A stretch of 64,000 nucleotides of DNA from Gilvimarinus sp. 2_MG-2023 (GTDB lineage Bacteria; Pseudomonadota; Gammaproteobacteria; Pseudomonadales; Cellvibrionaceae), in contig NZ_JAUOQM010000047.1 in the NCBI RefSeq assembly GCF_030547685.1, positions 1 through 64,000 on the forward strand, in the 5' to 3' direction. Shown one piece after another: positions 1-64,000 of this stretch; the stretch's first letter is position 1; every line of letters starts with the position of its first letter. The position numbers and the translations under genes were made by a program. The notes under the pieces were generated by a model. That model had not been told where the DNA came from and made no database searches. It saw only the letters and a program-made list of their open reading frames with translations.

Positions 1-70
1 CGTTCTGCGTTCTGCGTTCCACGTTCTGCCTTCAGCGTTCCACGTTCCGCGCTATACTTTCCGCGTTCCA
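1..70. repeat. Heptanucleotide tandem repeat, cut by window edge
   Basis: The first 70 bases read as ten consecutive 7-bp units with consensus CGTTCYR. Units 1, 2 and 4 are identical (CGTTCTG), units 3, 6 and 10 are CGTTCCA, and the others differ by one to three bases. The array lies just past the 3' end of hda and probably continues to the left of the window. A related inverted arrangement occurs at 36029-36092. It does not look coding or CRISPR-like. Confidence 0.8.
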
Positions 71-78
71 CCCCAACT

Positions 79-792
79 CTAAACACCCAACGTCTTTTTA
101 ACAAACGGAATGGTCAGTTTGCGTTGTTCGGCCAGTGAGGCGTGGTCGAGTTTGTGCAGACAGCAAAACAATTGATTCATATCGCGCGGTACGCGTTGCA
201 CGATATAGCTGGCCACCTCTTCCGATAACTCTAGCCCCCGTTCTTTGGCGCGTTTACTCAGCGCTAGCATTTTTTCTTCGTCGTTTAGGGTGTCGACCGC
301 GTACACTACTCCCCACTGAAAGCGCGATTGCAAGTCGGCCAGCTGCACGCCCAAGGTGCGCGGGTTTTGCGTGGCGGCCACTAACAACAATTTACCCGAA
401 TCGCGCAGAGCGTTATACAGGTTAAACAAAGCCAACTCCCAATTGGCTAGCCCGGCAATATCGTCCAGGCCATCCAGGCACACTAAGTCCATATGCTCTA
501 GCCCTTCGAGCAGTGCTTCCGGGGCAAAGCCCATCACATCGCTTAACGGCAAGTACTGAACATTTAACTGGCGCGACTCGGCGTAGTGACAACTCGCCTG
601 TAATAAGTGTGTCAGGCCGGCCCCAGAGCTACCCCACAAGTAGACAAACTGCTCACCGCCGCCGTCGACTTGTTTTTTTAAACAGTCGACGATTTGCCGA
701 TTTACCGAGTGCTCAGGCGCAAAAAAGTTGGCAAAGGTGGAGTCGTCTTTAAGGCTAACTCCCAGGGATAATTGTTGCGGAGCACTACTCAT
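79..792 (-). CDS. hda: DnaA regulatory inactivator Hda
   Basis: Hda is an AAA+ DnaA paralogue that, bound to the DNA-loaded beta clamp, stimulates hydrolysis of DnaA-ATP after initiation of replication. The 237-residue length is normal for the family. The N-terminus carries a clamp-binding motif (QLSL, residues 7-10), followed by a P-loop GSSGAGLTH (about 54-62) and a Walker B stretch with LDGLDD (about 105). There is no DnaA-type helix-turn-helix DNA-binding domain, which separates it from DnaA itself. The start ATG overlaps the stop of the upstream DUF2066 gene by 4 bp, so the two are translationally coupled, an arrangement familiar from pseudomonads and relatives. Confidence 0.95.
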   Translation of the reverse strand: MSSAPQQLSLGVSLKDDSTFANFFAPEHSVNRQIVDCLKKQVDGGGEQFVYLWGSSGAGLTHLLQASCHYAESRQLNVQYLPLSDVMGFAPEALLEGLEHMDLVCLDGLDDIAGLANWELALFNLYNALRDSGKLLLVAATQNPRTLGVQLADLQSRFQWGVVYAVDTLNDEEKMLALSKRAKERGLELSEEVASYIVQRVPRDMNQLFCCLHKLDHASLAEQRKLTIPFVKKTLGV

Positions 793-1946
793 TGCTCCCC
801 CCCTTGGGTAAGCGATTGTTGTAAACGATAACGCAAAGGTCTTAACAATGAACCGCGCACTTGGTAGCGATTGCCGCTAAGACTGGTGCCGCTGACAGGC
901 AATAACATTTTTTTCAGCGCCAAGGTGTTTTCCAATTGAGTTACATCACCATCGGTAAATAATTTAAGCGTAAGCCCCTGAGAGGAGACTTGATGCATTT
1001 CTACCCGCCGCACCACCGCGAGTGAATTTAAATAAGATTCAATTCGTTTAAAATCGGCAAAACTGTTGGCGTTGGCAATAAACATGGCAATACTTGCTGA
1101 GCCACTTTCGCTGGGGCGAATAGCGTAAATATTGGCAAAACGATCGGCGATGGTATCCACTGCTTGCTGCAATAAATCGCCAGGGGCATCGGCTTGCCCA
1201 TCAAACATGACATCACCTTCGCCGTGCAGCAATTGCCAATTACCCCGGTAGCGGCCATCGGACAATTCACTGTAACGTAGGGCGATAATGGCATCAGCGC
1301 TATAGCGCTCAGAGGCTTGGCGAATTTGGCTGCTATCGAGCTGCCAAAGCGTTTGTTCTGACATAGCCAGGTGATCTTCCAAGTCAAACACCGGTGAGGT
1401 CACCGGTAGCCCACGCAACTGTGCTTGCTCACGCACCTGCTGCCAAGCGTCGGGATCGGTAACCAGCTGCAGTCCATCGCCCTCATTGGCAACAGCCCAG
1501 ATCAACACATTAGGACGGTTGGCCGGCCAGTAAGGCAGCCCGGCTTCGCGCAATAGCTGTTCGATCAGTGCGGCGGAGAACTTAAGGTTTAACGCCGAAG
1601 CGGGGATGCTCTCACCACTGATCGACTCTAGGGTTTCATCACTGGCGGCGTAGCTGTACTCATAAACGTACTCTTGCGCGTTGGTTAATGCCGCTTTAAT
1701 AGCCGGTGATTGCAAACTTTCTAAGGAGCCCGAAACTCGTACCACCACCCGCTCTAAGGCGTGCTTGGCGGCCGCCGCACGCTGCGCGGCTGATTGCGAT
1801 TTAACCAGCTCTTGCGCGCGATACAATTCAACGGTTTGATCGGCGCCAGCGGGCGCAACGATAAGAAAGGTCAGTAAGGCCAGTGTCAAAAATCGGGGGT
1901 ACAGTGTCACAGTGTGTCGACATCCAAAATGATGAAAGTGGCGCAT
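789..1946 (-). CDS. DUF2066 domain-containing secreted protein
   Basis: This is a conserved protein of unknown function that usually sits directly upstream of hda, as here (4-bp overlap). I start it at the ATG giving 385 residues. The longer reading begins at a TTG and adds 35 polar residues before the signal. A hydrophobic stretch (LTLALLTFLIVAPAGA) followed by ADQ resembles a Sec signal peptide, so the mature protein is probably periplasmic. A GTG at 1910 would put the signal nearer the N-terminus and is a real alternative start. The body is mixed alpha/beta without recognisable catalytic motifs. Family assignment rests on context and overall resemblance. Confidence 0.75.
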   Translation of the reverse strand: MRHFHHFGCRHTVTLYPRFLTLALLTFLIVAPAGADQTVELYRAQELVKSQSAAQRAAAAKHALERVVVRVSGSLESLQSPAIKAALTNAQEYVYEYSYAASDETLESISGESIPASALNLKFSAALIEQLLREAGLPYWPANRPNVLIWAVANEGDGLQLVTDPDAWQQVREQAQLRGLPVTSPVFDLEDHLAMSEQTLWQLDSSQIRQASERYSADAIIALRYSELSDGRYRGNWQLLHGEGDVMFDGQADAPGDLLQQAVDTIADRFANIYAIRPSESGSASIAMFIANANSFADFKRIESYLNSLAVVRRVEMHQVSSQGLTLKLFTDGDVTQLENTLALKKMLLPVSGTSLSGNRYQVRGSLLRPLRYRLQQSLTQGGEQ

Positions 1947-2080
1947 TGTAACAGGCAAATATTGCCTTTGCGCCCTTTCCTGTTCCGACTCGGCCGCGTT
2001 TGGCCGAATTGAGAACCACCGCGCCGAAGTTGTCTTGCGTAAAACAATCAATCTGCCCAGCTTAATTATTAAAACCTATT

Positions 2081-2095
2081 CGATAATAATTATCA
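2081..2095. promoter_or_regulatory. Fur box
   Basis: The bases CGATAAT-A-ATTATCA form the 7-1-7 inverted repeat of a Fur site with one mismatch to TGATAATnATTATCA. It lies 47 bp before the ATG at 2142, in the divergent region between the DUF2066 gene and the small sigma-like ORF, so iron-dependent repression of the rightward genes is likely. Confidence 0.75.
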
Positions 2096-2141
2096 TTTGC
2101 GTTAATGTTGTTTTCTCTTACCACCAAGGCGCGACTGACCC

Positions 2142-2366
2142 ATGGATGCTCTAGCTGTGCAATTGCGACATTACGAACCCAAATTACAGAAGTATCTAAC
2201 CCAGCGCTTTGGCTCGGTGCCACTAGCTCGCAAAGTCACCACCGAGACGCTCAACTCCATGCAAAACAGCGAGGTGTTGCCTTGCATTGGCAATCCTTAT
2301 GAATACATTACCGGTTACGCCGTTTCTTTGGCCATTCGCTATGCAAAACACAATAACCCAAACTAA
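2142..2366 (+). CDS. Short sigma-factor region-2-like ORF
   Basis: This 74-residue ORF follows the Fur box. Its sequence resembles the N-terminal region 2 of FecI-type ECF sigma factors: a helix LRHYEPKLQKYLTQRFGS, then a TETL segment in the place of the usual QDTF motif, then NPYEYITGYAVSLAIRYAKH matching the conserved xPxxYLxxIAxxLxxD helix. Region 4 (the -35 binding helix-turn-helix) is absent, and the next ORF, overlapping by about 26 bp, is an unrelated methyltransferase-like protein. It may be a remnant, an anti-sigma-like decoy or a small regulator. An AAGG about 13 nt upstream is a poor ribosome site. Confidence 0.5.
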   Translation: MDALAVQLRHYEPKLQKYLTQRFGSVPLARKVTTETLNSMQNSEVLPCIGNPYEYITGYAVSLAIRYAKHNNPN

Positions 2367-3111
2367 GCTTCCCGCCGACTTCACCTCCGCCCTGTACAGC
2401 CATGCCATGGCCGACCACCTGTGGCCCGAGTTGCGACTTTACGATAAGGCGGCGCGCGAGCTGTGGGAGCGCCTGCCGACAAGCACTCACCGAGTGCGCG
2501 CCCAGAAAACGCAAATTACCCGCAGCCTTTGGTACGACCAGCGCTGCCTAGAGTTTATCCGGCGCCACCCGAGCGCAACCTTTATTGCCCTTGAGGCCGG
2601 GTTGAACACACGGTTTCATCGCTTGAGCCAACAAGCCGAGTGGCCACGCTTTCAGTGGTGGGAGTTAGACCGGCCAGAACGGGCGGCCTGCAAGCAGCGA
2701 TTACTGCCCAGAGTGGACAATTACCGCATCGAACCACTCTGCCCCAGAGATATAGCCGGGCAACTGCAAGCCATTTTATACACCCAAGCCCGGCCAGTGA
2801 TGATTATCTGTGAAGCGGCCAATAGCCATTTTACCCAACCTCAGTGGTACAACTTGCTTAGTGCCCTGAAGCCTGCAACAACCTGCCAACCGATTGAACT
2901 GATTTTTGACTGCCCAAACCGAATATTTTTTCCATTCGGGCGCCGGCGGGCACTCACAGGCTCAATGACGCTACCTGCCCATGCTCGCGTACTGCGCCAG
3001 GACACTCTGCAACAGCCCTTGGCATCTTTAATGACCGGGCGGCAGCAGGGCTGGCATTTATCACTTGCCTCGGGGAGAGGCCGCAGACACGACACTAGTT
3101 CGCTCACTTGA
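2341..3111 (+). CDS. Leucine carboxyl methyltransferase-like protein
   Basis: The 256-residue product resembles class I SAM-dependent methyltransferases of the LCMT/TcmP family. It has the early R-S-x-x-YD motif, a glycine motif ALEAGLNTRFHRL where the family has LGaGLDTRfyRL, WWELDRPE matching the acidic strand-2 motif (E/D-x-D-x-P-E), and an ICEA segment in the place of the catalytic-loop EG. The Asp-to-Asn change in the SAM motif and the loss of EGxxxYL are departures from consensus, so activity is uncertain. I start at the ATG at 2341. An ATG at 2299 and a TTG at 2287 are alternatives. It overlaps the small sigma-like ORF and shares its Fur-controlled promoter, hinting at an iron-limitation role. 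Confidence 0.6.
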   Translation: MQNTITQTKLPADFTSALYSHAMADHLWPELRLYDKAARELWERLPTSTHRVRAQKTQITRSLWYDQRCLEFIRRHPSATFIALEAGLNTRFHRLSQQAEWPRFQWWELDRPERAACKQRLLPRVDNYRIEPLCPRDIAGQLQAILYTQARPVMIICEAANSHFTQPQWYNLLSALKPATTCQPIELIFDCPNRIFFPFGRRRALTGSMTLPAHARVLRQDTLQQPLASLMTGRQQGWHLSLASGRGRRHDTSSLT

Positions 3112-3337
3112 ATTGGACCACCCAACCTGCGCTCGCGCGCCTTGCCCAAGACGCTTGTGTGACGGCTGAGAGTGATAGAAATAACCGCCTAGACCACTCG
3201 GGTACCCACTCTTATAAGTGCCGTTGAATCTCGGCGTATTAACGGAAGTAATTGCCGCACTTTTCCGGTAGAATACGCGCCTTTGAGATCAACCCGCCCG
3301 AACCTGCGACCGGGCCCAGTACGGAATCTGTCAACGC

Positions 3338-4393
3338 ATGAGCGAAAACACCCCTACCTCCCTCAGTTACAAAGATGCCGGTGTCGATATCGACGCGGGT
3401 AATGACTTAGTTGAACGTATCAAAGGTGTGGCCAAGCGCACCCGCCGGCCAGAAGTTATGGCGGGCCTCGGCGGCTTTGGCGCTCTGTGTGAACTGCCCG
3501 AAGGCTATCGCCAGCCGGTACTGGTCTCTGGCACCGACGGTGTCGGCACCAAACTTCGCTTAGCGATGGATCTGGGTAAACACGACACTATTGGTATCGA
3601 CCTGGTTGGCATGTGCGTCAACGACCTGATCGTGGCCGGGGCCGAGCCGCTGTTTTTCCTCGACTACTACGCCACGGGCAAGCTCAATGTGGATGTGGCC
3701 GCCGATGTGGTCACCGGTATTGGCGAGGGCTGCGCACAGTCTGGCTGCGCGCTAGTCGGTGGGGAAACCGCCGAAATGCCCGGCATGTACGAAGGCGAAG
3801 ATTACGACCTGGCCGGTTTTTGTGTCGGCGTGGTGGAAAAAAGCGAAATTATCGACGGCAGCAAAGTGGCCACAGGCGATGTGCTGATTGGCCTGACCTC
3901 TAACGGCCCGCACTCCAACGGCTACTCACTGATCCGTAAAATCATCGAAGTATCCAACGCCGACCTACAACAAGATTGCGGCGGTGTTACCCTGGCCGAA
4001 GCGCTTATGGCCCCTACCCGCATTTACGTTAAGCCCTTGCTGGAATTAATCAAAACTCTGCCGGTGCACGCCCTGTCACACATTACCGGCGGCGGGCTAC
4101 TGGAAAATATACCCCGCGTATTACCCGATAACGCCAAAGCAGTGATTGACACTACGGCGTGGCAACTGCCACCGGTGTTTCAGTGGCTGCAAAAGGCTGG
4201 TAACGTCGAGCCTACCGAAATGTACCGCACCTTTAACTGTGGTGTAGGCATGATTCTAGCCGTGCCAGCTGAGCGCGCCGATGAAGCCATTACCCTGTTG
4301 ACCAACGCCGGTGAAACCGCCTTAAAGGTCGGTGTGATCAGTGAGGCCAGCGACGGTGAAGAACAAGTCGAGCTGCAAGGTCTTAGCCTATGA
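3338..4393 (+). CDS. purM: Phosphoribosylformylglycinamidine cyclo-ligase
   Basis: PurM (AIR synthetase) closes the imidazole ring in purine biosynthesis, turning FGAM into AIR with ATP in the cytosol. The 351-residue length is standard. Visible family motifs are the N-terminal [12 protein letters not shown], the ATP/phosphate loop [12 protein letters not shown], the [12 protein letters not shown] strand with its conserved Asn-Asp, [11 protein letters not shown], and the C-terminal THITGGGLxEN (here [11 protein letters not shown]). It overlaps purN by 4 bp (ATGA), forming the usual purMN operon. No obvious PurR operator was found in the roughly 220 bp upstream. A TAGAAT at 3270-3275 could be a -10 element. 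Confidence 0.97.
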
Positions 4394-5055
4394 GTTCGGC
4401 GTCACCCTTGCGTGTCGTGGTGCTCATTTCCGGCAGCGGCAGCAACTTGCAAGCGTTGATAGACGGACAAAAAGCAGGCGAGCTGCCCATCGAGATTGCC
4501 GCAGTTATCAGTAACCGCCCGGGCGTCAAAGGTTTGGAGCGCGCGACTAATGCCGGTATTGAGGCCATCACCCTGGATCACAAAGGCTTTGCCAGCCGCG
4601 AAGCCTTTGACAGCGCCCTGGCGCAACGCATCGACGGTTTTGAGCCACAGCTGGTGGTACTGGCAGGCTTTATGCGCATTCTCACCCCTGATTTTGCTCA
4701 GCATTATCTGGGGCGCATGTTAAACATTCACCCGTCCCTACTGCCTAAATACCAAGGTTTGAACACTCACCAGCGCGCCCTGGATGCGGGCGACAGTGAA
4801 CACGGGGTAACGGTTCACTTTGTGACCGCCGAGCTCGACGGTGGACCGGCTGCCATTCAAGCCGTCGTTCCCGTATTAAAAGAAGATGATGCCAGTACTC
4901 TGGCGAGCCGTGTGCAAGCCCAAGAACACGTTATTTACCCCATGGCGGTTAAGTGGTTTGCTGAGGGCACACTTCGCATGCACAACAATGCCGCTGTACT
5001 TAAGGGTGAACCTTTGCCCGCAAGCGGGTACCAAGTAAGGACCAATAACGTTTAA
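4390..5055 (+). CDS. purN: Phosphoribosylglycinamide formyltransferase
   Basis: PurN transfers a formyl group from 10-formyl-tetrahydrofolate to GAR, the third step of purine synthesis. The N-terminal GAR-binding loop [13 protein letters not shown] and the catalytic block [13 protein letters not shown] with Asn and His are intact, followed by the [15 protein letters not shown] region that carries the catalytic Asp. At 221 residues it is slightly longer than the Escherichia coli enzyme, with a short polar C-terminal extension. It is coupled to purM through a 4-bp overlap and followed by the DUF3108 gene after 11 bp. Confidence 0.96.
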
Positions 5056-5066
5056 ATAGGGATGCT

Positions 5067-5825
5067 ATGCGACTGATACCCACACTTTTTGTTCTGGGCC
5101 TGAGCCTATTGCCCGTCGCGGTGACCGCTAACGCCCCAGAACAAGAGCAGCCTGACACCGAAACTGCAAACCAAGCGACACCGCCCAAACAGTTTAAAAA
5201 TATCTATCGGGCCCGTGCTTACGGCATTGGTATCACCGTTACCCACGAGCTGACCCCGACTGATTCTGGCCATAAGTTGCGCTTTTTTGCCGATTCATTC
5301 GTAGCCAGTATCGAAGAAATCAGCCATTTTGATTGGCCCACGCCCGAACGATTGCGCCCCACGAGTTACACCTATGAGCGCTCGGGGCTGGGCCGCGACC
5401 GCAGCGCCAAACTGGATTTTGACTGGGAGACAGGCAAAGTCACCAATAATGTTCAAGACAAACCTTGGAAAATGACTATAGAACCAGGGGTACTGGATAA
5501 ACTCAGCTTTCAAATTCAGCTGCAACATGACCTGATTGCAGGAAAAACCGAGAATCTGGCCTACGATATTGCCGATGGCGGCCGCCTTAAGCACTACCAA
5601 TTCGAGGTTGTGGCCGAGGAAACCCTTGAAACTCCGCTCGGCAAAGTAGACACTGTAAAAATCAAACGATCTCGCGAAGACGACGATCGCATCACTTACG
5701 CTTGGATGGCTCCCAAGTACGACTATCTTCTGGTAAGAATGCAGCAGGAAGAAGGGAGCAAGGTCTACACCATTTACATTCACGAATCCGAAGTTGACGG
5801 TGAAACAATTTCGGCCTTTGAGTGA
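5067..5825 (+). CDS. DUF3108 periplasmic protein
   Basis: This 252-residue protein starts with a Sec signal peptide (MRLIPTLFVLGLSLLPVAVTANA) and belongs by overall pattern to the DUF3108 family of predicted periplasmic beta-rich proteins. Features are an NIYRARAYGIGI strand near the mature N-terminus, an F-x-ADSFVASIEEISHF block, and a C-terminal DRITYAWMAPKYDYLLVRMQQ segment in which substrate-like adducts are often modelled. Its function is not known. It is often found directly after purN in related genomes, as here, and the short gap suggests co-transcription. A GGGATG upstream of the ATG is a weak ribosome site. Confidence 0.75.
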   Translation: MRLIPTLFVLGLSLLPVAVTANAPEQEQPDTETANQATPPKQFKNIYRARAYGIGITVTHELTPTDSGHKLRFFADSFVASIEEISHFDWPTPERLRPTSYTYERSGLGRDRSAKLDFDWETGKVTNNVQDKPWKMTIEPGVLDKLSFQIQLQHDLIAGKTENLAYDIADGGRLKHYQFEVVAEETLETPLGKVDTVKIKRSREDDDRITYAWMAPKYDYLLVRMQQEEGSKVYTIYIHESEVDGETISAFE

Positions 5826-5873
5826 TACGCTCACTCTAATTCAACAGACATTCACCCAGCAAAGGCACACATT

Positions 5874-6356
5874 ATGAATATTTCCGACAACTGCGTTGCC
5901 AGTTTTCACTACACGCTCACCGACAAAGAAGGCAAGGTACTTGATTCTTCTGACGGCCGCGAGCCTCTGGCTTACCTGCATGGTGCAAGCAACATCATTC
6001 CAGGTTTGGAAAAAGAACTGGTTGGCAAGCAAGTTGGCGACAAGTTAAAAGTAGACGTTCCAGCGGCTGAAGCCTACGGCGAGCGCAACGACGAAATGAT
6101 GCAAGAGCTCCCCGCTAGCATGTTCACCGGCGTTGAGAAAATCGAAGTCGGCATGGAGTTCCACGCCCAAACTGAACAAGGCACTCAGGTTGTTAGCATC
6201 GCCGCCGTCGACGGCGACAATGTTACCGTTGATGCCAACCACCCACTGGCGGGCGTAGACCTGACCTTTGATGTGGAAATCACCGATGTGCGCGAAGCGA
6301 CCTCTGAAGAGCAAGAGCACGGCCACGCCCACGGTGCCGGTGGTCACGAGCACTAA
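5874..6356 (+). CDS. slyD: FKBP-type peptidyl-prolyl isomerase, SlyD-like
   Basis: The 160-residue product is a two-domain FKBP isomerase with the SlyD architecture: a split FKBP fold (VLDSSDGREPLAYLHG and NIIPGLEKELVG) around an insert-in-flap domain, then a histidine-rich tail (HGHAHGAGGHEH). SlyD-type proteins catalyse proline isomerisation, act as chaperones and bind Ni/Zn through the tail, contributing to hydrogenase and urease maturation in some hosts. Here the tail is short with no cysteines, so metal binding would be modest. The gene follows DUF3108 by 48 bp and ends at a strong hairpin terminator. FkpB/SlpA is an alternative name, but the His tail favours SlyD. Confidence 0.88.
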   Translation: MNISDNCVASFHYTLTDKEGKVLDSSDGREPLAYLHGASNIIPGLEKELVGKQVGDKLKVDVPAAEAYGERNDEMMQELPASMFTGVEKIEVGMEFHAQTEQGTQVVSIAAVDGDNVTVDANHPLAGVDLTFDVEITDVREATSEEQEHGHAHGAGGHEH

Positions 6357-6365
6357 TTGCGCTAA

Positions 6366-6402
6366 ACAGTGGTCGCAGCGCGGCCACTGTCCCTTATTTT
6401 TG
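6366..6402 (+). terminator. Rho-independent terminator after slyD
   Basis: A 10-bp stem with one G-U pair (ACAGTGGTCG / CGGCCACTGT) around a 5-nt loop starts 9 bp after the slyD stop and is followed by CCCTTATTTTTG. It should end the purMN-DUF3108-slyD transcript. The 235 bases between it and the next hairpin at 6638 show no gene or recognisable signal. Confidence 0.8.
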
Positions 6403-6637
6403 TTCCATATCTCACCGTTCACTACACACCTACATTGCCACCGCCACTCAACACTTCAACCGGTAAAAGCAAACACGAGCTTAAAGTCTCGTTCGTATAC
6501 TCCGGGAACTCTACCTCAGCGTATGCCCCCACCTAATAGGTCGCCAGATCATTGACCGAAGACTTACAACAAAAAATTGCCGTATGTGCACGGCAACTGG
6601 CACTACAGCACCTAAATCAAACCCATCTATATTAGCC

Positions 6638-6670
6638 AATCAAAAAGGGTGCCCTGCACCCTTTTTGATT
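6638..6670. terminator. Perfect 15-bp inverted repeat, bidirectional terminator
   Basis: A perfect 15-bp stem (AATCAAAAAGGGTGC and its complement) with a 3-nt CCT loop has A/T tracts on both sides, so it can terminate transcription in either direction. It lies 19 bp beyond the stop of the minus-strand CARDB protein gene. Confidence 0.9.
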
Positions 6671-6688
6671 AATCGGCTGAACCTATCA

Positions 6689-8194
6689 CTAGAGCGCAAA
6701 CGCTGTCGTTTGTGTGTGCTGTCTCAGCATCCCACTCTCAGCGGCACCGCTACAATTTTGGTCGACGGTCACACGCACACGATACAGATTATTATTTTCT
6801 TTGATTTCAGATATCTGCTTTGTATGGTCTAAGCTGGCAACCAACACATGTTGGCCAGGCTTCAACAGGACATGACCGCTAACATTACGCGAGCTACCTT
6901 TGGAAACTGTAAAATTAGAGGCAGTATGCAAGGCTCCGCCTCCACTCAAGCGCTGAACTGAAGGTGCGCTATCGGCACTTCCTATATTTATTACATCGTA
7001 TTTAAAACGAAACTTGCAACCACGCATACTGCTCTCAACTGCATCGTTCGCAGCGACCTTAATGTGTCCGCCCCAAGGTGCCGATACCGTACCCAAGGTA
7101 AATCCCACCCGTGAAGCGAGATCGGGCAATTGCGTGCTCGGGTTATAAGTCGCTTGAACCATCTTCGGCTCTGCGCAGGTAGCCTGAAACTGCTGAATAT
7201 CAGACAGTTGTTGACCAGGCCTCTTGACCTCAATACTCACTGAGCGCAACGGTACTTGTTGCAGTGGTTGATTCACCTGTGACTGGCCGGGTTGCTGTAT
7301 CTTTTTGTTTAAACTAGTGTTTGATTGTGCCGACTCTTGCTTAATACTTAAGCTGTGATTGAGATGTGCCTGCGTTTGATTTTTGGCTAGTGTATATTCC
7401 TTCCAATGGTGTTCAGGTTGTCCATTTTTAATAAAACGGTACTGAAATTTACCCCCCATGGGGTTTGCAGTCACAACCGCCTTTACTGGCAGTTCGGCCG
7501 GACACACCCCTTGGTAATTAGTTTTATTCATGGATATATCTACGCCCTTAAGAGCAAACTTGGGCATGGTTGCTGGATTGATCACAGCCGTTTTTGGTGT
7601 AAAGGACCCACAGCTCACACGGACAGGGTGACTATCATTGACGCTTTTCGGATGATTGGCTAACGGCGAAGGACCTCGGCAGGTAAAATTGAACTGGCTT
7701 ACGGTTTTATGCATGAGTACCGAGAAACCCTGTTTCATAATCGTCAGTTTGTTGCCACCTTGCTGTATACGCTTATTCAACTCCTGATTGCAAGCTTCTG
7801 CCGCTTGTTGCTTTAAGACTGTATCGGGATTAAAGGTGAGACTCACTGTTTTCCAGGAGTTCGACCACGTCTTTTGATTTATGTTGGCGCTGGAGATCAC
7901 CTCCTTACTATAGTGAATCTTATTGGAGGTCTTATTCTGTACCTGAAGTCGTCCCCACTTCACCCAGTGCAAATTCTCACACCGACCTTTGGCCTGCATC
8001 ACAAAGTTCAGCGGTGAATTATCCACCTGATCGTAACTCTGGCCGTTACTGGATACGACTTTCATCACCGGCTCCGGTGAGACAGCCCGCTGATCCATCA
8101 TACTGATCCCCCAGCCTTCAAAGCGGGCAGCCTGTGTACTCACGGTTAGCGTGACGAGCATCACTCCGAGCGCAATTGTACAAGTTGATTTCAT
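6689..8194 (-). CDS. Secreted protein with C-terminal CARDB-like domain
   Basis: The product is a 501-residue protein with a clear Sec signal peptide (ends TQAAR), preceded by an AGGGGAA ribosome site. The last 130 residues have the CARDB (cell-adhesion related, bacterial) pattern: FKYDVINIGSADS, VSKGSSRNVSGHVLLKPGQH, then ASLDHTKQISEIKENNN. The middle of the mature protein holds two weakly similar segments (DISMNKTNYQGVCP with FQYRFIKNG) that look like Ig-type beta domains, and a Gln-rich linker. Cysteines occur in pairs, consistent with disulfides in the periplasm or outside. The function is unknown. A cell-surface or matrix role is only an inference. The gene stands alone between a strong terminator and small genes, and by eye is more AT-rich than its neighbours. 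Confidence 0.7.
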   Translation of the reverse strand: MKSTCTIALGVMLVTLTVSTQAARFEGWGISMMDQRAVSPEPVMKVVSSNGQSYDQVDNSPLNFVMQAKGRCENLHWVKWGRLQVQNKTSNKIHYSKEVISSANINQKTWSNSWKTVSLTFNPDTVLKQQAAEACNQELNKRIQQGGNKLTIMKQGFSVLMHKTVSQFNFTCRGPSPLANHPKSVNDSHPVRVSCGSFTPKTAVINPATMPKFALKGVDISMNKTNYQGVCPAELPVKAVVTANPMGGKFQYRFIKNGQPEHHWKEYTLAKNQTQAHLNHSLSIKQESAQSNTSLNKKIQQPGQSQVNQPLQQVPLRSVSIEVKRPGQQLSDIQQFQATCAEPKMVQATYNPSTQLPDLASRVGFTLGTVSAPWGGHIKVAANDAVESSMRGCKFRFKYDVINIGSADSAPSVQRLSGGGALHTASNFTVSKGSSRNVSGHVLLKPGQHVLVASLDHTKQISEIKENNNLYRVRVTVDQNCSGAAESGMLRQHTQTTAFAL

Positions 8195-8346
8195 GCTATT
8201 CCCCTAGTAAATAAGTATCGAACGTAAGTCGTACTCACCAAAGGAATAGTTCAAACAACTTGAATGTTTCAGAGCCTACAAAGACTAAAGCCAACCGTAT
8301 TGCCACTGACTCATAACACAATCACAATGGCATCCACCCTAGCGAC

Positions 8347-8589
8347 CTAGTGTGCCTCTACCTTTTCTTTACCGCAACGCTTGCACTGATAGCGAGTTAC
8401 AAGCTTGCCCTGCTTCACATCAAACTGTTGGCCGGTCACCACTTCCCACTTATGAAAACCGCTGCGGCAGAGCGTTTTCCCTTTGTGCTTTTGTTTGGGG
8501 CTAGGCCGTTTAAACGGGACAACGTTAGACATAGATAAAACCGTATAAGCAAGACAACATAAAATAAAGAATACTGCCGCCAATTTCAT
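8347..8589 (-). CDS. Small zinc-ribbon-like protein
   Basis: The reading frame encodes up to 80 residues. The core is LCRSGFHKWEV followed by YQCKRCGKEKV, with a CxxC knuckle and upstream Cys and His that could hold one zinc. The internal Met at 8532 gives a 61-residue protein starting MSNVVPFKRPS, the form I recall from small conserved proteins in pseudomonads and relatives. The longer form adds a hydrophobic 19-residue N-terminus resembling a signal or membrane anchor. Neither start has a good ribosome site. It lies 12 bp after the stop of the DUF3565 gene and may share its transcript. Confidence 0.55.
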   Translation of the reverse strand: MKLAAVFFILCCLAYTVLSMSNVVPFKRPSPKQKHKGKTLCRSGFHKWEVVTGQQFDVKQGKLVTRYQCKRCGKEKVEAH

Positions 8590-8601
8590 GAGGCAAGCAA
8601 C

Positions 8602-8799
8602 TTAACGCAATACAGCCTGATCGCACAATTTACAGTCGAGCTGAGTGCCCAACATGGCCGCTCGCCCCATTTCGGTGGTCACCCAGTGCCGCACTACCCA
8701 GGGCGGTTTATGGCGCACATGCTGGTTGTGACCACAGGCCAGTTCTGCGACCCAGTGGTTTTCTTCGTCTTGGTGATAACCAACAATAGACTGGTGCAT
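8602..8799 (-). CDS. DUF3565 small protein
   Basis: The 65-residue protein matches the DUF3565 pattern: IVGYHQDEENHWVAELACGHNQHVRH, then PPWVVRHWVTTEMGR, and a C-terminal LDCKLCD. The conserved Cys/His residues (CGH-QHVRH and CxxC) suggest a zinc-binding or metal-bound fold. The family has no assigned function that I know of. A GGGAG lies well placed before the ATG. Its promoter region is shared with the divergent EamA transporter gene. Confidence 0.75.
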   Translation of the reverse strand: MHQSIVGYHQDEENHWVAELACGHNQHVRHKPPWVVRHWVTTEMGRAAMLGTQLDCKLCDQAVLR

Positions 8800-8847
8800 A
8801 GTGCTCCCGTGGTAAACTACCCGCTTTTATGCGCAGGCCTACCAAGT

Positions 8848-9723
8848 ATGATAATCCGTTTTCGACCATCGCCCATTGTGGTGCTGTGTATCGTCACTCT
8901 TATTTGGGCGTTTAGTTTTTCGCTAATTGGTGTCTATTTAAGCGGCCAGGTGGACAGTTACCTAGCGGTGTTTATTCGCGTGTTCTTGGCTTTTTTAGTG
9001 CTGCTACCATTTTTTAAGCCGCACCAACTTCCCGGCAAGCAACTTTTGGCATTGACCTTTATAGGTGCGGTACAGGTCGGCGTGACCTATCAGTTTCTCT
9101 ATCACGCTTTTTCCTACCTGAGCGTAGCCGAAGTGCTCTTGTTTACCATTTTCACCCCGCTTTGGATTACCTTAATCGATGAGGTTCTACTGGGCAAACG
9201 CCATTTGCCAATGCGCTGGTGGTTGGGCTCGGCTCTGGCAGTAATGGGTGCGCTTATTATTCGTTATCAAAATATCAGCGCCGATGCCATTACCGGATTT
9301 TGCCTGATTCAAGCGGCCAATTTATGTTTTGCATTGGGCCAGGTGGCCTACCGAAGGCTGCCCATTGCCGACGCCAAACTGCAAGTACAAACCTTCGCCT
9401 GTTTCTTTTTGGGCGCGACCTTGGTGTCGGGCTTGGGCAGTGTATTGTTTGCCGACTGGCAAAAAGTGCCCAATAACCTTACCGAATGGCTGGTATTGAT
9501 TTGGCTCGGTTTAGGCGCCTCGGGCTTTGGCTATTTGGCCTGGGCCATGGCCAGCAAACGTGTTAATACTGGTCAGCTGGCAAGTATGAACAACTTGCTA
9601 ATACCCGCCGGTATTTTGGTCAATATATTGTTTTGGCAACAGAGTGCCGACTGGCCGCGCTTACTAATAGGCGGCGCTGTGATTGCATTGGCCGTTTGGG
9701 TCTGCCGGCCGCAAACGGCCTAA
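8848..9723 (+). CDS. EamA-family (DMT) transporter
   Basis: This inner-membrane protein of 291 residues has about ten predicted transmembrane helices arranged as two EamA repeats, the 10-TMS drug/metabolite transporter layout. It resembles YigM/carboxylate-amine type members: an N-terminal LIWAFSFSLIGVYL, SVAEVLLFTIFTPLWITLIDE at the end of repeat one, and LGLGASGFGYLAWAMASKRV in repeat two. The substrate cannot be read from sequence. The ATG chosen removes a long upstream extension that merely reads through the divergent DUF3565 gene. Confidence 0.8.
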   Translation: MIIRFRPSPIVVLCIVTLIWAFSFSLIGVYLSGQVDSYLAVFIRVFLAFLVLLPFFKPHQLPGKQLLALTFIGAVQVGVTYQFLYHAFSYLSVAEVLLFTIFTPLWITLIDEVLLGKRHLPMRWWLGSALAVMGALIIRYQNISADAITGFCLIQAANLCFALGQVAYRRLPIADAKLQVQTFACFFLGATLVSGLGSVLFADWQKVPNNLTEWLVLIWLGLGASGFGYLAWAMASKRVNTGQLASMNNLLIPAGILVNILFWQQSADWPRLLIGGAVIALAVWVCRPQTA

Positions 9724-9741
9724 TAACATTCAGTCAATGCG

Positions 9742-10671
9742 TTAGCCGGGTTGCCGCACCGTTTGCAGGTGCCGACACATAAGTTCAGCGCCGTCGAGTA
9801 TGCGCAGAGTGTGGCGCTGAATAATATCGGGCGGCACAAAAAATAAGTGTTTATTTTGTACCGACTGCAACGTCGGGTAAAACCGCCACTCGTCCAACCA
9901 CTCGGGCCTTTCCTCGCCCATGCCACTGGCTACAATCGCTTGCGGATCGCGTGCAATCACCGACTCGATATTAATTTTGGGGGCAATAGAAACCGCATCG
10001 GCAAAAGCGTTGCGACCACCACACAAACGAATAACATCGCTGACTAGGTGTTCGCCATTAAGGGTTTGTAGTGGGTCGTTCCACACTTGGTACAACACGC
10101 TAACCGGCTCGGTGGCGCGGTAGTTTTGTTCAAGTTGCGCCAAACGTTCTTGCCATTGATCCACCGTCTTGTTGGCCTGCTCGCGAGTACCCAATAGCTC
10201 ACCTAAAACGCGTACCTCGCGGGCAATATCTTGCAAGCTGCGCAGCTCATCGACATACACGGTAACGCCCAAACGCTCTAACTGCGCCGCCACGGCCTCA
10301 CCATTACCCGACGCCCAGCTAATCACCAAATCCGGTTTTAACGCCAAAATCTGTTCGTAATTGACCACTTTGTAACTGCCCACCTGGAGCAACTCGCTTG
10401 CCTCGGCGGGATAATCACTGTGACTGACCGCCGCCACTAGCTTGTCACCGCCGCCGGCGGCGTAAACGTTTTCCACAATATGCGGCGCCAGAGCCACCAC
10501 GCGCTGCGCCGGGCGCTCGAGTGTCACCCATTGCCCGCGCGCATCTTGCACACTGATGCTGTTCTCTGTATTTTCCGGCGACGCCTCAGGGGTTTGGCCG
10601 AGGGCTTTAACAGGTAATAGCATGAGCACAAACCAAAGTGCACAGGTTTTTTTTGCGCTAATGTTTAGCAT
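9742..10671 (-). CDS. btuF: Cobalamin-binding protein BtuF
   Basis: This is a periplasmic substrate-binding protein of the BtuF/FepB class III type, 309 residues from the ATG with a GGAG ribosome site. A signal peptide (to VKALG) is followed by a typical two-lobed domain: QDARGQWVTLERPAQRVVALAPHIVENVYAAGGGDKLVA, the conserved VGSYKVVNYEQILALKPDLVI, and LYQVWNDPLQTL. Position at the end of a B12-riboswitch operon together with btuC and btuD points to vitamin B12 or cobinamide as ligand. It is the last gene of the run and is convergent with the EamA gene, with about 18 bp between them. Confidence 0.88.
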   Translation of the reverse strand: MLNISAKKTCALWFVLMLLPVKALGQTPEASPENTENSISVQDARGQWVTLERPAQRVVALAPHIVENVYAAGGGDKLVAAVSHSDYPAEASELLQVGSYKVVNYEQILALKPDLVISWASGNGEAVAAQLERLGVTVYVDELRSLQDIAREVRVLGELLGTREQANKTVDQWQERLAQLEQNYRATEPVSVLYQVWNDPLQTLNGEHLVSDVIRLCGGRNAFADAVSIAPKINIESVIARDPQAIVASGMGEERPEWLDEWRFYPTLQSVQNKHLFFVPPDIIQRHTLRILDGAELMCRHLQTVRQPG

Positions 10672-10744
10672 ATTATTTATCACTCTCCACTTTGTAATTC
10701 TGGCGGTTGCCAGCTCATTGTATTTTTGCAATTTGGTGTTTCGC

Positions 10745-11821
10745 TTAAATAAAACACTCTAAAGCCAACTGCAAGCGCGCACCGTCATCCGCGGGTAGGC
10801 CGAGCCGCAACCAGGCCGGCAGCGCATCGTCCGACTCATACCCCCAGCGAGTAAAGATCCCCGCCTTTGCCAGATGCTCGTACAATGCCCGCAAAATCAC
10901 TTTTGCCTGAGCATCCGTTGTGCATAAGGTGACAAACAGGCCGCCATTGTGCAACGTAATCGCACCGGGTAACGTCTGGCGCAGCAGTGTGTACAGTCTC
11001 TCACTGTTGTGTTTAATTCGCAGACGCTGAGCGTCTTGCCATTGGCTATCTTGCAGGGCTTGAGCGCCGGCCCAAAGCGCGGGCCCACTCACGGCCCAGG
11101 GGTCCAGTGCGCGCTGAATTTTCTCCGGCTGGGCACCGATTAAAAAACCGAGCCTGGCTCCGGCCAAGCCAAAAAATTTTCCCAGGGAGCGCAGTACCCA
11201 GACGTTAGTCTGCGAGGTAACAAACGGCACCATCGTGTGGAGGGTATCGCAGTCGGTAAAAGCTTCGTCCACCACCAGTGCACCGCTGAGCCACTCGGCC
11301 CAATTTTGCAATCGTTGCGCCGGAACTGATTCACCGCTGGGGTTGTTAGGGTTAATCACCACCACATGATTTACCTGACCGGTCAGTATCCAGTGTTCAC
11401 ACTCATCCAGGGTAGAGTACAGACGCACCTTGTGCCCCACCCGACACCACTGTATGTGGTGTTCTGAATAGCCGAGTGCAGGCACTGCCACCACGGCGGG
11501 TTGAAATAATTCAGGCAATTGAGCAATGGCCACCTGACTGCCGGGTAGCGGCGTTATAAATTGTGCCGCGATACCATAGTAACGCGCTGCTGCGGCCAAG
11601 AGGTCGCGATTATCCGTAGGCAAATGGTGCCAATACTGGGGCGGCAGTGCCGGCAAGGGATAGGGCCAGGGGCTGATACCGGTAGAAAGGTCCTGCCAAC
11701 CGTCGCGAGGCTGGCCGAAGCGGTTGGTGGCGTATGCCAAATCACCACCGTGGCGCGGTGTCTGAATGGCTTGCTTCGGCTCTAGGCTTGCATCTGTAGA
11801 GTCTTCGGCCTGAGTTCTCAT
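10745..11821 (-). CDS. cobD: Threonine-phosphate decarboxylase
   Basis: This PLP enzyme of the class I/II aminotransferase fold (358 residues) decarboxylates L-threonine-O-3-phosphate to (R)-1-amino-2-propanol phosphate, the linker of the cobalamin nucleotide loop. Motifs are HGGDLAYATNRFG near the N-terminus, NPNNPSG, VVDEAFTD with the PLP-pyridine Asp, and RSLGKFFGLAGARLGF holding the Schiff-base lysine. I use the ATG at 11821, which makes a 4-bp ATGA overlap with cbiB. The ATG 18 bp further upstream is an alternative. It partners CbiB, its immediate upstream neighbour. Confidence 0.92.
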   Translation of the reverse strand: MRTQAEDSTDASLEPKQAIQTPRHGGDLAYATNRFGQPRDGWQDLSTGISPWPYPLPALPPQYWHHLPTDNRDLLAAAARYYGIAAQFITPLPGSQVAIAQLPELFQPAVVAVPALGYSEHHIQWCRVGHKVRLYSTLDECEHWILTGQVNHVVVINPNNPSGESVPAQRLQNWAEWLSGALVVDEAFTDCDTLHTMVPFVTSQTNVWVLRSLGKFFGLAGARLGFLIGAQPEKIQRALDPWAVSGPALWAGAQALQDSQWQDAQRLRIKHNSERLYTLLRQTLPGAITLHNGGLFVTLCTTDAQAKVILRALYEHLAKAGIFTRWGYESDDALPAWLRLGLPADDGARLQLALECFI

Positions 11822-12822
11822 GAGCAACACCCGCGCCATAATAAGCTCGCCAACAATAACGCAAGCGCGCTGATAATAACCGCCCGGCGAGTTAATACGA
11901 TCGCCCTTGGCAGATCGTTAAGTGTGGCCGCGTTGCCCGGCGTTGCCGGTTTATTTTGCCACACGCCGTGATACGAAGCGCCGCCACCGAGCACAATACC
12001 TAAACTGCCCGCACCTGCGGCCAGCACCGGCCCGGCGTTAGGGCTCGACCAGTAGCAGGCACATTGACGCCACACAGCAAAGCCGCGCAAAGAAAGCGCG
12101 CCTACTATTAATGCTAAAGCACTTATGCGCGCGGGAATAAAATTCAAACCATCGTCAAAACGAGCAGCGGCCCAACCGAAGTGAACAAATCGGGAATTGC
12201 GATAACCCCACATGGCATCGAGCGTATTGCTCAAACGATATAAAACAATGCCCGGCACACCGGCCACGGCAAACCAAAATAAAGGCGCAATAACCGCATC
12301 GGAAGTATTTTCCAGCAGTGATTCTGTCGCTGCGCGCACGACGCCCTCTTCGCTGAGGGACTCGCAGTCGCGACTGACAATCAGGCCGGTGGCCTTCTGC
12401 GCTTGCGGCAATTGACCTCGCTCTAACGCAGTGACTATCGCCTGCACGTGCAACTCCAACGATTGCCAGCCCACCGCTAAGTACACCGCAACACTGCCGA
12501 TCAGACAGCGCCACAGCCAGTGTAAATCCAAGCCCCACCACAACCAACTGGCAAGCAATAACCACGGCACGGTGGCCAACAAAAACGCCAATAAACCAAG
12601 CGCTTTGACAGCGATAGTGGCGTTAAGTCTAGAACTGACTCTGGAATTAATCGGTTGATTGAGGCGGGTCTCCAACCACGTGGCAATACGGCCAAACCCC
12701 ACTAATGGATGACCATATTTAGGCTCGCCCAGTAAACGATCGAGCAGCAAACCGGCCAGTACACACAAACAGAGCAACAAGCCACCGTTCATTAGTTCAC
12801 TGATTGCGCGAAGGCTCGGCAT
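11818..12822 (-). CDS. cbiB: Adenosylcobinamide-phosphate synthase
   Basis: CbiB (also called CobD in aerobic nomenclature) joins aminopropanol phosphate to adenosylcobyric acid. It is an inner-membrane protein with several helices. The N-terminus LLLDRLLGEPKYGHPLVGFGRIA is the conserved family opening (LDxxxGDPxxxxHPVxxxG), and the RDCESLSEEGVVRAATESLLENTSDAVIAPLFW block is the family signature. The start at 12822 gives 334 residues and a TAATG overlap with cobS with a GGTGG upstream. The ATG at 12792 (324 residues) is the alternative. Longer readings only run through the cobS gene in another frame. Confidence 0.92.
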   Translation of the reverse strand: MPSLRAISELMNGGLLLCLCVLAGLLLDRLLGEPKYGHPLVGFGRIATWLETRLNQPINSRVSSRLNATIAVKALGLLAFLLATVPWLLLASWLWWGLDLHWLWRCLIGSVAVYLAVGWQSLELHVQAIVTALERGQLPQAQKATGLIVSRDCESLSEEGVVRAATESLLENTSDAVIAPLFWFAVAGVPGIVLYRLSNTLDAMWGYRNSRFVHFGWAAARFDDGLNFIPARISALALIVGALSLRGFAVWRQCACYWSSPNAGPVLAAGAGSLGIVLGGGASYHGVWQNKPATPGNAATLNDLPRAIVLTRRAVIISALALLLASLLWRGCCS

Positions 12823-13610
12823 TAAAAAATCGCCACCAGCAATATTAATAACAACAGTTCGCTTAACTCGACTAACGCGCCCAAACAATCTCCGGTGTAA
12901 CCGCCTATTTGGGTAAACCAAAAGCGCCACCAATAAATCAGTAGCGCCGCCAGCGCGCCGAGCAATACGAAACTGGTGAACACAGAAAAGCCCATCACCA
13001 TCGGCGCCAGATAACAAAGAGCCACCAACCACAAGATGCCAGTGCCGGGTTCGGTTGCAGGGCTGGATTGGTTTGAGTCCCGGGCGTAATCGGCCAGGGC
13101 CATAAAAGGTAAAATCGTCACTCGTGCCAGAAACGGCACCACCAGCAATAGGGCCAATGAAGTGCCCTGCTGCCATAAGCTGGCCAGGGCAACGACCTTG
13201 GTTAACAGTAGTAGCACTAACGCTACCAACGCCACCGCGCCGCAGGCTGGATCGTGCATCACTTGCAAAATACGCTCGCGCTTTTGGGTAGGGTCGATAA
13301 TTTTATGGCCGGCGTAGTAGGCGTCCATGCAATCGGCCAAGCCATCCAGATGCAGTGCGCCGGTCAACACAACCCATGCCGCAATGGTCAGCGCTGCGGC
13401 CAACCACACACCCAAACCCGCAATGGCATAGGCAAACAACACGAGAAGAACCCCTAAGAGCACACCTACCAGTGGGTAAAAATACACAGCACGCGCGATA
13501 ACTTGTGCATCGGGTTTTTGCAACCAACGGGCAACCGGCAAGCGCGTTAAAAAAACCACAGCATACAAAAATGCCTGCAACCAGGGGGCAAGCTTAGGCA
13601 CGATAGACAT
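12822..13610 (-). CDS. cobS: Adenosylcobinamide-GDP ribazoletransferase
   Basis: CobS is the membrane cobalamin synthase, condensing adenosylcobinamide-GDP with alpha-ribazole (phosphate). The 262-residue protein has six or more hydrophobic helices and the family signatures FLTRLPV near the N-terminus and GALHLDGLADCMDAYYAGH with DPTQKRERILQVMHDPACGAVA. The chosen ATG is preceded by AGGAAGAAAG. It overlaps the cobC stop by about 17 bp and shares a TAATG junction with cbiB. In the operon it follows cobT and cobC, so all nucleotide-loop steps lie together. Confidence 0.94.
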   Translation of the reverse strand: MSIVPKLAPWLQAFLYAVVFLTRLPVARWLQKPDAQVIARAVYFYPLVGVLLGVLLVLFAYAIAGLGVWLAAALTIAAWVVLTGALHLDGLADCMDAYYAGHKIIDPTQKRERILQVMHDPACGAVALVALVLLLLTKVVALASLWQQGTSLALLLVVPFLARVTILPFMALADYARDSNQSSPATEPGTGILWLVALCYLAPMVMGFSVFTSFVLLGALAALLIYWWRFWFTQIGGYTGDCLGALVELSELLLLILLVAIF

Positions 13611-14211
13611 AGCTTTCTTCCTCAGGGGCGATAATACGAACACTCTCGCGGTTAAATTCAGGCCCGTTCATACAGAGCGATGCACTAAAACCATAATCGA
13701 TATTAAGTTGCATCATGTCGGCAGGCGCTTCTCCGCGTGCGACATTCAGTAAACTTTTAATCACCCCGCCGTGGGTCACTATTAACACCTTATCACTCGC
13801 ACCATAGGTATCGCTGAGTCTGGCAATGGCCGTTAACACCCGCGCTTTAAATGCGCTGTAGGGCTCGCCGTTAGGCGGTGTTACTTGGTCAGGCGCACGC
13901 GACCAAGCCAGACACAAACTCTCTTGTTCGCGCCACACCTGCTCAACCGGTTGCCCCTCCCAATCGCCAAAATGTATTTCTCGCAATTGTTCATCCAACG
14001 TTAGCTCGCACCCATGTGCCTCTGCGACAGTGCGGGCGAAATTTTGGCAGCGAATCGATGGCGAGCTAATAATTGATTGCCAGGGCCCTTGCAGGCTCTG
14101 CAAGCCTGTGGACATTTGCTGCCAGCCCTGCTCGCTCAGCGGCACATCGATAGAGCCGCGGAAAATATGCCCACCGTTACAGGCACCGTGCCTTAAGAGG
14201 TCAATCTGCAC
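13594..14211 (-). CDS. cobC: Alpha-ribazole phosphatase (histidine phosphatase family)
   Basis: The product is a histidine phosphatase with the RHG catalytic motif (DLLRHGACNGG), the downstream SPSIRCQNFA, the LREIHFGDWEGQP block and the second catalytic His in VTHGGVIKSLL. In cobalamin context it dephosphorylates alpha-ribazole 5'-phosphate or adenosylcobalamin phosphate. I start at the GTG at 14211 (205 residues), which places the RHG motif close to the N-terminus as in the family and overlaps the cobT stop by 11 bp. Another GTG lies at 14220. A related phosphoglycerate mutase is excluded mainly by context. Confidence 0.85.
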   Translation of the reverse strand: MQIDLLRHGACNGGHIFRGSIDVPLSEQGWQQMSTGLQSLQGPWQSIISSPSIRCQNFARTVAEAHGCELTLDEQLREIHFGDWEGQPVEQVWREQESLCLAWSRAPDQVTPPNGEPYSAFKARVLTAIARLSDTYGASDKVLIVTHGGVIKSLLNVARGEAPADMMQLNIDYGFSASLCMNGPEFNRESVRIIAPEEESYVYRA

Positions 14212-15241
14212 CAGCAACACCCGCCTCGGCAAAAGTTGCCATAGAAGCGTGCAGCAACAATGCCTGGCGAATAACACCGGCGGCCAGTGCCGCGCCGCTA
14301 CCTTCACCCAAGCGCATATCGAGCGATAAAATCGGTGTCGCATCGAGTGTAGCCAATACGGTTTGATGGCCAGACTCGTTAGATAGATGTGAATACACCA
14401 GCCAAGGTTGAATACTGGGGTTAATATTCAGTGCCACAGCAGCGGCGGCGGTGGTAATAAACCCATCGACCAAGACAGGTACACCGATCTGTGCACAACG
14501 AATGTAGGCACCGACTAAGGCGGCGATTTCGAACCCGCCCAGAGCCCCGAGTAACGCTAACGGGTCGTTGCATTTGCCTGAGTGTAAGGCAAGAGCACGA
14601 TCGATAAGCTCGCATTTTTTCTGTAAGGCGGCATCGTCCACCCCGGTGCCGCGCCCGACAATCGATTCACTGGGCAATTCAAACAGCGCCGCCAATAACG
14701 CACTGGCCGCCGTGGTGTTGCCAATGCCCATTTCCCCACCAATAAAAAGATCGGCATCGCACACCACTTGCCCGCGACCGGCACTAAGCGCGGTGGCCAA
14801 TTGGCTATCGCTCATGGCGCAGGTTTGACTAAAATCTTGTGTGGCCGGTGCAATAGGCGTATTGACCAAACCGACTCGGTCGTTAATTTCGCGCACGCAA
14901 CCTAAGTTAACCACTTTAAAATCGGCCCCCAGCGATTGCGCCAACACGCAAATAGCCGCCCCACCCTGACAAAAATTTTCCACCATTTGCGCGGTAACCG
15001 ACTGTGGAAACGCCGATACTCCTTGCGCCGCCACACCGTGGTCGGCGGCAAATACGCGCAAGGTTATCTGCTCCATGCGGGCAATCGCTCGGCCCTGCAT
15101 ACCGGCAAAGCGCACCGCTAAAGATTCCAATTGCCCTAGGGAACCGGGCGGCTTGGTAAGGCAAGCCTGACGCTTCAGCGCCGCTTGGGTGCTTTGTGCA
15201 TCAATGGTTTGCGCGGCCTGATGGAGCCAATCGGTGTTCAT
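14201..15241 (-). CDS. cobT: Nicotinate-nucleotide-dimethylbenzimidazole phosphoribosyltransferase
   Basis: CobT (346 residues, standard length) activates the lower-ligand base by transferring phosphoribose from nicotinate mononucleotide to 5,6-dimethylbenzimidazole. Signatures are TKPPGSLGQLESLA near the N-terminus, FAADHGVAAQGVSAFPQSVTAQMV, GEMGIGNTTAASA, and LDMRLGEGSGAALA with the C-terminal catalytic Glu region. The ATG overlaps the cobU stop by 4 bp. Its presence implies the organism can attach or replace the lower ligand. No bluB for DMB synthesis is in the window. Confidence 0.96.
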   Translation of the reverse strand: MNTDWLHQAAQTIDAQSTQAALKRQACLTKPPGSLGQLESLAVRFAGMQGRAIARMEQITLRVFAADHGVAAQGVSAFPQSVTAQMVENFCQGGAAICVLAQSLGADFKVVNLGCVREINDRVGLVNTPIAPATQDFSQTCAMSDSQLATALSAGRGQVVCDADLFIGGEMGIGNTTAASALLAALFELPSESIVGRGTGVDDAALQKKCELIDRALALHSGKCNDPLALLGALGGFEIAALVGAYIRCAQIGVPVLVDGFITTAAAAVALNINPSIQPWLVYSHLSNESGHQTVLATLDATPILSLDMRLGEGSGAALAAGVIRQALLLHASMATFAEAGVAGAD

Positions 15242-15768
15242 AACTCACCCTTTAAACTTAATGGCAGACCCGCCACTACCAAAGTGACCTGTTGGCAGCG
15301 CTCGGCCAGAGCTTGGTGCAACCAGCCACTGGCATCGACAAAATCACGCGACAATTGCCCCAACGGTACAATGCCAGAGCCCACTTCGTTGCTAACAAAG
15401 GTCCAATTCGGACTGCGCCCTTGGGCAAGCTGCCTGTCGATTTCTTGCAAGAGTAAATCCCGCTCTTGTGGCCAACATCCAGCGTGTAAACAATTACTGA
15501 TCCAAAGGGTTAGGCAGTCCACCAGTACTTGATTATTGGTATCGCCGATGCCAGATAAAGTGGCCGCCAACGCCGTGGACACTTCCCGTGTGTGCCAACT
15601 CGGGCCACGATCTTGCTGATGCTGGGTAATACGCGCTTGCATTTCTTTGTCGCCAGCGGCGGCGGTGGCCACATAATAGAGATTTGAAGGCTCTTGCACC
15701 TGCGCCATTATCGATTGCTCGGCGAAGCGACTTTTACCGCTGCGCGCGCCACCTAAAATTAATCGCAT
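15238..15768 (-). CDS. cobU: Adenosylcobinamide kinase / guanylyltransferase
   Basis: CobU (176 residues) phosphorylates adenosylcobinamide and then transfers GMP to give adenosylcobinamide-GDP. The P-loop GGARSGKSRFAE begins at residue 6, followed by YVATAAAGDKEMQARI, the histidine-bearing HQQDRG-SWHTRE region (site of the guanylylated His) and VDCLTLWISN with VSNEVGSGIVP. It overlaps the btuD end by 10 bp and the cobT start by 4 bp. Combined with CbiB and BtuCDF it can handle both cobinamide salvage and late de novo steps. Confidence 0.96.
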   Translation of the reverse strand: MRLILGGARSGKSRFAEQSIMAQVQEPSNLYYVATAAAGDKEMQARITQHQQDRGPSWHTREVSTALAATLSGIGDTNNQVLVDCLTLWISNCLHAGCWPQERDLLLQEIDRQLAQGRSPNWTFVSNEVGSGIVPLGQLSRDFVDASGWLHQALAERCQQVTLVVAGLPLSLKGEL

Positions 15769-16565
15769 GGGGGCTCTTCTGACGCAGTCTTGCCCACCAC
15801 AATGGGAGCCCCGGTTTGCGGATGCGGCAGTATATACACCGGCATGGCAAACACCTCCTCCACCAAGGCTTGAGTTAACACCATTTGCGGGGCTCCGCAG
15901 GCGACATTGTGACCGTTATTCAGCACCAGAATACGATCGCTGTATGCTGCGGCGAGAGTAATGTCATGCACGGTCATCAGCACGCTAACCCCGGTAGCGG
16001 CAAAGCGGCGTATGGCAGCCATAAGCTGATGTTGATGGCCGAGGTCGAGACTGGTAACCGGCTCATCCAGTAAGAGCAAACGTTGGCCGGCGTCCTCTTC
16101 GCGCCATATTTGCGCCAGTACTCGCGCCAGATGCAGGCGCTGTTGTTCACCACCGGATAAGGTGGGGTACAAACGCTCGGCAAGATGAGTCACATCCATT
16201 GCCGCCATAGCAGCGTGACAAATTTCTAAGTCCAACACCGAACCGGTACTGTGAGGGCTGCGCGACATGGCGACAACCTCAAACCCGGTAAACGCAAACT
16301 CTAACGCATTATGTTGAGACAGTACCGCCATTTGACGTGCTCTCGTACGCGGAGCAATTTGCTGCAGCGGTGTTTGCTCCAGATAAACACTGCCACTCGT
16401 CGCCGCAATATCGCCGCTAATTGCACGCAAAAAAGTGGTTTTTCCCGCACCATTGGGGCCAATAATAGAGACGACCTCGCCTGCGGTTACGGTTAGACTT
16501 AAAGGCTGCAACAATGGCTTGTGGTTAATTTCCACACTGAGGTTTGTTATTCGAAGCAGGCTCAT
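15759..16565 (-). CDS. btuD: Cobalamin ABC importer ATPase
   Basis: This 268-residue ABC ATPase belongs to the BtuD/FepC/HmuV class. Walker A is GPNGAGKTT, the ABC signature is LSGGEQQR, Walker B is LLLLDEPV and the switch His is in MTVHD. It would power the permease encoded immediately upstream (4-bp ATGA overlap) and the binding protein BtuF at the operon end. By sequence alone it could be a hemin or ferric-siderophore ATPase. The riboswitch and surrounding cob genes make cobalamin the likely cargo. Confidence 0.88.
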   Translation of the reverse strand: MSLLRITNLSVEINHKPLLQPLSLTVTAGEVVSIIGPNGAGKTTFLRAISGDIAATSGSVYLEQTPLQQIAPRTRARQMAVLSQHNALEFAFTGFEVVAMSRSPHSTGSVLDLEICHAAMAAMDVTHLAERLYPTLSGGEQQRLHLARVLAQIWREEDAGQRLLLLDEPVTSLDLGHQHQLMAAIRRFAATGVSVLMTVHDITLAAAYSDRILVLNNGHNVACGAPQMVLTQALVEEVFAMPVYILPHPQTGAPIVVGKTASEEPPCD

Positions 16566-17581
16566 CGAATTAACTCCCGGTGGCGCAACAGTAAAAACAC
16601 AAAAAACGGTGCACCAATTAACGCCGTTACCAAGCCGACCGGCAACTCAGTTGGAGACAATACAACCCGAGCCAATGTATCGGCCAGCAGAAGTAAACTG
16701 GCCCCACCCAGTGCCGACATAGGCACCAGCGTACGGTGATCAGGCCCCACGCACAGACGTAACATATGCGGCACCACCAGCCCCACAAATCCAATACTAC
16801 CGGCCACGGCCACAGAGACGCCCACACCCAACGCAACCCAGACAATCAATTGGTTTTTTAAACGCCCGACATGAACGCCCAAGTGCCGCGCTTGCGACTC
16901 GCCCAGCAGTAATGTATTTAATGCGTGACTGGTACGCGACATAGCCACCAACATAAGCGCCAGAATAAACAGCATAACCAATGCGCGCGAGCCATTGGCG
17001 CCGTCCAGTCCGCCCATGCGCCACAAGCTCATGCGGCGCAAACTTTCGTTGTCCGCTAAATAATCCATTAACCCCGTCATGCTGGCTGCCAGTGCGCTCA
17101 CGGCAATACCCATTAATAACATGGTAGCGACCGAGGTCCCGTTCACCCCGGTGGCCACTCGATAGACCAACCACACCGATACCAAGCCTCCGACAAAAGC
17201 GCCCAGAGATACCAGTGACAGCCCACCGGCAATAGCACCGCCGCCCAAAATAATCGCCACACTAGCACCAACCGAGGCACCAGCGGTCACGCCAATGAGC
17301 GACGGGTCGGCCAATGGGTTGCGAAACATACCTTGTAAATAGGTGCCACACACGGCCAATACAGCCCCTACCGTGGCCGCTAAAATAGCGCGTGGTAAGC
17401 GGATATTCAGCACAATATCGCGGGCGAATCCGGTGCGATCCAGACCGAGAAGCGCGGAGGTAATATCGGTAACTGACAGTGCCACCGAGCCCAAGGCGAT
17501 AGCCGCTATAAAGCTGGTACCGAACAGCAGATTCAATACAATCCAGGTGATATGCCGGCGCCGTTTTCGAGGATCAGACAT
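16562..17581 (-). CDS. btuC: Cobalamin ABC importer permease, FecCD family
   Basis: The permease (339 residues, about ten helices) matches the FecCD/BtuC family: [41 protein letters not shown] is the conserved N-terminal block, and the [29 protein letters not shown] coupling region is intact. The ATG chosen has a GGGAG ribosome site and overlaps the cobQ stop by 8 bp. The longer reading adds 12 residues encoded within cobQ. It is coupled to btuD by a 4-bp overlap and assigned to cobalamin by operon context. Confidence 0.88.
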
Positions 17582-19067
17582 CTTCGTTTTCTCCCAACTG
17601 CGCCAGCCACTGCTCATTAAGATGCACCTCTAAGGTATCAGCCAGGCGCTCTAATTGTGTATGCCGGTGTGCGGCCAAATCGAATGCGCGCCACTCACAA
17701 GACGTATCCCCGGCCCATAACAGAAGTTGCTGCAAAGCTTGCGGGTGATCAAACAAGCCGTGAATATAGGTCGCTAATATTTGACCGTCGGCACTCAGTG
17801 CACCCTCGTGGCGAGTGGCTATATCGGAGCCCAAGGCGGCATCCTCAACTGTGAAAGGGCCTTGCGCTAATGCGGCGCCCATAGAAACTCCACAATGAAT
17901 TTCATAGCCTGTGTACGCTGCGCTTGCGCCGGCCAAGGTAAATTGGCCACGTACATTTTTCAGTATTTTTTCAGATTGCAATACAGTGGTGAACTCTAAA
18001 AAGCCCAAGCCTTCAACCTGCCCAGGTGTATCTTCTACACCCTCGGGGTCGTTAATCGTCTTACCCAACATTTGCAAACCGCCACAGATACCCAACAGCT
18101 TGCCCCCGTAGCGCAGATGGCGTTGTAACTTAGTTTGCCAGTTCTGTTCGAACAGCGCTTGCATGTCTGCGCGCACGTTTTTGCTGCCGGGCAGAATAAC
18201 CAAATCACATGGCGGCAATGCCTCACTAACACTGACATATTGTAAGTTGACCTGCGGGTGCAATCGTAAAGCATCGAAATCGGTATGGTTACTAATGCGG
18301 GGCAGTACCGGCACCACCACATTTAATAGCGCCGATTGATTTTGTTGTTGCGAATGGATGGCGTCTTCCGCATCTAAATACAAATCGTGCAAATACGGTA
18401 CGACGCCCAGCACCGGTTTGCCGGTGTAGTTTTCGAGCCAGTCGAGACCGGACTGCAACAGGGCGATATCACCGCGAAAACGGTTAATCACAAACCCTTG
18501 CACACGCGCCCGTTCGCTGGGCGACAGTAATTCCAGCGTTCCCACCAAATGCGCGAAGACACCACCTTTATCGATATCGGCGATGATGATCACCGGGCAA
18601 TCAGCCGCTTCGGCAAAACCCATATTGGCAATGTCGTTCTCGCGCAAGTTAACCTCGGCCGGGCTGCCCGCGCCTTCAACCAAGACACACTGATGCTGAC
18701 TTTGCAGGCGCGCAAAAGACTCCAGCACCGCTTCGCGCGCAGTACTTTTGTAGGCGTGATAATCCAACGCTTGCATATTGCCGATGGCCTGGCCGTGAAT
18801 AATAACCTGAGCCCCGACATCAGAGGATGGTTTTAGCAAGACGGGGTTCATATCGGTATGCGCCGCCACGCCGGCGGCAATGGCTTGCAACGCTTGAGCA
18901 CGGCCAATTTCACCACCGCCTTCGGTAACGGCACTGTTAAGCGCCATATTTTGCGGTTTAAAAGGCGCAACATTGACCCCGCGCCGTTTTAACAGGCGTG
19001 CCAAACCTGCCACCAAAGTGCTCTTGCCAGCGTCGGAGGTTGTACCCTGCACCATCAAGCATGTCAT
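17574..19067 (-). CDS. cobQ: Cobyric acid synthase
   Basis: CobQ/CbiP amidates the b, d, e and g side chains of adenosylcobyrinic acid a,c-diamide using glutamine and ATP. The 497-residue protein has the N-terminal dethiobiotin-synthetase-like ATPase ([20 protein letters not shown]) and the C-terminal class I-like amidotransferase with catalytic Cys in [12 protein letters not shown] and a downstream YEIHCG and YIHGLFD. Partner enzymes for corrin-ring construction and CobB/CbiA are not in the window, so the substrate may come from a locus elsewhere or be imported. It lies between cobO and btuC. Confidence 0.95.
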
Positions 19068-19100
19068 GACGAGGGCCCCATGGTCAGCATCTGGCGGACA

Positions 19101-19712
19101 TCAGTAATCGACGCCCTGACGCGCTTTAATACCGGCTTTAAACGCGTGTTTAATATCTTTAACTTCCGACACCGTGTCGACCAGCTCTTGCAGGGCGCTG
19201 CCGCCACCGCGGCCGGTAACCACCACGCTCTGTTCGCGCGGCCGGTTTTTGATTGCCGTCAGTATCCGCGCTTCGTCCAGATACTTGTAGGCAATCATGT
19301 AGGTCAGCTCATCCAGTATGACCAGATCAACCGACTCGTCGTTTAACAATTTCTCGGCTTCTCGCCAGGTGTTTTCCGCCTCGCGAATATCGCCACTGCG
19401 ATCTTGCGTATTCCAGGTAAAGCCGGTGCCCATTTGATATAAAAAGACTTGTGGGCACTGGTTTTTCACATACAATTCTTCGCCCGAAAGCTGCGCGCCT
19501 TTAATAAACTGGACCACACCCACCTTGTGACCATAGCCCAGCGCGCGCATTACCATACCGAAAGCCGAGCTGGACTTTCCTTTGCCGTTGCCCGTCAACA
19601 AAATAGCCACACCGCGCTCGGTATCGGCCTGCTCGATGCGGGCATCGACCTTGGCTTTTTGTTTTTCCATGGCTTTTTTATGACGTTCGTTTTTGCTCTG
19701 CTCTTCGGTCAT
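19101..19712 (-). CDS. cobO: Cob(I)yrinic acid a,c-diamide adenosyltransferase
   Basis: CobO/BtuR (203 residues) transfers the 5'-deoxyadenosyl group of ATP to the cobalt of corrinoids. A charged N-terminal helix precedes the P-loop TGNGKGKSSSAFGM, followed by VQFIKGAQ, the DLVILDELTYMI Walker B-like block and VVTGRG. This is the CobA/BtuR type and not the PduO type. It follows btuB after 28 bp and precedes cobQ by 33 bp, within the riboswitch-led transcript. Confidence 0.95.
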   Translation of the reverse strand: MTEEQSKNERHKKAMEKQKAKVDARIEQADTERGVAILLTGNGKGKSSSAFGMVMRALGYGHKVGVVQFIKGAQLSGEELYVKNQCPQVFLYQMGTGFTWNTQDRSGDIREAENTWREAEKLLNDESVDLVILDELTYMIAYKYLDEARILTAIKNRPREQSVVVTGRGGGSALQELVDTVSEVKDIKHAFKAGIKARQGVDY

Positions 19713-19740
19713 GGTGATTCCTAACAGTTATATTTTTCGT

Positions 19741-21573
19741 TTAAAAGCTGACCTCGACACCCGCATACGCCGAGGCACCGGCGGTGCGATAATCGGGCAC
19801 CTCAACATAGTCTTGATCGGTAATATTCTCGCCGCGCACATACACACTCAAACCGGCACTTACCGCATAGCGAATGCTGGCATCCAATACTTGGTAGCTG
19901 GCAATGGGATTGCCAAAGCGATCTTGCGTGCCCTCGGCGTTGCGCAGATTGAACGATGCAGTCAGCCCTTGTAGTGGCTGTAGTGTCAGTCCCACGTTGG
20001 CCATATTTTCGGGCTGGCGTGCGCGCACAGAACCCTCGGCGGTTTTGGCGTCGGTATAGGTATAGTTCGCATTGACGACCGCCCAGTCAGCCAAAGGGAA
20101 ATCCAATGCGACTTCAACCCCTTGTGAGGTGCTTTCGCCCACGCTTTGCACGTAACCACCGTTCCATTCAATTTCACGCTCGATGGTTTGATCAAAATAC
20201 ACCACTTCCAGGTGCAAACCGCTATTGGCGTAGTACTCAACACCAGCATCCCAGCCTGCACTTTCCTCTGGGGTAAGCGGCACTAAGTCAGGGTTGCTTT
20301 GCTGGCGATTATAGTCAATTTCAAACAAACTCGGCGCTCTAAAGCCGGTGCCATAACTGGTTTTAAATTTTAGTGAACCGGCAGCGAGATCCAACACGTA
20401 GGCACCGCTAATGCGATAGGTATCGTAGTCGCCAAAGTCATCGCTATCGTCGCGCCGTACCCCGGCGGTTAAGTACACATTGTTGGCAAACTTGCCCTGA
20501 TACTCGGCAAATGCGCCCCATTGGTCTCGGTTTAATTCCAGCACGGTGTCTTCGCGCTGCTCAAGGCCATAGGCCAGGGTGTGCGCTTCATTAAGCTTGG
20601 CACTACCCAACCACTCCAGCTTTTCGATTTCGCCTTGTGTATCGTAAGAAACCACACCTTCGGCGTGATTGATTCGCGCGACATCGGTATTGGAATAAGC
20701 CAGCTCGTTGCTGAAACGATCGGTTTGGTACGTAGCACTAACTCTTGTATTAGTTTGCTCGAAATCGCCCACACAATCGTCCTGATAGGGCCAGCTACAG
20801 CGATCGAATTCATTGGTCGCATCGGTGTCGCGCACAACAGCCTCTACACGCAGCGCTTGACTGATATCCCAACCCACTCGGGCGTGCAGCGTGGTGTTCT
20901 CGTAGCCGTCGTTATCTAACAGAATTTCATCGTTAGTACTGGCGCTAAAGCCATCGGTGTCCACATAAGAGGCACCGATAAAATAATCTAATGTCTCACC
21001 TTGACCACCGACACTGGCATTGTAGCGCTGGCTGTCGTAACTACCGCCCTCGGCAGAGACTTTTATCTGCATATCCTCTTGCGCGGAAGTGGTTGCGACA
21101 TTGAGTACACCACCGGCATCGGCGCCGTACATAAGCCCCTGTGGGCCGCGCAACAATTCTACCCGTGCCACATCGGCACTCATAATATGTTGCAGCTGAG
21201 CGCTGGCTTGCGGTCCGGTTGGGTCGGTTACATCCACCCCATCGATTCGCACCATGGTGCGGTAGCCGGACTCACCGCGAACCCGAATGGAGGTAGGACT
21301 TCCCATCCCTCCGGTATTGGTAATGGAAACCGACGGCATGGCGCGCAGTGCATCGGCCAGAGCGGTAAAACCGCGCGCTTTAATTTGACTCTCGTCCAAT
21401 ACGGCGATCGAAGTGGCTACTTCGCGCATTGGTTGCTCTTGACGCGAGCTAATCACCACCATGGTTTCCAGGCTGGGTAGTAAGGCGTGAATATCAGCAC
21501 TATTGTCGGATGTTTGGGCAGCTGTCGCCCCGGAAGCGGCCAAAATGGCGGCCGTTAAAATGGTTTTTTTCAA
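19741..21573 (-). CDS. btuB: TonB-dependent vitamin B12 receptor BtuB
   Basis: The 610-residue outer-membrane receptor has a signal peptide (to ATAAQ), a TonB-box-like segment ETMVVISSRQEQPMREV, a plug domain (KARGFTALADALRAMPSVSI, RVRGESGYRTMVRIDGV, VELLRGPQGLMYGADAGGVLN) and a 22-strand barrel ending in the aromatic VEVSF. The size and the position after a cobalamin riboswitch identify it as BtuB. It starts with TTG: an AGGGG sits 7 nt upstream, and no in-frame ATG lies near the signal peptide start. It is the first gene of the twelve-gene run. Confidence 0.92.
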   Translation of the reverse strand: MKKTILTAAILAASGATAAQTSDNSADIHALLPSLETMVVISSRQEQPMREVATSIAVLDESQIKARGFTALADALRAMPSVSITNTGGMGSPTSIRVRGESGYRTMVRIDGVDVTDPTGPQASAQLQHIMSADVARVELLRGPQGLMYGADAGGVLNVATTSAQEDMQIKVSAEGGSYDSQRYNASVGGQGETLDYFIGASYVDTDGFSASTNDEILLDNDGYENTTLHARVGWDISQALRVEAVVRDTDATNEFDRCSWPYQDDCVGDFEQTNTRVSATYQTDRFSNELAYSNTDVARINHAEGVVSYDTQGEIEKLEWLGSAKLNEAHTLAYGLEQREDTVLELNRDQWGAFAEYQGKFANNVYLTAGVRRDDSDDFGDYDTYRISGAYVLDLAAGSLKFKTSYGTGFRAPSLFEIDYNRQQSNPDLVPLTPEESAGWDAGVEYYANSGLHLEVVYFDQTIEREIEWNGGYVQSVGESTSQGVEVALDFPLADWAVVNANYTYTDAKTAEGSVRARQPENMANVGLTLQPLQGLTASFNLRNAEGTQDRFGNPIASYQVLDASIRYAVSAGLSVYVRGENITDQDYVEVPDYRTAGASAYAGVEVSF

Positions 21574-21693
21574 GGTTCAACCCCTAAGCAAATTGGACTT
21601 GGGATCGAGGGAGGAATAGCAATGCGGCGCTTGGCGCTTGGCCGATAGACGTGCGTATTGCCAGATGGTAGCCCTCCGCTCCATCACGGTTCG

Positions 21694-21818
21694 GATACAG
21701 GCCGGTATCGGGCTTACAAGCGTGGCTTGATCACCGTTGCGGGGGCAGCGCCGGATTGTCCGGTCTTCCCGTTTACCCTACTCAACTCTGGCAACGCCAG
21801 GCAGCAGGCACCTATATC
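21694..21818 (-). promoter_or_regulatory. Cobalamin riboswitch aptamer
   Basis: On the minus strand the 5' arm GATATAGG pairs with CCTGTATC to close P1 (one G-U pair). Between them are AAACGGGAA, the strongly conserved GCGCTGCCCCCGCAACGGT core and a B12 box AAGCCCGATACCGGCC. These are the diagnostic elements of the AdoCbl/cobalamin riboswitch. It lies about 120 nt upstream of btuB. The expression platform would be in 21574-21693, and I could not decide between transcriptional and translational control. The rest of the gap to 21957 holds no other gene. Confidence 0.95.
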
Positions 21819-21956
21819 GTGGCGCGCAATGTAAGGGGATAGGAGGCGTTTGTCAATTGAGCCAACAATCGAGTGCGGCAATCCTTGGGCGCTAACTCAG
21901 TGAATAGCTGCCCATGGTGCCGCACGCGATTGATTGCCAATAAGCGCTGTTGCGTA

Positions 21957-23837
21957 TCAGTGAGGGGGGTCGCGGTAAAAGCTGCCAGCTCCGGCATGGG
22001 CTTCGTCACCCCCCCAAGCGGGCAGCCATTGAAGCATATTTGTGTGTCCATCGGCGTCGACATCGTGCATTTGAATATTGATTCGCACCCCATCCCAACG
22101 ACTGCCGTGGTCTTGATTTAACAGAGCAAATGGAATGGCTATCTCAGCGCTGTAACCGCCCTCGGTCGTACGGACTTTTTGCCAAACCGTATCTGACAAT
22201 TCGGGCTTGCCAATAAGCTTGGCGCGGTGACCGGGTGCGGGCGGCTGCAAGATAATTTGGCGATCTCCGGGCACGCGGTTATCGTAGGTAGGCTTTAACA
22301 AACGGCGCGATTTAGGGCGGGCATCGAGAGAGATTAACAGCTTGTCTTGTCCGCGGTGTTGATCGCTCTCGAACCGAACAATTTCGTCGTCTTTCACATC
22401 GAGCGCGATGACTAAATGTTGGTCACTCTGTCCGAGCGACCAAGAGAAGTCCGCATCCGCCGGGCTCACGAGTGAATCAGTATTGTGCGGTTTTAACGAT
22501 GAGAAAAATGCTGCATTGCGCCACTCGCTGAGCGAGCCATCCAGGGTCAGATCTTTCAGTGGGTTAATCGGGTATTCGCGGCTAATCGCCAGTGTGCGCT
22601 CGCCGCTATAGCTAACTTGTTCACCATGATGGTCATATTCAAGTTGCCAGCGAATATCCAGGGCATTGCTATTGTCCTGCGCCAGCTGCACAGCGCTTAC
22701 CGGCAGCTCAATATGACGCACCTCGTTAGGCGGCACCGTGATGTTTTGCGGCGAGAGCCCCGTAAAGGCAAAACCTGAGCGGCCCAAAATATCAGCCGTT
22801 AAAGTGTAGGGAATATCCGCATCGTTGGTCAGACGCAAAGCCGCTGTGCCTTGCTTAAAATCACCTCGGTGCAATAGAGCCGGCACCGATAACCGACCGC
22901 GATCAATCATATTATGTTGTAACCCACGCATATGAGCGGTGCGCACGTCTTCATCCAAAATACCATCCAACATTAAATTGGCGATAATGGGGCCATCGTC
23001 ACTCATGGTGATCCACACCACATGATCAAATTCGCCAAAGCGCGTGCCGCGCATGCTACTGATACCGCCGGTTGTGGCCAAGGTAAAATAGTTGCGGCCG
23101 TGGCGCTGCTCTTTGACATAGCGATGATGATGCCCGGCAAATACGGTAAAAGGACGCTCGTCTAACACGGCTTCAATCTCACCCCACCGGTCCTGCTCGT
23201 CTCTATCCCACATGGGGGCATGGGTAAACACTAAAGTCCATTTGGGCTCTGGGTTGTCTTGCAACGTTTGTTTCAACCACTGCACCTGCTCATCGGAAAA
23301 GCTGTGCGTCGAGCCACCATCATTGGAGTTGAGCATAACGAACAACACATCGCGATAGACAAAATGGTAGTAACTTTTGCCATAGCGTTCGCGCCACACA
23401 TCAGCCATGACATCATTGGTGTAATCGTGATTACCTGCCAGATAAAAAAACGGCATGTCGAGACGCTCAACCATATTGTCAAACGCATTCCACTCCGCCG
23501 CCAGCTGCGCGCGATCCTCGGTATAGCCTTCAATTAAATCGCCCACACTGACGACGAATTCCGGCTGCAGCAAATTGAGCTTGTCTACCGCCTGGGAAAA
23601 CACCCCGGGGCGAAGCCCACCGGTGCGATCTGTCACCACCGCAAATTGAAAGGCATCGGGATGATTGTTGAGCTGTAAGTGAGTCCAGGGCACCACTGGC
23701 AAAGAATGATCAATCACAAGCCCATTGGCTGGCGATGATTCGCCGTGGGTATGTTCGGCGCCACTGTGAGCCTGAACGTAACCGGCGATACTGGCGACAG
23801 CAATAAAAGACAGCCAAAAGCGCGAAATAAACATCAT
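21957..23837 (-). CDS. Secreted metallophosphoesterase with C-terminal CBM9-like domain
   Basis: The 626-residue protein carries a signal peptide (to YVQA), a His-rich mature N-terminus and a calcineurin-like phosphoesterase domain with its metal motifs in order: VTDRTGG, VGDLIEGY, GNHD, THAP and GHHH. After a beta-sandwich linker the last 200 residues form a CBM9-like / DOMON-type sugar-binding domain (LDGSLSEWRNAAFF, LGQSDQHLVIALDVKDDEI, GYSAEIAIPFALL). A periplasmic or secreted phosphohydrolase acting on a polysaccharide-linked or nucleotide substrate is a reasonable inference. The substrate is unknown. AGGA lies before the ATG. It is downstream of no partner and transcribed away from the riboswitch region. 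Confidence 0.75.
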   Translation of the reverse strand: MMFISRFWLSFIAVASIAGYVQAHSGAEHTHGESSPANGLVIDHSLPVVPWTHLQLNNHPDAFQFAVVTDRTGGLRPGVFSQAVDKLNLLQPEFVVSVGDLIEGYTEDRAQLAAEWNAFDNMVERLDMPFFYLAGNHDYTNDVMADVWRERYGKSYYHFVYRDVLFVMLNSNDGGSTHSFSDEQVQWLKQTLQDNPEPKWTLVFTHAPMWDRDEQDRWGEIEAVLDERPFTVFAGHHHRYVKEQRHGRNYFTLATTGGISSMRGTRFGEFDHVVWITMSDDGPIIANLMLDGILDEDVRTAHMRGLQHNMIDRGRLSVPALLHRGDFKQGTAALRLTNDADIPYTLTADILGRSGFAFTGLSPQNITVPPNEVRHIELPVSAVQLAQDNSNALDIRWQLEYDHHGEQVSYSGERTLAISREYPINPLKDLTLDGSLSEWRNAAFFSSLKPHNTDSLVSPADADFSWSLGQSDQHLVIALDVKDDEIVRFESDQHRGQDKLLISLDARPKSRRLLKPTYDNRVPGDRQIILQPPAPGHRAKLIGKPELSDTVWQKVRTTEGGYSAEIAIPFALLNQDHGSRWDGVRINIQMHDVDADGHTNMLQWLPAWGGDEAHAGAGSFYRDPPH

Positions 23838-24013
23838 TGTACAATCCTGGAAAATAGTATTTTTCCCAGTCTAGACAAATATAAATGACATTGTCTATCG
23901 CACAATTAAGTTAACTCATACTTTATGTGAGTCGATATAATCTCAATAGTTTACAACGCTGGCCCGCCACCACGCAGTTAGCACTTCGATATTTTTTAAC
24001 CAGCCACTTCGAC

Positions 24014-24475
24014 TCAACAGTTAGCAGCATTAACCACCACACTGGGAGCGGCATTGATACCACCGGCAGCGCTATAGGTTACCCGGCAGTTTGCATCAAT
24101 AGCACCGTCATCGTCGATATCGTAACCGATCACACCATCATTCGTTGTCGCCTTCTCGGCCAGGTCATCGCTTTGAATATTGAGCAGGCTTTCAATGGCT
24201 GCGGCTACAGGATAACCATAAGCCACGTCGATATGACTGCCATTGCCGTTACCACAGATTGTACTCGCTGCCTGTTCGCTGCCTTCAATCACACAGCGCG
24301 CATAAAGCAAGTTGGCCGCGCCAATCATTGACCCCTGCACCCCTTCCAGCACTGCCCTGCGCGCGTCTCCTTGCAGTTGAATAAATCTGGGCACCGCAAT
24401 GGCGGCCAAAATTCCGACAATGGTGATGACCACCACTAACTCAATTAAGGTGAAGCCTAGGCCTGCTGGTCGCAT
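24014..24475 (-). CDS. Type IV pilin-like (MSHA-type) protein
   Basis: The 153-residue protein has a class III prepilin leader cut at G|FTLIE with the conserved Glu at position 5, followed by the hydrophobic helix VVVITIVGILAAIAVPRF. The globular part has four cysteines, an EGVQGSMIGAANLLYARC helix and a C-terminal DDDGAIDANCRVTYSA strand, resembling the MSHA major pilin MshA. The rest of an msh gene cluster (secretin, ATPase, prepilin peptidase) is not nearby. An AGGAAA ribosome site lies before the ATG. Minor pseudopilin is the alternative reading. Confidence 0.8.
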   Translation of the reverse strand: MRPAGLGFTLIELVVVITIVGILAAIAVPRFIQLQGDARRAVLEGVQGSMIGAANLLYARCVIEGSEQAASTICGNGNGSHIDVAYGYPVAAAIESLLNIQSDDLAEKATTNDGVIGYDIDDDGAIDANCRVTYSAAGGINAAPSVVVNAANC

Positions 24476-24490
24476 AATCGTTTCCTGTAC

Positions 24491-24541
24491 AGATATTGGC
24501 GGGCACTGCTGCGCGAGTGCACGCGCGCGCTACCAATATCT
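24491..24541. terminator. Hairpin between oxidoreductase and pilin genes
   Basis: Nine-bp perfect arms AGATATTGG and CCAATATCT enclose 33 bases with an inner GCACT...AGTGC pair. It begins 9 bp past the minus-strand oxidoreductase stop and ends 16 bp before the pilin ATG. There is no T run, so it may be a weak terminator or mRNA-stabilising structure. Confidence 0.45.
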
Positions 24542-24549
24542 AGTATTGA

Positions 24550-25452
24550 CTACTCAGGTCGAATTTGCTGTAAAACTTCCTCGCATAATCGGTGAGTGTG
24601 CAAAACACCCTGTAAATACTCACGATCTGCCCGGCCGGACTTAACTTGTTGCATAAACGCCTCGAGCATCGTGTAAAACCCTCTTTTGTACAGGGTTTCC
24701 TGCCAATCTCCAAAGCCTATGGGCGAGGCTTGATTATTTTCCATCTGCAACCCTTGGCTTAAGTTATCCACCTGCCAGCTAATATTGTCACCACTGCATT
24801 CCAGTCGCTCTCGGGTTTGACCACTGATCCGATTCATACTGGCGATACACGAGGTGCCGGAGTGTTGCCAAGCCACTGTTACGTTAGCCAGTCGCCCCGC
24901 TCGATGGCAGGCGTGAACCTGAATATTTTGCACCGATTTAGCCGAACAGAAGCGAACAAAATCTAAGACATGGATAAAATCATCGTACACGTAATGCCGT
25001 GCCTCATCCGCCAGATTATGCCGATGTTTTTGATACACAATGCTCACGGAAGGTACGGCTAGAGCTTTTTGGTAAAGCGGTGCGTAACGACGGTTAAAGC
25101 CACAAAACAGCGGCGTATCTTCGGCTTGCGCCAATGCAATAAGATGCTCGGCCTCCTCCAGTCGGTAGCTCAGAGGCTTGTCGACAAAAGTGGGGATGCC
25201 CGCCGCAAGAGCAGCCTGAGCCAATGCGTAATGACTTTCTGTGCTGGAGTGAATCATAACGGCATCGGGCCGACTGCGTAGCAGTTCTGCAAAGTCAGTA
25301 TAGCACTCGCTGATTCGGTAACGTTCCGCTAACTGGTGTAATGTTGAGTGGTTACGGGTGCACAACACCGGAGTTACGGGTAGGTGCTGAATAACGGCCG
25401 GCAAATATGCTTTTTGTGCAATATCCCCCAAGCCGACTAATGCCAAGCGCAT
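24550..25452 (-). CDS. Gfo/Idh/MocA family oxidoreductase
   Basis: This 300-residue NAD(P)-dependent dehydrogenase has the Rossmann motif VGLGDIAQKAYLP at its N-terminus and the family EKP-like signature as FVDKPLSY around residue 93. The C-terminal half is the alpha/beta dimerisation and substrate domain with a YDDFIHVLDFVRF block. Family members oxidise or reduce sugars and sugar acids; this one cannot be assigned a substrate. The Glu of EKP is Asp here, which some members tolerate. It lies about 74 bp downstream of the ZIP gene and may be transcribed with it. Confidence 0.8.
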   Translation of the reverse strand: MRLALVGLGDIAQKAYLPAVIQHLPVTPVLCTRNHSTLHQLAERYRISECYTDFAELLRSRPDAVMIHSSTESHYALAQAALAAGIPTFVDKPLSYRLEEAEHLIALAQAEDTPLFCGFNRRYAPLYQKALAVPSVSIVYQKHRHNLADEARHYVYDDFIHVLDFVRFCSAKSVQNIQVHACHRAGRLANVTVAWQHSGTSCIASMNRISGQTRERLECSGDNISWQVDNLSQGLQMENNQASPIGFGDWQETLYKRGFYTMLEAFMQQVKSGRADREYLQGVLHTHRLCEEVLQQIRPE

Positions 25453-25525
25453 ACAGGTTCCTTATCATTCAAGTGTGAATAAGTTCGCCCTAGTATACGC
25501 CTTTTAATGTGTTAAGCCCGAGCGA

Positions 25526-26242
25526 CTAACCCATCAGCGCGCTTCCCAACATACCCAACATAAACCCCAACACCGCGCCCAAAGGTGGCATCCAGTGCGT
25601 GCGCATTACTGCCTGTGGTGCGATATCCTGAAAAATAAGGTATAGAATACCGCCAGAAGCGAAACTCATAATGGCTGCAGTGAGTACTTCTTGCTCTTGC
25701 AACCAAGTATAGCCTAACCACGCTGCAATTGGCCCGAACACGGTGGCGATAAAAATAGCCCAAAGAATTTTTTTGCCCGCCAGGTGATTACTGCGCATTT
25801 CGCGAAACGCATTAAAACCCTCTGGCAAATTTTGCAGGCCAATAAAGCCCGCCAACAACCAGCCCATTTTACGGTTTTGACTAAATACGGCTCCCAGTGA
25901 CATAGCCTCCGGCAAATAGTCCATCATCATTGCCAGGAACTGGGCGATACTACCTTTGCGCTTTGCTAAAAACGCATCGATAACACAAAAAACCAAACCG
26001 CCAGCAAGAAACGTTAAAGACAAACTAACCAAACTCAACGTCTTCATCGCGTGCGGGGCTAAAGAAAAAGCCACCGCCGCCAATAAGGCACCACCACCAA
26101 AGGCGGTGATACCGTGTAGCAACTCTTGCTTACGCTCAGTTTCACGACTGGACTCAAAGCAAGCCAAAAAGGCACCAACTAGTGCGCTGGCACCCGATGC
26201 CCAAGTAATAATGACAATTAACAATAACTCAGGCAAAGCCAA
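25526..26242 (-). CDS. ZIP-family divalent metal transporter
   Basis: The 238-residue inner-membrane protein has about eight helices with the ZIP family layout. Helix IV contains LPEGFNAFREM preceded by GLQNLPE, with polar residues in the metal path, and the conserved helix V pattern ASGGILYLIFQDIAPQAVM contains a Gln-Asp where many members have histidine-glutamate. Zinc import is the usual function of the family, yet the incomplete HxxxE motif in helices IV-V leaves the metal open. It starts with TTG behind a good AGGGG ribosome site and follows the BCCT gene by 11 bp. Confidence 0.7.
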   Translation of the reverse strand: MALPELLLIVIITWASGASALVGAFLACFESSRETERKQELLHGITAFGGGALLAAVAFSLAPHAMKTLSLVSLSLTFLAGGLVFCVIDAFLAKRKGSIAQFLAMMMDYLPEAMSLGAVFSQNRKMGWLLAGFIGLQNLPEGFNAFREMRSNHLAGKKILWAIFIATVFGPIAAWLGYTWLQEQEVLTAAIMSFASGGILYLIFQDIAPQAVMRTHWMPPLGAVLGFMLGMLGSALMG

Positions 26243-26253
26243 TCAACCCCTAG

Positions 26254-28254
26254 TTAACGCACCGCGTTTAAAAAATGCATGTGCTTTTCGTACTGGTCAA
26301 GTACATCGGCAATCACTTGTTCCTCACTCCAACCCATCACATCGTAATCCTGACCGCCTTCTTTTAAATAGACCTCGGCGCGATAATAGCGCAGCGTTTC
26401 ACCACGTTTTTTACTGGTGTCGCGCATCACAAAAGTGGGGGGCGTATAAGGCCGAACGTGTACGGAATAGAAAAAATCGGTCTCTTCGCCGTGATTAACC
26501 TCAAGCCACAATCGGTCTTGTTCGTCTTGCTCCACTTTCGCCATCAAGCCTTGACTATGGAGCTCATCGGCCACTTTACGCAGGGCGCTATGAACTGCTC
26601 CCTGTAAAAAAGTAAGGACATCGTCACGCTTGGGCTGGTGAACAATTCGCGCCAAACGGTTCTGCCAAGTTACCGGATTTTTTGCCACCCGCGGCGCCAG
26701 CATGGCATCGCGTAAACTGACTCTTTTAACGATTTCCAGCCTGAGCGCCTTAAATAGGCCCCAACACATCAGTAGCATCACCACGGTAAATGGCAGTGCA
26801 CTGGCAATGGTTGCTGTTTGCAAGGCAGCCAGCCCGCCGGCAACCAATAGTGACGCGGCAATAACGCCTTCAGACACCGACCAAAAAATTCTCTGCCAAA
26901 CCGGCGTATCTTCTTCCGTACCCCCCGAGGTCAACATATCGACAACCAGCGAGCCCGAATCCGACGAGGTCACAAAAAAGGTAATGACCAATACAGTTGC
27001 CACTAACGAGGCAATGGTCGTCATGGGTAGATATTCAAAAAATTGAAACAAGGCTACTGAGGAATCCGCCGCTACCGCGTCGGCAAGCTGAGTGATACCC
27101 TGCTCCAAAATCATATTAACCGCAGTATTACCAAAAAAAGTCATCCACATAAAAGTAAAACCCACCGGCACCATCAAGACACCGACGACAAATTCGCGAA
27201 TACTGCGTCCGCGTGACACCCGCGCGATAAACATCCCTACAAAAGGCGACCAGGCAATCCACCACCCCCAATAAAACAGCGTCCAACCGCCGATCCAACC
27301 GGTGGGTTCGTAGGCATAAAGGTTAAAAGTCGTTTCCACCAATCCCGACAGATAATAACCAACATTTTGTACGTAGGTTTGCAATAAATGCACAGTTGGC
27401 CCGGCAATCAACACAAACAGCAATAACGCCACGGCGAGAAAAAGGTTAAGCTCTGACACCCGGCGTATACCGCCATCTAAACCCAGCACAACAGACACCG
27501 TTGCCAACAGGGTAATACCGGCAATCAGTGCAATTTGCACTCCGGTACTTATTTCGACATCAAATAGATAATTAAGGCCCGCATTAACTTGCATCACCCC
27601 CAGCCCGAGCGAAGTAGCTACCCCGAACAAAGTCCCCAATACCGCAAAAATATCCACCGCATGCCCAATGGGGCCGTAAATACGTTCACCAATAAGCGGG
27701 TAGAACGCCGAGCGAATGGTTAAAGGCAAATTGTGACGAAATGCAAAGTAAGCGAGCGATAGCGCCACCACCGCGTAAATGGCCCAAGCGTGAACGCCCC
27801 AGTGAAAAAATGTAATTTTCATGGCCTCGCGCGCGGCATCTGCCGTGGCGGGATCCCCCACAGGAGGCGTCATGGTGTGCATTACTGGCTCTGCCACACC
27901 GAAAAACATTAAACCAATGCCCATACCGGCCGAGAACAGCATCGCGAACCACGAAAAATAACTGTAATCCGGCTCGCTGTGATCGGGGCCTAGTTTAATG
28001 CGCCCATAATCCGATAGCGCCAGCACCACCACAAAAATAAAGAACAGCGCAACTGCCAGCACATAAAACCAGCCGGCCGAATGAACCACCCAGCCCTGCA
28101 TTGCCGAAAAAACCACCTCGGCATGAGCGGGCCAAATAACGGCGTACAAGACAAACAGCAGACACAAACCACCGGCACCGAAAAACACCGGCGGGTTTAC
28201 CTTGATATTAATTTTTGAGCCTTGCTCCTGATTGTTTGCGTTAGCGTCACTCAT
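26254..28254 (-). CDS. BCCT-family transporter, BetT-like
   Basis: This 666-residue inner-membrane transporter is of the betaine/choline/carnitine family with twelve predicted helices. The glycine-rich motif GMGIGLMFFGVAEPVMH in helix 3 and the Trp motif WTLFYWGWWIAWSPFVGMFIARVSRGR in helix 8 are intact. The long cytoplasmic C-terminal domain (about residues 520-666) resembles choline transporter BetT and its osmosensory tail. Choline or glycine betaine uptake is likely; no betA/betB genes are nearby. A GGAG precedes the ATG. Upstream is a porin gene, and downstream the ZIP gene follows after 11 bp. Confidence 0.9.
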   Translation of the reverse strand: MSDANANNQEQGSKINIKVNPPVFFGAGGLCLLFVLYAVIWPAHAEVVFSAMQGWVVHSAGWFYVLAVALFFIFVVVLALSDYGRIKLGPDHSEPDYSYFSWFAMLFSAGMGIGLMFFGVAEPVMHTMTPPVGDPATADAAREAMKITFFHWGVHAWAIYAVVALSLAYFAFRHNLPLTIRSAFYPLIGERIYGPIGHAVDIFAVLGTLFGVATSLGLGVMQVNAGLNYLFDVEISTGVQIALIAGITLLATVSVVLGLDGGIRRVSELNLFLAVALLLFVLIAGPTVHLLQTYVQNVGYYLSGLVETTFNLYAYEPTGWIGGWTLFYWGWWIAWSPFVGMFIARVSRGRSIREFVVGVLMVPVGFTFMWMTFFGNTAVNMILEQGITQLADAVAADSSVALFQFFEYLPMTTIASLVATVLVITFFVTSSDSGSLVVDMLTSGGTEEDTPVWQRIFWSVSEGVIAASLLVAGGLAALQTATIASALPFTVVMLLMCWGLFKALRLEIVKRVSLRDAMLAPRVAKNPVTWQNRLARIVHQPKRDDVLTFLQGAVHSALRKVADELHSQGLMAKVEQDEQDRLWLEVNHGEETDFFYSVHVRPYTPPTFVMRDTSKKRGETLRYYRAEVYLKEGGQDYDVMGWSEEQVIADVLDQYEKHMHFLNAVR

Positions 28255-28266
28255 GTTATCTCCGTG

Positions 28267-29340
28267 TTATAGGTAAAAATCGAGCGATAAGTAAACAGCC
28301 TCAAAGTCCCCTTCTCCGACCCAGCCATTGCGATCAACGTAACCATCCTGATTTAAGTATTCAAGATAAATCCAGCCGGGGCCGTAGTTATAACTCATGC
28401 CGGGTGCGACCGCGACCACGTCATCGGCATTGTTGCCGGTGGTTTGAGGCCGAGCAGCTGATGCATCCAAATAGAACGACCAGGGCCCACTGTTGTAGCC
28501 AACCTCAGCGGCAAAACGCTGATTCTTAACGTTTGTTTGCAGGCCAGTTTGCACACCGTACTCATCAGGCAAGTCGCGCTCCTGCGTGATCCAAGAAGCT
28601 TTGGAGAAAAAATTTCCCACCGAGCCCTCATAGTAGAGTACCGCGGCCTGATGATCGCCCGAAACCGGCCGGTCCGGGTTGCCACTCAAGTCTTGCAAAC
28701 CACCACTTTGCACCGACACACCCAACTTATGATCAGTCGCGACCTCCCACGTGGCATTGCCAACCAGAGTCTGCACCTTGCGATAGGTGACAGAGCTGCC
28801 CCAATGGCCATTATCATCGACGGTATCGGTACTGCTATCACCCCAATCATCGGCGTGGTAGTAGGCAAGGTCATAACCGAGTTTTGCGTGTTCACCGCTA
28901 AGCTTTAACCCGACATCCATCTGATCACCATAGCCTGCCAACAGAATATCTCCCGGCCAAAAATTACTCGTCTTCCAGCCAAAAGGAACCTGAGATTTAC
29001 CGACCCGCAAGGTATTGCTGTCATTAAACTGCCAGCCGACCCAGGCTTTGTGTAAGGTGTATTGATCACCGGTTGAATTATTAGCCGTGTCGGTAAAGCT
29101 GCCGGGGCCCACCCGAAACTCCGCGGAATAAAGCCAGCGCCCTTCGCTTTCAGCGTGACCGTCCAGGTAGAGAATCAACGCTTCGCCGGTAAACTCGCCG
29201 CCGCTGTTGCTATTGGCTTTATCGTCAGGCAAATATTGATAGGTACCCCAAACACCAGCAGACAGCTGTGTCTCGCCGTGAACAGCACCCGCTGTTACAC
29301 CACCCAAAAGCATTAATAAGGCTTGTTTCAATTTAGTCAT
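28267..29340 (-). CDS. Outer-membrane porin-like protein
   Basis: The start ATG behind GGGAAA gives a 357-residue protein with a signal peptide (to AGAVHG). The mature sequence alternates polar and hydrophobic residues with many aromatic-ended strands, and ends with AVYLSLDFYL, a typical beta-barrel C-terminus with a terminal aromatic-leucine. It resembles phosphate-selective porin O/P-type proteins (HKAWVGWQFNDSNTLRVGKSQVPFG). It ends 12 bp before the BCCT gene and probably supplies outer-membrane diffusion for the transporter substrate. Confidence 0.75.
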   Translation of the reverse strand: MTKLKQALLMLLGGVTAGAVHGETQLSAGVWGTYQYLPDDKANSNSGGEFTGEALILYLDGHAESEGRWLYSAEFRVGPGSFTDTANNSTGDQYTLHKAWVGWQFNDSNTLRVGKSQVPFGWKTSNFWPGDILLAGYGDQMDVGLKLSGEHAKLGYDLAYYHADDWGDSSTDTVDDNGHWGSSVTYRKVQTLVGNATWEVATDHKLGVSVQSGGLQDLSGNPDRPVSGDHQAAVLYYEGSVGNFFSKASWITQERDLPDEYGVQTGLQTNVKNQRFAAEVGYNSGPWSFYLDASAARPQTTGNNADDVVAVAPGMSYNYGPGWIYLEYLNQDGYVDRNGWVGEGDFEAVYLSLDFYL

Positions 29341-29704
29341 GGGTTTCCCTGTGTAGTTATTGTAAAAAGCTGACAATGCCAACCGGAGAGTTGCCCGTCG
29401 TTAAACCTTGGGGCAGTAGAGAACGTGACCGTGCGGGTCATGTCAGACGATAGCGAGCACCCGCCAGCGGTATGTGAACAGCAAGAGAGGAACGCAGCAA
29501 ACCCGTAAAAGAGCGTTGAGCGTTCTTAGCGCAACGATTTCTCACCAGTATAGACCATGGAGGTGACCGCTTTCGAATCCAGCCGTGCAAACACATCACC
29601 ATTCTATTAAACAAGCCCCCCCAGCGCCTAACCGGGACCTTCCCATGGCGTTAGCCGCTCGCTTTGGGTAAAATGCCGCCTTTTCCCGTTGTGAGCTCTA
29701 TTTC
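29341..29704. other. 364-bp divergent intergenic region
   Basis: This region separates the minus-strand porin gene from the plus-strand aroA and must hold both promoters. I see a short dyad GTGACC-N5-GGTCAT near 29430 and two heptamers resembling the window-edge repeat (CGTTGAG, CGTTCTT) near 29514-29527. No gene or tRNA is visible. Confidence 0.4.
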
Positions 29705-30991
29705 ATGGAAACACTGACGCTAAAGCCCATTCGCTCTGCCCGGGGTGAAGTCACCCTGCCCGGTTCGAAAAGTTTGTCTAATCGCATCCTCCTATTGGCA
29801 GCGCTGGCACAAGGCGAAACCACTATTACCAACTTGTTGGACAGTGACGATGTCAGCCATATGCTGACCGCACTCAAGGCACTGGGCGTCGATTACACTC
29901 TGTCAGAAGACAAAAAAACTTGTCGCTTGACGGGACTGGCAGGCGTTTTTCAAGCGGGTCAATCCGTTGAGCTGTTTTTGGGTAACGCAGGTACCGCAGT
30001 TCGCCCCCTGACCGCCGCACTGGCGATTAGCGAAGGCACTTTCACCATTACCGGTGAACCGCGTATGTACGAGCGCCCTATCGGCGACTTAATCGATGCC
30101 TTACGTCAGCTGGGCGCCGAGGTTACTTATCTTAAAGACGATGGCTTCCCGCCCCTGACCCTGCAAGGTAAACCACTCAACGGTGGCGAAGTCAGTATTA
30201 AAGGCAATATATCCAGCCAGTACCTCACCGCCTTACTTATGATTGCACCTCTGCTGCAAAGCACTACCTGCATCAAGGTGGATGGCGAACTGGTCTCCAA
30301 GCCTTATATTGATATTACACTGGACACCATGGCCAAGTTCGGGGTGCAGGTGACCAATAACGACTACCAATCGTTCGAAATTCAAGGCCAACAAACCTAC
30401 CAATCACCGGGTGAGATTATGGTGGAGGGCGATGCGTCTTCTGCCTCTTACTTTTTAGCCGCCGCAGCCATTGGCGGCGGGCCGGTAAAAGTACACGGCA
30501 CTGGCAGCGCTAGTATTCAGGGCGACGCTAAATTTGCCGATGTACTACAACAGATGGGGGCCAAAGTCACCTACGCCGATATGTGGATCGAAGTGGAAGC
30601 CGGCAGCGAGCTGAACGGTGTGGACGTGGACTTGAACCACATCCCCGATGCGGCCATGACCATTGCCACCACGGCTCTGTTTGCCAAAGGCCCGACTCGT
30701 ATTCGCAACATCTACAACTGGCGAGTTAAAGAAACCGACCGCTTAGCGGCTATGGCGACTGAGTTACGCAAAGTTGGCGCGAGGGTTGAGGAAGGTGAGG
30801 ATTATATTTACATTGAGCCGCCCACAAGTCTAACTTCAGCGGCCATTGATACCTACAACGATCACCGCATGGCGATGTGCTTTTCGCTGGCAAGCTTTGG
30901 GGATGTGGATATTGTAATCAATGACCCCAAATGCACCTCGAAAACTTTCCCCACGTATTTTGCCGAGTTCAACCGTATTACCAAGGCGTAA
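29705..30991 (+). CDS. aroA: 3-phosphoshikimate 1-carboxyvinyltransferase (EPSP synthase)
   Basis: AroA joins shikimate-3-phosphate and phosphoenolpyruvate in the shikimate pathway. The 428-residue protein shows [36 protein letters not shown] with the classic class I motif, [12 protein letters not shown], and [20 protein letters not shown], with [11 protein letters not shown] near the C-terminus. The GNAGTA loop with alanine at the sensitive position follows the glyphosate-sensitive class I type. The gene stands alone ahead of a strong hairpin at 31024 that separates it from the convergent dcd gene. Confidence 0.97.
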
Positions 30992-31023
30992 TGCACTTAG
31001 GCTTACACACAAGCCGAATACCA

Positions 31024-31061
31024 AAAAAGCCCTTAACCCTGTGCAGGGTTAAGGGCTTTTT
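31024..31061. terminator. Strong terminator between aroA and dcd
   Basis: A perfect 17-bp stem (AAAAAGCCCTTAACCCT and its complement) with a GTGC loop and T/A tracts at both sides lies between aroA and the convergent dcd, 33 bp after the aroA stop. It should terminate both transcripts. Confidence 0.93.
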
Positions 31062-31087
31062 AATGCGCGACCATTCAGCCGAAGAGA

Positions 31088-31657
31088 TTAGGTTTTCGGC
31101 AAGGTTACCCCGCGCTGGCCCTGATACTTCCCGCCGCGGTCTTTGTAACTGGTGTCACACACCTCATCCGATTCAAAAAACAGCATCTGCGCCACGCCTT
31201 CGTTGGCGTAAATTTTAGCCGGTAATGGTGTGGTATTGCTAAATTCCAGCGTCACATGACCTTCCCACTCGGGCTCCAGTGGCGTGACATTAACAATAAT
31301 GCCGCAGCGGGCGTAAGTGGACTTACCCAAGCACACCGTCAATACAGAGCGCGGGATACGGAAATACTCGACAGTGCGCGCCAGCGCAAAGGAGTTGGGG
31401 GGAATCACGCAGACATCACTTTTAACATCGACAAAGCTGTTTTCATCAAAGTTTTTAGGGTCTACTACCGATGAATACACGTTAGTGAAGATCTTAAACT
31501 CATCCGCACAACGCACATCATAGCCGTAACTTGAGGTGCCGTAGGAGATTATACGCTGCTGATCGGCCCCGTGGCGTACCTGACCTGGCTCAAACGGCTC
31601 GATCATGCCTTGCTCGGCAGCCATGCGGCGCATCCACTTATCGGATTTGATACTCAT
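31088..31657 (-). CDS. dcd: dCTP deaminase
   Basis: Dcd (189 residues) deaminates dCTP to dUTP, the first step of dTTP supply in gammaproteobacteria. The N-terminal [11 protein letters not shown], the [12 protein letters not shown] block, [37 protein letters not shown] (with catalytic residues in the GKSTYAR stretch) and the [20 protein letters not shown] block, with the catalytic Glu in its LEFSN part, are all present. It is monocistronic between a strong terminator and a lipoprotein gene. Confidence 0.97.
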
Positions 31658-31835
31658 TGTGACCCCTTAGATTACGATGTAATTGCGGCGCGTATGATAG
31701 CGGTTTTTGGCCTATATTGGGAGCACCCTACACGCTCAGCTGATTTCCCCATTCAACCGTCTCCCGCGCTGCTTTGTCGCACTCAACCATTTGGCCCAGC
31801 CTAGCCTCTGTTTTAACAGTCTTGAATTCAATCGG

Positions 31836-32486
31836 TCACTGCGGCAAGACCGACGCGGACACCGAGCCAAACTGCATTTCAACGTCGGGGCTGTCTAATA
31901 CAAAACGACTACCGTCATCCAGTTCGACGGTAATGGTAAATGTGTGCCGAGCATACTGAGGCGGCTCGGTGAAAAACAGCGAGAGCCGCTCTGGCGCACC
32001 GGGTTGTTGTACAAAATAATCGTTAAGGTCTTCGGCATCCACCCAAACGAGCATGCCATATGGAGCCACGATGCCCGACAAGTCCGATCCCGCAGGATAA
32101 TCGTCGGTGTAGGCATTATCGCTTACAACCGAAATAGACACGACGGTTTGTGCCGGCTGCGACGGGGCAGGACTACAGGCTAGCGCAAGTGGCCACAAGC
32201 TCCAGCGAGTTGGCGCAGCCTGCACCTGATAGTGCTGAACGTCTGCCGTCAACACAACACCAAGCTGGCTCCAGGATACCGGCTCACCGTTCACGGGCTC
32301 ACCATAGTCATAGGTATTGGCGGTAATAGGTTCCGCGTGCTGTATGACCGACACTTGGTAATCGTTCACGGTGTATTCAGATGGAGGTGGCAAACTCCCG
32401 CCACAAGGATCGGTACCACTCCCCCCGCAAGCACTGAGTAATATTGCCGTAAAGCTAGCACAGGAGGTTAACAGCGGTGCTTTCAT
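31836..32486 (-). CDS. Hypothetical lipoprotein
   Basis: The 216-residue reading frame has a lipoprotein signal with lipobox LLSAC (Cys at residue 20). The remainder is a beta-rich secreted region with a central Pro/Cys-containing stretch and a C-terminal HTFTITVELDDGSRFVLDSPDVEMQ repeat-like strand pattern. No family was recognised. It stands alone, transcribed toward dcd, with no clear promoter in the roughly 160 bases upstream. The start ATG has only a weak ribosome site. Confidence 0.6.
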   Translation of the reverse strand: MKAPLLTSCASFTAILLSACGGSGTDPCGGSLPPPSEYTVNDYQVSVIQHAEPITANTYDYGEPVNGEPVSWSQLGVVLTADVQHYQVQAAPTRWSLWPLALACSPAPSQPAQTVVSISVVSDNAYTDDYPAGSDLSGIVAPYGMLVWVDAEDLNDYFVQQPGAPERLSLFFTEPPQYARHTFTITVELDDGSRFVLDSPDVEMQFGSVSASVLPQ

Positions 32487-32594
32487 AATTAGTCCTTTAA
32501 AATATGTTACAGAGCTCGAATAATAGCATGTTGTCTCTCGACTTAAGCTCGTTTGTCGCTAAAAACCAACCTAAAAAACAGTGCCCCCATAGAC

Positions 32595-32624
32595 AAAAAA
32601 GCCGCACCCCAAAGGCACGGCTTT
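32595..32624 (-). terminator. Terminator after apbC
   Basis: On the minus strand AAAGCCGTGCC, a TTTGG loop and GGTGCGGCTTT form an 11-bp stem with G-U pairs, followed by TTTTTT. It starts about 25 bp after the apbC stop. Confidence 0.75.
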
Positions 32625-32649
32625 ACTGAAAAGTTACTGCAACTAACGG

Positions 32650-33741
32650 TCAGTCACCAACCGTCTCAAATATAGGCCCGGGGGCGGCTTGGGTGTTTTC
32701 TCGCCACAGATTGGCGGCCATTTTTAAGGCGATGGCACGGTAGGCTTGTGCGGCTTCGCCGTGGGGCTCAGCGGCGACCGAGGGCGTGCCGCTATCGGCC
32801 TGTTCGCGCACAGCAAGTGATAACGGCAGCGCGCCCAGTAGCTCGGTGTTGTAGTCTTGGGCGATACGATCGCCACCACCGGCACCAAATATAGCCTCTT
32901 CATGACCGCAATTACTGCACACATGAGTGGCCATGTTTTCGACTACGCCCAGCACTGGCACATTCACTTTGCGAAACATTTCGATGCCTTTAACGGCATC
33001 GAGCAGAGCAATATCCTGTGGGGTGGTGACAATCACAGCGCCGGTTACCGGCACACTTTGCGACAGGGTTAAGGCGATATCGCCAGTGCCGGGTGGCATA
33101 TCGATGATTAAGTAGTCGACATCGTCCCAGCAGGTTTGGCCCAGTAGCTGTTTCAGCGCGCCGCTTACCATAGGCCCTCGCCAAACCATCGGGGTTTGCT
33201 CGGTAACCAGATACCCCATCGAGATTGTCTGCAAACCGTGAGCTTCTATCGGCACCATTTGCTGCGATTTACCCTCACCGACAATTTGCGGGCGGCGTTG
33301 GCCCACACCCAGCATTTGCGGCTGGCTGGGGCCGTAGATGTCGGCATCTAGCACCCCTACCCGAGCGCCCTCGGCCGCCAGTGCCAAGGCTAGGTTAGCG
33401 GCGGTGGTGGATTTCCCTACCCCGCCCTTGCCCGAGGCAACTGCAATAATATTTTTAACCCCAGGCACGGCCTGTGCGCTGTTGGCGGCGGGGTGCGCGG
33501 TGACAGTCCAACTTAAATCGAGATCTACCGCCTCCACCCCATCCAGCGCCATAAGCGCCTGCTGGACTTGCTCGGCAAGGCGCTCGTCGGTTGCTGCGGG
33601 ATACCCCAGCGCAAGGCTCACCTGAACCTTGCCCCCCTCGATGGACAGCGACTGAATCGCCCCTAGGCTTTCAAGGCTAGTGCCATTGTATGGATCGGCT
33701 AAAGCGCCGAGGACTCGGGCAATTTCGGTTTGATCAATCAT
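32650..33741 (-). CDS. apbC: Iron-sulfur cluster carrier protein ApbC/Mrp
   Basis: ApbC/Mrp is a P-loop ATPase of the MinD/NBP35 type that binds and transfers a 4Fe-4S cluster. The 363-residue protein starts MIDQTEIARVLGAL (ATG with an AGAGGG upstream) with an N-terminal DUF59-like domain, then GGVGKSTTAANLALALA (deviant Walker A, residues about 105-125), DADIYGPSQPQMLG, IDMPPGTGDIALTL, and the cluster-ligand motif CSNCGH. The longer ORF start is not supported by a ribosome site. It is divergent from metG, a common neighbour in gammaproteobacteria. Confidence 0.95.
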   Translation of the reverse strand: MIDQTEIARVLGALADPYNGTSLESLGAIQSLSIEGGKVQVSLALGYPAATDERLAEQVQQALMALDGVEAVDLDLSWTVTAHPAANSAQAVPGVKNIIAVASGKGGVGKSTTAANLALALAAEGARVGVLDADIYGPSQPQMLGVGQRRPQIVGEGKSQQMVPIEAHGLQTISMGYLVTEQTPMVWRGPMVSGALKQLLGQTCWDDVDYLIIDMPPGTGDIALTLSQSVPVTGAVIVTTPQDIALLDAVKGIEMFRKVNVPVLGVVENMATHVCSNCGHEEAIFGAGGGDRIAQDYNTELLGALPLSLAVREQADSGTPSVAAEPHGEAAQAYRAIALKMAANLWRENTQAAPGPIFETVGD

Positions 33742-34009
33742 GACGTTGGAACCCTCTAGCAAGTGATCTGACAAGCGCGCTAATCAATAACAGTGGCCTA
33801 TTGGTGGGGGCACAGTTGCAAAATCCAACCACAGACCTCGTAAACCCCTGAATTACCGCGCAAAAAGGGCGCGAAAATGGTATAGTGCCGCTCCATTTTT
33901 GCCCCCGCCGTCTATGGATGGCGAGGCTCATGACCACGGACTATTTGCTACGGACTACGCGGCCCACACGCAGCGAGCTTTAGCTACTAACGAGAGTAAA
34001 CGTCGAGAT

Positions 34010-36025
34010 ATGACCACACAGAGCACACGCCGCAAGATCATGGTAACCAGCGCGCTGCCCTACGCCAATGGTGAGCTGCATCTGGGCCATATTATGGAGC
34101 AAATCCAAACCGACATCTGGGTCAGGTTTCAAAACCTTCGCGGTCATGAGTGCTACTACTTTTGCGCCGACGATGCCCACGGCACCGCCATCACCCTCAA
34201 GGCGGAAGAGCAAGGCATTAGCCCCGAACAGCATATCGACAATATGCACGCCGTCCACAAAGCGGTGGCCGAAGGCTTTGGCGTCAGGCACGACAACTTT
34301 TACACCACCCACTCGCCTGAGAATCGCGAGTTGTCGGAAATGATTTATAAGCGTTTGGAAGCCAAAGGGCATATTGCGCGCCGTTCTATTACTCAGGCGT
34401 TCGACCCAGAAAAACAACTGTTTTTGGCGGATCGCTATATCAAGGGTAGCTGCCCCAAGTGTAAAACCGAGGACCAGTACGGCGATAACTGCGAGGCTTG
34501 CGGCGCAACCTACAGCCCGATGGAGCTGATCAACCCCGTCTCTGTTTTGACTGGTGCCACACCAGTGCCGAAAGAGTCCGAGCACTTTTTCTTTAAGTTG
34601 CCAGAGTTTGCCGGCTTCCTGAAACAGTGGACTCGCGCCGGTCACCTGCAAGATGAAGTGGCCAACAAAGTGGCCGAGTGGCTGGACGCCGACTTACAAG
34701 AGTGGGACATCTCCCGCGATGCGCCCTACTTCGGTTTTGAAATCCCAGGCCACCCGGGCAAATATTTCTACGTTTGGCTGGACGCCCCTATCGGCTATAT
34801 CGCCAGCTTGAAAAACTTTGCCGATCAAAACGGTTTTGATTGGCAAGAGTTCTGGCGCCCGGACAGCGAGTGCGAAGTACACCACTTTATCGGCAAGGAT
34901 ATTGTCAACTTTCACGCTCTGTTCTGGCCTGCCATGCTGCATTCAGCTGAGCTGCGCACACCGACTAAAGTTAATGTGCACGGCTTTGTCACCGTCAATG
35001 GCAAAAAAATGTCGAAATCGCGCGGCACCTTTATTAACGGGCAAACCTACTTGCAGCATCTGGACCCCGAGTACCTGCGCTATTACTTTGCCGCCAAGCT
35101 CACCAGCGCGGTGGATGACCTCGATTTAAATCTGGACGATTTTATCGCCCGGGTAAACTCCGACTTGGTGGGCAAGGTGGTCAATATTGCCAGCCGCACC
35201 GCTAAATTTATCGCCAAAGCCGGTGGCAACATGAGCGCCGAGCCGGTGGACGCCGAGCTGTGGCAGCGCTTTATCGACGCCGAAGCGGTGATTGCCGAGC
35301 ACTACGAGCAGCGCAATTTCAGTAAAGCCATGCGCGATATTATGGCGCTGGCCGATGCCGCCAACGAATATATCGCCGCCGCCGAGCCATGGAAAATGGC
35401 TAAAGAAGAAGGCCGCGAGCAAGAAGTGGTCGAGGTCTGCTCCCTGGGCGTCAATATGTTCCGCGCCATTATGATTTTCTTAAAGCCCGTGGCACCGCAA
35501 CTGGCCGAGCGCGCCGAAGCTTTCTTGGGCGAGACTCTGAGCTGGGCCGAGGGCATCGCCTACCGCGGTGGCGAGATCAATAAATTTAAGCCGCTGCTCC
35601 AGCGCATTGAAAAAGACAAGGTAGACGCCATGATTGAGGCGAGCAAAGAAGAGGCGGCCCCCAAGGCCACCGGCCCACTGGCCGACGAGCCACTGTGCGA
35701 AGAAATTGAATTTGGCGACTTTGCCAAAGTCGACCTGCGGGTCGCTAAAATTGTTCAAGCCAGCCACGTCGAAGGGGCGGATAAGCTCCTGCAATTAACC
35801 CTGGATATCGGCGGCGAAACCCGCAATGTATTCTCGGGCATTAAATCGGCCTATCAACCAGAAGCGCTGGAAGGCCGCCTAACAGTGATGGTCGCCAACC
35901 TAAAACCGCGCAAAATGAAATTCGGCTTATCCGAAGGGATGGTCTTAGCCGCCGGCCCAGGCGACAAAGAGATATACCTGCTAGAGCCCGACAGCGGCGC
36001 ACTACCAGGGCAGAGGGTGATGTAA
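34010..36025 (+). CDS. metG: Methionyl-tRNA synthetase
   Basis: MetRS charges initiator and elongator tRNA-Met. The chosen ATG gives 671 residues, close to the 677 of Escherichia coli. The HIGH-like motif is HLGH in [17 protein letters not shown], zinc knuckles appear in [18 protein letters not shown], the second catalytic motif is KMSKSRGTF, and a C-terminal tRNA-binding (Arc1p/EMAP-type) domain begins near [25 protein letters not shown]. The ATG at 34010 has only a weak GAG-containing upstream sequence; upstream in-frame residues look non-native. It is divergent to apbC and lies ahead of rnfABCDGE. Confidence 0.95.
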
Positions 36026-36028
36026 GAG

Positions 36029-36092
36029 CGTAAAACGCGGAAGGCAAAATGCAGGAGGATTGATTGCGTTGCGCGTACCGCGTTCTGCTTTT
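36029..36092. repeat. Inverted heptad-repeat hairpin downstream of metG
   Basis: Just after the metG stop the complement reads as CGTTTTA/CCTTCCG/CATTTTG heptads, and from 36066 the plus strand reads CGTTGCG/CGTACCG/CGTTCTG/CTTTTTA. The two halves are imperfect inverted copies (about 15 of 21 matches) of the same 7-bp pattern as bases 1-70, with a short spacer. It could act as a terminator for metG, since a CTTTTTAT follows the 3' arm. Confidence 0.6.
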
Positions 36093-36136
36093 TATAAGCA
36101 TATACCCAAACAACCTAAATGAGATTCGTTTTTATA

Positions 36137-36166
36137 TTGAACCGCGCCGGGTGCATCCGGGATAAT
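36137..36166 (+). promoter_or_regulatory. Putative promoter of the rnf operon
   Basis: TTGAAC and GATAAT, 18 bp apart, form a sigma-70-like -35/-10 pair about 50 bp before the rnfA start. Confidence 0.45.
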
Positions 36167-36214
36167 GCGCTCTTAGCGCTATAGTCCCTGCGGACTGACT
36201 TCGAGGTGAACAGC

Positions 36215-36790
36215 ATGACCGATTTAGCGGTTATCTTGCTCAGCACAATATTAGTGAACAACTTTGTACTGGTTCAGTTTTTGGGCCTGTGCCCGTTTAT
36301 GGGCGTCTCCAATAAGCTTGAGACGGCTATTGGTATGGCCAGTGCCACCACTTTTGTGCTGACTTTGGCCTCGATTTGCAGCTATCTCGTGGCCACCTGG
36401 GTATTGCAGCCGCTGGGCCTCGAGTATATGCGCACCATCAGTTTTATTCTGGTGATTGCCGTGGTGGTGCAGTTGGCGAAGATGTTTATCGAAAAAACCA
36501 GCCCTCTTCTGTACCGGGTACTGGGGGTATTTTTGCCACTGATTACCACCAACTGCGCCGTATTGGGCGTGGCTTTGCAAAACACCCAAAAAGCCCACAG
36601 CTTTGTCGAATCCACCATTTTTGGCTTCGGTGCCGCGCTCGGGTTTTCGTTAGTTCTGATTTTATTTTCGGCCATGCGCGAACGCCTGGCTGTAGCCGAT
36701 GTGCCTACGCCTTTTAAAGGAGCTGCTATCGGCATGATTACCGCCGGCCTGATGTCTCTGGCGTTTATGGGCTTTGGCGGTTTGGTGTAA
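36215..36790 (+). CDS. rnfA: Electron transport complex subunit RnfA
   Basis: RnfA (191 residues) is one of the two core membrane subunits of the Rnf ferredoxin:NAD oxidoreductase complex, homologous to RnfE and NqrE. It has six helices and conserved cysteines ([11 protein letters not shown] and TTNCAVLGV) that hold a 2Fe-2S centre at the membrane. The ATG has a GAGGTG ribosome site 6 nt upstream, and the longer GTG reading is 9 bp earlier. It opens the rnfABCDGE operon directly after metG. Confidence 0.96.
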
Positions 36791-36800
36791 CGAAACAATT

Positions 36801-37436
36801 ATGTTGGAAACCATTGCTCAACACCCTATTGCCGCCGCACTGATCGCTCTGATCGGTTTGGCACTGCTATTCGGCGCACTGCTGGGATTCGCCGCTGTCC
36901 GCTTTAAAGTGGAGGGCGACCCGATTGTCGAGCAAATCGACAACCTATTACCGCAAACTCAGTGCGGCCAGTGCGGCTACCCTGGTTGCCGCCCCTACGC
37001 GCAGGCCATCGCCAATGGCGACTCAATCAATAAGTGCCCACCCGGCGGCCAAACCACTATCAATGAGTTGGCCGACCTGCTGGATGTAGAAGCCCCGACA
37101 CTGGACGAAGAGCACGGCGAAGAAGCGGACGTGGCCACCGTCGCGGTGATTCGCGAAGACGAGTGCATTGGCTGCACCAAATGTATTCAGGCTTGCCCAA
37201 TGGACGCAATCTTAGGCGCGGCCAAGCAAATGCACACGGTTATTGCCGATGAATGTACCGGCTGCGACCTCTGTGTTGAGCCCTGCCCGGTGGACTGCAT
37301 TGATATGATTCCACTGGCAACCAGTATTAAAGAGTGGCGTTGGGAGCTGCCTGCAGCCAGCCACGAACAAGCCGACAATCTAATTGCTACCGACCAAGGT
37401 CGCGGCTCTGAACAAAACTCCGGCGAAGCGGCGTGA
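36801..37436 (+). CDS. rnfB: Electron transport complex subunit RnfB
   Basis: RnfB (211 residues) carries an N-terminal membrane anchor, then a 4Fe-4S domain with [13 protein letters not shown], and two ferredoxin CxxCxxCxxxCP motifs ([16 protein letters not shown] and [16 protein letters not shown]). It delivers electrons between ferredoxin and the membrane subunits. The stop TGA and the rnfC ATG overlap by one base (TGATG), so translation is likely coupled. No strong ribosome site precedes its ATG, which lies 10 bp after rnfA. Confidence 0.96.
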
Positions 37437-39970
37437 TGGAATTAATTAAAGTGTGGGACATTCCCGGCGGAGTACACCCGCCGGAAAACAAAACGCAATC
37501 CTTGCTCGAGCCCCTCGGCCCGCTGGCCATTGCCCCTCAGTTAATTCTGCCGGTCAGTCAGCACATTGGCGCGCCCGCTAAACCCATTGTCGAGGTTGGC
37601 GATCAGGTATTGGGCGGACAAGTGATCGCTGAGGCAGACGGTGTGTTCAGTGCTAATGTTCACGCCCCCACCTCGGGCCGTATTGCCGCCATTGTGGAGC
37701 ACACCGTGCCCCACCCCTCCGGCATGACCGACCTATGTATCATTTTGGATACCGACGGCAAAGACGACTGGACACCTTTGTCTCCCTGGGAGGATTACGC
37801 CGAACGCAATAAGGATGACTTACTCGCACGCATTCGCGAATCGGGTATTGCCGGTTTGGGCGGTGCGGGTTTTCCTGCGGCCGTTAAACTGAATCCGCGT
37901 GCTAATCACCCGATTGACACCCTCATTATTAACGGCACTGAGTGTGAGCCCTACATCACCGCCGATGATGTGTTGATGCGCGAGCGTGCCCAAGAGGTCA
38001 TCGCGGGCACTCAAATCTTGGCCCAGCTGCTCAACCAACCCGAGCGCGTGGTGATAGGTGTTGAAGACAACAAGCCCGAGGCCATTGCCGCTCTGCGCAA
38101 AGCCGCCGAAGGCAGTGCAATACAAGTGGTGAGTTTTCCCACCAAGTACCCATCCGGGGGCGAAAAACAGCTGATTCAAATTCTCACCGGGCGCGAGGTG
38201 CCCGCGGGGCAAATTCCCGCGGCCATTGGCGTGGTTTGCCAAAACGTTGGTACCACCGCCGCCATTTACCGCGCGGTGCGATTCGGTGAACCACTGGTGA
38301 AACGCATCACCACCGTCGTGGGCGAGGCCTTACAAACCCAGCGCAATATCGAGGTGCTGTTTGGCACCCCGGTAAACTTTGTGCTGGAGCAGCACGGCTA
38401 CCAACACAAGAAAGCCTCGCGCCTAGTGATGGGCGGCCCGATGATGGGCTTTAGCTTGCCGGATTTATCCGTACCCGTGGTAAAAACCACCAACTGTTTA
38501 TTGGCGCCCAGCAAAAAAGAACTGCCACCGCCCGAGCCTGCCATGGCCTGTATTCGCTGCGGTATGTGCGCCGAGGCTTGCCCGGTAGAATTGCTGCCGC
38601 AGCAGTTGTTTTGGTACGCCCAGGCGGAAGACCTGGAAAAGTTGGAGACTCACAACTTATTTGACTGCATTGAATGCGGCGCCTGCTCTTATGTCTGCCC
38701 CAGCCATATTCCGCTGGTGCAGTACTACCGCGCTGCCAAAGGCGAGATTCGTCAGCACCGCATCGACAAAGAAAAATCAGACCGCTCGCGCCGGCGCTTT
38801 GAATTCCGTCAGGACCGTATCGCCAAAGAGGAGGCGGAAAAAGAAGCCAAGCGTCTAGCCCGCAAAAAGGCCGCCGAAGAGGCCAAGAAAAAACTGGCCG
38901 AACAGAAGGCCAATACTCCGGCCGAGCCCAAACCGGCAGCGGTATCGACACAAGATACCGACAAGCAGCGCGCCAAGCTTGAGCGCCTGCTCGCCTCGGC
39001 GCATGAGCGCTTGAAAAAAGCCGAGCAACCATTGGCTGAAGAGGCCACCGACGAACAAGCTGAAAAACAAGCCGCGAGTATCAAGCAGGCACAATTAAAA
39101 GTCAGCGATGCACAAAAGAAGCTGGACGCCTTTATTGCCTCTCAAGGAGAAAACAACCGTCAGGCGAGCTCAACAGAGGCGAATGATCCGGTTGCGGCTG
39201 CGATCGAACGGGCCAAAGCCAAGCAGACCATGAGCCCGGAAGAGAAGCTGCGCAACAGCGTCGAATCCCTGCAAAAACGCCTACAAAAAGCCGAACAAAA
39301 AGTGATTGAGGCGAAAGACAACAAGCCCGATATGGTTGAAGCTTTGCAGCAAGGGGTCGACAAACTTAAAGATAAGTTGAGTGCAGCGCAGAATGAGTTG
39401 GCTGAGTTAACGCCAGCTGCAGCAGCGCCAGCAACACCTGCCAACGCCACACCGGATGTTGCGCAGGCAGCCATCGAGCGGGCTAAAGCCAAACTTGCCA
39501 TGTCGCCAGAAGAAAAACTGCGCTCATCGCTCGAGTCACTATACAAGCGTCTGGAAAAAGCCGAACAAAAAGCCGCCGGTGCCAAGCAAGAAGACTCCGA
39601 CAAGGCCGAAGCCTTGCAGCAGGGTGTCGAGCGTTTAAAGGAAAAAATCGCCAGCACCCAAAAAGAGTTGGCCGAGGCAACGCTGTCAACGGTGGCAGAG
39701 GAAACACCGCAAGATCCGGCCACCTCAGATGCTGCCAGCCTGGCCATCGAAAAAGCCAAAGCTAAAGCTGCCGCTATGGCCACCATGAGCGCTTCGGATA
39801 AGCTGCGCAATCAAGTCGACTCACTGCAAGCGCGGCTGGAAAAAGCTCAGGCGCGGCTGGAAAAAGCCGAGCAAGAAAACGATGACAATATCGACGCCTT
39901 TAGAACTGGCGTCAGCAAGTTAGAAGAAAAGCTCGCAACGGCCCGCGATCAACTGGCCGAGCTGACTTAA
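37436..39970 (+). CDS. rnfC: Electron transport complex subunit RnfC with repeat tail
   Basis: RnfC carries the NADH/FMN domain of the complex. This copy has 844 residues against roughly 450-750 for typical forms. The core (about 1-445) has GGxHPP at the N-terminus, GLGGAGFPAAVKLNP, VEDNKPEAIAALR and the two ferredoxin-like motifs CIRCGMCAEACP (about 372) and CIECGACSYVCP (about 411). The remaining roughly 400 residues are a charged, Lys/Glu/Ala-rich coiled coil with three tandem units of about 80 residues (see separate repeat). The start ATG is the overlapping TGATG. The GTG one codon upstream is an alternative. Confidence 0.95.
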   Translation: MELIKVWDIPGGVHPPENKTQSLLEPLGPLAIAPQLILPVSQHIGAPAKPIVEVGDQVLGGQVIAEADGVFSANVHAPTSGRIAAIVEHTVPHPSGMTDLCIILDTDGKDDWTPLSPWEDYAERNKDDLLARIRESGIAGLGGAGFPAAVKLNPRANHPIDTLIINGTECEPYITADDVLMRERAQEVIAGTQILAQLLNQPERVVIGVEDNKPEAIAALRKAAEGSAIQVVSFPTKYPSGGEKQLIQILTGREVPAGQIPAAIGVVCQNVGTTAAIYRAVRFGEPLVKRITTVVGEALQTQRNIEVLFGTPVNFVLEQHGYQHKKASRLVMGGPMMGFSLPDLSVPVVKTTNCLLAPSKKELPPPEPAMACIRCGMCAEACPVELLPQQLFWYAQAEDLEKLETHNLFDCIECGACSYVCPSHIPLVQYYRAAKGEIRQHRIDKEKSDRSRRRFEFRQDRIAKEEAEKEAKRLARKKAAEEAKKKLAEQKANTPAEPKPAAVSTQDTDKQRAKLERLLASAHERLKKAEQPLAEEATDEQAEKQAASIKQAQLKVSDAQKKLDAFIASQGENNRQASSTEANDPVAAAIERAKAKQTMSPEEKLRNSVESLQKRLQKAEQKVIEAKDNKPDMVEALQQGVDKLKDKLSAAQNELAELTPAAAAPATPANATPDVAQAAIERAKAKLAMSPEEKLRSSLESLYKRLEKAEQKAAGAKQEDSDKAEALQQGVERLKEKIASTQKELAEATLSTVAEETPQDPATSDAASLAIEKAKAKAAAMATMSASDKLRNQVDSLQARLEKAQARLEKAEQENDDNIDAFRTGVSKLEEKLATARDQLAELT
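39184..39967 (+). repeat. Three tandem coiled-coil repeats in RnfC
   Basis: Units begin at about 39184, 39453 and 39728, each near 270 bp. Each reads A-IERAKAK-x-x-MSPEEKLRxSxESLxKRLxKAEQK, then a spacer, then EALQQGVxxLKxK and LAEL. Units 1 and 2 are clearest, and the third is altered and slightly longer. They encode predicted alpha-helical coiled coil at the C-terminus of RnfC. Confidence 0.85.
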
Positions 39971-39989
39971 TTCAACGACGGACACTGCA

Positions 39990-41042
39990 ATGGCTCTTTT
40001 GCGCATATCTTCACCTCATACACACCGCGCGCTCGGCACTGGCGCGGTTATGCGCACCGTCGTGCTTGCAACTCTGCCCGGCCTCGCCGTACTGACTTAC
40101 TTTTTTGGCGTGGGTAGCCTGCACAATGTTCTGCTCGCCAGTATTACCGCCATGGGCTTTGAAGCGGCGGTAATGAAACTGCGCGGTCGCCCCGTTTGGT
40201 TTTACCTGCGCGACTGCAGTGCTCTGGTCACCGGCGTTCTATTAGGCCTTGCCTTACCGCCCTACTGCCCCTGGTGGCTGGTAGTGCTCGGCAGTGGCGT
40301 GGCCATTGTGCTCGCCAAACAGCTGTACGGTGGTATGGGCTTCAACCCATTTAACCCCGCCATGGTGGCTTATGTTGTCCTGCTGATTTCCTTTCCCCTA
40401 CACATGAGCCAGTGGGCGGCACCACTAGACATTGGCGGTCAAACGCCCGGTGTGGTGCAAGCGCTGCAACAGATTTGGTTGGGCACGAGCATTGATGGTT
40501 ATACCGCCGCCACACCTTTGGATACGGTTAAACAAAATAGCGGCTTAATGCTGAACGACCTGTATTTACAAGACCCTGTTTTAAGCGCGGGGCAATTTGT
40601 CGGTGCCGGCTGGGAATGGGCCAACCTCGCCTTTTTAGTCGGTGGCGCTTACCTGCTTTATCGGCGCATTTTCACCTGGCACGCCCCCGTGGCGATGTTG
40701 GCCAGCTTATCGATAATGGCCTTTTTATTTTACGACGGCGGCAGCTCCACCAGCGGCGGTTCCGTGCTGTTCCATTTATTTTCCGGCGCCACTATGCTCG
40801 GAGCTTTCTTTATTGTCACCGACCCGGTCAGCTCGGCGGTCAGCACACGTGGACGATTAATCTACGGGGCTGCGATTGGTGTGTTGATCTACGTGATCCG
40901 TATTTGGGGTAACTACCCAGACGGCATTGCCTTTGCAGTACTGCTAATGAATTTTGCCGCGCCTTTTATTGACTATTACACGTTGCCACGCACTTACGGG
41001 CATAAAAAAAGTGAGCGGGCTACTCGCAAGGTGGATCAATAA
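39990..41042 (+). CDS. rnfD: Electron transport complex subunit RnfD
   Basis: RnfD (350 residues) is a membrane flavoprotein subunit, homologous to NqrB, with about ten helices. It opens with SSPHTHRALGTGAVMRTVVLATLPGLAVLTYFFG and has YGGMGFNPFNPAMVAYVVLLISFP. The covalently FMN-binding threonine is in the DGYTAATPLDTVK block. The stop and the rnfG start overlap by one base. It lies 19 bp after rnfC. Confidence 0.95.
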   Translation: MALLRISSPHTHRALGTGAVMRTVVLATLPGLAVLTYFFGVGSLHNVLLASITAMGFEAAVMKLRGRPVWFYLRDCSALVTGVLLGLALPPYCPWWLVVLGSGVAIVLAKQLYGGMGFNPFNPAMVAYVVLLISFPLHMSQWAAPLDIGGQTPGVVQALQQIWLGTSIDGYTAATPLDTVKQNSGLMLNDLYLQDPVLSAGQFVGAGWEWANLAFLVGGAYLLYRRIFTWHAPVAMLASLSIMAFLFYDGGSSTSGGSVLFHLFSGATMLGAFFIVTDPVSSAVSTRGRLIYGAAIGVLIYVIRIWGNYPDGIAFAVLLMNFAAPFIDYYTLPRTYGHKKSERATRKVDQ

Positions 41043-41695
41043 TGCTAGGCGCATCTATCAGTAAAAATTCTCTGTTGCTGGGCTTATTTGCACTGGTCAC
41101 CGCAGGCATCTTGGCGTTAACCAACGTGAATACCCGCGATCGTATCGCTGAGGCTGAGCGGCAGGCCGCCGAGAAAGCACTGTACGAACTGGTACTGGCC
41201 GAGCGGGTCGACAACGATTTATTGAGCGACACCCTCCCTACGCCCCCTTCTATGCTGGCGGCGCTGGGGTTGGATACGCCCGAGGCTATTCACCGCGCCC
41301 GCAAAGACGGCCAGGTTATTGCGGTGATTGTGCCCGCCGTCGCCCCCGATGGTTACAGCGGTGATATACGAATAATCGTCGGGGTAAATCGCGACGGCTC
41401 GGTCGCAGGCGTGCGCGCACTGTCTCACAAAGAAACCCCCGGCCTCGGCGATAAGGTCGATACCGCCAAAAGTGATTGGGTTTACGGCTTTAACGGCAAA
41501 AGCCTCAACGATCCTAGCGTGCAGCAATGGGCGGTGAAAAAAGACGGCGGTGTGTTCGACCAATTTACCGGTGCCACCATTACCCCGCGCGCCGTCACCG
41601 CACAGGTGAAACGCGTTTTACAACAAGTGGACGCCCAGCGCGCGCTTTTGTTTGAACTTCCAGCCGAAGCAGGAGAGAAACATGGCGGACAATAA
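41042..41695 (+). CDS. rnfG: Electron transport complex subunit RnfG
   Basis: RnfG (217 residues) is a periplasmic-facing subunit with one N-terminal helix and the FMN-binding domain in which a threonine in the [10 protein letters not shown] motif carries covalent FMN. The [12 protein letters not shown] segment and the [15 protein letters not shown] strand are typical. It begins in the TAATG overlap with rnfD and its 3' end overlaps rnfE by 14 bp. Confidence 0.95.
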
Positions 41696-42398
41696 CCAGT
41701 GGCAAGAAATCAGCGAAAAAGGTTTATGGAGTAATAACCCAGCACTGGTACAACTGCTGGGGCTCTGTCCACTGTTGGCAGTATCCGGCTCGGTGGTCAA
41801 CGCCCTCGGACTGGGATTAGCGACCATGTTGGTTCTGGTTAGTTCTAATATTGCTGTGTCACTGATTCGTAAAACCGTGAGCGACGCGGTTCGATTGCCC
41901 GCATTTGTGATGATTATTGCCTCATTAACCACCTGTATCGAACTGGTCATGCAGGCATTCACCTACGAGCTTTACACGATACTCGGTATTTTTATTCCGC
42001 TGATCGTCACCAACTGCGCTATTTTAGGTCGGGCCGATGCCTTTGCCAGTAAAAATCCGGTGCTGCCCGCCGCCTGGGACGGCTTAATGATGGGCCTGGG
42101 CTTTATGCTAGTACTTGTCACACTCGGTGCAATTCGGGAGATCTTGGGCTCGGGCACGTTGTTTGCCAACATGCAATTATTGTTTGGCGAGAGTGCTCGC
42201 AGTTGGCAACTAACCCTATTTACCGACTACCCGGGCTTTTTGGTCGCTATCTTGCCGCCAGGTGCATTTATTATTACCGGATTTTTAATCGCTCTCAAAA
42301 ATGGCGTAGATAGCCATTTACAAGCCCGTGCCGCAGCGAAGAAAGAAAAGCCGGTAAAAGGCAGCAAGCGCGTTCGCACCACGGGCAAAATCGCTTAA
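41682..42398 (+). CDS. rnfE: Electron transport complex subunit RnfE
   Basis: RnfE (238 residues) is the second core membrane subunit, paralogous to RnfA, with [21 protein letters not shown] and [19 protein letters not shown] holding the conserved cysteines of the shared 2Fe-2S site. An AGGAGAG ribosome site sits 5 nt before the ATG used. The frame read from 41652 adds ten residues inside rnfG. It ends the rnfABCDGE operon; the nth gene that often follows in relatives is not present, and an MscS gene follows instead. Confidence 0.95.
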
Positions 42399-42548
42399 CT
42401 CACAATTCTATTCTAGACTCACTCTGAGGTATAAGTGCTTGCGCTTGCCTCAGATAGCGTCAATAATCATCTATTGAGAGTGTGTCTACACACACGATTC
42501 ACGCTGCCACCACCCGGTGGCCATATTACTTCTATAGAGGGATGCAAA

Positions 42549-43382
42549 ATGTTCAACTTCGGCCAAGATGATATGAATGAGTTTGTTCAAACTCATGTCA
42601 TTCCTTGGGGGATCAGCTTAGTCACCGCACTGCTGATCTTCATCATCGGTAAAATTGTAGTAAAAATTCTGGTAGGTGTTATTGGCAAGCTCCTGCGCCG
42701 CACTAACCTCGACAATATCTTGGTTGAGTTTATCCAGGCAATTGCCAACGCACTGCTGCTGATCGTCGTCATCATTGCGGCTCTTGATCAGCTAGGTGTA
42801 GATACCACCTCTCTGATTGCTCTTATTGGTGCTGCCGGTTTGGCGATTGGTTTGGCTTTGCAGGGCTCACTGCAAAACTTTGCTGCGGGCTTCTTGCTAT
42901 TGGTATTTCGCCCCTTTACGGCAGGCGATTACATTGAGGCAGGTGGTACAGCAGGTGTGGTTAAAACCATTGGCATCTTCACCACTACGCTAAACAGCCC
43001 TGACAATAAAGAGATTGTGGTACCTAATGGAGCTATCTACTCGGGCAACATTACCAATTACTCTGCCTTGCCTACGCGCCGCGTAGACTTAGTATTTGGT
43101 ATTGGTTACGGCGACGACATCAAAAAAGCCAAAGAGATCATGGACAGTGTTGTCAAAGCCGACGAGCGTGTACTGGCCGATCCTGCGCCACAAATTGCAG
43201 TCAGTGAATTGGCTGACTCCAGTGTTAACTTCGTGGTTCGCCCGTGGGTCAACAGCGCCGATTACTGGGGCGTGAAGTTTGATTTAACTGAGAACATCAA
43301 ACTTGCCTTTGACGAAAATGGCATCAGCATCCCTTTCCCTCAAATGGATGTACACCTGCAAAAAGAAGAAGACGCCGCTTAA
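42549..43382 (+). CDS. mscS: MscS-type mechanosensitive channel
   Basis: The 277-residue inner-membrane channel is near the size of Escherichia coli MscS (286). Three helices in the first 100 residues lead into the pore motif IALIGAAGLAIGLALQGSLQNFAAGFLLLVFRPF, followed by the periplasmic-to-cytoplasmic beta domain GDYIEAGGTAGVVKTIGIFTTTLNSPDNKEIVVPNGAIYSGNITNYS and a C-terminal domain. AGAGGGA lies before the ATG. It releases solutes on hypo-osmotic shock. Upstream lies rnfE, 150 bp away. Confidence 0.93.
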   Translation: MFNFGQDDMNEFVQTHVIPWGISLVTALLIFIIGKIVVKILVGVIGKLLRRTNLDNILVEFIQAIANALLLIVVIIAALDQLGVDTTSLIALIGAAGLAIGLALQGSLQNFAAGFLLLVFRPFTAGDYIEAGGTAGVVKTIGIFTTTLNSPDNKEIVVPNGAIYSGNITNYSALPTRRVDLVFGIGYGDDIKKAKEIMDSVVKADERVLADPAPQIAVSELADSSVNFVVRPWVNSADYWGVKFDLTENIKLAFDENGISIPFPQMDVHLQKEEDAA

Positions 43383-43395
43383 TTCTTCACTTTCT

Positions 43396-43415
43396 CGGCG
43401 GCCTCACGGCCGCCG
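43396..43415 (+). terminator. Hairpin after mscS
   Basis: A perfect 8-bp GC-rich stem (CGGCGGCC / GGCCGCCG) with a TCAC loop follows the mscS stop by 13 bp. There is no T run after it, so it is a possible attenuator or weak terminator ahead of the Cpx promoter. Confidence 0.5.
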
Positions 43416-43421
43416 TCTCCC

Positions 43422-43436
43422 GTAAAATAACGTAAA
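43422..43436 (+). promoter_or_regulatory. Cpx box before cpxR
   Basis: GTAAA-ATAAC-GTAAA matches the CpxR consensus GTAAA-N5-GTAAA exactly, 41 bp before the cpxR ATG, implying autoregulation of cpxRA. Confidence 0.8.
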
Positions 43437-43476
43437 TCACCGTGCGACTGCCCCCCTAGCCCGCAATAATTGCCCT

Positions 43477-44148
43477 ATGAGCCGATTACTGATAATTGAT
43501 GACGACCAAGACCTGTGCGCCATGCTCAGTGAATATTTAAATGCCCATGAGCACGAGGTTAGCTGTCGCCATACCGGCACCAGTGGGCTTGAGGCCGCCC
43601 TAAACTTGCAGCCCGATATGGTATTGCTAGATGTTATGCTGCCGGAATTAAACGGTTTTGATGTTCTGCGGCAATTGCGCTCCAAGTCGCGAGTACCGGT
43701 ATTAATGCTTACCGCTCGCGGGGATGAAATCGACCGGGTTCTCGGCCTTGAGCTCGGCGCTGATGACTATTTGGCAAAACCTTTTTCTCATCGAGAATTA
43801 GTCGCCCGAATTCAGGCTATTCTTAGGCGTATTAGTCCCGCACAAGAACCGACCGGGGCGTTAGTTTTGCACGCAGGCAGTATGCAGGCGGAATTTTACA
43901 ACACCGCCGTCGACCTCACTGCAGCCGAGTTTCGTGTACTGAATGTACTTTACGGTAACGCTGGTGAAGTGGTGGACAAAAACGCTATTTGTGAGCAGGC
44001 ATTCGGGCGCAAGCTACATCCATACGATCGACATATTGATATTCATGTCTCCCATATTCGAAAAAAACTGGCCGATATTAATCCTATCGAAAGCATCAAA
44101 ACCATTCGCGGTAGTGGTTATCAATTATTGGTCCACCACGCATCATGA
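43477..44148 (+). CDS. cpxR: Response regulator CpxR
   Basis: The 223-residue OmpR-family regulator has a receiver domain with the acidic pocket DDD (8-10), phospho-acceptor Asp52 in LLDVML and the conserved Lys in AKPF, and a C-terminal winged helix ending KTIRGSGYQLLV. Identification as CpxR rests on the pair with a CpxA-like kinase, a perfect Cpx box in its own promoter and a CpxP-like protein convergent downstream. The stop overlaps the kinase ATG by 4 bp. Confidence 0.88.
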   Translation: MSRLLIIDDDQDLCAMLSEYLNAHEHEVSCRHTGTSGLEAALNLQPDMVLLDVMLPELNGFDVLRQLRSKSRVPVLMLTARGDEIDRVLGLELGADDYLAKPFSHRELVARIQAILRRISPAQEPTGALVLHAGSMQAEFYNTAVDLTAAEFRVLNVLYGNAGEVVDKNAICEQAFGRKLHPYDRHIDIHVSHIRKKLADINPIESIKTIRGSGYQLLVHHAS

Positions 44149-45470
44149 AACTCGGCATCGCCGGTTTTACCGGCCGTTTATTTTTATGGTTTTGGCTGTC
44201 GTTTACTTTGTTAATCGTCGCTAATTTTTATCTTACTCGCTATCTAGATCACAACACCGAGCCTAGCCCTCCCTCCGCCCAGGACCTCAAAAAACTCGAA
44301 CACATCAGTGAACGTTTTGCCAAGAGCGACATTCGCCCTATAGACCGCCTATTGCGCAGCCATCTCAGTCGCAATCTGATTATTATCGACCCGCAAACAG
44401 GCGCTCCACTGCGCACCCAACGCGGCCACTGGCGACTTGCCCCTCTATTTGAGTCCAATCAGGTTCAAGTTATGGAATTGCGCCCGGGTCACAAAATCAT
44501 TGGCCCCTTTACAATCTCGACTCTGGAGCGGGACTACCGGGCTTTTTGGGCTATGCCGCCCGAGCACATACCCGCCTGGAGAGCGCAGCTGCAAAGCAAC
44601 TCGCAATGGCGTCTGGCCATTTCCGCTGTACTGGTACTGATACTGTCGCTAGTACTGGCGCGCTGGTTGAGCCGCCCGGTAAAAACACTGGCTCAGGCCG
44701 TCAGACAATTTGGCAACGGCAAACTCGACACTCGGGTAAGCGAAGGCAGGGGGGAGTTTGGCCAGCTGGCGCGTGAGTTTAATAACATGGCGACCAAGTT
44801 GCAGGCGTCGATGGACAGTCAGCAGAGACTGGTTGCCGATGTTTCCCATGAGTTGCGCTCGCCCTTAACTCGGTTAAAGCTGGCTGCCGGTATATTGTCT
44901 GAACAAGTACAGAGCACTTATGTGCAACGCATTGAAAAAGAGTGCGATACACTCGACCATTTAATTGAACAGGTGTTAACCCTTGCCCGGCTGGAAGGCT
45001 CGATCTACCAGGAGCAGTCTGCGGCCGTTAACCTAACGAATATAGTATCCACCAGCGTTGAAGACTGGCGCTTCCAAATGCCGGATACCACTATTGTATA
45101 CGAGCCCCGAAAAGCACTATTCGCCCAGTGTAAGCCACATCTAATGCAACGCATTTTGGATAATTTATTGGGCAATGCCAGCCGCTACTCAGAAAAAGTT
45201 TGGGTAGAGCTGGATAGTAACACCGAGCACTGGACTCTCGTCATTGCCGATAACGGCCCCGGAGTTGATGAGGCCCAAATAGAACACCTATTCGAGCCTT
45301 TTTACCGAGCCGACTCGGCCCGAGCTCACGATGGAAACTTTGGTCTGGGTCTGGCCATCACTCAAGCGGCAGCAGCTGCTCAAGGCATTGATATATGCGC
45401 CAGCAAGTCTCCTGAGGGCGGGCTTAACGTAGTATTAACCGGTGCCATAAAAAAAGCCCCCGCAGAATAA
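44145..45470 (+). CDS. cpxA: Sensor histidine kinase CpxA-like
   Basis: The 441-residue kinase has helix 1 (LFLWFWLSFTLLIVANFYL), a periplasmic domain of about 130 residues, helix 2 (LAISAVLVLILSLVLA) leading into HAMP, the H-box VADVSHELRSPLTRLK, the N-box RILDNLLGNASRYS and G boxes DNGPGVDE and GNFGLGLAI. It senses envelope stress and phosphorylates CpxR. The stop lies within a terminator stem. Confidence 0.9.
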   Translation: MKLGIAGFTGRLFLWFWLSFTLLIVANFYLTRYLDHNTEPSPPSAQDLKKLEHISERFAKSDIRPIDRLLRSHLSRNLIIIDPQTGAPLRTQRGHWRLAPLFESNQVQVMELRPGHKIIGPFTISTLERDYRAFWAMPPEHIPAWRAQLQSNSQWRLAISAVLVLILSLVLARWLSRPVKTLAQAVRQFGNGKLDTRVSEGRGEFGQLAREFNNMATKLQASMDSQQRLVADVSHELRSPLTRLKLAAGILSEQVQSTYVQRIEKECDTLDHLIEQVLTLARLEGSIYQEQSAAVNLTNIVSTSVEDWRFQMPDTTIVYEPRKALFAQCKPHLMQRILDNLLGNASRYSEKVWVELDSNTEHWTLVIADNGPGVDEAQIEHLFEPFYRADSARAHDGNFGLGLAITQAAAAAQGIDICASKSPEGGLNVVLTGAIKKAPAE

Positions 45471-45488
45471 TTCAGCGAGGGCTTTTTT
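45448..45488. terminator. Terminator at the cpxA/cpxP convergence
   Basis: AAAAAAGCCC-CGC pairs with GCG-AGGGCTTTTTT around an 11-nt loop with one bulge or mismatch. The 5' arm includes the last codons of cpxA. The T tracts on both sides make it usable for both convergent genes. Confidence 0.85.
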
Positions 45489-45511
45489 ATAAGTGTGTTT
45501 AACGCGCGTTT

Positions 45512-45967
45512 TCAGTGACTGCGATCACCTCGCTCACGCTTGTCACGCCCACCTTTACCACGATCTTTCATCTTCTCCTGCATTGCTTTTACTTCTTCAC
45601 GCTGCTCTTCGGACAGTACCTTACCGAGGTCAAAGCGCAGCTGCATCATGGCCAGCTCGCGTTCATCTTTTGCATCAATCAGAGTTTGAGCGACTACCGG
45701 ATCAAAAGTTTCCGCTTGCATTAGCGCTTGCATTTGTTCGCGATGTTGCTCACGGGCAGAATCGTCGCGTGGATAGGCGGACTTAAAATTCTCCGTCAAT
45801 AACTGGATCTGACTCACCTGCTCATCACTGAGTTCTAATTTTTCGATTACGCGCTCGCGCAGCAATAACTCACCTTCGCCACCGCGTGGACCGGGCTGGG
45901 CAGAGGCCAATGAACTTATGGTCAAGGCACCGGCAATCATTAATGTAGGCAGTAATTTAGTCATCAT
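45512..45967 (-). CDS. cpxP: CpxP/Spy-family periplasmic protein
   Basis: The start ATG behind an AGGAG gives 151 residues. A signal peptide (to LASAQ) is followed by an all-helical mature protein with two LTxxQ-type motifs (LELSDEQVSQI and LSEEQREEV), the hallmark of CpxP/Spy. The C-terminal tail is Lys/Arg/Asp-rich. Such proteins dampen CpxA signalling or act as periplasmic chaperones. It is convergent with cpxRA and preceded by a Cpx-box-like site, so it is probably the CpxP of this system, with Spy as alternative. Confidence 0.8.
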   Translation of the reverse strand: MMTKLLPTLMIAGALTISSLASAQPGPRGGEGELLLRERVIEKLELSDEQVSQIQLLTENFKSAYPRDDSAREQHREQMQALMQAETFDPVVAQTLIDAKDERELAMMQLRFDLGKVLSEEQREEVKAMQEKMKDRGKGGRDKRERGDRSH

Positions 45968-46037
45968 TTTTTCTCCTAAGAAATTATTAACCACACAGAC
46001 AGAATACTCCGTCGAGTGAAAACCACTGTCGCGCTAC

Positions 46038-46052
46038 GTAAACTTATGAAAA
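46038..46052 (+). promoter_or_regulatory. Cpx-box-like site upstream of cpxP
   Basis: GTAAA-CTTAT-GAAAA differs from the CpxR consensus GTAAA-N5-GTAAA by one base. It lies about 70 bp upstream of the cpxP ATG, in the intergenic region divergent with the DUF2799 gene, so it could serve either side. Confidence 0.5.
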
Positions 46053-46225
46053 CCTAGCATTCTCATGATACTGCCTTTAGTCAGAGGTTTATCTGGTGTT
46101 GTCGCCAATATGGGCAAAACTGCCAAATTCTGCCTCACTCGCCCAGTTATGGTATTTTAACGACCTGAAACACGGAAAAGTCATTGTTGGCATTTTAAAA
46201 ATCACTTCAAATGGGAAGCCACTCT

Positions 46226-46861
46226 ATGTCATCCATACCCCGCCTTACACTATTGACCAGTACCCTATTGGCCATGACAGCCTGCTCAACCCTCAGTAAA
46301 GACGAGTGTCTAAACGCAGACTGGCACTTGATTGGACTGGAAGATGGCTCCCGTGGCTACGAGGTCAGCCGTATTGGATCGCACCGAGAGGCTTGCGCCA
46401 AAGTGGGTGTTGTGCCTAATTTAACCCATTACCGGGCCGGTCTAAATGAAGGCTATCAATCCTACTGCGCTGCGGCCAATGGCTACGCCGTCGGGCTGGC
46501 CGGAGGACAATACAAAAATGTCTGCCAAAACAAAGATGCTCAAGACTTTGTCAGTGCCTATCAGCACGGTCGCGATCTCTACCGTCTGCAACAATCCCTG
46601 CAGAACTTGAATCAATTGATTGCCGACTACAACAACACCATCGATAGTCTACTGAATGATAATGCTGTGCTTGAGGAGCAACTGGTGCATCGCGCACGCA
46701 CACCGACCGAGCGTCAACAGTTGTTAAACTCCATCAAGAATAATGAACAAGAAGCCGCCGAACTGGCGCAAAGTATTATTTATTCGGAGCGCGAACGCGC
46801 GGTTTTAGCGCAAGACTTGGCTGATCTGGAAGCCTACCACCGCCAACTGGGTTATCAATAG
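46226..46861 (+). CDS. DUF2799 lipoprotein
   Basis: The 211-residue reading from the ATG has a lipobox LAMTAC (Cys at about residue 20) and the DUF2799 pattern CLNADWHLIGLEDGSRG, HREACAKVGVVPNLTHYRAGLNEGYQSYC. The C-terminal half is helical and charged with a coiled-coil character (LQQSLQNLNQLIADYNNTIDSLL). DUF2799 members are outer-membrane lipoproteins of unknown function. It is divergent from cpxP and could belong to the Cpx response. A GGGAAG lies before the ATG. Confidence 0.75.
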   Translation: MSSIPRLTLLTSTLLAMTACSTLSKDECLNADWHLIGLEDGSRGYEVSRIGSHREACAKVGVVPNLTHYRAGLNEGYQSYCAAANGYAVGLAGGQYKNVCQNKDAQDFVSAYQHGRDLYRLQQSLQNLNQLIADYNNTIDSLLNDNAVLEEQLVHRARTPTERQQLLNSIKNNEQEAAELAQSIIYSERERAVLAQDLADLEAYHRQLGYQ

Positions 46862-46919
46862 ATAGCCCGTATGAGAAAGGCTGTGGTCACACTGGTAAAC
46901 CAGTTTTATCACGTCACCA

Positions 46920-48626
46920 TTAAAAGTGGCGTTTAGCTTTTATCAATATCTGATAATCGTCGATGCCGTCTCTTTCTGTGATTGGGGTGGCGATATCGAG
47001 ATGAACAACATTGCCCACCCGTACTTTACTGGAGCTCAATCTAAGCCCTAGACCAAAATTAGCCAGCATATGGTTATTGTTATTATCCGGTCCTTCCCAA
47101 GCCTTTCCCGCCTCCAAAAATGCCACCGCGCCCACCCGTATTAAATTAAACCAGTGCCAGTCGGAGTAATAGCGACGCTCCAGGGTTGCCAGCATTCGCT
47201 TTTTACCGCGCTGAAAAGAGGTGGGGTAACCACGCATGCCCTCTATGCCGCCCAAGGTCAGCTCTTCATGCTGCGCCAAGTCTTGCCCAACATCGTAAGA
47301 TATACTGGTGTACCAGCGGTTTTTGGAGCTCTGCATATAATTATAGGAGACTTCACTGGACCAGACCGAACTGTCGTAATCTTCGCTGTTCATATGGTCA
47401 CGCCCATTCACCCCTAGATACACTCGCAATAGGTGAGCATCGTCGACACTAAAGATATGCTGATAATTACCTAAATAACGCACCACATCGCCGTGGCGAC
47501 CGGGTTCAGCCTCGCCATAGCCCATACGGAAACCAAATGTGATACCGAGAGGGACATCTTCGGTGCGCTGTATTTGATTTAAATTACGATAAACCGCGTA
47601 GCGATCTTCTAAGTACTGATATTCCAGCCAGGGATAACTCGCTTTCCGGTCTTCGGGGATACCCAAATCGGTGGTGTCTTTATTAGGGAAAAAATGATCT
47701 TCTTCGATGCTATAACCGACCAGCAGTCGCTGTGTTGAGCGTTTCGTCGTGAAAATCGAGTGGCCATAAAACACCTGTTGCAGGCCACGCTCGTGCTGAT
47801 AACTGTTTACCTCATCGCCTTTAGAGCGAATAATCTCGGCCTCGGTGACGTCACTGTAGAGAATGCCAGCAGACCAAGGCGTATGGCGCGAAAAAAATGG
47901 ACGCTCCAACTGCACAATAGCGTTTTTGCCATCGGAGTTATCGGAATAAGATAATTGTGTTGACCAACGCGAGCTCAATATATGATCGGTCTGCAATGAA
48001 TAGCGAACACCGGTGCGATCGGCTTCTTGATCGTAGCCAATCGAAAAGCTGGTACCGCTGCCCATGATATTGTCATCACTGATGCCGATACCAGTGGTCG
48101 CGTCGCCCCCGCTGTGACTAAAAGAGGCGTCTATCTCTAACGACCAACTATCGCGGGTCACCACCACCAAATCCACCGTTCCCTGACACACCCGCTCTGG
48201 CAGGATAAACGCACCAGTTAAATATTCACGGCGACGCAATAAACGCTCGCTTTCCTGAATCACATCGGGGTCTAGGGTGTCGCCTTCGGCGAACAATATC
48301 TGGCTGGAGACAACATACTCTTTGGTATTAATATGCAGGTTGTTCAGAAATCGATAAATACTCTTATTTTCATCCGGGTCGTTTTCATCGAACACCCCTA
48401 CCCGCTTATAGCGAATACTGCGGATGATCCGACCCTTTAACGCTTCGATATCGGTGGTATCGAGGCGGCTGCCGCCTTTAAAGCGATCCATGGCTCGACT
48501 GGCGAAATCGACGTTATAACAGCTCTCCTCCTGTGCGCCAGCCTGGGCCATGGGTAGACAAAGCAATATGCCAAAGATGAGGCGCACCAGCGGCGCAAGT
48601 GTCAATGTACAGCGCATAAATTCCAT
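46920..48626 (-). CDS. Omp85-like outer-membrane protein with POTRA region
   Basis: The 568-residue protein has a signal peptide (to AGAQ), an N-terminal region resembling a short POTRA segment (RIIRSIRYKRVGVFDENDPDE, GDTLDPDVIQESERLLRRREYLTGAF), and a C-terminal 16-strand barrel of BamA/TamA type with the lid-lock motif GIEGMRGYP in the L6 loop and AVAFLEAGKAW near the C-terminus, ending with an aromatic RHF. It may secrete or insert proteins or fold a surface protein. No two-partner exoprotein gene is adjacent. It lies on the minus strand, with its stop facing the DUF2799 gene. Confidence 0.7.
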   Translation of the reverse strand: MEFMRCTLTLAPLVRLIFGILLCLPMAQAGAQEESCYNVDFASRAMDRFKGGSRLDTTDIEALKGRIIRSIRYKRVGVFDENDPDENKSIYRFLNNLHINTKEYVVSSQILFAEGDTLDPDVIQESERLLRRREYLTGAFILPERVCQGTVDLVVVTRDSWSLEIDASFSHSGGDATTGIGISDDNIMGSGTSFSIGYDQEADRTGVRYSLQTDHILSSRWSTQLSYSDNSDGKNAIVQLERPFFSRHTPWSAGILYSDVTEAEIIRSKGDEVNSYQHERGLQQVFYGHSIFTTKRSTQRLLVGYSIEEDHFFPNKDTTDLGIPEDRKASYPWLEYQYLEDRYAVYRNLNQIQRTEDVPLGITFGFRMGYGEAEPGRHGDVVRYLGNYQHIFSVDDAHLLRVYLGVNGRDHMNSEDYDSSVWSSEVSYNYMQSSKNRWYTSISYDVGQDLAQHEELTLGGIEGMRGYPTSFQRGKKRMLATLERRYYSDWHWFNLIRVGAVAFLEAGKAWEGPDNNNNHMLANFGLGLRLSSSKVRVGNVVHLDIATPITERDGIDDYQILIKAKRHF

Positions 48627-48775
48627 GCATAGCAGCCAGCGAACGGCCTAGCATTACTCCCAACCAATTACTTCCCAATTACTCACCGGGGCCCAGAAAT
48701 TCAAGATTAACACGGTGAAACATCCGCGCCATATAAAAATGTAAAATCTCTGTCTTCGGCAGGAACTTTATAGGC

Positions 48776-49564
48776 TTAGTGATGGTGGTGATGTGAGTGA
48801 GGCTCGTGCGAGCTGGCAGACGAGGCCTGCTCACTGGATGAGGTGTGCTCAGGGCCCGATTCTTCAGTACTATGCTGGTGTTGGTGGTGCGCATGATCGC
48901 CACCCAGAGTGCCGTAAACCGTCCAGGCTGCAAAAAGCAATAATAGCAAGGCTGCGCCTCCGCGCACCCAGCGCGAGCGAATAGCGCGCAGTACAGGCTC
49001 AGCTAGGGTAGCCGCCAAAGCTACGGCCGGCAAAGTGCCCAAACCAAAGCCCAACATAAACAGAGCGCCCGAGCCCGGTCCCGGCTGGGTCAAGGCATAA
49101 CTGAGCGCGGTGTATACCAAACCACAGGGCAACCAACCCCACAAGCCACCTAATGCCAGCGCCGCCGGCACACTGCGCACAGGCATAAAACGTTTACCGA
49201 AAGGTTGCACCCAACGCCAAAGCCACTGACCTGCTCGCTCCAAACGGGTTAACCCGCGCCAAAGATCGGTTATATACAACGCCATTGCCACCAGTAAAAC
49301 GGCCGCCAATAATCGCAGGGCTGGGCCAGCCCCCATAGCAATTAGCCCCTCAGCAAACAACCCCGCCAGAGCACCCATAAGGCAATAACTTGCGATACGC
49401 CCCAGATTGTAGGCGAGAATAATTCGCAAGCGTTTAGTGGCTGAGGCCTTTTCGATGGCCATGGTAAGCGCGCCCATAATGCCACCACACATGGCCAGAC
49501 AGTGACTGCTGCTAAAAAAGCCCAGGCTGAGGGCAACCAAAAAACTGGCAAAGTCCGTAGGCAT
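48776..49564 (-). CDS. TauE/SafE-family membrane protein next to ccoS
   Basis: The 262-residue protein has six or more helices with the TauE/SafE pattern: SLGFFSSSHCLAMCGGIMGAL near the N-terminus, WLPCGLVYTALSYAL and MLGFGLGTLPAVALA. The last 40 residues are an unusual His/Ser/Glu-rich tail ending in a run of histidines. Proteins of this group follow ccoS in many gammaproteobacteria and are thought to assist copper or maturation steps for cbb3 oxidase. The His tail would bind metal. The ATG at 49564 or a GTG at 49573 may be the start, the latter overlapping ccoS. Confidence 0.75.
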   Translation of the reverse strand: MPTDFASFLVALSLGFFSSSHCLAMCGGIMGALTMAIEKASATKRLRIILAYNLGRIASYCLMGALAGLFAEGLIAMGAGPALRLLAAVLLVAMALYITDLWRGLTRLERAGQWLWRWVQPFGKRFMPVRSVPAALALGGLWGWLPCGLVYTALSYALTQPGPGSGALFMLGFGLGTLPAVALAATLAEPVLRAIRSRWVRGGAALLLLLFAAWTVYGTLGGDHAHHQHQHSTEESGPEHTSSSEQASSASSHEPHSHHHHH

Positions 49565-49569
49565 GAAGA

Positions 49570-49761
49570 TCACTTAGGTGTCTTGTTGTTGTCAGTGGCT
49601 GACTTTTTAACGGCGGGCTTACGATCATCATCGAACAGGATTCGGTGAGCTTCGGTATCAAGATTGTCGTACTGACCCGATTGAATCGCCCAGAGCAACA
49701 CGCGAATCGCGATGGCGACAAAAACTAAAGCAATAGGGATAAGAAAAAACAGACTATTCAC
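49570..49761 (-). CDS. ccoS: cbb3 oxidase assembly protein CcoS
   Basis: The 63-residue protein has one N-terminal helix (LFFLIPIALVFVAIAIRVLLWAI) and the conserved family segment GQYDNLDTEAHRILFDDD. CcoS is required for cofactor insertion into the CcoN subunit. It begins at GTG with AGGTG upstream, follows ccoI and overlaps the TauE/SafE-like gene if that starts at its GTG. Confidence 0.93.
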   Translation of the reverse strand: MNSLFFLIPIALVFVAIAIRVLLWAIQSGQYDNLDTEAHRILFDDDRKPAVKKSATDNNKTPK

Positions 49762-49813
49762 ACTAACACCTGTGTTTCAGACGGTTACCTGTGATTCAAA
49801 CAATGCAGCGCTA

Positions 49814-52210
49814 TTAGGACCAGCGCGCTAATCGCATAGCGTTGAGCACAACAATCAAAGAGCTTGCCGTCATACCAATGGCGGCCGCCCAAGGGGTGAC
49901 TAGACCACAAGCGGCTAAGGGCAACGCTATGGCATTGTACAACAATGACAACGTCAGATTTTGCCGAATCACTTTTCGAGTTTGAGCCGCTTTTTCAAAG
50001 GTATCACTGATCGGATCAAGACTATCAGCCAACAGCAACACATCGGCGTGGGTGGCCGCTAGCTCTGAGGCTTGCGCCATAGCAAAGGACACGTCCGCCT
50101 TTGCCAATACTGGCACATCATTTATGCCGTCACCAATCATGGCCACTGTATCACCTCGGTCTTGGCAAGTGGCTAAATGCGACAATTTGTCCTCCGGCGT
50201 GGCGCTGCTGCGGTAGGTGTTTATGTTCAGCTGTGTCGCTACCCGTTCAACGTTGGCCGGGGCATCGCCACTGAGCAATTCGGTCTGTAAATCGAGGCTC
50301 GAAAGGCGATGCAACAGTGTTGACGCTTCATCACGAATTGGATCATTTAGCGTTACCTTGGCCAGCTGCCCCACCTCGTCACTTAATGACAACTGCAGCC
50401 CCTGTGTGGAGGTTGGCTGCGCACCGCTTACGGCGGCAAAATCAAAACGGCCAAATCGGTAGTGCTTGCCGTCTATTACCCCTTCCACACCTGCGCCCAA
50501 ATGCTGCTGAATATCAGTGGCTTTCAGCTGGTGACGCCACGTATTAAAAGCATTGGCAATCGGGTGACGACTCCCCTCTTCCAGTGCGGCTATTACCGCT
50601 AACAAATACTCTTTATTTTCGCCCTGTCGTACCACTTCAAGCTGATCCAAGGACATTCGCCCGGTGGTCAGAGTGCCGGTTTTATCGAGCAACACCCGGT
50701 CGATATGGGGCAGGGTTTCCAACACATGACCGCGAGTAATCAAAACGCCCCGCTTGCGCAAGGCCTCGGTGGCGGTGGTTAACGCAGTGGGCATGGCTAA
50801 AGCTAAGGCGCAGGGGCAAGTAACAACCAATACCGATAGCGCCACCCAGAGCGCTCGGCTGCTATCGAGCCAAGACCAAACCGCAAACACCGCCAGACAA
50901 ACCAACAACACCCCAGCGACAAAATAGCGCGCCACCCGGTCGGCCAAAGCCAGTTGCTGAGGTTTATCCGCCTCGGCCTGTTGGATCAGGCGCTCCACCG
51001 CAGACAATCGAGTGCCACTGCCCACTGATTCCACTGTTATTTCAATAGGTGAGTCTATATTTTCGCTACCAGCGATTACTGTCGACCCAGCCGCCTTAGC
51101 CACTGGGGTCGATTCGCCGGTGATAAACGCCTCATTGACGCTGGTGCTGCCACTGAGTACGACCCCATCGGCGCAAATATTTTGTCCGGCATCTATACGA
51201 ACCCTGTCACCACAACTAATCTGACGCACCGCAACTTGTACCCACGCCCCCTCTTGCCAGCGAGTAGCCACAGCGGGGATCAACTGCGCCACATTGCTGC
51301 GTCCGATACGACTGCGTGCCCGCGAGCGCATTTCTAAATAGCGCCCCACCAATAATAAAAAAACAAACATGGCGATGGATTCAAAATAGACATCGCCCTG
51401 TTTGGTTACGGTGGCCCAAAGGCTGGCTCCAAACCCAAGGATTATCGCTAATGATACCGGAACATCCATCACCAATTGCCCCGCGCGCAAGCTGCGCCAA
51501 GCTGCGCGAAAAAAAGGCTGTGCACTGAATAAAACCACGGGAGTAGATAACAACAAGCTTAACCAGCGCAATACGATTTGCCACTGATCAGCTGCACCGG
51601 TATACAGCCCCACTGCGACCATGCCGGCCTGCATCATGCCAAAGCCGGCCACGCCTAAACGCATTAAGGCGAGGCGGTTTTCACGCTGTTCCAGTTTCAC
51701 TTGCGCTTCATCGGTAGCCGGGTGCGGCTGATAACCGATTAAAGCCAGCTGCTGCATAATATCGCTCAGTTCTACCACATCTGGCTCAAAAACTATTTGC
51801 GCCCTAAAACTGGTGACATTAATCCGCACCGACTCCACGCCATCAATGGCCAGTAAATGTTTTTCAATCAGCCAGGTGCACGCAGCGCAGGTAATACCCT
51901 GTAACAGTAAATTGGCTTGGTTTTGCTGACGAGAAAGTGGCAACACAAACTCAGATTGAACATCGGGGTCGTTATAAATTTGGTAGTCTGAACTGGTCGA
52001 TTGATCCGTAGGCTTTTGGCTGCTGGCCTGGCGATATTGGTAAAATCGACTGAGGCCGCCATCGGCAATAGCCGTAGCCACCGCCTGGCAGCCTGGGCAG
52101 CACATTAATCGCTCTACCCCATCTATCTCCACGGGGTAATGCTCAAGGCGAGGCAACGGTAAACCGCAGTGGTAACAATCGTTTGGGGTTACTGTACTGG
52201 CTTCAGGCAT
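49814..52210 (-). CDS. ccoI: Copper-transporting P-type ATPase CcoI
   Basis: CcoI exports copper for cbb3 oxidase maturation. The 798-residue P1B-type ATPase has an N-terminal Cys-rich region (CYHCGLPLPRLEHYPVEIDG, CCPGCQAVA), a heavy-metal-associated domain with GITCAACTWLIE, then the transmembrane CPC motif (TCPCALALAMP), the phosphorylation site DKTGTLT, the actuator TGES and the hinge MIGDGINDVPVLAKA. It lies between ccoH and ccoS in the usual ccoGHIS order. Confidence 0.96.
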   Translation of the reverse strand: MPEASTVTPNDCYHCGLPLPRLEHYPVEIDGVERLMCCPGCQAVATAIADGGLSRFYQYRQASSQKPTDQSTSSDYQIYNDPDVQSEFVLPLSRQQNQANLLLQGITCAACTWLIEKHLLAIDGVESVRINVTSFRAQIVFEPDVVELSDIMQQLALIGYQPHPATDEAQVKLEQRENRLALMRLGVAGFGMMQAGMVAVGLYTGAADQWQIVLRWLSLLLSTPVVLFSAQPFFRAAWRSLRAGQLVMDVPVSLAIILGFGASLWATVTKQGDVYFESIAMFVFLLLVGRYLEMRSRARSRIGRSNVAQLIPAVATRWQEGAWVQVAVRQISCGDRVRIDAGQNICADGVVLSGSTSVNEAFITGESTPVAKAAGSTVIAGSENIDSPIEITVESVGSGTRLSAVERLIQQAEADKPQQLALADRVARYFVAGVLLVCLAVFAVWSWLDSSRALWVALSVLVVTCPCALALAMPTALTTATEALRKRGVLITRGHVLETLPHIDRVLLDKTGTLTTGRMSLDQLEVVRQGENKEYLLAVIAALEEGSRHPIANAFNTWRHQLKATDIQQHLGAGVEGVIDGKHYRFGRFDFAAVSGAQPTSTQGLQLSLSDEVGQLAKVTLNDPIRDEASTLLHRLSSLDLQTELLSGDAPANVERVATQLNINTYRSSATPEDKLSHLATCQDRGDTVAMIGDGINDVPVLAKADVSFAMAQASELAATHADVLLLADSLDPISDTFEKAAQTRKVIRQNLTLSLLYNAIALPLAACGLVTPWAAAIGMTASSLIVVLNAMRLARWS

Positions 52211-52251
52211 AACGCCGCTTACTCATTCCGCGCTTATTCGAGTGCACAAAA

Positions 52252-52803
52252 TTACGGCTGTGCGGCTGAAGATGACGCCGTAACCGAAGGGCTAAATGTC
52301 CAGCGCTGATCGCGCGTAAAATTCATCTCACCTTTAAGGCGCCATGGCGCTTCGTTGCGATTTTGTTCACCAACCGGCACCAATGTTAAGTACCAGTGCT
52401 GATCACTATTGGGAACGCTGGCGGTATACTGGTTGGCACCTGTTTTGGTGGCTGTTACGGATAAGTCTTGAGTTTCATCCACCGGATGATCAAGCCACAA
52501 GACCAGTGCTTCTGGGTGTGGAATCATCGGTGAATGCAACACCAGCTGTAGCTGTTCATTGTTACTTTGCCAAACAATATCAACACTTAATTGCCAGTTG
52601 GCCGCGCGCTTATCTTGGGCGAGAGACTGATTAATCATTCGCCCTTCTTTGTAATAATTATCGATAACCGTATCATCAGCCATTTTTACAGCGACAGTGA
52701 CAAAAGAAAGCGTCACTATCACCACCACGATTAATGGCGTAAGTACAAACCAAGCCCAAGGTTCTTTATACCAGGGTTGTCCTTCTTTCACATCGTTTGA
52801 CAT
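52252..52803 (-). CDS. ccoH: cbb3 oxidase accessory protein CcoH (FixH family)
   Basis: CcoH/FixH is a single-helix accessory protein of cbb3 oxidase. The 183-residue protein has an N-terminal transmembrane helix (WFVLTPLIVVVIVTLSFVTVAVKM) after a short cytoplasmic part with WYKEPWAW, and a periplasmic beta-domain (YYKEGRMINQSLAQDKRAANWQL and ALVLWLDHPVDE). The ATG shares the TGATG overlap with ccoG. It precedes ccoI by about 40 bp. Confidence 0.92.
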   Translation of the reverse strand: MSNDVKEGQPWYKEPWAWFVLTPLIVVVIVTLSFVTVAVKMADDTVIDNYYKEGRMINQSLAQDKRAANWQLSVDIVWQSNNEQLQLVLHSPMIPHPEALVLWLDHPVDETQDLSVTATKTGANQYTASVPNSDQHWYLTLVPVGEQNRNEAPWRLKGEMNFTRDQRWTFSPSVTASSSAAQP

Positions 52804-54233
52804 CAATACTCTCTTAAAGGTGGCCCAATAAAGCTGGTGGTGTGCTGGGTAGTTAAGTTTTGATCATCTAGAGAGGTGACCGTTAGCGTTATTTGCGTTT
52901 CTACATCTTGTAGTGCTTTGCGCTCAACGGCCACTCGCATAGGAAAGGTGAAGACCTCGCCAGATTCGACTTCTAACGCCTTGTAACCCTGTACCCGGAA
53001 AGGGTAATCCCCGCTCACTTCGACAGCATAACGATGCGCCTGACCATCCATGTTATTAATTTTTAAGGTATAAACGTTTTGTACGTCCTTACCACTGATG
53101 CGGTACATTCTTACCCCGCGGTCACGCAGTAATTCCATTCCCAGTGGCGTGCGGGTAGAAATGTTGTACACAAATACGCTGACCATCACCAACAGCACCA
53201 AAAGATAACCAATAAAACGTGGCCGTAATACATGGGTTTTACCGTTTTCCACGGCATCTTCTGTGGTAAAGCTGATCAAGCCGCGAGGATAATCCATTTT
53301 ATCCATCACGGTGTTACAGGCATCGACACATAACCCGCAATCAATACATTCAGACTGCATACCTTCTCGGATATCGATATCCACTGGGCAAACCTGTACG
53401 CACCACGAGCAATCAATGCAGTCCCCCAACCCTTGGGCTTTATAATCATCCCCAGGCTTGCGAGGGCCTCGTTTCTCACCGCGCACATAATTGTAAAATA
53501 CCGTGAGCGTATCCGTATCGTACATAACTGCCTGAAATCGAGCGTAAGGGCACATATATTTGCACACCTGTTCACGCAAAAAACCGGCATTAATAAACGT
53601 TGCTGCGGTAAAGAAAAACACCCAAAAAGCGGCCGCTGGGTGTGCATCCAAGGTGACCAACCCAACAATTAACTCGCGAATAGGAACGAAATACCCAATA
53701 AAAGTAAGGGCCGTTATCAATGCGATGAGAAACCAAAGGCCAAAGGTCGCTCCCTTTTTCAACACCTTTTCAAGCGACCAAGGCGCAGCATCCAATTTTA
53801 TCCGTTTGTTGCGATCCCCTTGGCAAAAGTACTCGACAAAAATGAACATTTGCGTCCAGACTGTTTGCGGGCAAGTAAATCCGCACCAAACCCGCCCCAC
53901 CAAGACCGTTACCGTGAACAATAAAAATGCACTGATAATCAGCAACCAGGCCAAATACATGCCATCGTGCGGCCAAAAAGTTGTCCACAAGACATGGAAT
54001 TTTCGTTCGGGCAAATCAAAGAGAATGGCCGGTCGGCTATCGATCATTAACCACGGCAGAAGGATAAAACCGGCAATCAACGGTAGGCCTGTATAACGGC
54101 GGAGCTTTTGGTAAAAACCAGTTATACGACGAGTGTAGATTTTGTCTTCCGCTTCGTACAAATTAACGTAACGAATACCACTGTCATCGGAAGACTCATC
54201 ACTGGGGGTATTGCGGGGGGTATCTTGATTCAC
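52803..54233 (-). CDS. ccoG: cbb3 oxidase accessory protein CcoG (cupric reductase)
   Basis: CcoG reduces Cu(II) for loading into cbb3. The 476-residue protein has several membrane helices with the conserved WCGFTCPQTVWTQMFIFVE, REQVCKYMCPYARFQ, and two ferredoxin motifs CIDCSWCVQVCPVDIDIREG and CIDCGLCVDACNTVMDKMDYPRG, and a C-terminal periplasmic Ig-like domain. It starts at GTG with an AGGAG 5 nt upstream; the longer frame begins at TTG with no support. An 18-bp hairpin separates it from ccoP. Confidence 0.94.
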   Translation of the reverse strand: MNQDTPRNTPSDESSDDSGIRYVNLYEAEDKIYTRRITGFYQKLRRYTGLPLIAGFILLPWLMIDSRPAILFDLPERKFHVLWTTFWPHDGMYLAWLLIISAFLLFTVTVLVGRVWCGFTCPQTVWTQMFIFVEYFCQGDRNKRIKLDAAPWSLEKVLKKGATFGLWFLIALITALTFIGYFVPIRELIVGLVTLDAHPAAAFWVFFFTAATFINAGFLREQVCKYMCPYARFQAVMYDTDTLTVFYNYVRGEKRGPRKPGDDYKAQGLGDCIDCSWCVQVCPVDIDIREGMQSECIDCGLCVDACNTVMDKMDYPRGLISFTTEDAVENGKTHVLRPRFIGYLLVLLVMVSVFVYNISTRTPLGMELLRDRGVRMYRISGKDVQNVYTLKINNMDGQAHRYAVEVSGDYPFRVQGYKALEVESGEVFTFPMRVAVERKALQDVETQITLTVTSLDDQNLTTQHTTSFIGPPLREY

Positions 54234-54263
54234 ACAGACTCCTCGAACGATCGGGGTCAAATC

Positions 54264-54302
54264 TCCGGAAAATTCTGCGACTGTGTCGCAAAATTTTCCG
54301 GA
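54264..54302. terminator. 18-bp hairpin between ccoP and ccoG
   Basis: TCCGGAAAATTCTGCGAC, loop TGT, then its complement with one mismatch. It lies about 30 bp past ccoP on the minus strand and is followed by no real T run, so it may act as a terminator, a processing barrier or a stabilising 3' end for ccoNOQP. Confidence 0.75.
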
Positions 54303-54333
54303 CTAATGGCATAATCAATCGGCCACTACGCTT

Positions 54334-55248
54334 TTAGTCTTGATCCTCATAGGGCAGCGACAAGCTGTATACATAAGCCGCCAATAGATGGATGCGACTT
54401 TCTTTTAACAACTCTTGTTGTGCGGGCATAACGCCGTTACGACCTTCGCGTAAAGTCTGGCGAATACCGCTGGGCTCACCACTGTACAGCCAAATATCAT
54501 CGGTCAGATTAGGTGCACCTAACATTGGATTGCCGGTAGCATCTGCTCCGTGGCAAGCAACGCAATTGCGCTTAAAGTGCTCAGCACCAACGAGAGCCAT
54601 TTGTTCATCGTGCTCACGCCCAGATAAACTCAGAACATACTCAGTAGTTTGTGCAATACCTTCATCACCCAAGATCGCAGCCCAGGGTGGCATTGCGGCT
54701 TTACGCCCCTGTACGATGGTTTCTTTAATTTTCTCTGGGCTACCGCCCCAAATCCAATCGTTATCAGTCAAGTTGGGGAAGCCATGATTACCACCGCCAT
54801 CGGCGCCATGACACACGGCGCAGTTATTGGCAAAAAGACGCAAACCCATTTTCATAGCGTCTTGATCTTGCGCTAGCGTTTCAATCGGCATGGCATTGTA
54901 TTTACCAAATTGCTCGGCGTAGCGTGCATCAGCTTTTTGCTGATGTCTTTTCAGCTCTAACTCTTGGGTCCAGCCACCGGGGTAGAAGCCTTTAAAGCTA
55001 CCTAAACCCGGATAAATCATTAGGTAGACACCGGCAAAGATAAAAGTGGCGATAAACATTTTAAACCACCAGCGCGGCAACGGATTGTCGTATTCTTCAA
55101 TGCCGTCATACACATGACCGGTGGTTCGATTCTCCGGCGTTTCATCATCTCGCACAGCTACCTTGCGATTGGCCAACAAAACCCATAACACCAACACTAA
55201 ATTGGTCAGGGTTAGGCCGATAATCCAAAGGCTCCAAAAAGTACTCAT
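54334..55248 (-). CDS. ccoP: cbb3 oxidase dihaem subunit CcoP
   Basis: CcoP (304 residues) carries two c-type haems that relay electrons to CcoN. An N-terminal membrane helix and a second one (MFIATFIFAGVYLMIYPGLG) lead to two periplasmic cytochrome c domains with CAVCHGADGGG and CVACHGADATG. The second half has the GEPSGIRQTLREGRNGVMPAQ distal Met segment. The ATG at 55248 is used; the reading from 55254 starts at a TTG that overlaps the ccoQ stop. Confidence 0.96.
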   Translation of the reverse strand: MSTFWSLWIIGLTLTNLVLVLWVLLANRKVAVRDDETPENRTTGHVYDGIEEYDNPLPRWWFKMFIATFIFAGVYLMIYPGLGSFKGFYPGGWTQELELKRHQQKADARYAEQFGKYNAMPIETLAQDQDAMKMGLRLFANNCAVCHGADGGGNHGFPNLTDNDWIWGGSPEKIKETIVQGRKAAMPPWAAILGDEGIAQTTEYVLSLSGREHDEQMALVGAEHFKRNCVACHGADATGNPMLGAPNLTDDIWLYSGEPSGIRQTLREGRNGVMPAQQELLKESRIHLLAAYVYSLSLPYEDQD

Positions 55249-55250
55249 AA

Positions 55251-55466
55251 TCAATCCCGCCTAGCTACATCATCGGTCGATGAATCGGTTTCATCTACTT
55301 CATTGTCATCGTTGTTAGTGACGTCATCGCCTTCATCAGCAAAGGGTAAGTTCGCAGCATCATCGAAACGCTTACGCCGTTTTGGGGCAAACGCCCACCA
55401 GCAAACACCGGCGAAAGCGATGGCCATCAGTACCGTGCTAATGGCCCCCAACATCCCTTTATCCAT
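55251..55466 (-). CDS. ccoQ: cbb3 oxidase subunit CcoQ
   Basis: CcoQ (71 residues from the ATG with AGGAG upstream) is a one-helix stabilising subunit: DKGMLGAISTVLMAIAFAGVCWWAFAP followed by KRRKRFDDAANLPFADE, the family signature, and an acidic tail. It lies between ccoO and ccoP. Confidence 0.92.
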   Translation of the reverse strand: MDKGMLGAISTVLMAIAFAGVCWWAFAPKRRKRFDDAANLPFADEGDDVTNNDDNEVDETDSSTDDVARRD

Positions 55467-55467
55467 G

Positions 55468-56079
55468 CTAACGCTTCTCCTGCAAAAGCGTACCAAGCTG
55501 CTGCAGATAAGCGACTACCGCATCCATTTCCGTCACACCTTTAACCTGCTCTCCTGCCCCTTCGATATCTTCATCGGTATAGGGAACACCAACTTTGCGC
55601 AAACCGCGCATTTTGGCCTCGGTGAGTTTGCCATCCAAGGTCTGATCATAGAGCCATGGAAAGGAAGGCATATTGGATTCGGGCACAACAATCCGTGGAT
55701 TAAACAAATGAACTTTGTGCCAGTCATCGGAGTAGCGTCCGCCTACACGTGCCAAATCTGGCCCGGTGCGCTTTGAACCCCATAAAAATGGATGTTCATA
55801 CACACTTTCACCGGCTACCGAATAGTGGCCGTAGCGCTCGACTTCCGCTCGCAGTGGACGCACCATTTGCGTATGACAGACATGGCAGCCTTCGCGTATG
55901 TAGATGTCGCGCCCTTCCAGTTCCAGTGGACCTAAGGGCTTTAATCCGGCGATCGGTTCGGTGGTTTCTTTTAAGAAAAATTGCGGGACAATTTCTACCA
56001 GGCCGCCAAAACTAATGGCGACAATCACCAACACGGTCATTAAACCGATGTTTTTTTCGACGATATCGTGACCTTTCAT
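55468..56079 (-). CDS. ccoO: cbb3 oxidase monohaem subunit CcoO
   Basis: CcoO (203 residues) has an N-terminal membrane anchor and one periplasmic cytochrome c domain with haem motif CHVCHTQM in [26 protein letters not shown]. The later SWP and NMPSFPWL regions place the distal methionine. GGGAGAAG lies before the ATG. It follows ccoN by 12 bp. Confidence 0.97.
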
Positions 56080-56091
56080 GCGTCTTCTCCC

Positions 56092-57540
56092 TTATACCGT
56101 CTGTGGTTTAGCGTCGGCTTTGGCATCCACCGAGTCGGGTGTTTGCGCTGTGCGATAGGCGTTATAAGCCATCAGCACCATACCGGACAAGAAGAATACA
56201 CCACCCAAAAAGCGTACAAAATAACCTGGATAGCTGGCTTGAACTGCTTCGACAAAGCTGTAGGTCAAGGTGCCATCATCGTTAAAGGCACGCCACATCA
56301 AGCCTTGCATAATGCCATTGACCCACATGGAGGCGATGTACAATACAGTACCAATGGTCGCCAACCAAAAGTGGATATTGATCCACTTAACGCTGTACAT
56401 TTCTTTGCGACCAAACAAGATTGGCAGCAAGTGATAGATAGCGCCAATGGAAATCATCGCTACCCAGCCTAAAGCGCCGGCATGCACATGGCCGATGGTC
56501 CAATCGGTGTTGTGACTCAAAGCGTTAACAGTTTTGATCGACATCATCGGGCCTTCAAAGGTCGACATCCCGTAGAACGACAGTGAGACCACTAAAAAAC
56601 GCAGAGTCGGGTCGGTGCGCAGCTTATGCCAGGCGCCAGACAGTGTCATAATACCGTTGATCATACCGCCCCAAGACGGTGCCAACAGAATCAAAGACAT
56701 CACCATGCCTAAACTCTGAGCCCAATCTGGCAGCGCTGAGTAGTGCAAATGGTGCGCGCCGGCCCAGATATAAATAGAGATAAGCGCCCAGAAGTGGACA
56801 ATAGATAACTGATAAGAGTAAACCGGACGGTCGGCCTGCTTGGGTACAAAGTAGTACATCATGCCAAGGAAACCTGCGGTCAGAAAGAAACCCACGGCAT
56901 TGTGCCCATACCACCACTGCACCATAGCATCGGCGGCGCCGGCGTAGGCCGAATATGACTTCATCCAGGAAATAGGAATGGCGGCACTATTGACGATGTG
57001 CAGCACGGCCACGGTCAAAATAAAACCGCCATAAAACCAGTTGGCCACATAAATGTGTGAGGTTTTACGCTTGACAATCGTGCCAAAAAACACCAGCGCG
57101 TAGGACACCCAAACAATAGCGATCAATATATCGATAGGCCACTCGAGCTCAGCGTACTCTTTAGTGGTGGTATACCCTAGCGGTAGGGTAATAGCCGCCA
57201 ATACAATCACCAATTGCCAGCCCCAAAACGTAAAGGGCACTAACCACCCCCCCCACAGTTTTGCCTGACAGGTGCGCTGTACCACATAGTACGAAGTACC
57301 AAATAAGGCACAACCGCCAAAAGCAAATATAACGGCATTGGTATGTAATGGACGCAAGCGGCCAAAATGGGTATACGGCTGAAAAATGTCATTTAACTGG
57401 GGCCAAACTAGCTGGGCGGCAATCAGTACACCGACACCCATACCAACAATACCCCAAACAATGGTCATAATTGCGAACTGGCGAACGACTTTGTAGTCAT
57501 ACACCGGGTGATCTCCCGCCGCAACAAGGTTACTACTCAT
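56092..57540 (-). CDS. ccoN: cbb3-type cytochrome c oxidase catalytic subunit CcoN
   Basis: CcoN (482 residues, twelve helices) is the haem-copper subunit. It carries [20 protein letters not shown] with the low-spin haem ligand region, [36 protein letters not shown] with the CuB ligands and cross-linked Tyr region, [11 protein letters not shown], and [15 protein letters not shown] with the final haem ligands. It is a high-affinity oxidase for low oxygen. The ATG follows a GGAAGG. The FNR box and predicted promoter are 120 bp upstream, and genes ccoO, Q and P follow. Confidence 0.97.
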
Positions 57541-57620
57541 AGGACCTTCCCTACTCTCTTTGGCAAAACACAAATTGTATGAATATTGTTATTTGAAGTG
57601 GCGCACAGAGCGCTACCCGC

Positions 57621-57647
57621 CCTAGGTGCGATTATCCAACACCTAGG
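57621..57647. promoter_or_regulatory. Inverted repeat around the predicted ccoN -10 element
   Basis: CCTAGGTG and CACCTAGG are 8-bp arms separated by 11 bp. The 11 bp include GATAAT on the minus strand, a good -10 element. The arms would flank RNA polymerase, resembling an operator, though no regulator for this sequence is known to me. Confidence 0.55.
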
Positions 57648-57658
57648 ACTGATAAGAT

Positions 57659-57672
57659 TTGATTTTCATCAA
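57659..57672 (-). promoter_or_regulatory. FNR/Anr box upstream of ccoN
   Basis: The 14 bases are exactly TTGAT-N4-ATCAA, the FNR/Anr consensus. With a predicted start near 57624 the site centre is at about -41.5, the activator position of class II FNR promoters. Oxygen-limited induction of ccoNOQP is therefore likely. Confidence 0.85.
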
Positions 57673-57765
57673 CTATAGTACAGTCACCAGCATTACGACA
57701 TCAGCGCCCTAGCGAGCGGAGAAAATCTGGCAGTTGATAACACCCTAAACAAGTTAGGGCAATCG

Positions 57766-58986
57766 TTACAGCAGTTTGCGGCCTTTGTTGGCGGCAATTC
57801 GCATACGCAGAGCGTTCAGCTTGATAAAGCCTTCGGCATCTTTTTGATCGTAAGCGCCGGCATCGTCTTCGAATGTGGCGACTTTTTCATCGAATAAGCT
57901 GTCTTCTGAGCGACGACCCACAACGTGAATACCGCCTTTATACAGCTTTAAGCGCACATCGCCATTGACATGCTCTTGAGACTCATCAATCACAGTTTGC
58001 AGCATTTTGCGTTCAGGACTCCACCAGTAACCGTTGTAAACCAACTCGGCATACTTGGGCATCAAACTGTCTTTTAGGTGAGCGACTTCACGATCCAGAG
58101 TAATGGACTCAATGGCGCGGTGTGCTTTCATAATAATGCTGCCGCCGGGGGTTTCGTAGCAACCGCGAGACTTCATACCCACATAGCGGTTTTCTACAAT
58201 ATCCAGACGACCGATGCCGTTATCGCCACCTAATTGATTGAGTTTGGCCAACACTTGTGCGGGGCTTAGGCGCTCACCATCGATGGCGACAATATCGCCC
58301 TTGTCAAAGGTAAGATCAATATAAGTCGGCTTATCAGGTGCAGCTTCAGGAGAAACACTCCAGCGCCACATCTCTTCTTCCGCTTCGGCCCAAGGCTCCT
58401 CCAACACACCGCCTTCGTAAGAAATGTGCAGCAGGTTGGCATCCATCGAATAGGGTGATTTTTTCTTACCAGAAGAGAAATCCACCGGAATATTGTGCTC
58501 TTCACAATAAGCCATCAGGGTTTCACGCGAGGTTAAATCCCATTCGCGCCAAGGGGCAATCACCTGAATACCCGGTTTTAAGGCATAGGCACCCAACTCA
58601 AAACGCACCTGATCATTACCTTTACCGGTTGCGCCGTGGGATATTGCATCAGCTCCCGTTTCGTTGGCAATCTCGATCAGGCGCTTAGAGATCAGCGGGC
58701 GAGCAATGGATGTACCCAGTAAGTACTCGCCTTCGTAGATGGCGTTAGCGCGGAACATGGGGAAGACAAAATCGCGGACAAACTCTTCGCGCAGATCGTC
58801 GATATAAATTTCTTTAACACCCAAGGCTTCGGCCTTAGCGCGGGCGGGCTCTACTTCCTCACCCTGACCAATATCGGCAGTAAATGTCACCACTTCACAG
58901 TTGTAAGTTTCCTGCAGCCATTTAACGATCACCGAGGTATCCAGACCACCGGAATAGGCCAGTACAACTTTGTTGATGGATGACAT
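57766..58986 (-). CDS. argG: Argininosuccinate synthase
   Basis: ArgG joins citrulline and aspartate in arginine biosynthesis. The 406-residue protein starts [24 protein letters not shown] with the ATP pyrophosphatase motif SGGLDTS. It has the [26 protein letters not shown] and [13 protein letters not shown] blocks of the short form of the enzyme. An AGGAGCAG lies before the ATG. The 5' region (58987-59248, about 260 bp) shows no recognisable ArgR site by eye. Confidence 0.97.
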
Positions 58987-59248
58987 ACTCTGCTCCTAAT
59001 TGATAAGAATTCTTTTTCGCGCCCGGGCACCCAATCACAATTACTTTACTATGGGCAATGGGTAGGCGTTCCATAAGCGCGGGGAATTGTACAGCCAAAC
59101 GCGCACAATTCCCACCGTAACGTCACCAAATTACACACTTAACTCTGGCTTAACATTAGCCGCTTCGCTCTGTGGATAACCCGAGCAGCCCCTATGCATT
59201 ATCGAGTAAGGACTAGCCTACCTAAAATACACCGACCGCTTACCGCAT

Positions 59249-60700
59249 TTATACCTGACCGCCAGCCTCAAGCAGCCGCTGCTGGGCCCAGCTCGACAAT
59301 TCGGCCAGTAATGGTTTGAATCGTTCATCTTGCGCTGCCAACCGAGTCAGCTCGGCCTCGAAATCGGCCTGAACAATGCCGGCACCCGCCGCGGGGTCGG
59401 TTAAGCGCAGCAGACAAAACTGACGCCAACGCTGAGCCTCGTCGGCAGACAAGGAGTCGGGGAAATTGCGCGCGCGGTAGCGCCAAAAAAGCTCGGGCAA
59501 GCGTTTATCGTGAAAATCAAACTGGCCGCTGGCCATGCTGGCGCTGTCGCCAGCGCGAATTTTACGGGCCAGCGCCCGATCGTGATCATCCAAAAAACCG
59601 TCGTAAAGCATGGCGTCTACATCAGTGCGAGGGGTAAATTCACTCAGCTGATATAGCTCAGCCAATTTGGCGCGCAGCGCCGTCATCTCCACCAAGCTCA
59701 AACTACAAAGCTGTTGCCAGTGGCGCTCACACTCGGCCCGATCTAGCCCCAAACGTTGCTCAGTGGCCTCATCCAGCATGGCAACCGGCAACACCATAGG
59801 CGATTTATTGAGATGAATCTCTTTCAGCGCTAAACGCTCTTGCCCCTGGGGCAGATCGGCCGTGGCGACAAACAAGCGCTCGACCAACACTGACGCGGGC
59901 TCGTTTAACAGCGTCCGCGGCGACTGACTCAGGTTAAACGCAATCACGCTGTTTTTGTTTTTAGGATGGTAAGCCAGCGGAACCATTAGGGCGCAGTTGC
60001 CCTGCTCTGAGGAAAACATGGAGGAAATATGCAGCACGGGCTTGAGCGCATCGATATCCAACTGCCGGGAAACAAACTGTTTATTGCGCAGCTTATAGGC
60101 AAACTCAAACAACTTGGGCTGGCGCTGCTTGATCAAGCGCGCCAAAGCAATAGTCGCGTAGACATCACTCAGCGCATCGTGGGCAGCGCCGTGCTCTAGC
60201 CCATTGGCTGCGGTGAGTGCCTCGAGCTTAAAACAGGGTTTACCATCATCGTAGTTGGGCCACTCAATCCCCTCTGGTCGCAGGGCGCGGGTCATACGAA
60301 CGACATCAATAATGTCCCAGCGGGAATTACCCGACTTCCACTCGCGCTCATAGGGATCGTAAAAATTGCGGTAAAAACTGAAACGGGTCACTTCATCATC
60401 GAAGCGAATGGAATTGTACCCTACACCGCATGTACCGGGAGCTGAGAGCTCCTGATGAATACGAGCGACGAAATCACGCTCACTCAACCCCTCTTGCTGC
60501 GCCTTGAAAGGCGACAACCCTGTCACCAAACAAGCCATTGGCTTGGGCAACAGATCTTCTGGCGGGCGGCAGTAAACCATTAGCGGCTCACCAATGGGAT
60601 TGAGTTGCGCATCCGTTCGAACCCCGGCGAATTGACTGGGACGGTCAACCGCCGGAACCTCTCCCCAGGTTTCATAATCGTGCCAATAAAAAGTTTGCAC
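59249..60700 (-). CDS. sbcB: Exodeoxyribonuclease I
   Basis: ExoI degrades single-stranded DNA 3' to 5' in recombination and repair. The DnaQ-like DEDD exonuclease domain opens with FYWHDYETWG, continues with GYNSIRFDDEVTRFSFYRNFYDPY and GAAHDALSDVYAT. The second half is the SH3-like and helical C-terminal region (RKIRAGDSASMASGQF, DKRLPELFWRYRARNFP). I use the GTG at 60700 (483 residues), which places AAGGA at a normal distance. The GTG at 60709 is the longer alternative. Confidence 0.95.
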   Translation of the reverse strand: MQTFYWHDYETWGEVPAVDRPSQFAGVRTDAQLNPIGEPLMVYCRPPEDLLPKPMACLVTGLSPFKAQQEGLSERDFVARIHQELSAPGTCGVGYNSIRFDDEVTRFSFYRNFYDPYEREWKSGNSRWDIIDVVRMTRALRPEGIEWPNYDDGKPCFKLEALTAANGLEHGAAHDALSDVYATIALARLIKQRQPKLFEFAYKLRNKQFVSRQLDIDALKPVLHISSMFSSEQGNCALMVPLAYHPKNKNSVIAFNLSQSPRTLLNEPASVLVERLFVATADLPQGQERLALKEIHLNKSPMVLPVAMLDEATEQRLGLDRAECERHWQQLCSLSLVEMTALRAKLAELYQLSEFTPRTDVDAMLYDGFLDDHDRALARKIRAGDSASMASGQFDFHDKRLPELFWRYRARNFPDSLSADEAQRWRQFCLLRLTDPAAGAGIVQADFEAELTRLAAQDERFKPLLAELSSWAQQRLLEAGGQV

Positions 60701-60793
60701 TGCCCGCACATCCTTTGTTGGTAAACATACGTATTACTGTACCATCTCTAGCACCTTGGCATATACTGGCGGGCGAACTGAATGGGGGGAGTA

Positions 60794-61423
60794 ATGAGCA
60801 AACTAGACCATCTATTTGAGAAAAACGCCGAGTGGGCCGAGAATATTAAGGCCGAGGACCCGGATTTTTTTACTAAGCTGTCCGAACAACAAACACCGGA
60901 GTACCTTTGGATTGGCTGCTCAGACAGCCGGGTACCCGCCAACCAAATTGTCGGCCTGTTACCGGGCGATGTCTTTGTGCACCGCAATATCGCCAACTTA
61001 GTGATTCACACCGACTTAAGCTGCCTGTCGGTCATGCAGTTCGCGGTGGAGGTGCTCAAGGTGAAACACATTATGGTTACCGGTCACTATGGTTGTGGCG
61101 GCGTGAAAGCGGCAATGGATAATCAGCAAGTTGGCATTGTCGACTATTGGATTCGCAACATCCGCGATGTGTACTACAACAACCAAGAAGAACTGGAGCA
61201 CATTGACGACGAAGAACAGCGCCTAGAGCGCTTAGTCGAGCTGAATGTTATGCAACAGGTGGCCAATGTATCGCACAACAATATCGTGCAAAATGCTTGG
61301 CTACGAGGACAAGAGTTAACCATTCATGGTTGGTGTTATAGCATCAAGGACGGCATTATCCGCAACCTGATGGAGCCTATCGATAGCCCTGATGACATCA
61401 GTGAGCGCTACCGCCTCACCTAA
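60794..61423 (+). CDS. can: Beta-carbonic anhydrase
   Basis: The 209-residue enzyme hydrates carbon dioxide with a zinc in the cytosol. Zinc ligands lie in WIGCSDSRVPANQ (Cys and Asp) and VTGHYGCGGVKAA (His, Cys), and the second-shell Asp-Arg of CSDSR is intact. The C-terminal LTIHGWCYSIKDGII is typical for the class. The ATG has a GGGGGAG upstream. The four-residue longer reading is unlikely. It is divergent from sbcB. Confidence 0.96.
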   Translation: MSKLDHLFEKNAEWAENIKAEDPDFFTKLSEQQTPEYLWIGCSDSRVPANQIVGLLPGDVFVHRNIANLVIHTDLSCLSVMQFAVEVLKVKHIMVTGHYGCGGVKAAMDNQQVGIVDYWIRNIRDVYYNNQEELEHIDDEEQRLERLVELNVMQQVANVSHNNIVQNAWLRGQELTIHGWCYSIKDGIIRNLMEPIDSPDDISERYRLT

Positions 61424-61471
61424 ATAACCTTAGAATGTGCCGGCCCGCTACGGGGCCAGCATATTTAACCT

Positions 61472-62200
61472 TCAGAGCTTTTCGCAGGCACGCCGGTACA
61501 GTTCCATATCTTCCGCATTCGCATCCAGCAGCTGCCGATACAATTTTGCACCGATCTCTGACTTAATTTGGGCCAATCGCTCGTCCAGCGACTCATCAAG
61601 GTTGCGAGAGACGTTTTTGCGAACGGCTTTTAGCTGCATGGCAAATCCTTCAGTTCGCAACCACGACTCAAGCTTTTCCATCGACTCATCAAAGCGGTCC
61701 ACCACACCCACAAAAGGCAGCTCCGCTAAAGCCTTGTGAGCACGCACCTGTTCATCCCCCTCTATGGGGTGATAATTCAAACACAAACGGTGGGCGTGAA
61801 AGTCGCGGCACAAGCGGTCACGAACGAGCGCAAGGCGGCATTCAATATAGCCGGCCAAGGAAGTATTGCGAGCCAAAACAGCACCAAAATTATCCGTACC
61901 CTGCTTGCGCTCAAAAGTATAAATAGAGGCAATACGATCCACCGGGTGGCGAATAAAGAGCACAGGTAAACACTGTACACCTTCGATTTTGGGCACGGGA
62001 AGATGCGCTGTATGCGATGAAAACACAATGGCATTTTTTTCCCGCGTCACCCAATCGGCGACCTGGGCTCGGTTCGACTCTATCGCTCCGGGAAACTCTT
62101 GCGTTACCCACTGCTTTTTGCTGATATTCTTTTTAAATTCAGAATCCAGCGACGTGCCGGCATTTTTAAAAAAATGGTAATGAAATATAACTTTTCGCAT
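61472..62200 (-). CDS. Sulfotransferase-like protein
   Basis: The 242-residue protein starts MRKVIFHYHFFKNAGTSLDSEFKK, where HFFKNAGTSL resembles the PAPS 5'-phosphate loop of HS2ST-type sulfotransferases, followed by LPVLFIRHPVDRIASIYTFERKQ, the 3'-phosphate binding motif (RxPxxRxxS). Such enzymes move sulfate from PAPS to carbohydrate or other acceptors. The acceptor here is unknown, with no glycan cluster nearby. AAGGAA precedes the ATG. It is monocistronic. Confidence 0.75.
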   Translation of the reverse strand: MRKVIFHYHFFKNAGTSLDSEFKKNISKKQWVTQEFPGAIESNRAQVADWVTREKNAIVFSSHTAHLPVPKIEGVQCLPVLFIRHPVDRIASIYTFERKQGTDNFGAVLARNTSLAGYIECRLALVRDRLCRDFHAHRLCLNYHPIEGDEQVRAHKALAELPFVGVVDRFDESMEKLESWLRTEGFAMQLKAVRKNVSRNLDESLDERLAQIKSEIGAKLYRQLLDANAEDMELYRRACEKL

Positions 62201-62339
62201 TCGTTTCCTTAAAAACTGTACATAACAGTACAACAGTCCACCGAGAAATAAGTGGAGCTGAATGTACTGAATTAATGCGTCTCAAGCTGTAACAAATTGT
62301 ATTCTAGCTGGCCGACTCAGCTACTGAAACAATACAGCG

Positions 62340-62690
62340 TTAATCTGAACCGGGCATGAACAAAGCACTGGTTTTAGCCGCCATAATAAAATCGTTTTTA
62401 TGTAGACCACGAATTTTATGACTCCACCAGTAAATCGTCACCTTACCCCACTCGGTTATCAGTACCGGGTGATGGTCAAACGAATCGGCCAACTCCCCTA
62501 CTTGCTGAGTAAAGGCCAGCGCTTGAGCAAAGTTGGCGAATGAAAACTCACGCATCAACTGAGCTATACCGCCCGGCTCAATAACTTGCCACCCAGGCAC
62601 TTCCGCCATGAGTGCGCTAATTTGTGCAGCATTCAATTTAGGCGCATCGGCTCGACACGCCTCACAGGATTGCTCTCGTAGTTGTGTCAT
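62340..62690 (-). CDS. phhB: Pterin-4a-carbinolamine dehydratase
   Basis: The 116-residue protein belongs to the PCD/DCoH family: [51 protein letters not shown] with the catalytic HH and the later His. It recycles the pterin cofactor of aromatic amino acid hydroxylases. No phenylalanine hydroxylase gene (phhA) is adjacent. A standalone role in pterin metabolism is possible. Confidence 0.93.
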
Positions 62691-62741
62691 AGTTCACCTC
62701 CGGGTAAGCGTGAGGTGTTATTTAACACCGTTAAATCGCTG

Positions 62742-64000
62742 TTAAGCGACTGTTACCACGCCCTCTTCAATTTTGGCCCGCCAAATCTCGGGGCCGGTTT
62801 TATGCACGGACTCGCCTTTGCTATCTACAGCGACGGTCACAGGCATGTCTTTCACATCAAACTCGTAAATGGCTTCCATCCCCAACTCCGGGAAACCCAG
62901 CACTTTCGCGGATTTAATCGCTTGAGCGACCAAGTAAGCCGCACCGCCCACAGCCATCAAGTAAACCGACTGATTGTCTCGTATCGCTTCAATAGCGATA
63001 GGGCCGCGCTCGGCTTTACCAATCATTCCCAGCAGGCCGGTTTCTTCCAGCATAGTGCGGGTGAATTTATCCATGCGGGTTGCTGTGGTCGGCCCTGCAG
63101 GCCCCACCACTTCATCGCGCACCGGGTCTACCGGGCCCACGTAATAGATAAAGCGGCCGGTCATATCGACTGGGAGCTCTTCGCCCTTGGCCAATAAATC
63201 GATCATTTTTTTGTGGGCGGCATCGCGACCGGTCAACATTTTGCCTGACAATAGTATCGTATCTCCGGGTTGCCACTCTTTGACGTCGTCGGCAGTTACG
63301 CTATCGAGGTTCACCCGACGCACGGTATCCGATACTTCCCAGCTAATCTCCGGCCAATCTTCCAGCGAAGGGGGCGTTTGTAGCGCAGGGCCTTGACCGG
63401 TCAAGGTGAAATGAGCGTGACGAGTCGCGGCGCAGTTAGGAATAATCGCCACAGCTTTGTTGGCCGCGTGGGTAGGATAATCCTTAACCTTAACATCCAG
63501 CACCGTGGTTAAACCGCCCAAACCCTGAGCCCCGATCCCTAAGCGATTCACCTTATCGAACAGTTCCAAGCGCAACTCTTCGCTGCGATTATCCGCGCCT
63601 TTTTGCTGCAGGTCTTGAATATCGACAGGTTCCAGCAGCGCCTCTTTAGCCAGCAACATAGCCTTTTCTGCCGTGCCGCCAATACCAATACCCAGCATAC
63701 CGGGTGGGCACCAGCCCGCTCCCATTTTAGGCACCATCTCCAGCACCCAATCCACGACCGAATCCGACGGGTTGAGCATGGCAAACTTGGTTTTCGCCTC
63801 ACTACCGCCGCCTTTCGCAGCCACATGCACATCCACCTCACTGCCGGGCACGATGTTGTAGTGAATGACCGCAGGGGTGTTATCGCCGGTGTTTTTGCGG
63901 GCTCCATCGGGGTCTTCCAAAATGGATGCGCGCAGTACGTTATCTGGATTGTTGTAGGCGCGGCGTACACCCTCGTTGACCATATCGGTCAAGCTCTGGG
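62742..64000 (-). CDS. fumA: Class I fumarate hydratase, 3' part (cut at window edge)
   Basis: Only the C-terminal part (about 419 residues) is visible because the gene runs off the right edge. It is a class I, 4Fe-4S fumarase. Cluster and active-site stretches are AGWCPPGMLGIGIGGTAEKAM and IPNCAATRHAHF. GRDAAHKKMIDLL, YYVGPVDPV and GPAGPTTATRMDKFT are strong family motifs. Tartrate dehydratase is a related alternative, but the full-length single-chain form favours fumarase. Confidence 0.93.
   Translation of the reverse strand, partial: QSLTDMVNEGVRRAYNNPDNVLRASILEDPDGARKNTGDNTPAVIHYNIVPGSEVDVHVAAKGGGSEAKTKFAMLNPSDSVVDWVLEMVPKMGAGWCPPGMLGIGIGGTAEKAMLLAKEALLEPVDIQDLQQKGADNRSEELRLELFDKVNRLGIGAQGLGGLTTVLDVKVKDYPTHAANKAVAIIPNCAATRHAHFTLTGQGPALQTPPSLEDWPEISWEVSDTVRRVNLDSVTADDVKEWQPGDTILLSGKMLTGRDAAHKKMIDLLAKGEELPVDMTGRFIYYVGPVDPVRDEVVGPAGPTTATRMDKFTRTMLEETGLLGMIGKAERGPIAIEAIRDNQSVYLMAVGGAAYLVAQAIKSAKVLGFPELGMEAIYEFDVKDMPVTVAVDSKGESVHKTGPEIWRAKIEEGVVTVA

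Follow-up and report, generated by a model that had tools for sequence, protein, structure and literature searches.

The 64,000-nucleotide stretch of contig NZ_JAUOQM010000047.1 analysed here (the window), from the 3.76-Mb genome of Gilvimarinus sp. 2_MG-2023 (family Cellvibrionaceae; G000 in the comparisons below), carries, as read from its letters, an operon-like arrangement of two genes behind a Fur box, one coding for an ECF sigma region 2 domain that stands alone, the other for a divergent LCMT-like methyltransferase. The small sigma-region-2-like protein of 74 residues is encoded on the plus strand at positions 2142-2366, with an ATG start that is backed by the homologue METLALHLRHYEPKL. 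The LCMT-like class I methyltransferase of 256 residues, which contains the subfamily motif G[LFIV][SN]TRF, is encoded on the same strand at 2341-3111 in a frame that is open from a TTG at 2287. The two reading frames overlap by 26 bases on the plus strand (2341-2366), confirming the overlap between a 74-codon ORF and a methyltransferase-like ORF described in the first-pass annotation, and they overlap or touch in the five other Gilvimarinus carriers as well, which suggests that translation of the small ORF and the methyltransferase may be coupled. The pair is flanked on the left by hda and a DUF2066 gene, both on the minus strand, and on the right by purM and purN, which were named from their sequences, followed by a DUF3108 gene, in agreement with its earlier placement between the hda and purMN blocks. 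Since six of the eight genus genomes have the small ORF, the box and a next gene that overlaps or nearly touches the ORF, the layout is more than chance, and the anatomy of the locus is given with high confidence. Past the end of hda, the window opens with a degenerate tandem repeat of 7, 14 or 21 bases (CGTTCCG / CGTTCTG) at positions 1-69.

A putative promoter on the plus strand at 2079-2107 consists of TTCGAT (2079-2084), 17 bases and TTAATG (2102-2107), with the Fur box in between. The box (2082-2100, assigned to neither strand) scores 16/19 on the minus strand against GATAATGATAATCATTATC and has one mismatch to the 7-1-7 sequence TGATAATNATTATCA, both of which we take to be Fur consensus sequences, so the one-mismatch 7-1-7 box reported earlier ahead of the 74-codon ORF is confirmed. 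GATAATAATTATCATT at 2082-2097 is the sole match without mismatch to GATAATNATTATCATT in the window, all 15 fixed positions being exact. When up to three mismatches are allowed, GATAATNATTATCATT has six matches in the window against 1.02 expected from shuffles, and one of 100 shuffles also reached six. A consensus promoter scan did not list the TTCGAT/TTAATG pair; its yield, a single different pair, did not exceed that of shuffles. The promoter-like stretch TATTCGATAATAATTATCATTAGCGTTA is nearly identical across the six genus carriers, and in all six the box with these conserved flanks lies 30-41 bases ahead of the small ORF. A Fur box is thus present at the promoter, as in members of the Fur regulon.

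Across the whole genome, GATAATNATTATCATT with up to two mismatches gives 16 matches and its reversed control gives 11, so that most of the weak ones are noise; two matches are exact, the window site among them. The surroundings of nine other genomic sites were read, and two are clearly iron-linked: a single-mismatch site that separates fumarase C from a PepSY/DUF2271 operon and a two-mismatch site at a TonB-dependent receptor. The second exact site and the remaining sites among these nine have no clear iron link by eye. The box between fumarase C and the PepSY-DUF2271 operon (G000:C5:155391, L189) is likely a shared operator. On the window's own contig, a one-mismatch box-like site (G000:C4:88459, L188) sits in a 3-kb stretch where no ORF reaches 70 residues, perhaps a region of an RNA gene.

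All 11 carriers of the small ORF have a box scoring at least 14/19 in the 300 bp upstream of it. A box scoring at least 13/19, a threshold picked after seeing the data, lies within 400 bp of the enzyme at 24 of the 26 strong family methyltransferase loci; the weakest are those of G058 (13/19, 9 of 200 shuffles) and G005 (14/19, 6 of 200 shuffles), the shuffles keeping only single-base composition. In the other two loci the box is farther up, ahead of a DUF6607 gene (G012) or a TonB-receptor fragment (G064). A box of 16/19 is also present in G002, where the methyltransferase occurs without the small ORF. The pair is probably controlled by Fur, a prediction that these boxes support.

The small protein appears to be a relative of sigma region 2, and this reading is persuasive because sequence, register and fold agree. 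The resemblance to region 2 of FecI-type ECF sigma factors, already claimed in the first-pass annotation, is borne out by hhalign, an AlphaFold model, Foldseek and VIA structure comparison. Pfam Sigma70_r2 never matched the small protein, and a Pfam scan of four small proteins returned no sigma model, so the sigma link rests on these more sensitive comparisons. NCBIfam searches with ten small proteins gave sub-threshold sigma models for six (best E 0.004-0.12), nothing for three and an unrelated model for one; none of the libraries searched names the small sigma-2-like family. The hhalign alignment of 11 small proteins with nine ECF-like sigma factors of the genome itself, taken from 13 Sigma70_r2 proteins that were found independently of the small proteins, has a score of 26.2, a P value of 0.0013 and a probability of only 18%, but it is in register with region 2 and collinear over 63 columns, and the best of 100 column shuffles and the reversed profile scored 15.6 and 11.7, respectively. 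The probability against three FecI-type sigma factors is 95%, a value that is not independent because those three were found by the small-protein profile. The AlphaFold model has three helices with a mean pLDDT of 88.5. Sigma factors, initiation complexes and PhyR account for all of the first 20 Foldseek matches, at E-values that are weak (best 0.27). The VIA comparison gives Z 11.2 to SigG1 over 74 residues, and its first 24 matches are sigma, initiation-complex or PhyR chains at Z 8.0-11.2, below the 13 advised for helical bundles, for which such Z is reachable by chance; some unrelated chains reach Z 5-7. A PDB sequence search with six small proteins had a bacterioferritin-associated ferredoxin as its sole match (E 1, 25 residues), which was taken as chance.

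The small proteins are 73-90 residues long, and all 11 end just after region 2 and lack region 4. The earlier statement that a lone region 2 is unable to bind a -35 element is right, yet split sigma factors and sigma mimics exist (PMC8103513, in excerpt). In five of five reference FecI-type sigma factors, region 2.2 reads [ED][DE]xxQ[ED] and helix 2.3/2.4 reads N...[ND]. The Asp of region 2.2 is gone in 11 of 11 small proteins, with a basic residue in nine, and the Gln is gone in ten; the Asn of region 2.3/2.4 and the last Asn/Asp are both lost in all 11, and the Glu after the Gln is retained in all 11. The beta' clamp is contacted by regions 2.1 and 2.2, an area that anti-sigma factors hold too (PMC7406223, in excerpt), and changes in regions 2.1 and 2.2 of PvdS reduced core binding (PMC4256889, in excerpt). 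From the residues lost, we infer that core binding has probably been lost in the small protein, and we read it as a putative stand-alone mimic of sigma region 2 in which sigma factor function is gone. The residues and the model together display one of the features by which PhyR-type mimicry is recognised, a sigma-like fold with altered promoter and core contacts.

The small sigma-2-like family is narrow in distribution. Its profile matches 15 of 144 family genomes, and 11 of these matches are short ORFs, six in Gilvimarinus (six of eight genomes) and five in Cellvibrio (genus g2). The remaining four matches lie in longer frames and were left out of the carrier count; three of them are read as FecI-type sigma factors, with FecR-like and receptor-like neighbours by eye, and the fourth is in G032. 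Among 390 order genomes searched at E 1e-5, with at most 14 candidates scored per genome and many family carriers outside the draw, only G000 itself matched. The codon comparisons show purifying selection on the small ORF: dN is 0.256 and dS 1.124 between G000 and G005 (dN/dS about 0.23), 0.285 and 1.994 between G004 and G007, and 0.187 and 1.984 between G074 and G083, dS being saturated or not computable in several pairs. The frame of the small ORF is open in 11 of 11 carriers. The first-pass annotation had called the ORF a remnant and left open whether the pair is an iron-starvation module or a decaying one. The terms remnant and decaying do not hold for an ORF with this dN/dS that is kept in two genera, and decay of the pair is likewise opposed by dN below dS, open frames, presence in two genera and the conserved boxes. 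The iron-starvation alternative is favoured in the form of predicted Fur control.

The pair recurs in relatives, as the synteny survey found for six Gilvimarinus genomes and also for Cellvibrio. In G000 and G005 it lies between DUF2066 and purM, and in G004 it lies after obgE-proB and before mannosyl-3-phosphoglycerate phosphatase-like and glucosyl-3-phosphoglycerate synthase-like genes; G003, G007 and G001 have, by lengths alone, the same run of ORFs as the G004 locus. The two contexts indicate that the pair with its promoter region occupies two chromosomal sites in Gilvimarinus. Between G000 and G005 the small proteins are 65-68% identical and the enzymes 41%, and between G004 and G007 the order is reversed (enzyme 75%, small protein 61%). 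G006 is without both genes. In Cellvibrio G074 and G075, the small protein, the methyltransferase, a TPR/DUF2753-like protein and a ferritin-like protein are encoded in a row, divergent from tonB-exbB-exbD-like genes, tonB and exbBD having been named by eye. These loci (L076 of G075 and L077 of G074), with the ferritin-like protein (domain checked in L077) and several Fur boxes, look like a compact iron cluster. In G083 the small protein is followed by a ferritin-like gene, and that genome has no methyltransferase match at 1e-6. In G070 a large receptor-like ORF is divergent, by eye. The ferritin-like gene was rejected as a member of the Gilvimarinus module, the query finding only a distant ferritin (28-30% identity) in eight of eight genomes.

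The second gene passes the Pfam LCM model (PF04072) with 31.5-31.6 bits against a cut-off of 22.3, and the model of its product (pLDDT 82.4) has a PPM1/LCMT1-like fold, with PPM1 (E 2.9e-9) and LCMT1 as the best structural matches, so the earlier identification as an LCMT-like gene stands. The SAM loop is EAGLNT, with Asn at the Asp of GxGxD (ATFIALEAGLNTRF), where LCMT1 has GAGMDT, and the substitution reported earlier is therefore real. The Asp of GAGMDT is replaced by Ser or Asn in 26 of 26 strong members, the interrupted one of G064 included, and since this extends across the whole subfamily, the Asn is not a sign of decay or damage in the window copy. In the window genome and G005, Glu or Arg stands in place of the first Gly of GxG, and this position holds a residue other than Gly in 10 of the 26 members, eight beyond these two, indicating that it is a loose position in the subfamily; the G007 enzyme has a GAG loop. 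It is possible, judging from the loop residues, that SAM binding has been lost in the clade of the window. In the clade with the DUF2066-purM setting (2341-3111 compared with L046), the enzyme diverges faster than the small protein and the first SAM-loop Gly is lost, and the enzyme may be turning into a pseudoenzyme.

The methyltransferase subfamily is found in seven of eight genus genomes and, at 1e-6, in 31 of 144 family genomes. Five of these 31 matches (E 3e-12 to 8.5e-7) were excluded, leaving 26 strong members, 16 of which had seeded the profile. A stop inside the match was counted for G002, G065 and G064; an open frame of about 250 residues covers the enzyme in G002 and G065, and that of G064 is interrupted. 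Among 369 class genomes there are eight methyltransferase matches including G000, none of the other seven being stronger than E 3e-19. Of the 26 strong methyltransferase genomes, 16 (G002 and 15 others, one of them with a broken enzyme) lack the small protein. At nine of these 16 loci (G033, G018, G012, G163, G164, G060, G159, G058 and G150) a protein of 149-183 residues adjoins the methyltransferase, and it had no Pfam match in the three loci tested (L052, L053 and L055). This neighbour (L052:6679-7191, L053:5496-5945, L055:6213-6686, L134, L135 and L139-L142) may be distantly related to the DUF2753/TPR-like protein found in genus g2. At L133:3946-5165 of G064 (genus g2), a Fur box, a C-terminal TonB-receptor fragment (PF00593) and the stop-interrupted methyltransferase make up a decayed version of the locus. 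In G001, a P-loop ORF that is zeta-toxin-like by eye (L050:5256-5897) is convergent with the methyltransferase.

Comparison with known systems places the pair near several of them without a full match. The small protein is collinear with region 2 of FecI-type ECF sigma factors and has the predicted fold of ECF sigma-2 domains, but it has no region 4, its region 2.2 and 2.3/2.4 residues are replaced, and no fecR-like ORF was seen beside the pair, where some of the neighbours were profiled. T4 gp55, which works as a late sigma factor, is likewise a sigma-2-like protein, and its complex (7d7c) matches the small-protein model at Z 6.5, whereas the residue changes of the small protein argue against a sigma role. 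RsoA, the partner of SigO, is also a free-standing sigma-2 protein (PMC8103513, in excerpt), but here there is no region-4 partner next door, the neighbour is a methyltransferase and the core-binding residues are replaced. The sigma-like domain of PhyR, which acts in a partner switch (PMC8999054, in excerpt), has a sigma fold in which the promoter and polymerase contact regions are altered (PMC8103513, in excerpt), and PhyR chains are among the structural matches of the small protein. In contrast to PhyR, all 11 small proteins consist of sigma-2 only, without a receiver domain, and a Fur box stands in place of the phosphorelay. The enzyme resembles LCMT1, PPM1 and bacterial LCM-domain methyltransferases in its Pfam match and structure and differs from them in the Ser/Asn of the SAM loop and in the first Gly, replaced in 10 of 26 members. 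LusM of the lusichelin metallophore cluster is an LCM-domain protein in a metal-uptake setting and the nearest functional lead for the enzyme, but it sits in an NRPS/PKS cluster, and the available part of the source mentions no sigma-like partner (PMC12210259). A literature search on Fur-regulated LCMT, stand-alone sigma-2 decoys and LCMT with siderophores, with subscription journals thinly covered, returned no title or opening of an abstract that describes the pair.

The pair looks like a working unit rather than a broken gene. A tentative explanation, with somewhat less than an even chance of being correct, is that it is a Fur-controlled module in which the small protein would be a sigma mimic and the enzyme would methylate an iron-linked carboxylate. 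When iron is plentiful, Fur would repress the pair, and upon iron starvation the small protein would be made as a mimic of sigma region 2. It would start no transcription, because the region 2.2 residues that hold core RNA polymerase and the region 2.3/2.4 residues near the -10 element are lost. The fold of regions 2.1 and 2.2, a face also bound by anti-sigma factors, would be kept, and it is on this ground that titration of a FecR-type anti-sigma factor or a similar regulator is proposed, by which iron-uptake signalling would become more sensitive under Fur control. The methyltransferase, made together with the small protein yet separable from it, would form a methyl ester on a carboxylate of some iron-linked protein or small molecule. 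The window genome has two FecI-FecR pairs as possible targets of the mimic. Since the core and anti-sigma surfaces overlap, however, anti-sigma binding may suffer from the region 2.2 changes as well. The contact of FpvR with FpvI, an iron-related ECF sigma factor, is probably made through region 4 (PMC4256889, in excerpt), and as this region is missing in the small protein, the FpvI-FpvR contact counts against mimicry towards FecR. A broader proposal, possible but on balance doubtful, is that the small proteins form a new family in which a free sigma-2 fold without polymerase and promoter contacts would be used in iron starvation only, by mimicry on FecR-type anti-sigma factors or as a methyltransferase subunit. 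Such a protein would tie Fur repression straight to signalling at the cell surface while not itself being a sigma factor.

It is less probable, and rather unlikely, that the small protein serves the methyltransferase as a partner subunit or as its substrate, the sigma-2 fold having been recruited to activate or stabilise the enzyme or to present its substrate. The small protein does adjoin the enzyme directly, with overlapping or touching frames in the genus and at different genomic sites, and where it is absent the enzyme has the other small neighbour of 149-183 residues in nine of 16 loci. The two genes can nevertheless be separated: G083 keeps an intact small protein under selection (dN 0.187 and dS 1.984 to G074) in a genome without a methyltransferase match at 1e-6, and 16 of 26 strong methyltransferase genomes do without the small protein, arguing against an obligate two-subunit enzyme. 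The uneven divergence between G000 and G005 also speaks against such a partnership. An operon of metallophore metabolism, in which the enzyme would methylate a siderophore or citrate-like carboxylate with the small protein as a minor helper, is again unlikely, and slightly more so. LusM is proposed to make a methyl ester of the metallophore lusichelin (PMC12210259, in excerpt), and some relatives adjoin receptor-like, tonB-exbBD-like or ferritin-like genes, but the ORFs in the first 7 kb of the window include none for biosynthesis.

Two readings retain a contact with RNA polymerase. The small protein might bind the polymerase clamp in a changed way and compete with sigma factors under iron starvation, as the kept fold of regions 2.1-2.2 and the Glu retained in 11 of 11 would allow; the basic residue in place of the Asp in nine of 11 and the loss of the Gln in ten make this quite improbable. 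Slightly lower still is the chance that the small protein supplies region 2 to a two-subunit sigma factor whose region-4 partner is encoded elsewhere in the genome, the way RsoA does with SigO in B. subtilis (PMC8103513, in excerpt). The core-binding and -10 positions are changed throughout the family, the neighbour is an enzyme with no region-4 partner adjacent in the window, and a genome scan with Sigma70_r4_2 gave 13 matches over the cut-off, nine in region-2 sigma factors and four in unclassified frames of 218-309 residues, with no short ORF of region 4 only. Lowest of all is the probability that the pair is a decaying relic. The Glu/Arg in place of the first Gly in the clade of the window and G005, the fast divergence of their enzymes to 41% identity, the interrupted methyltransferase of G064 and the loss of both genes in G006 would fit with decay. 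Against it, wherever dS could be computed, dN is clearly the lower of the two in both genes, the frames are open in six genus genomes, the Fur box is conserved and the first Gly is replaced in eight further members as well.

Known uses of the sigma-2 fold are PhyR mimicry, within a response regulator, and free sigma-2 proteins that act as working sigma halves. If the explanation of the pair as a Fur-controlled module with a sigma mimic is true, a free sigma-2 domain that is conserved downstream of a Fur box and has lost its sigma contacts would be a third use of the fold. It would also offer a simple route by which Fur could tune FecI-FecR signalling. The LCMT subfamily, with Fur boxes in several genera of the Cellvibrionaceae, is a concrete candidate for a hitherto undescribed methylation in iron starvation.
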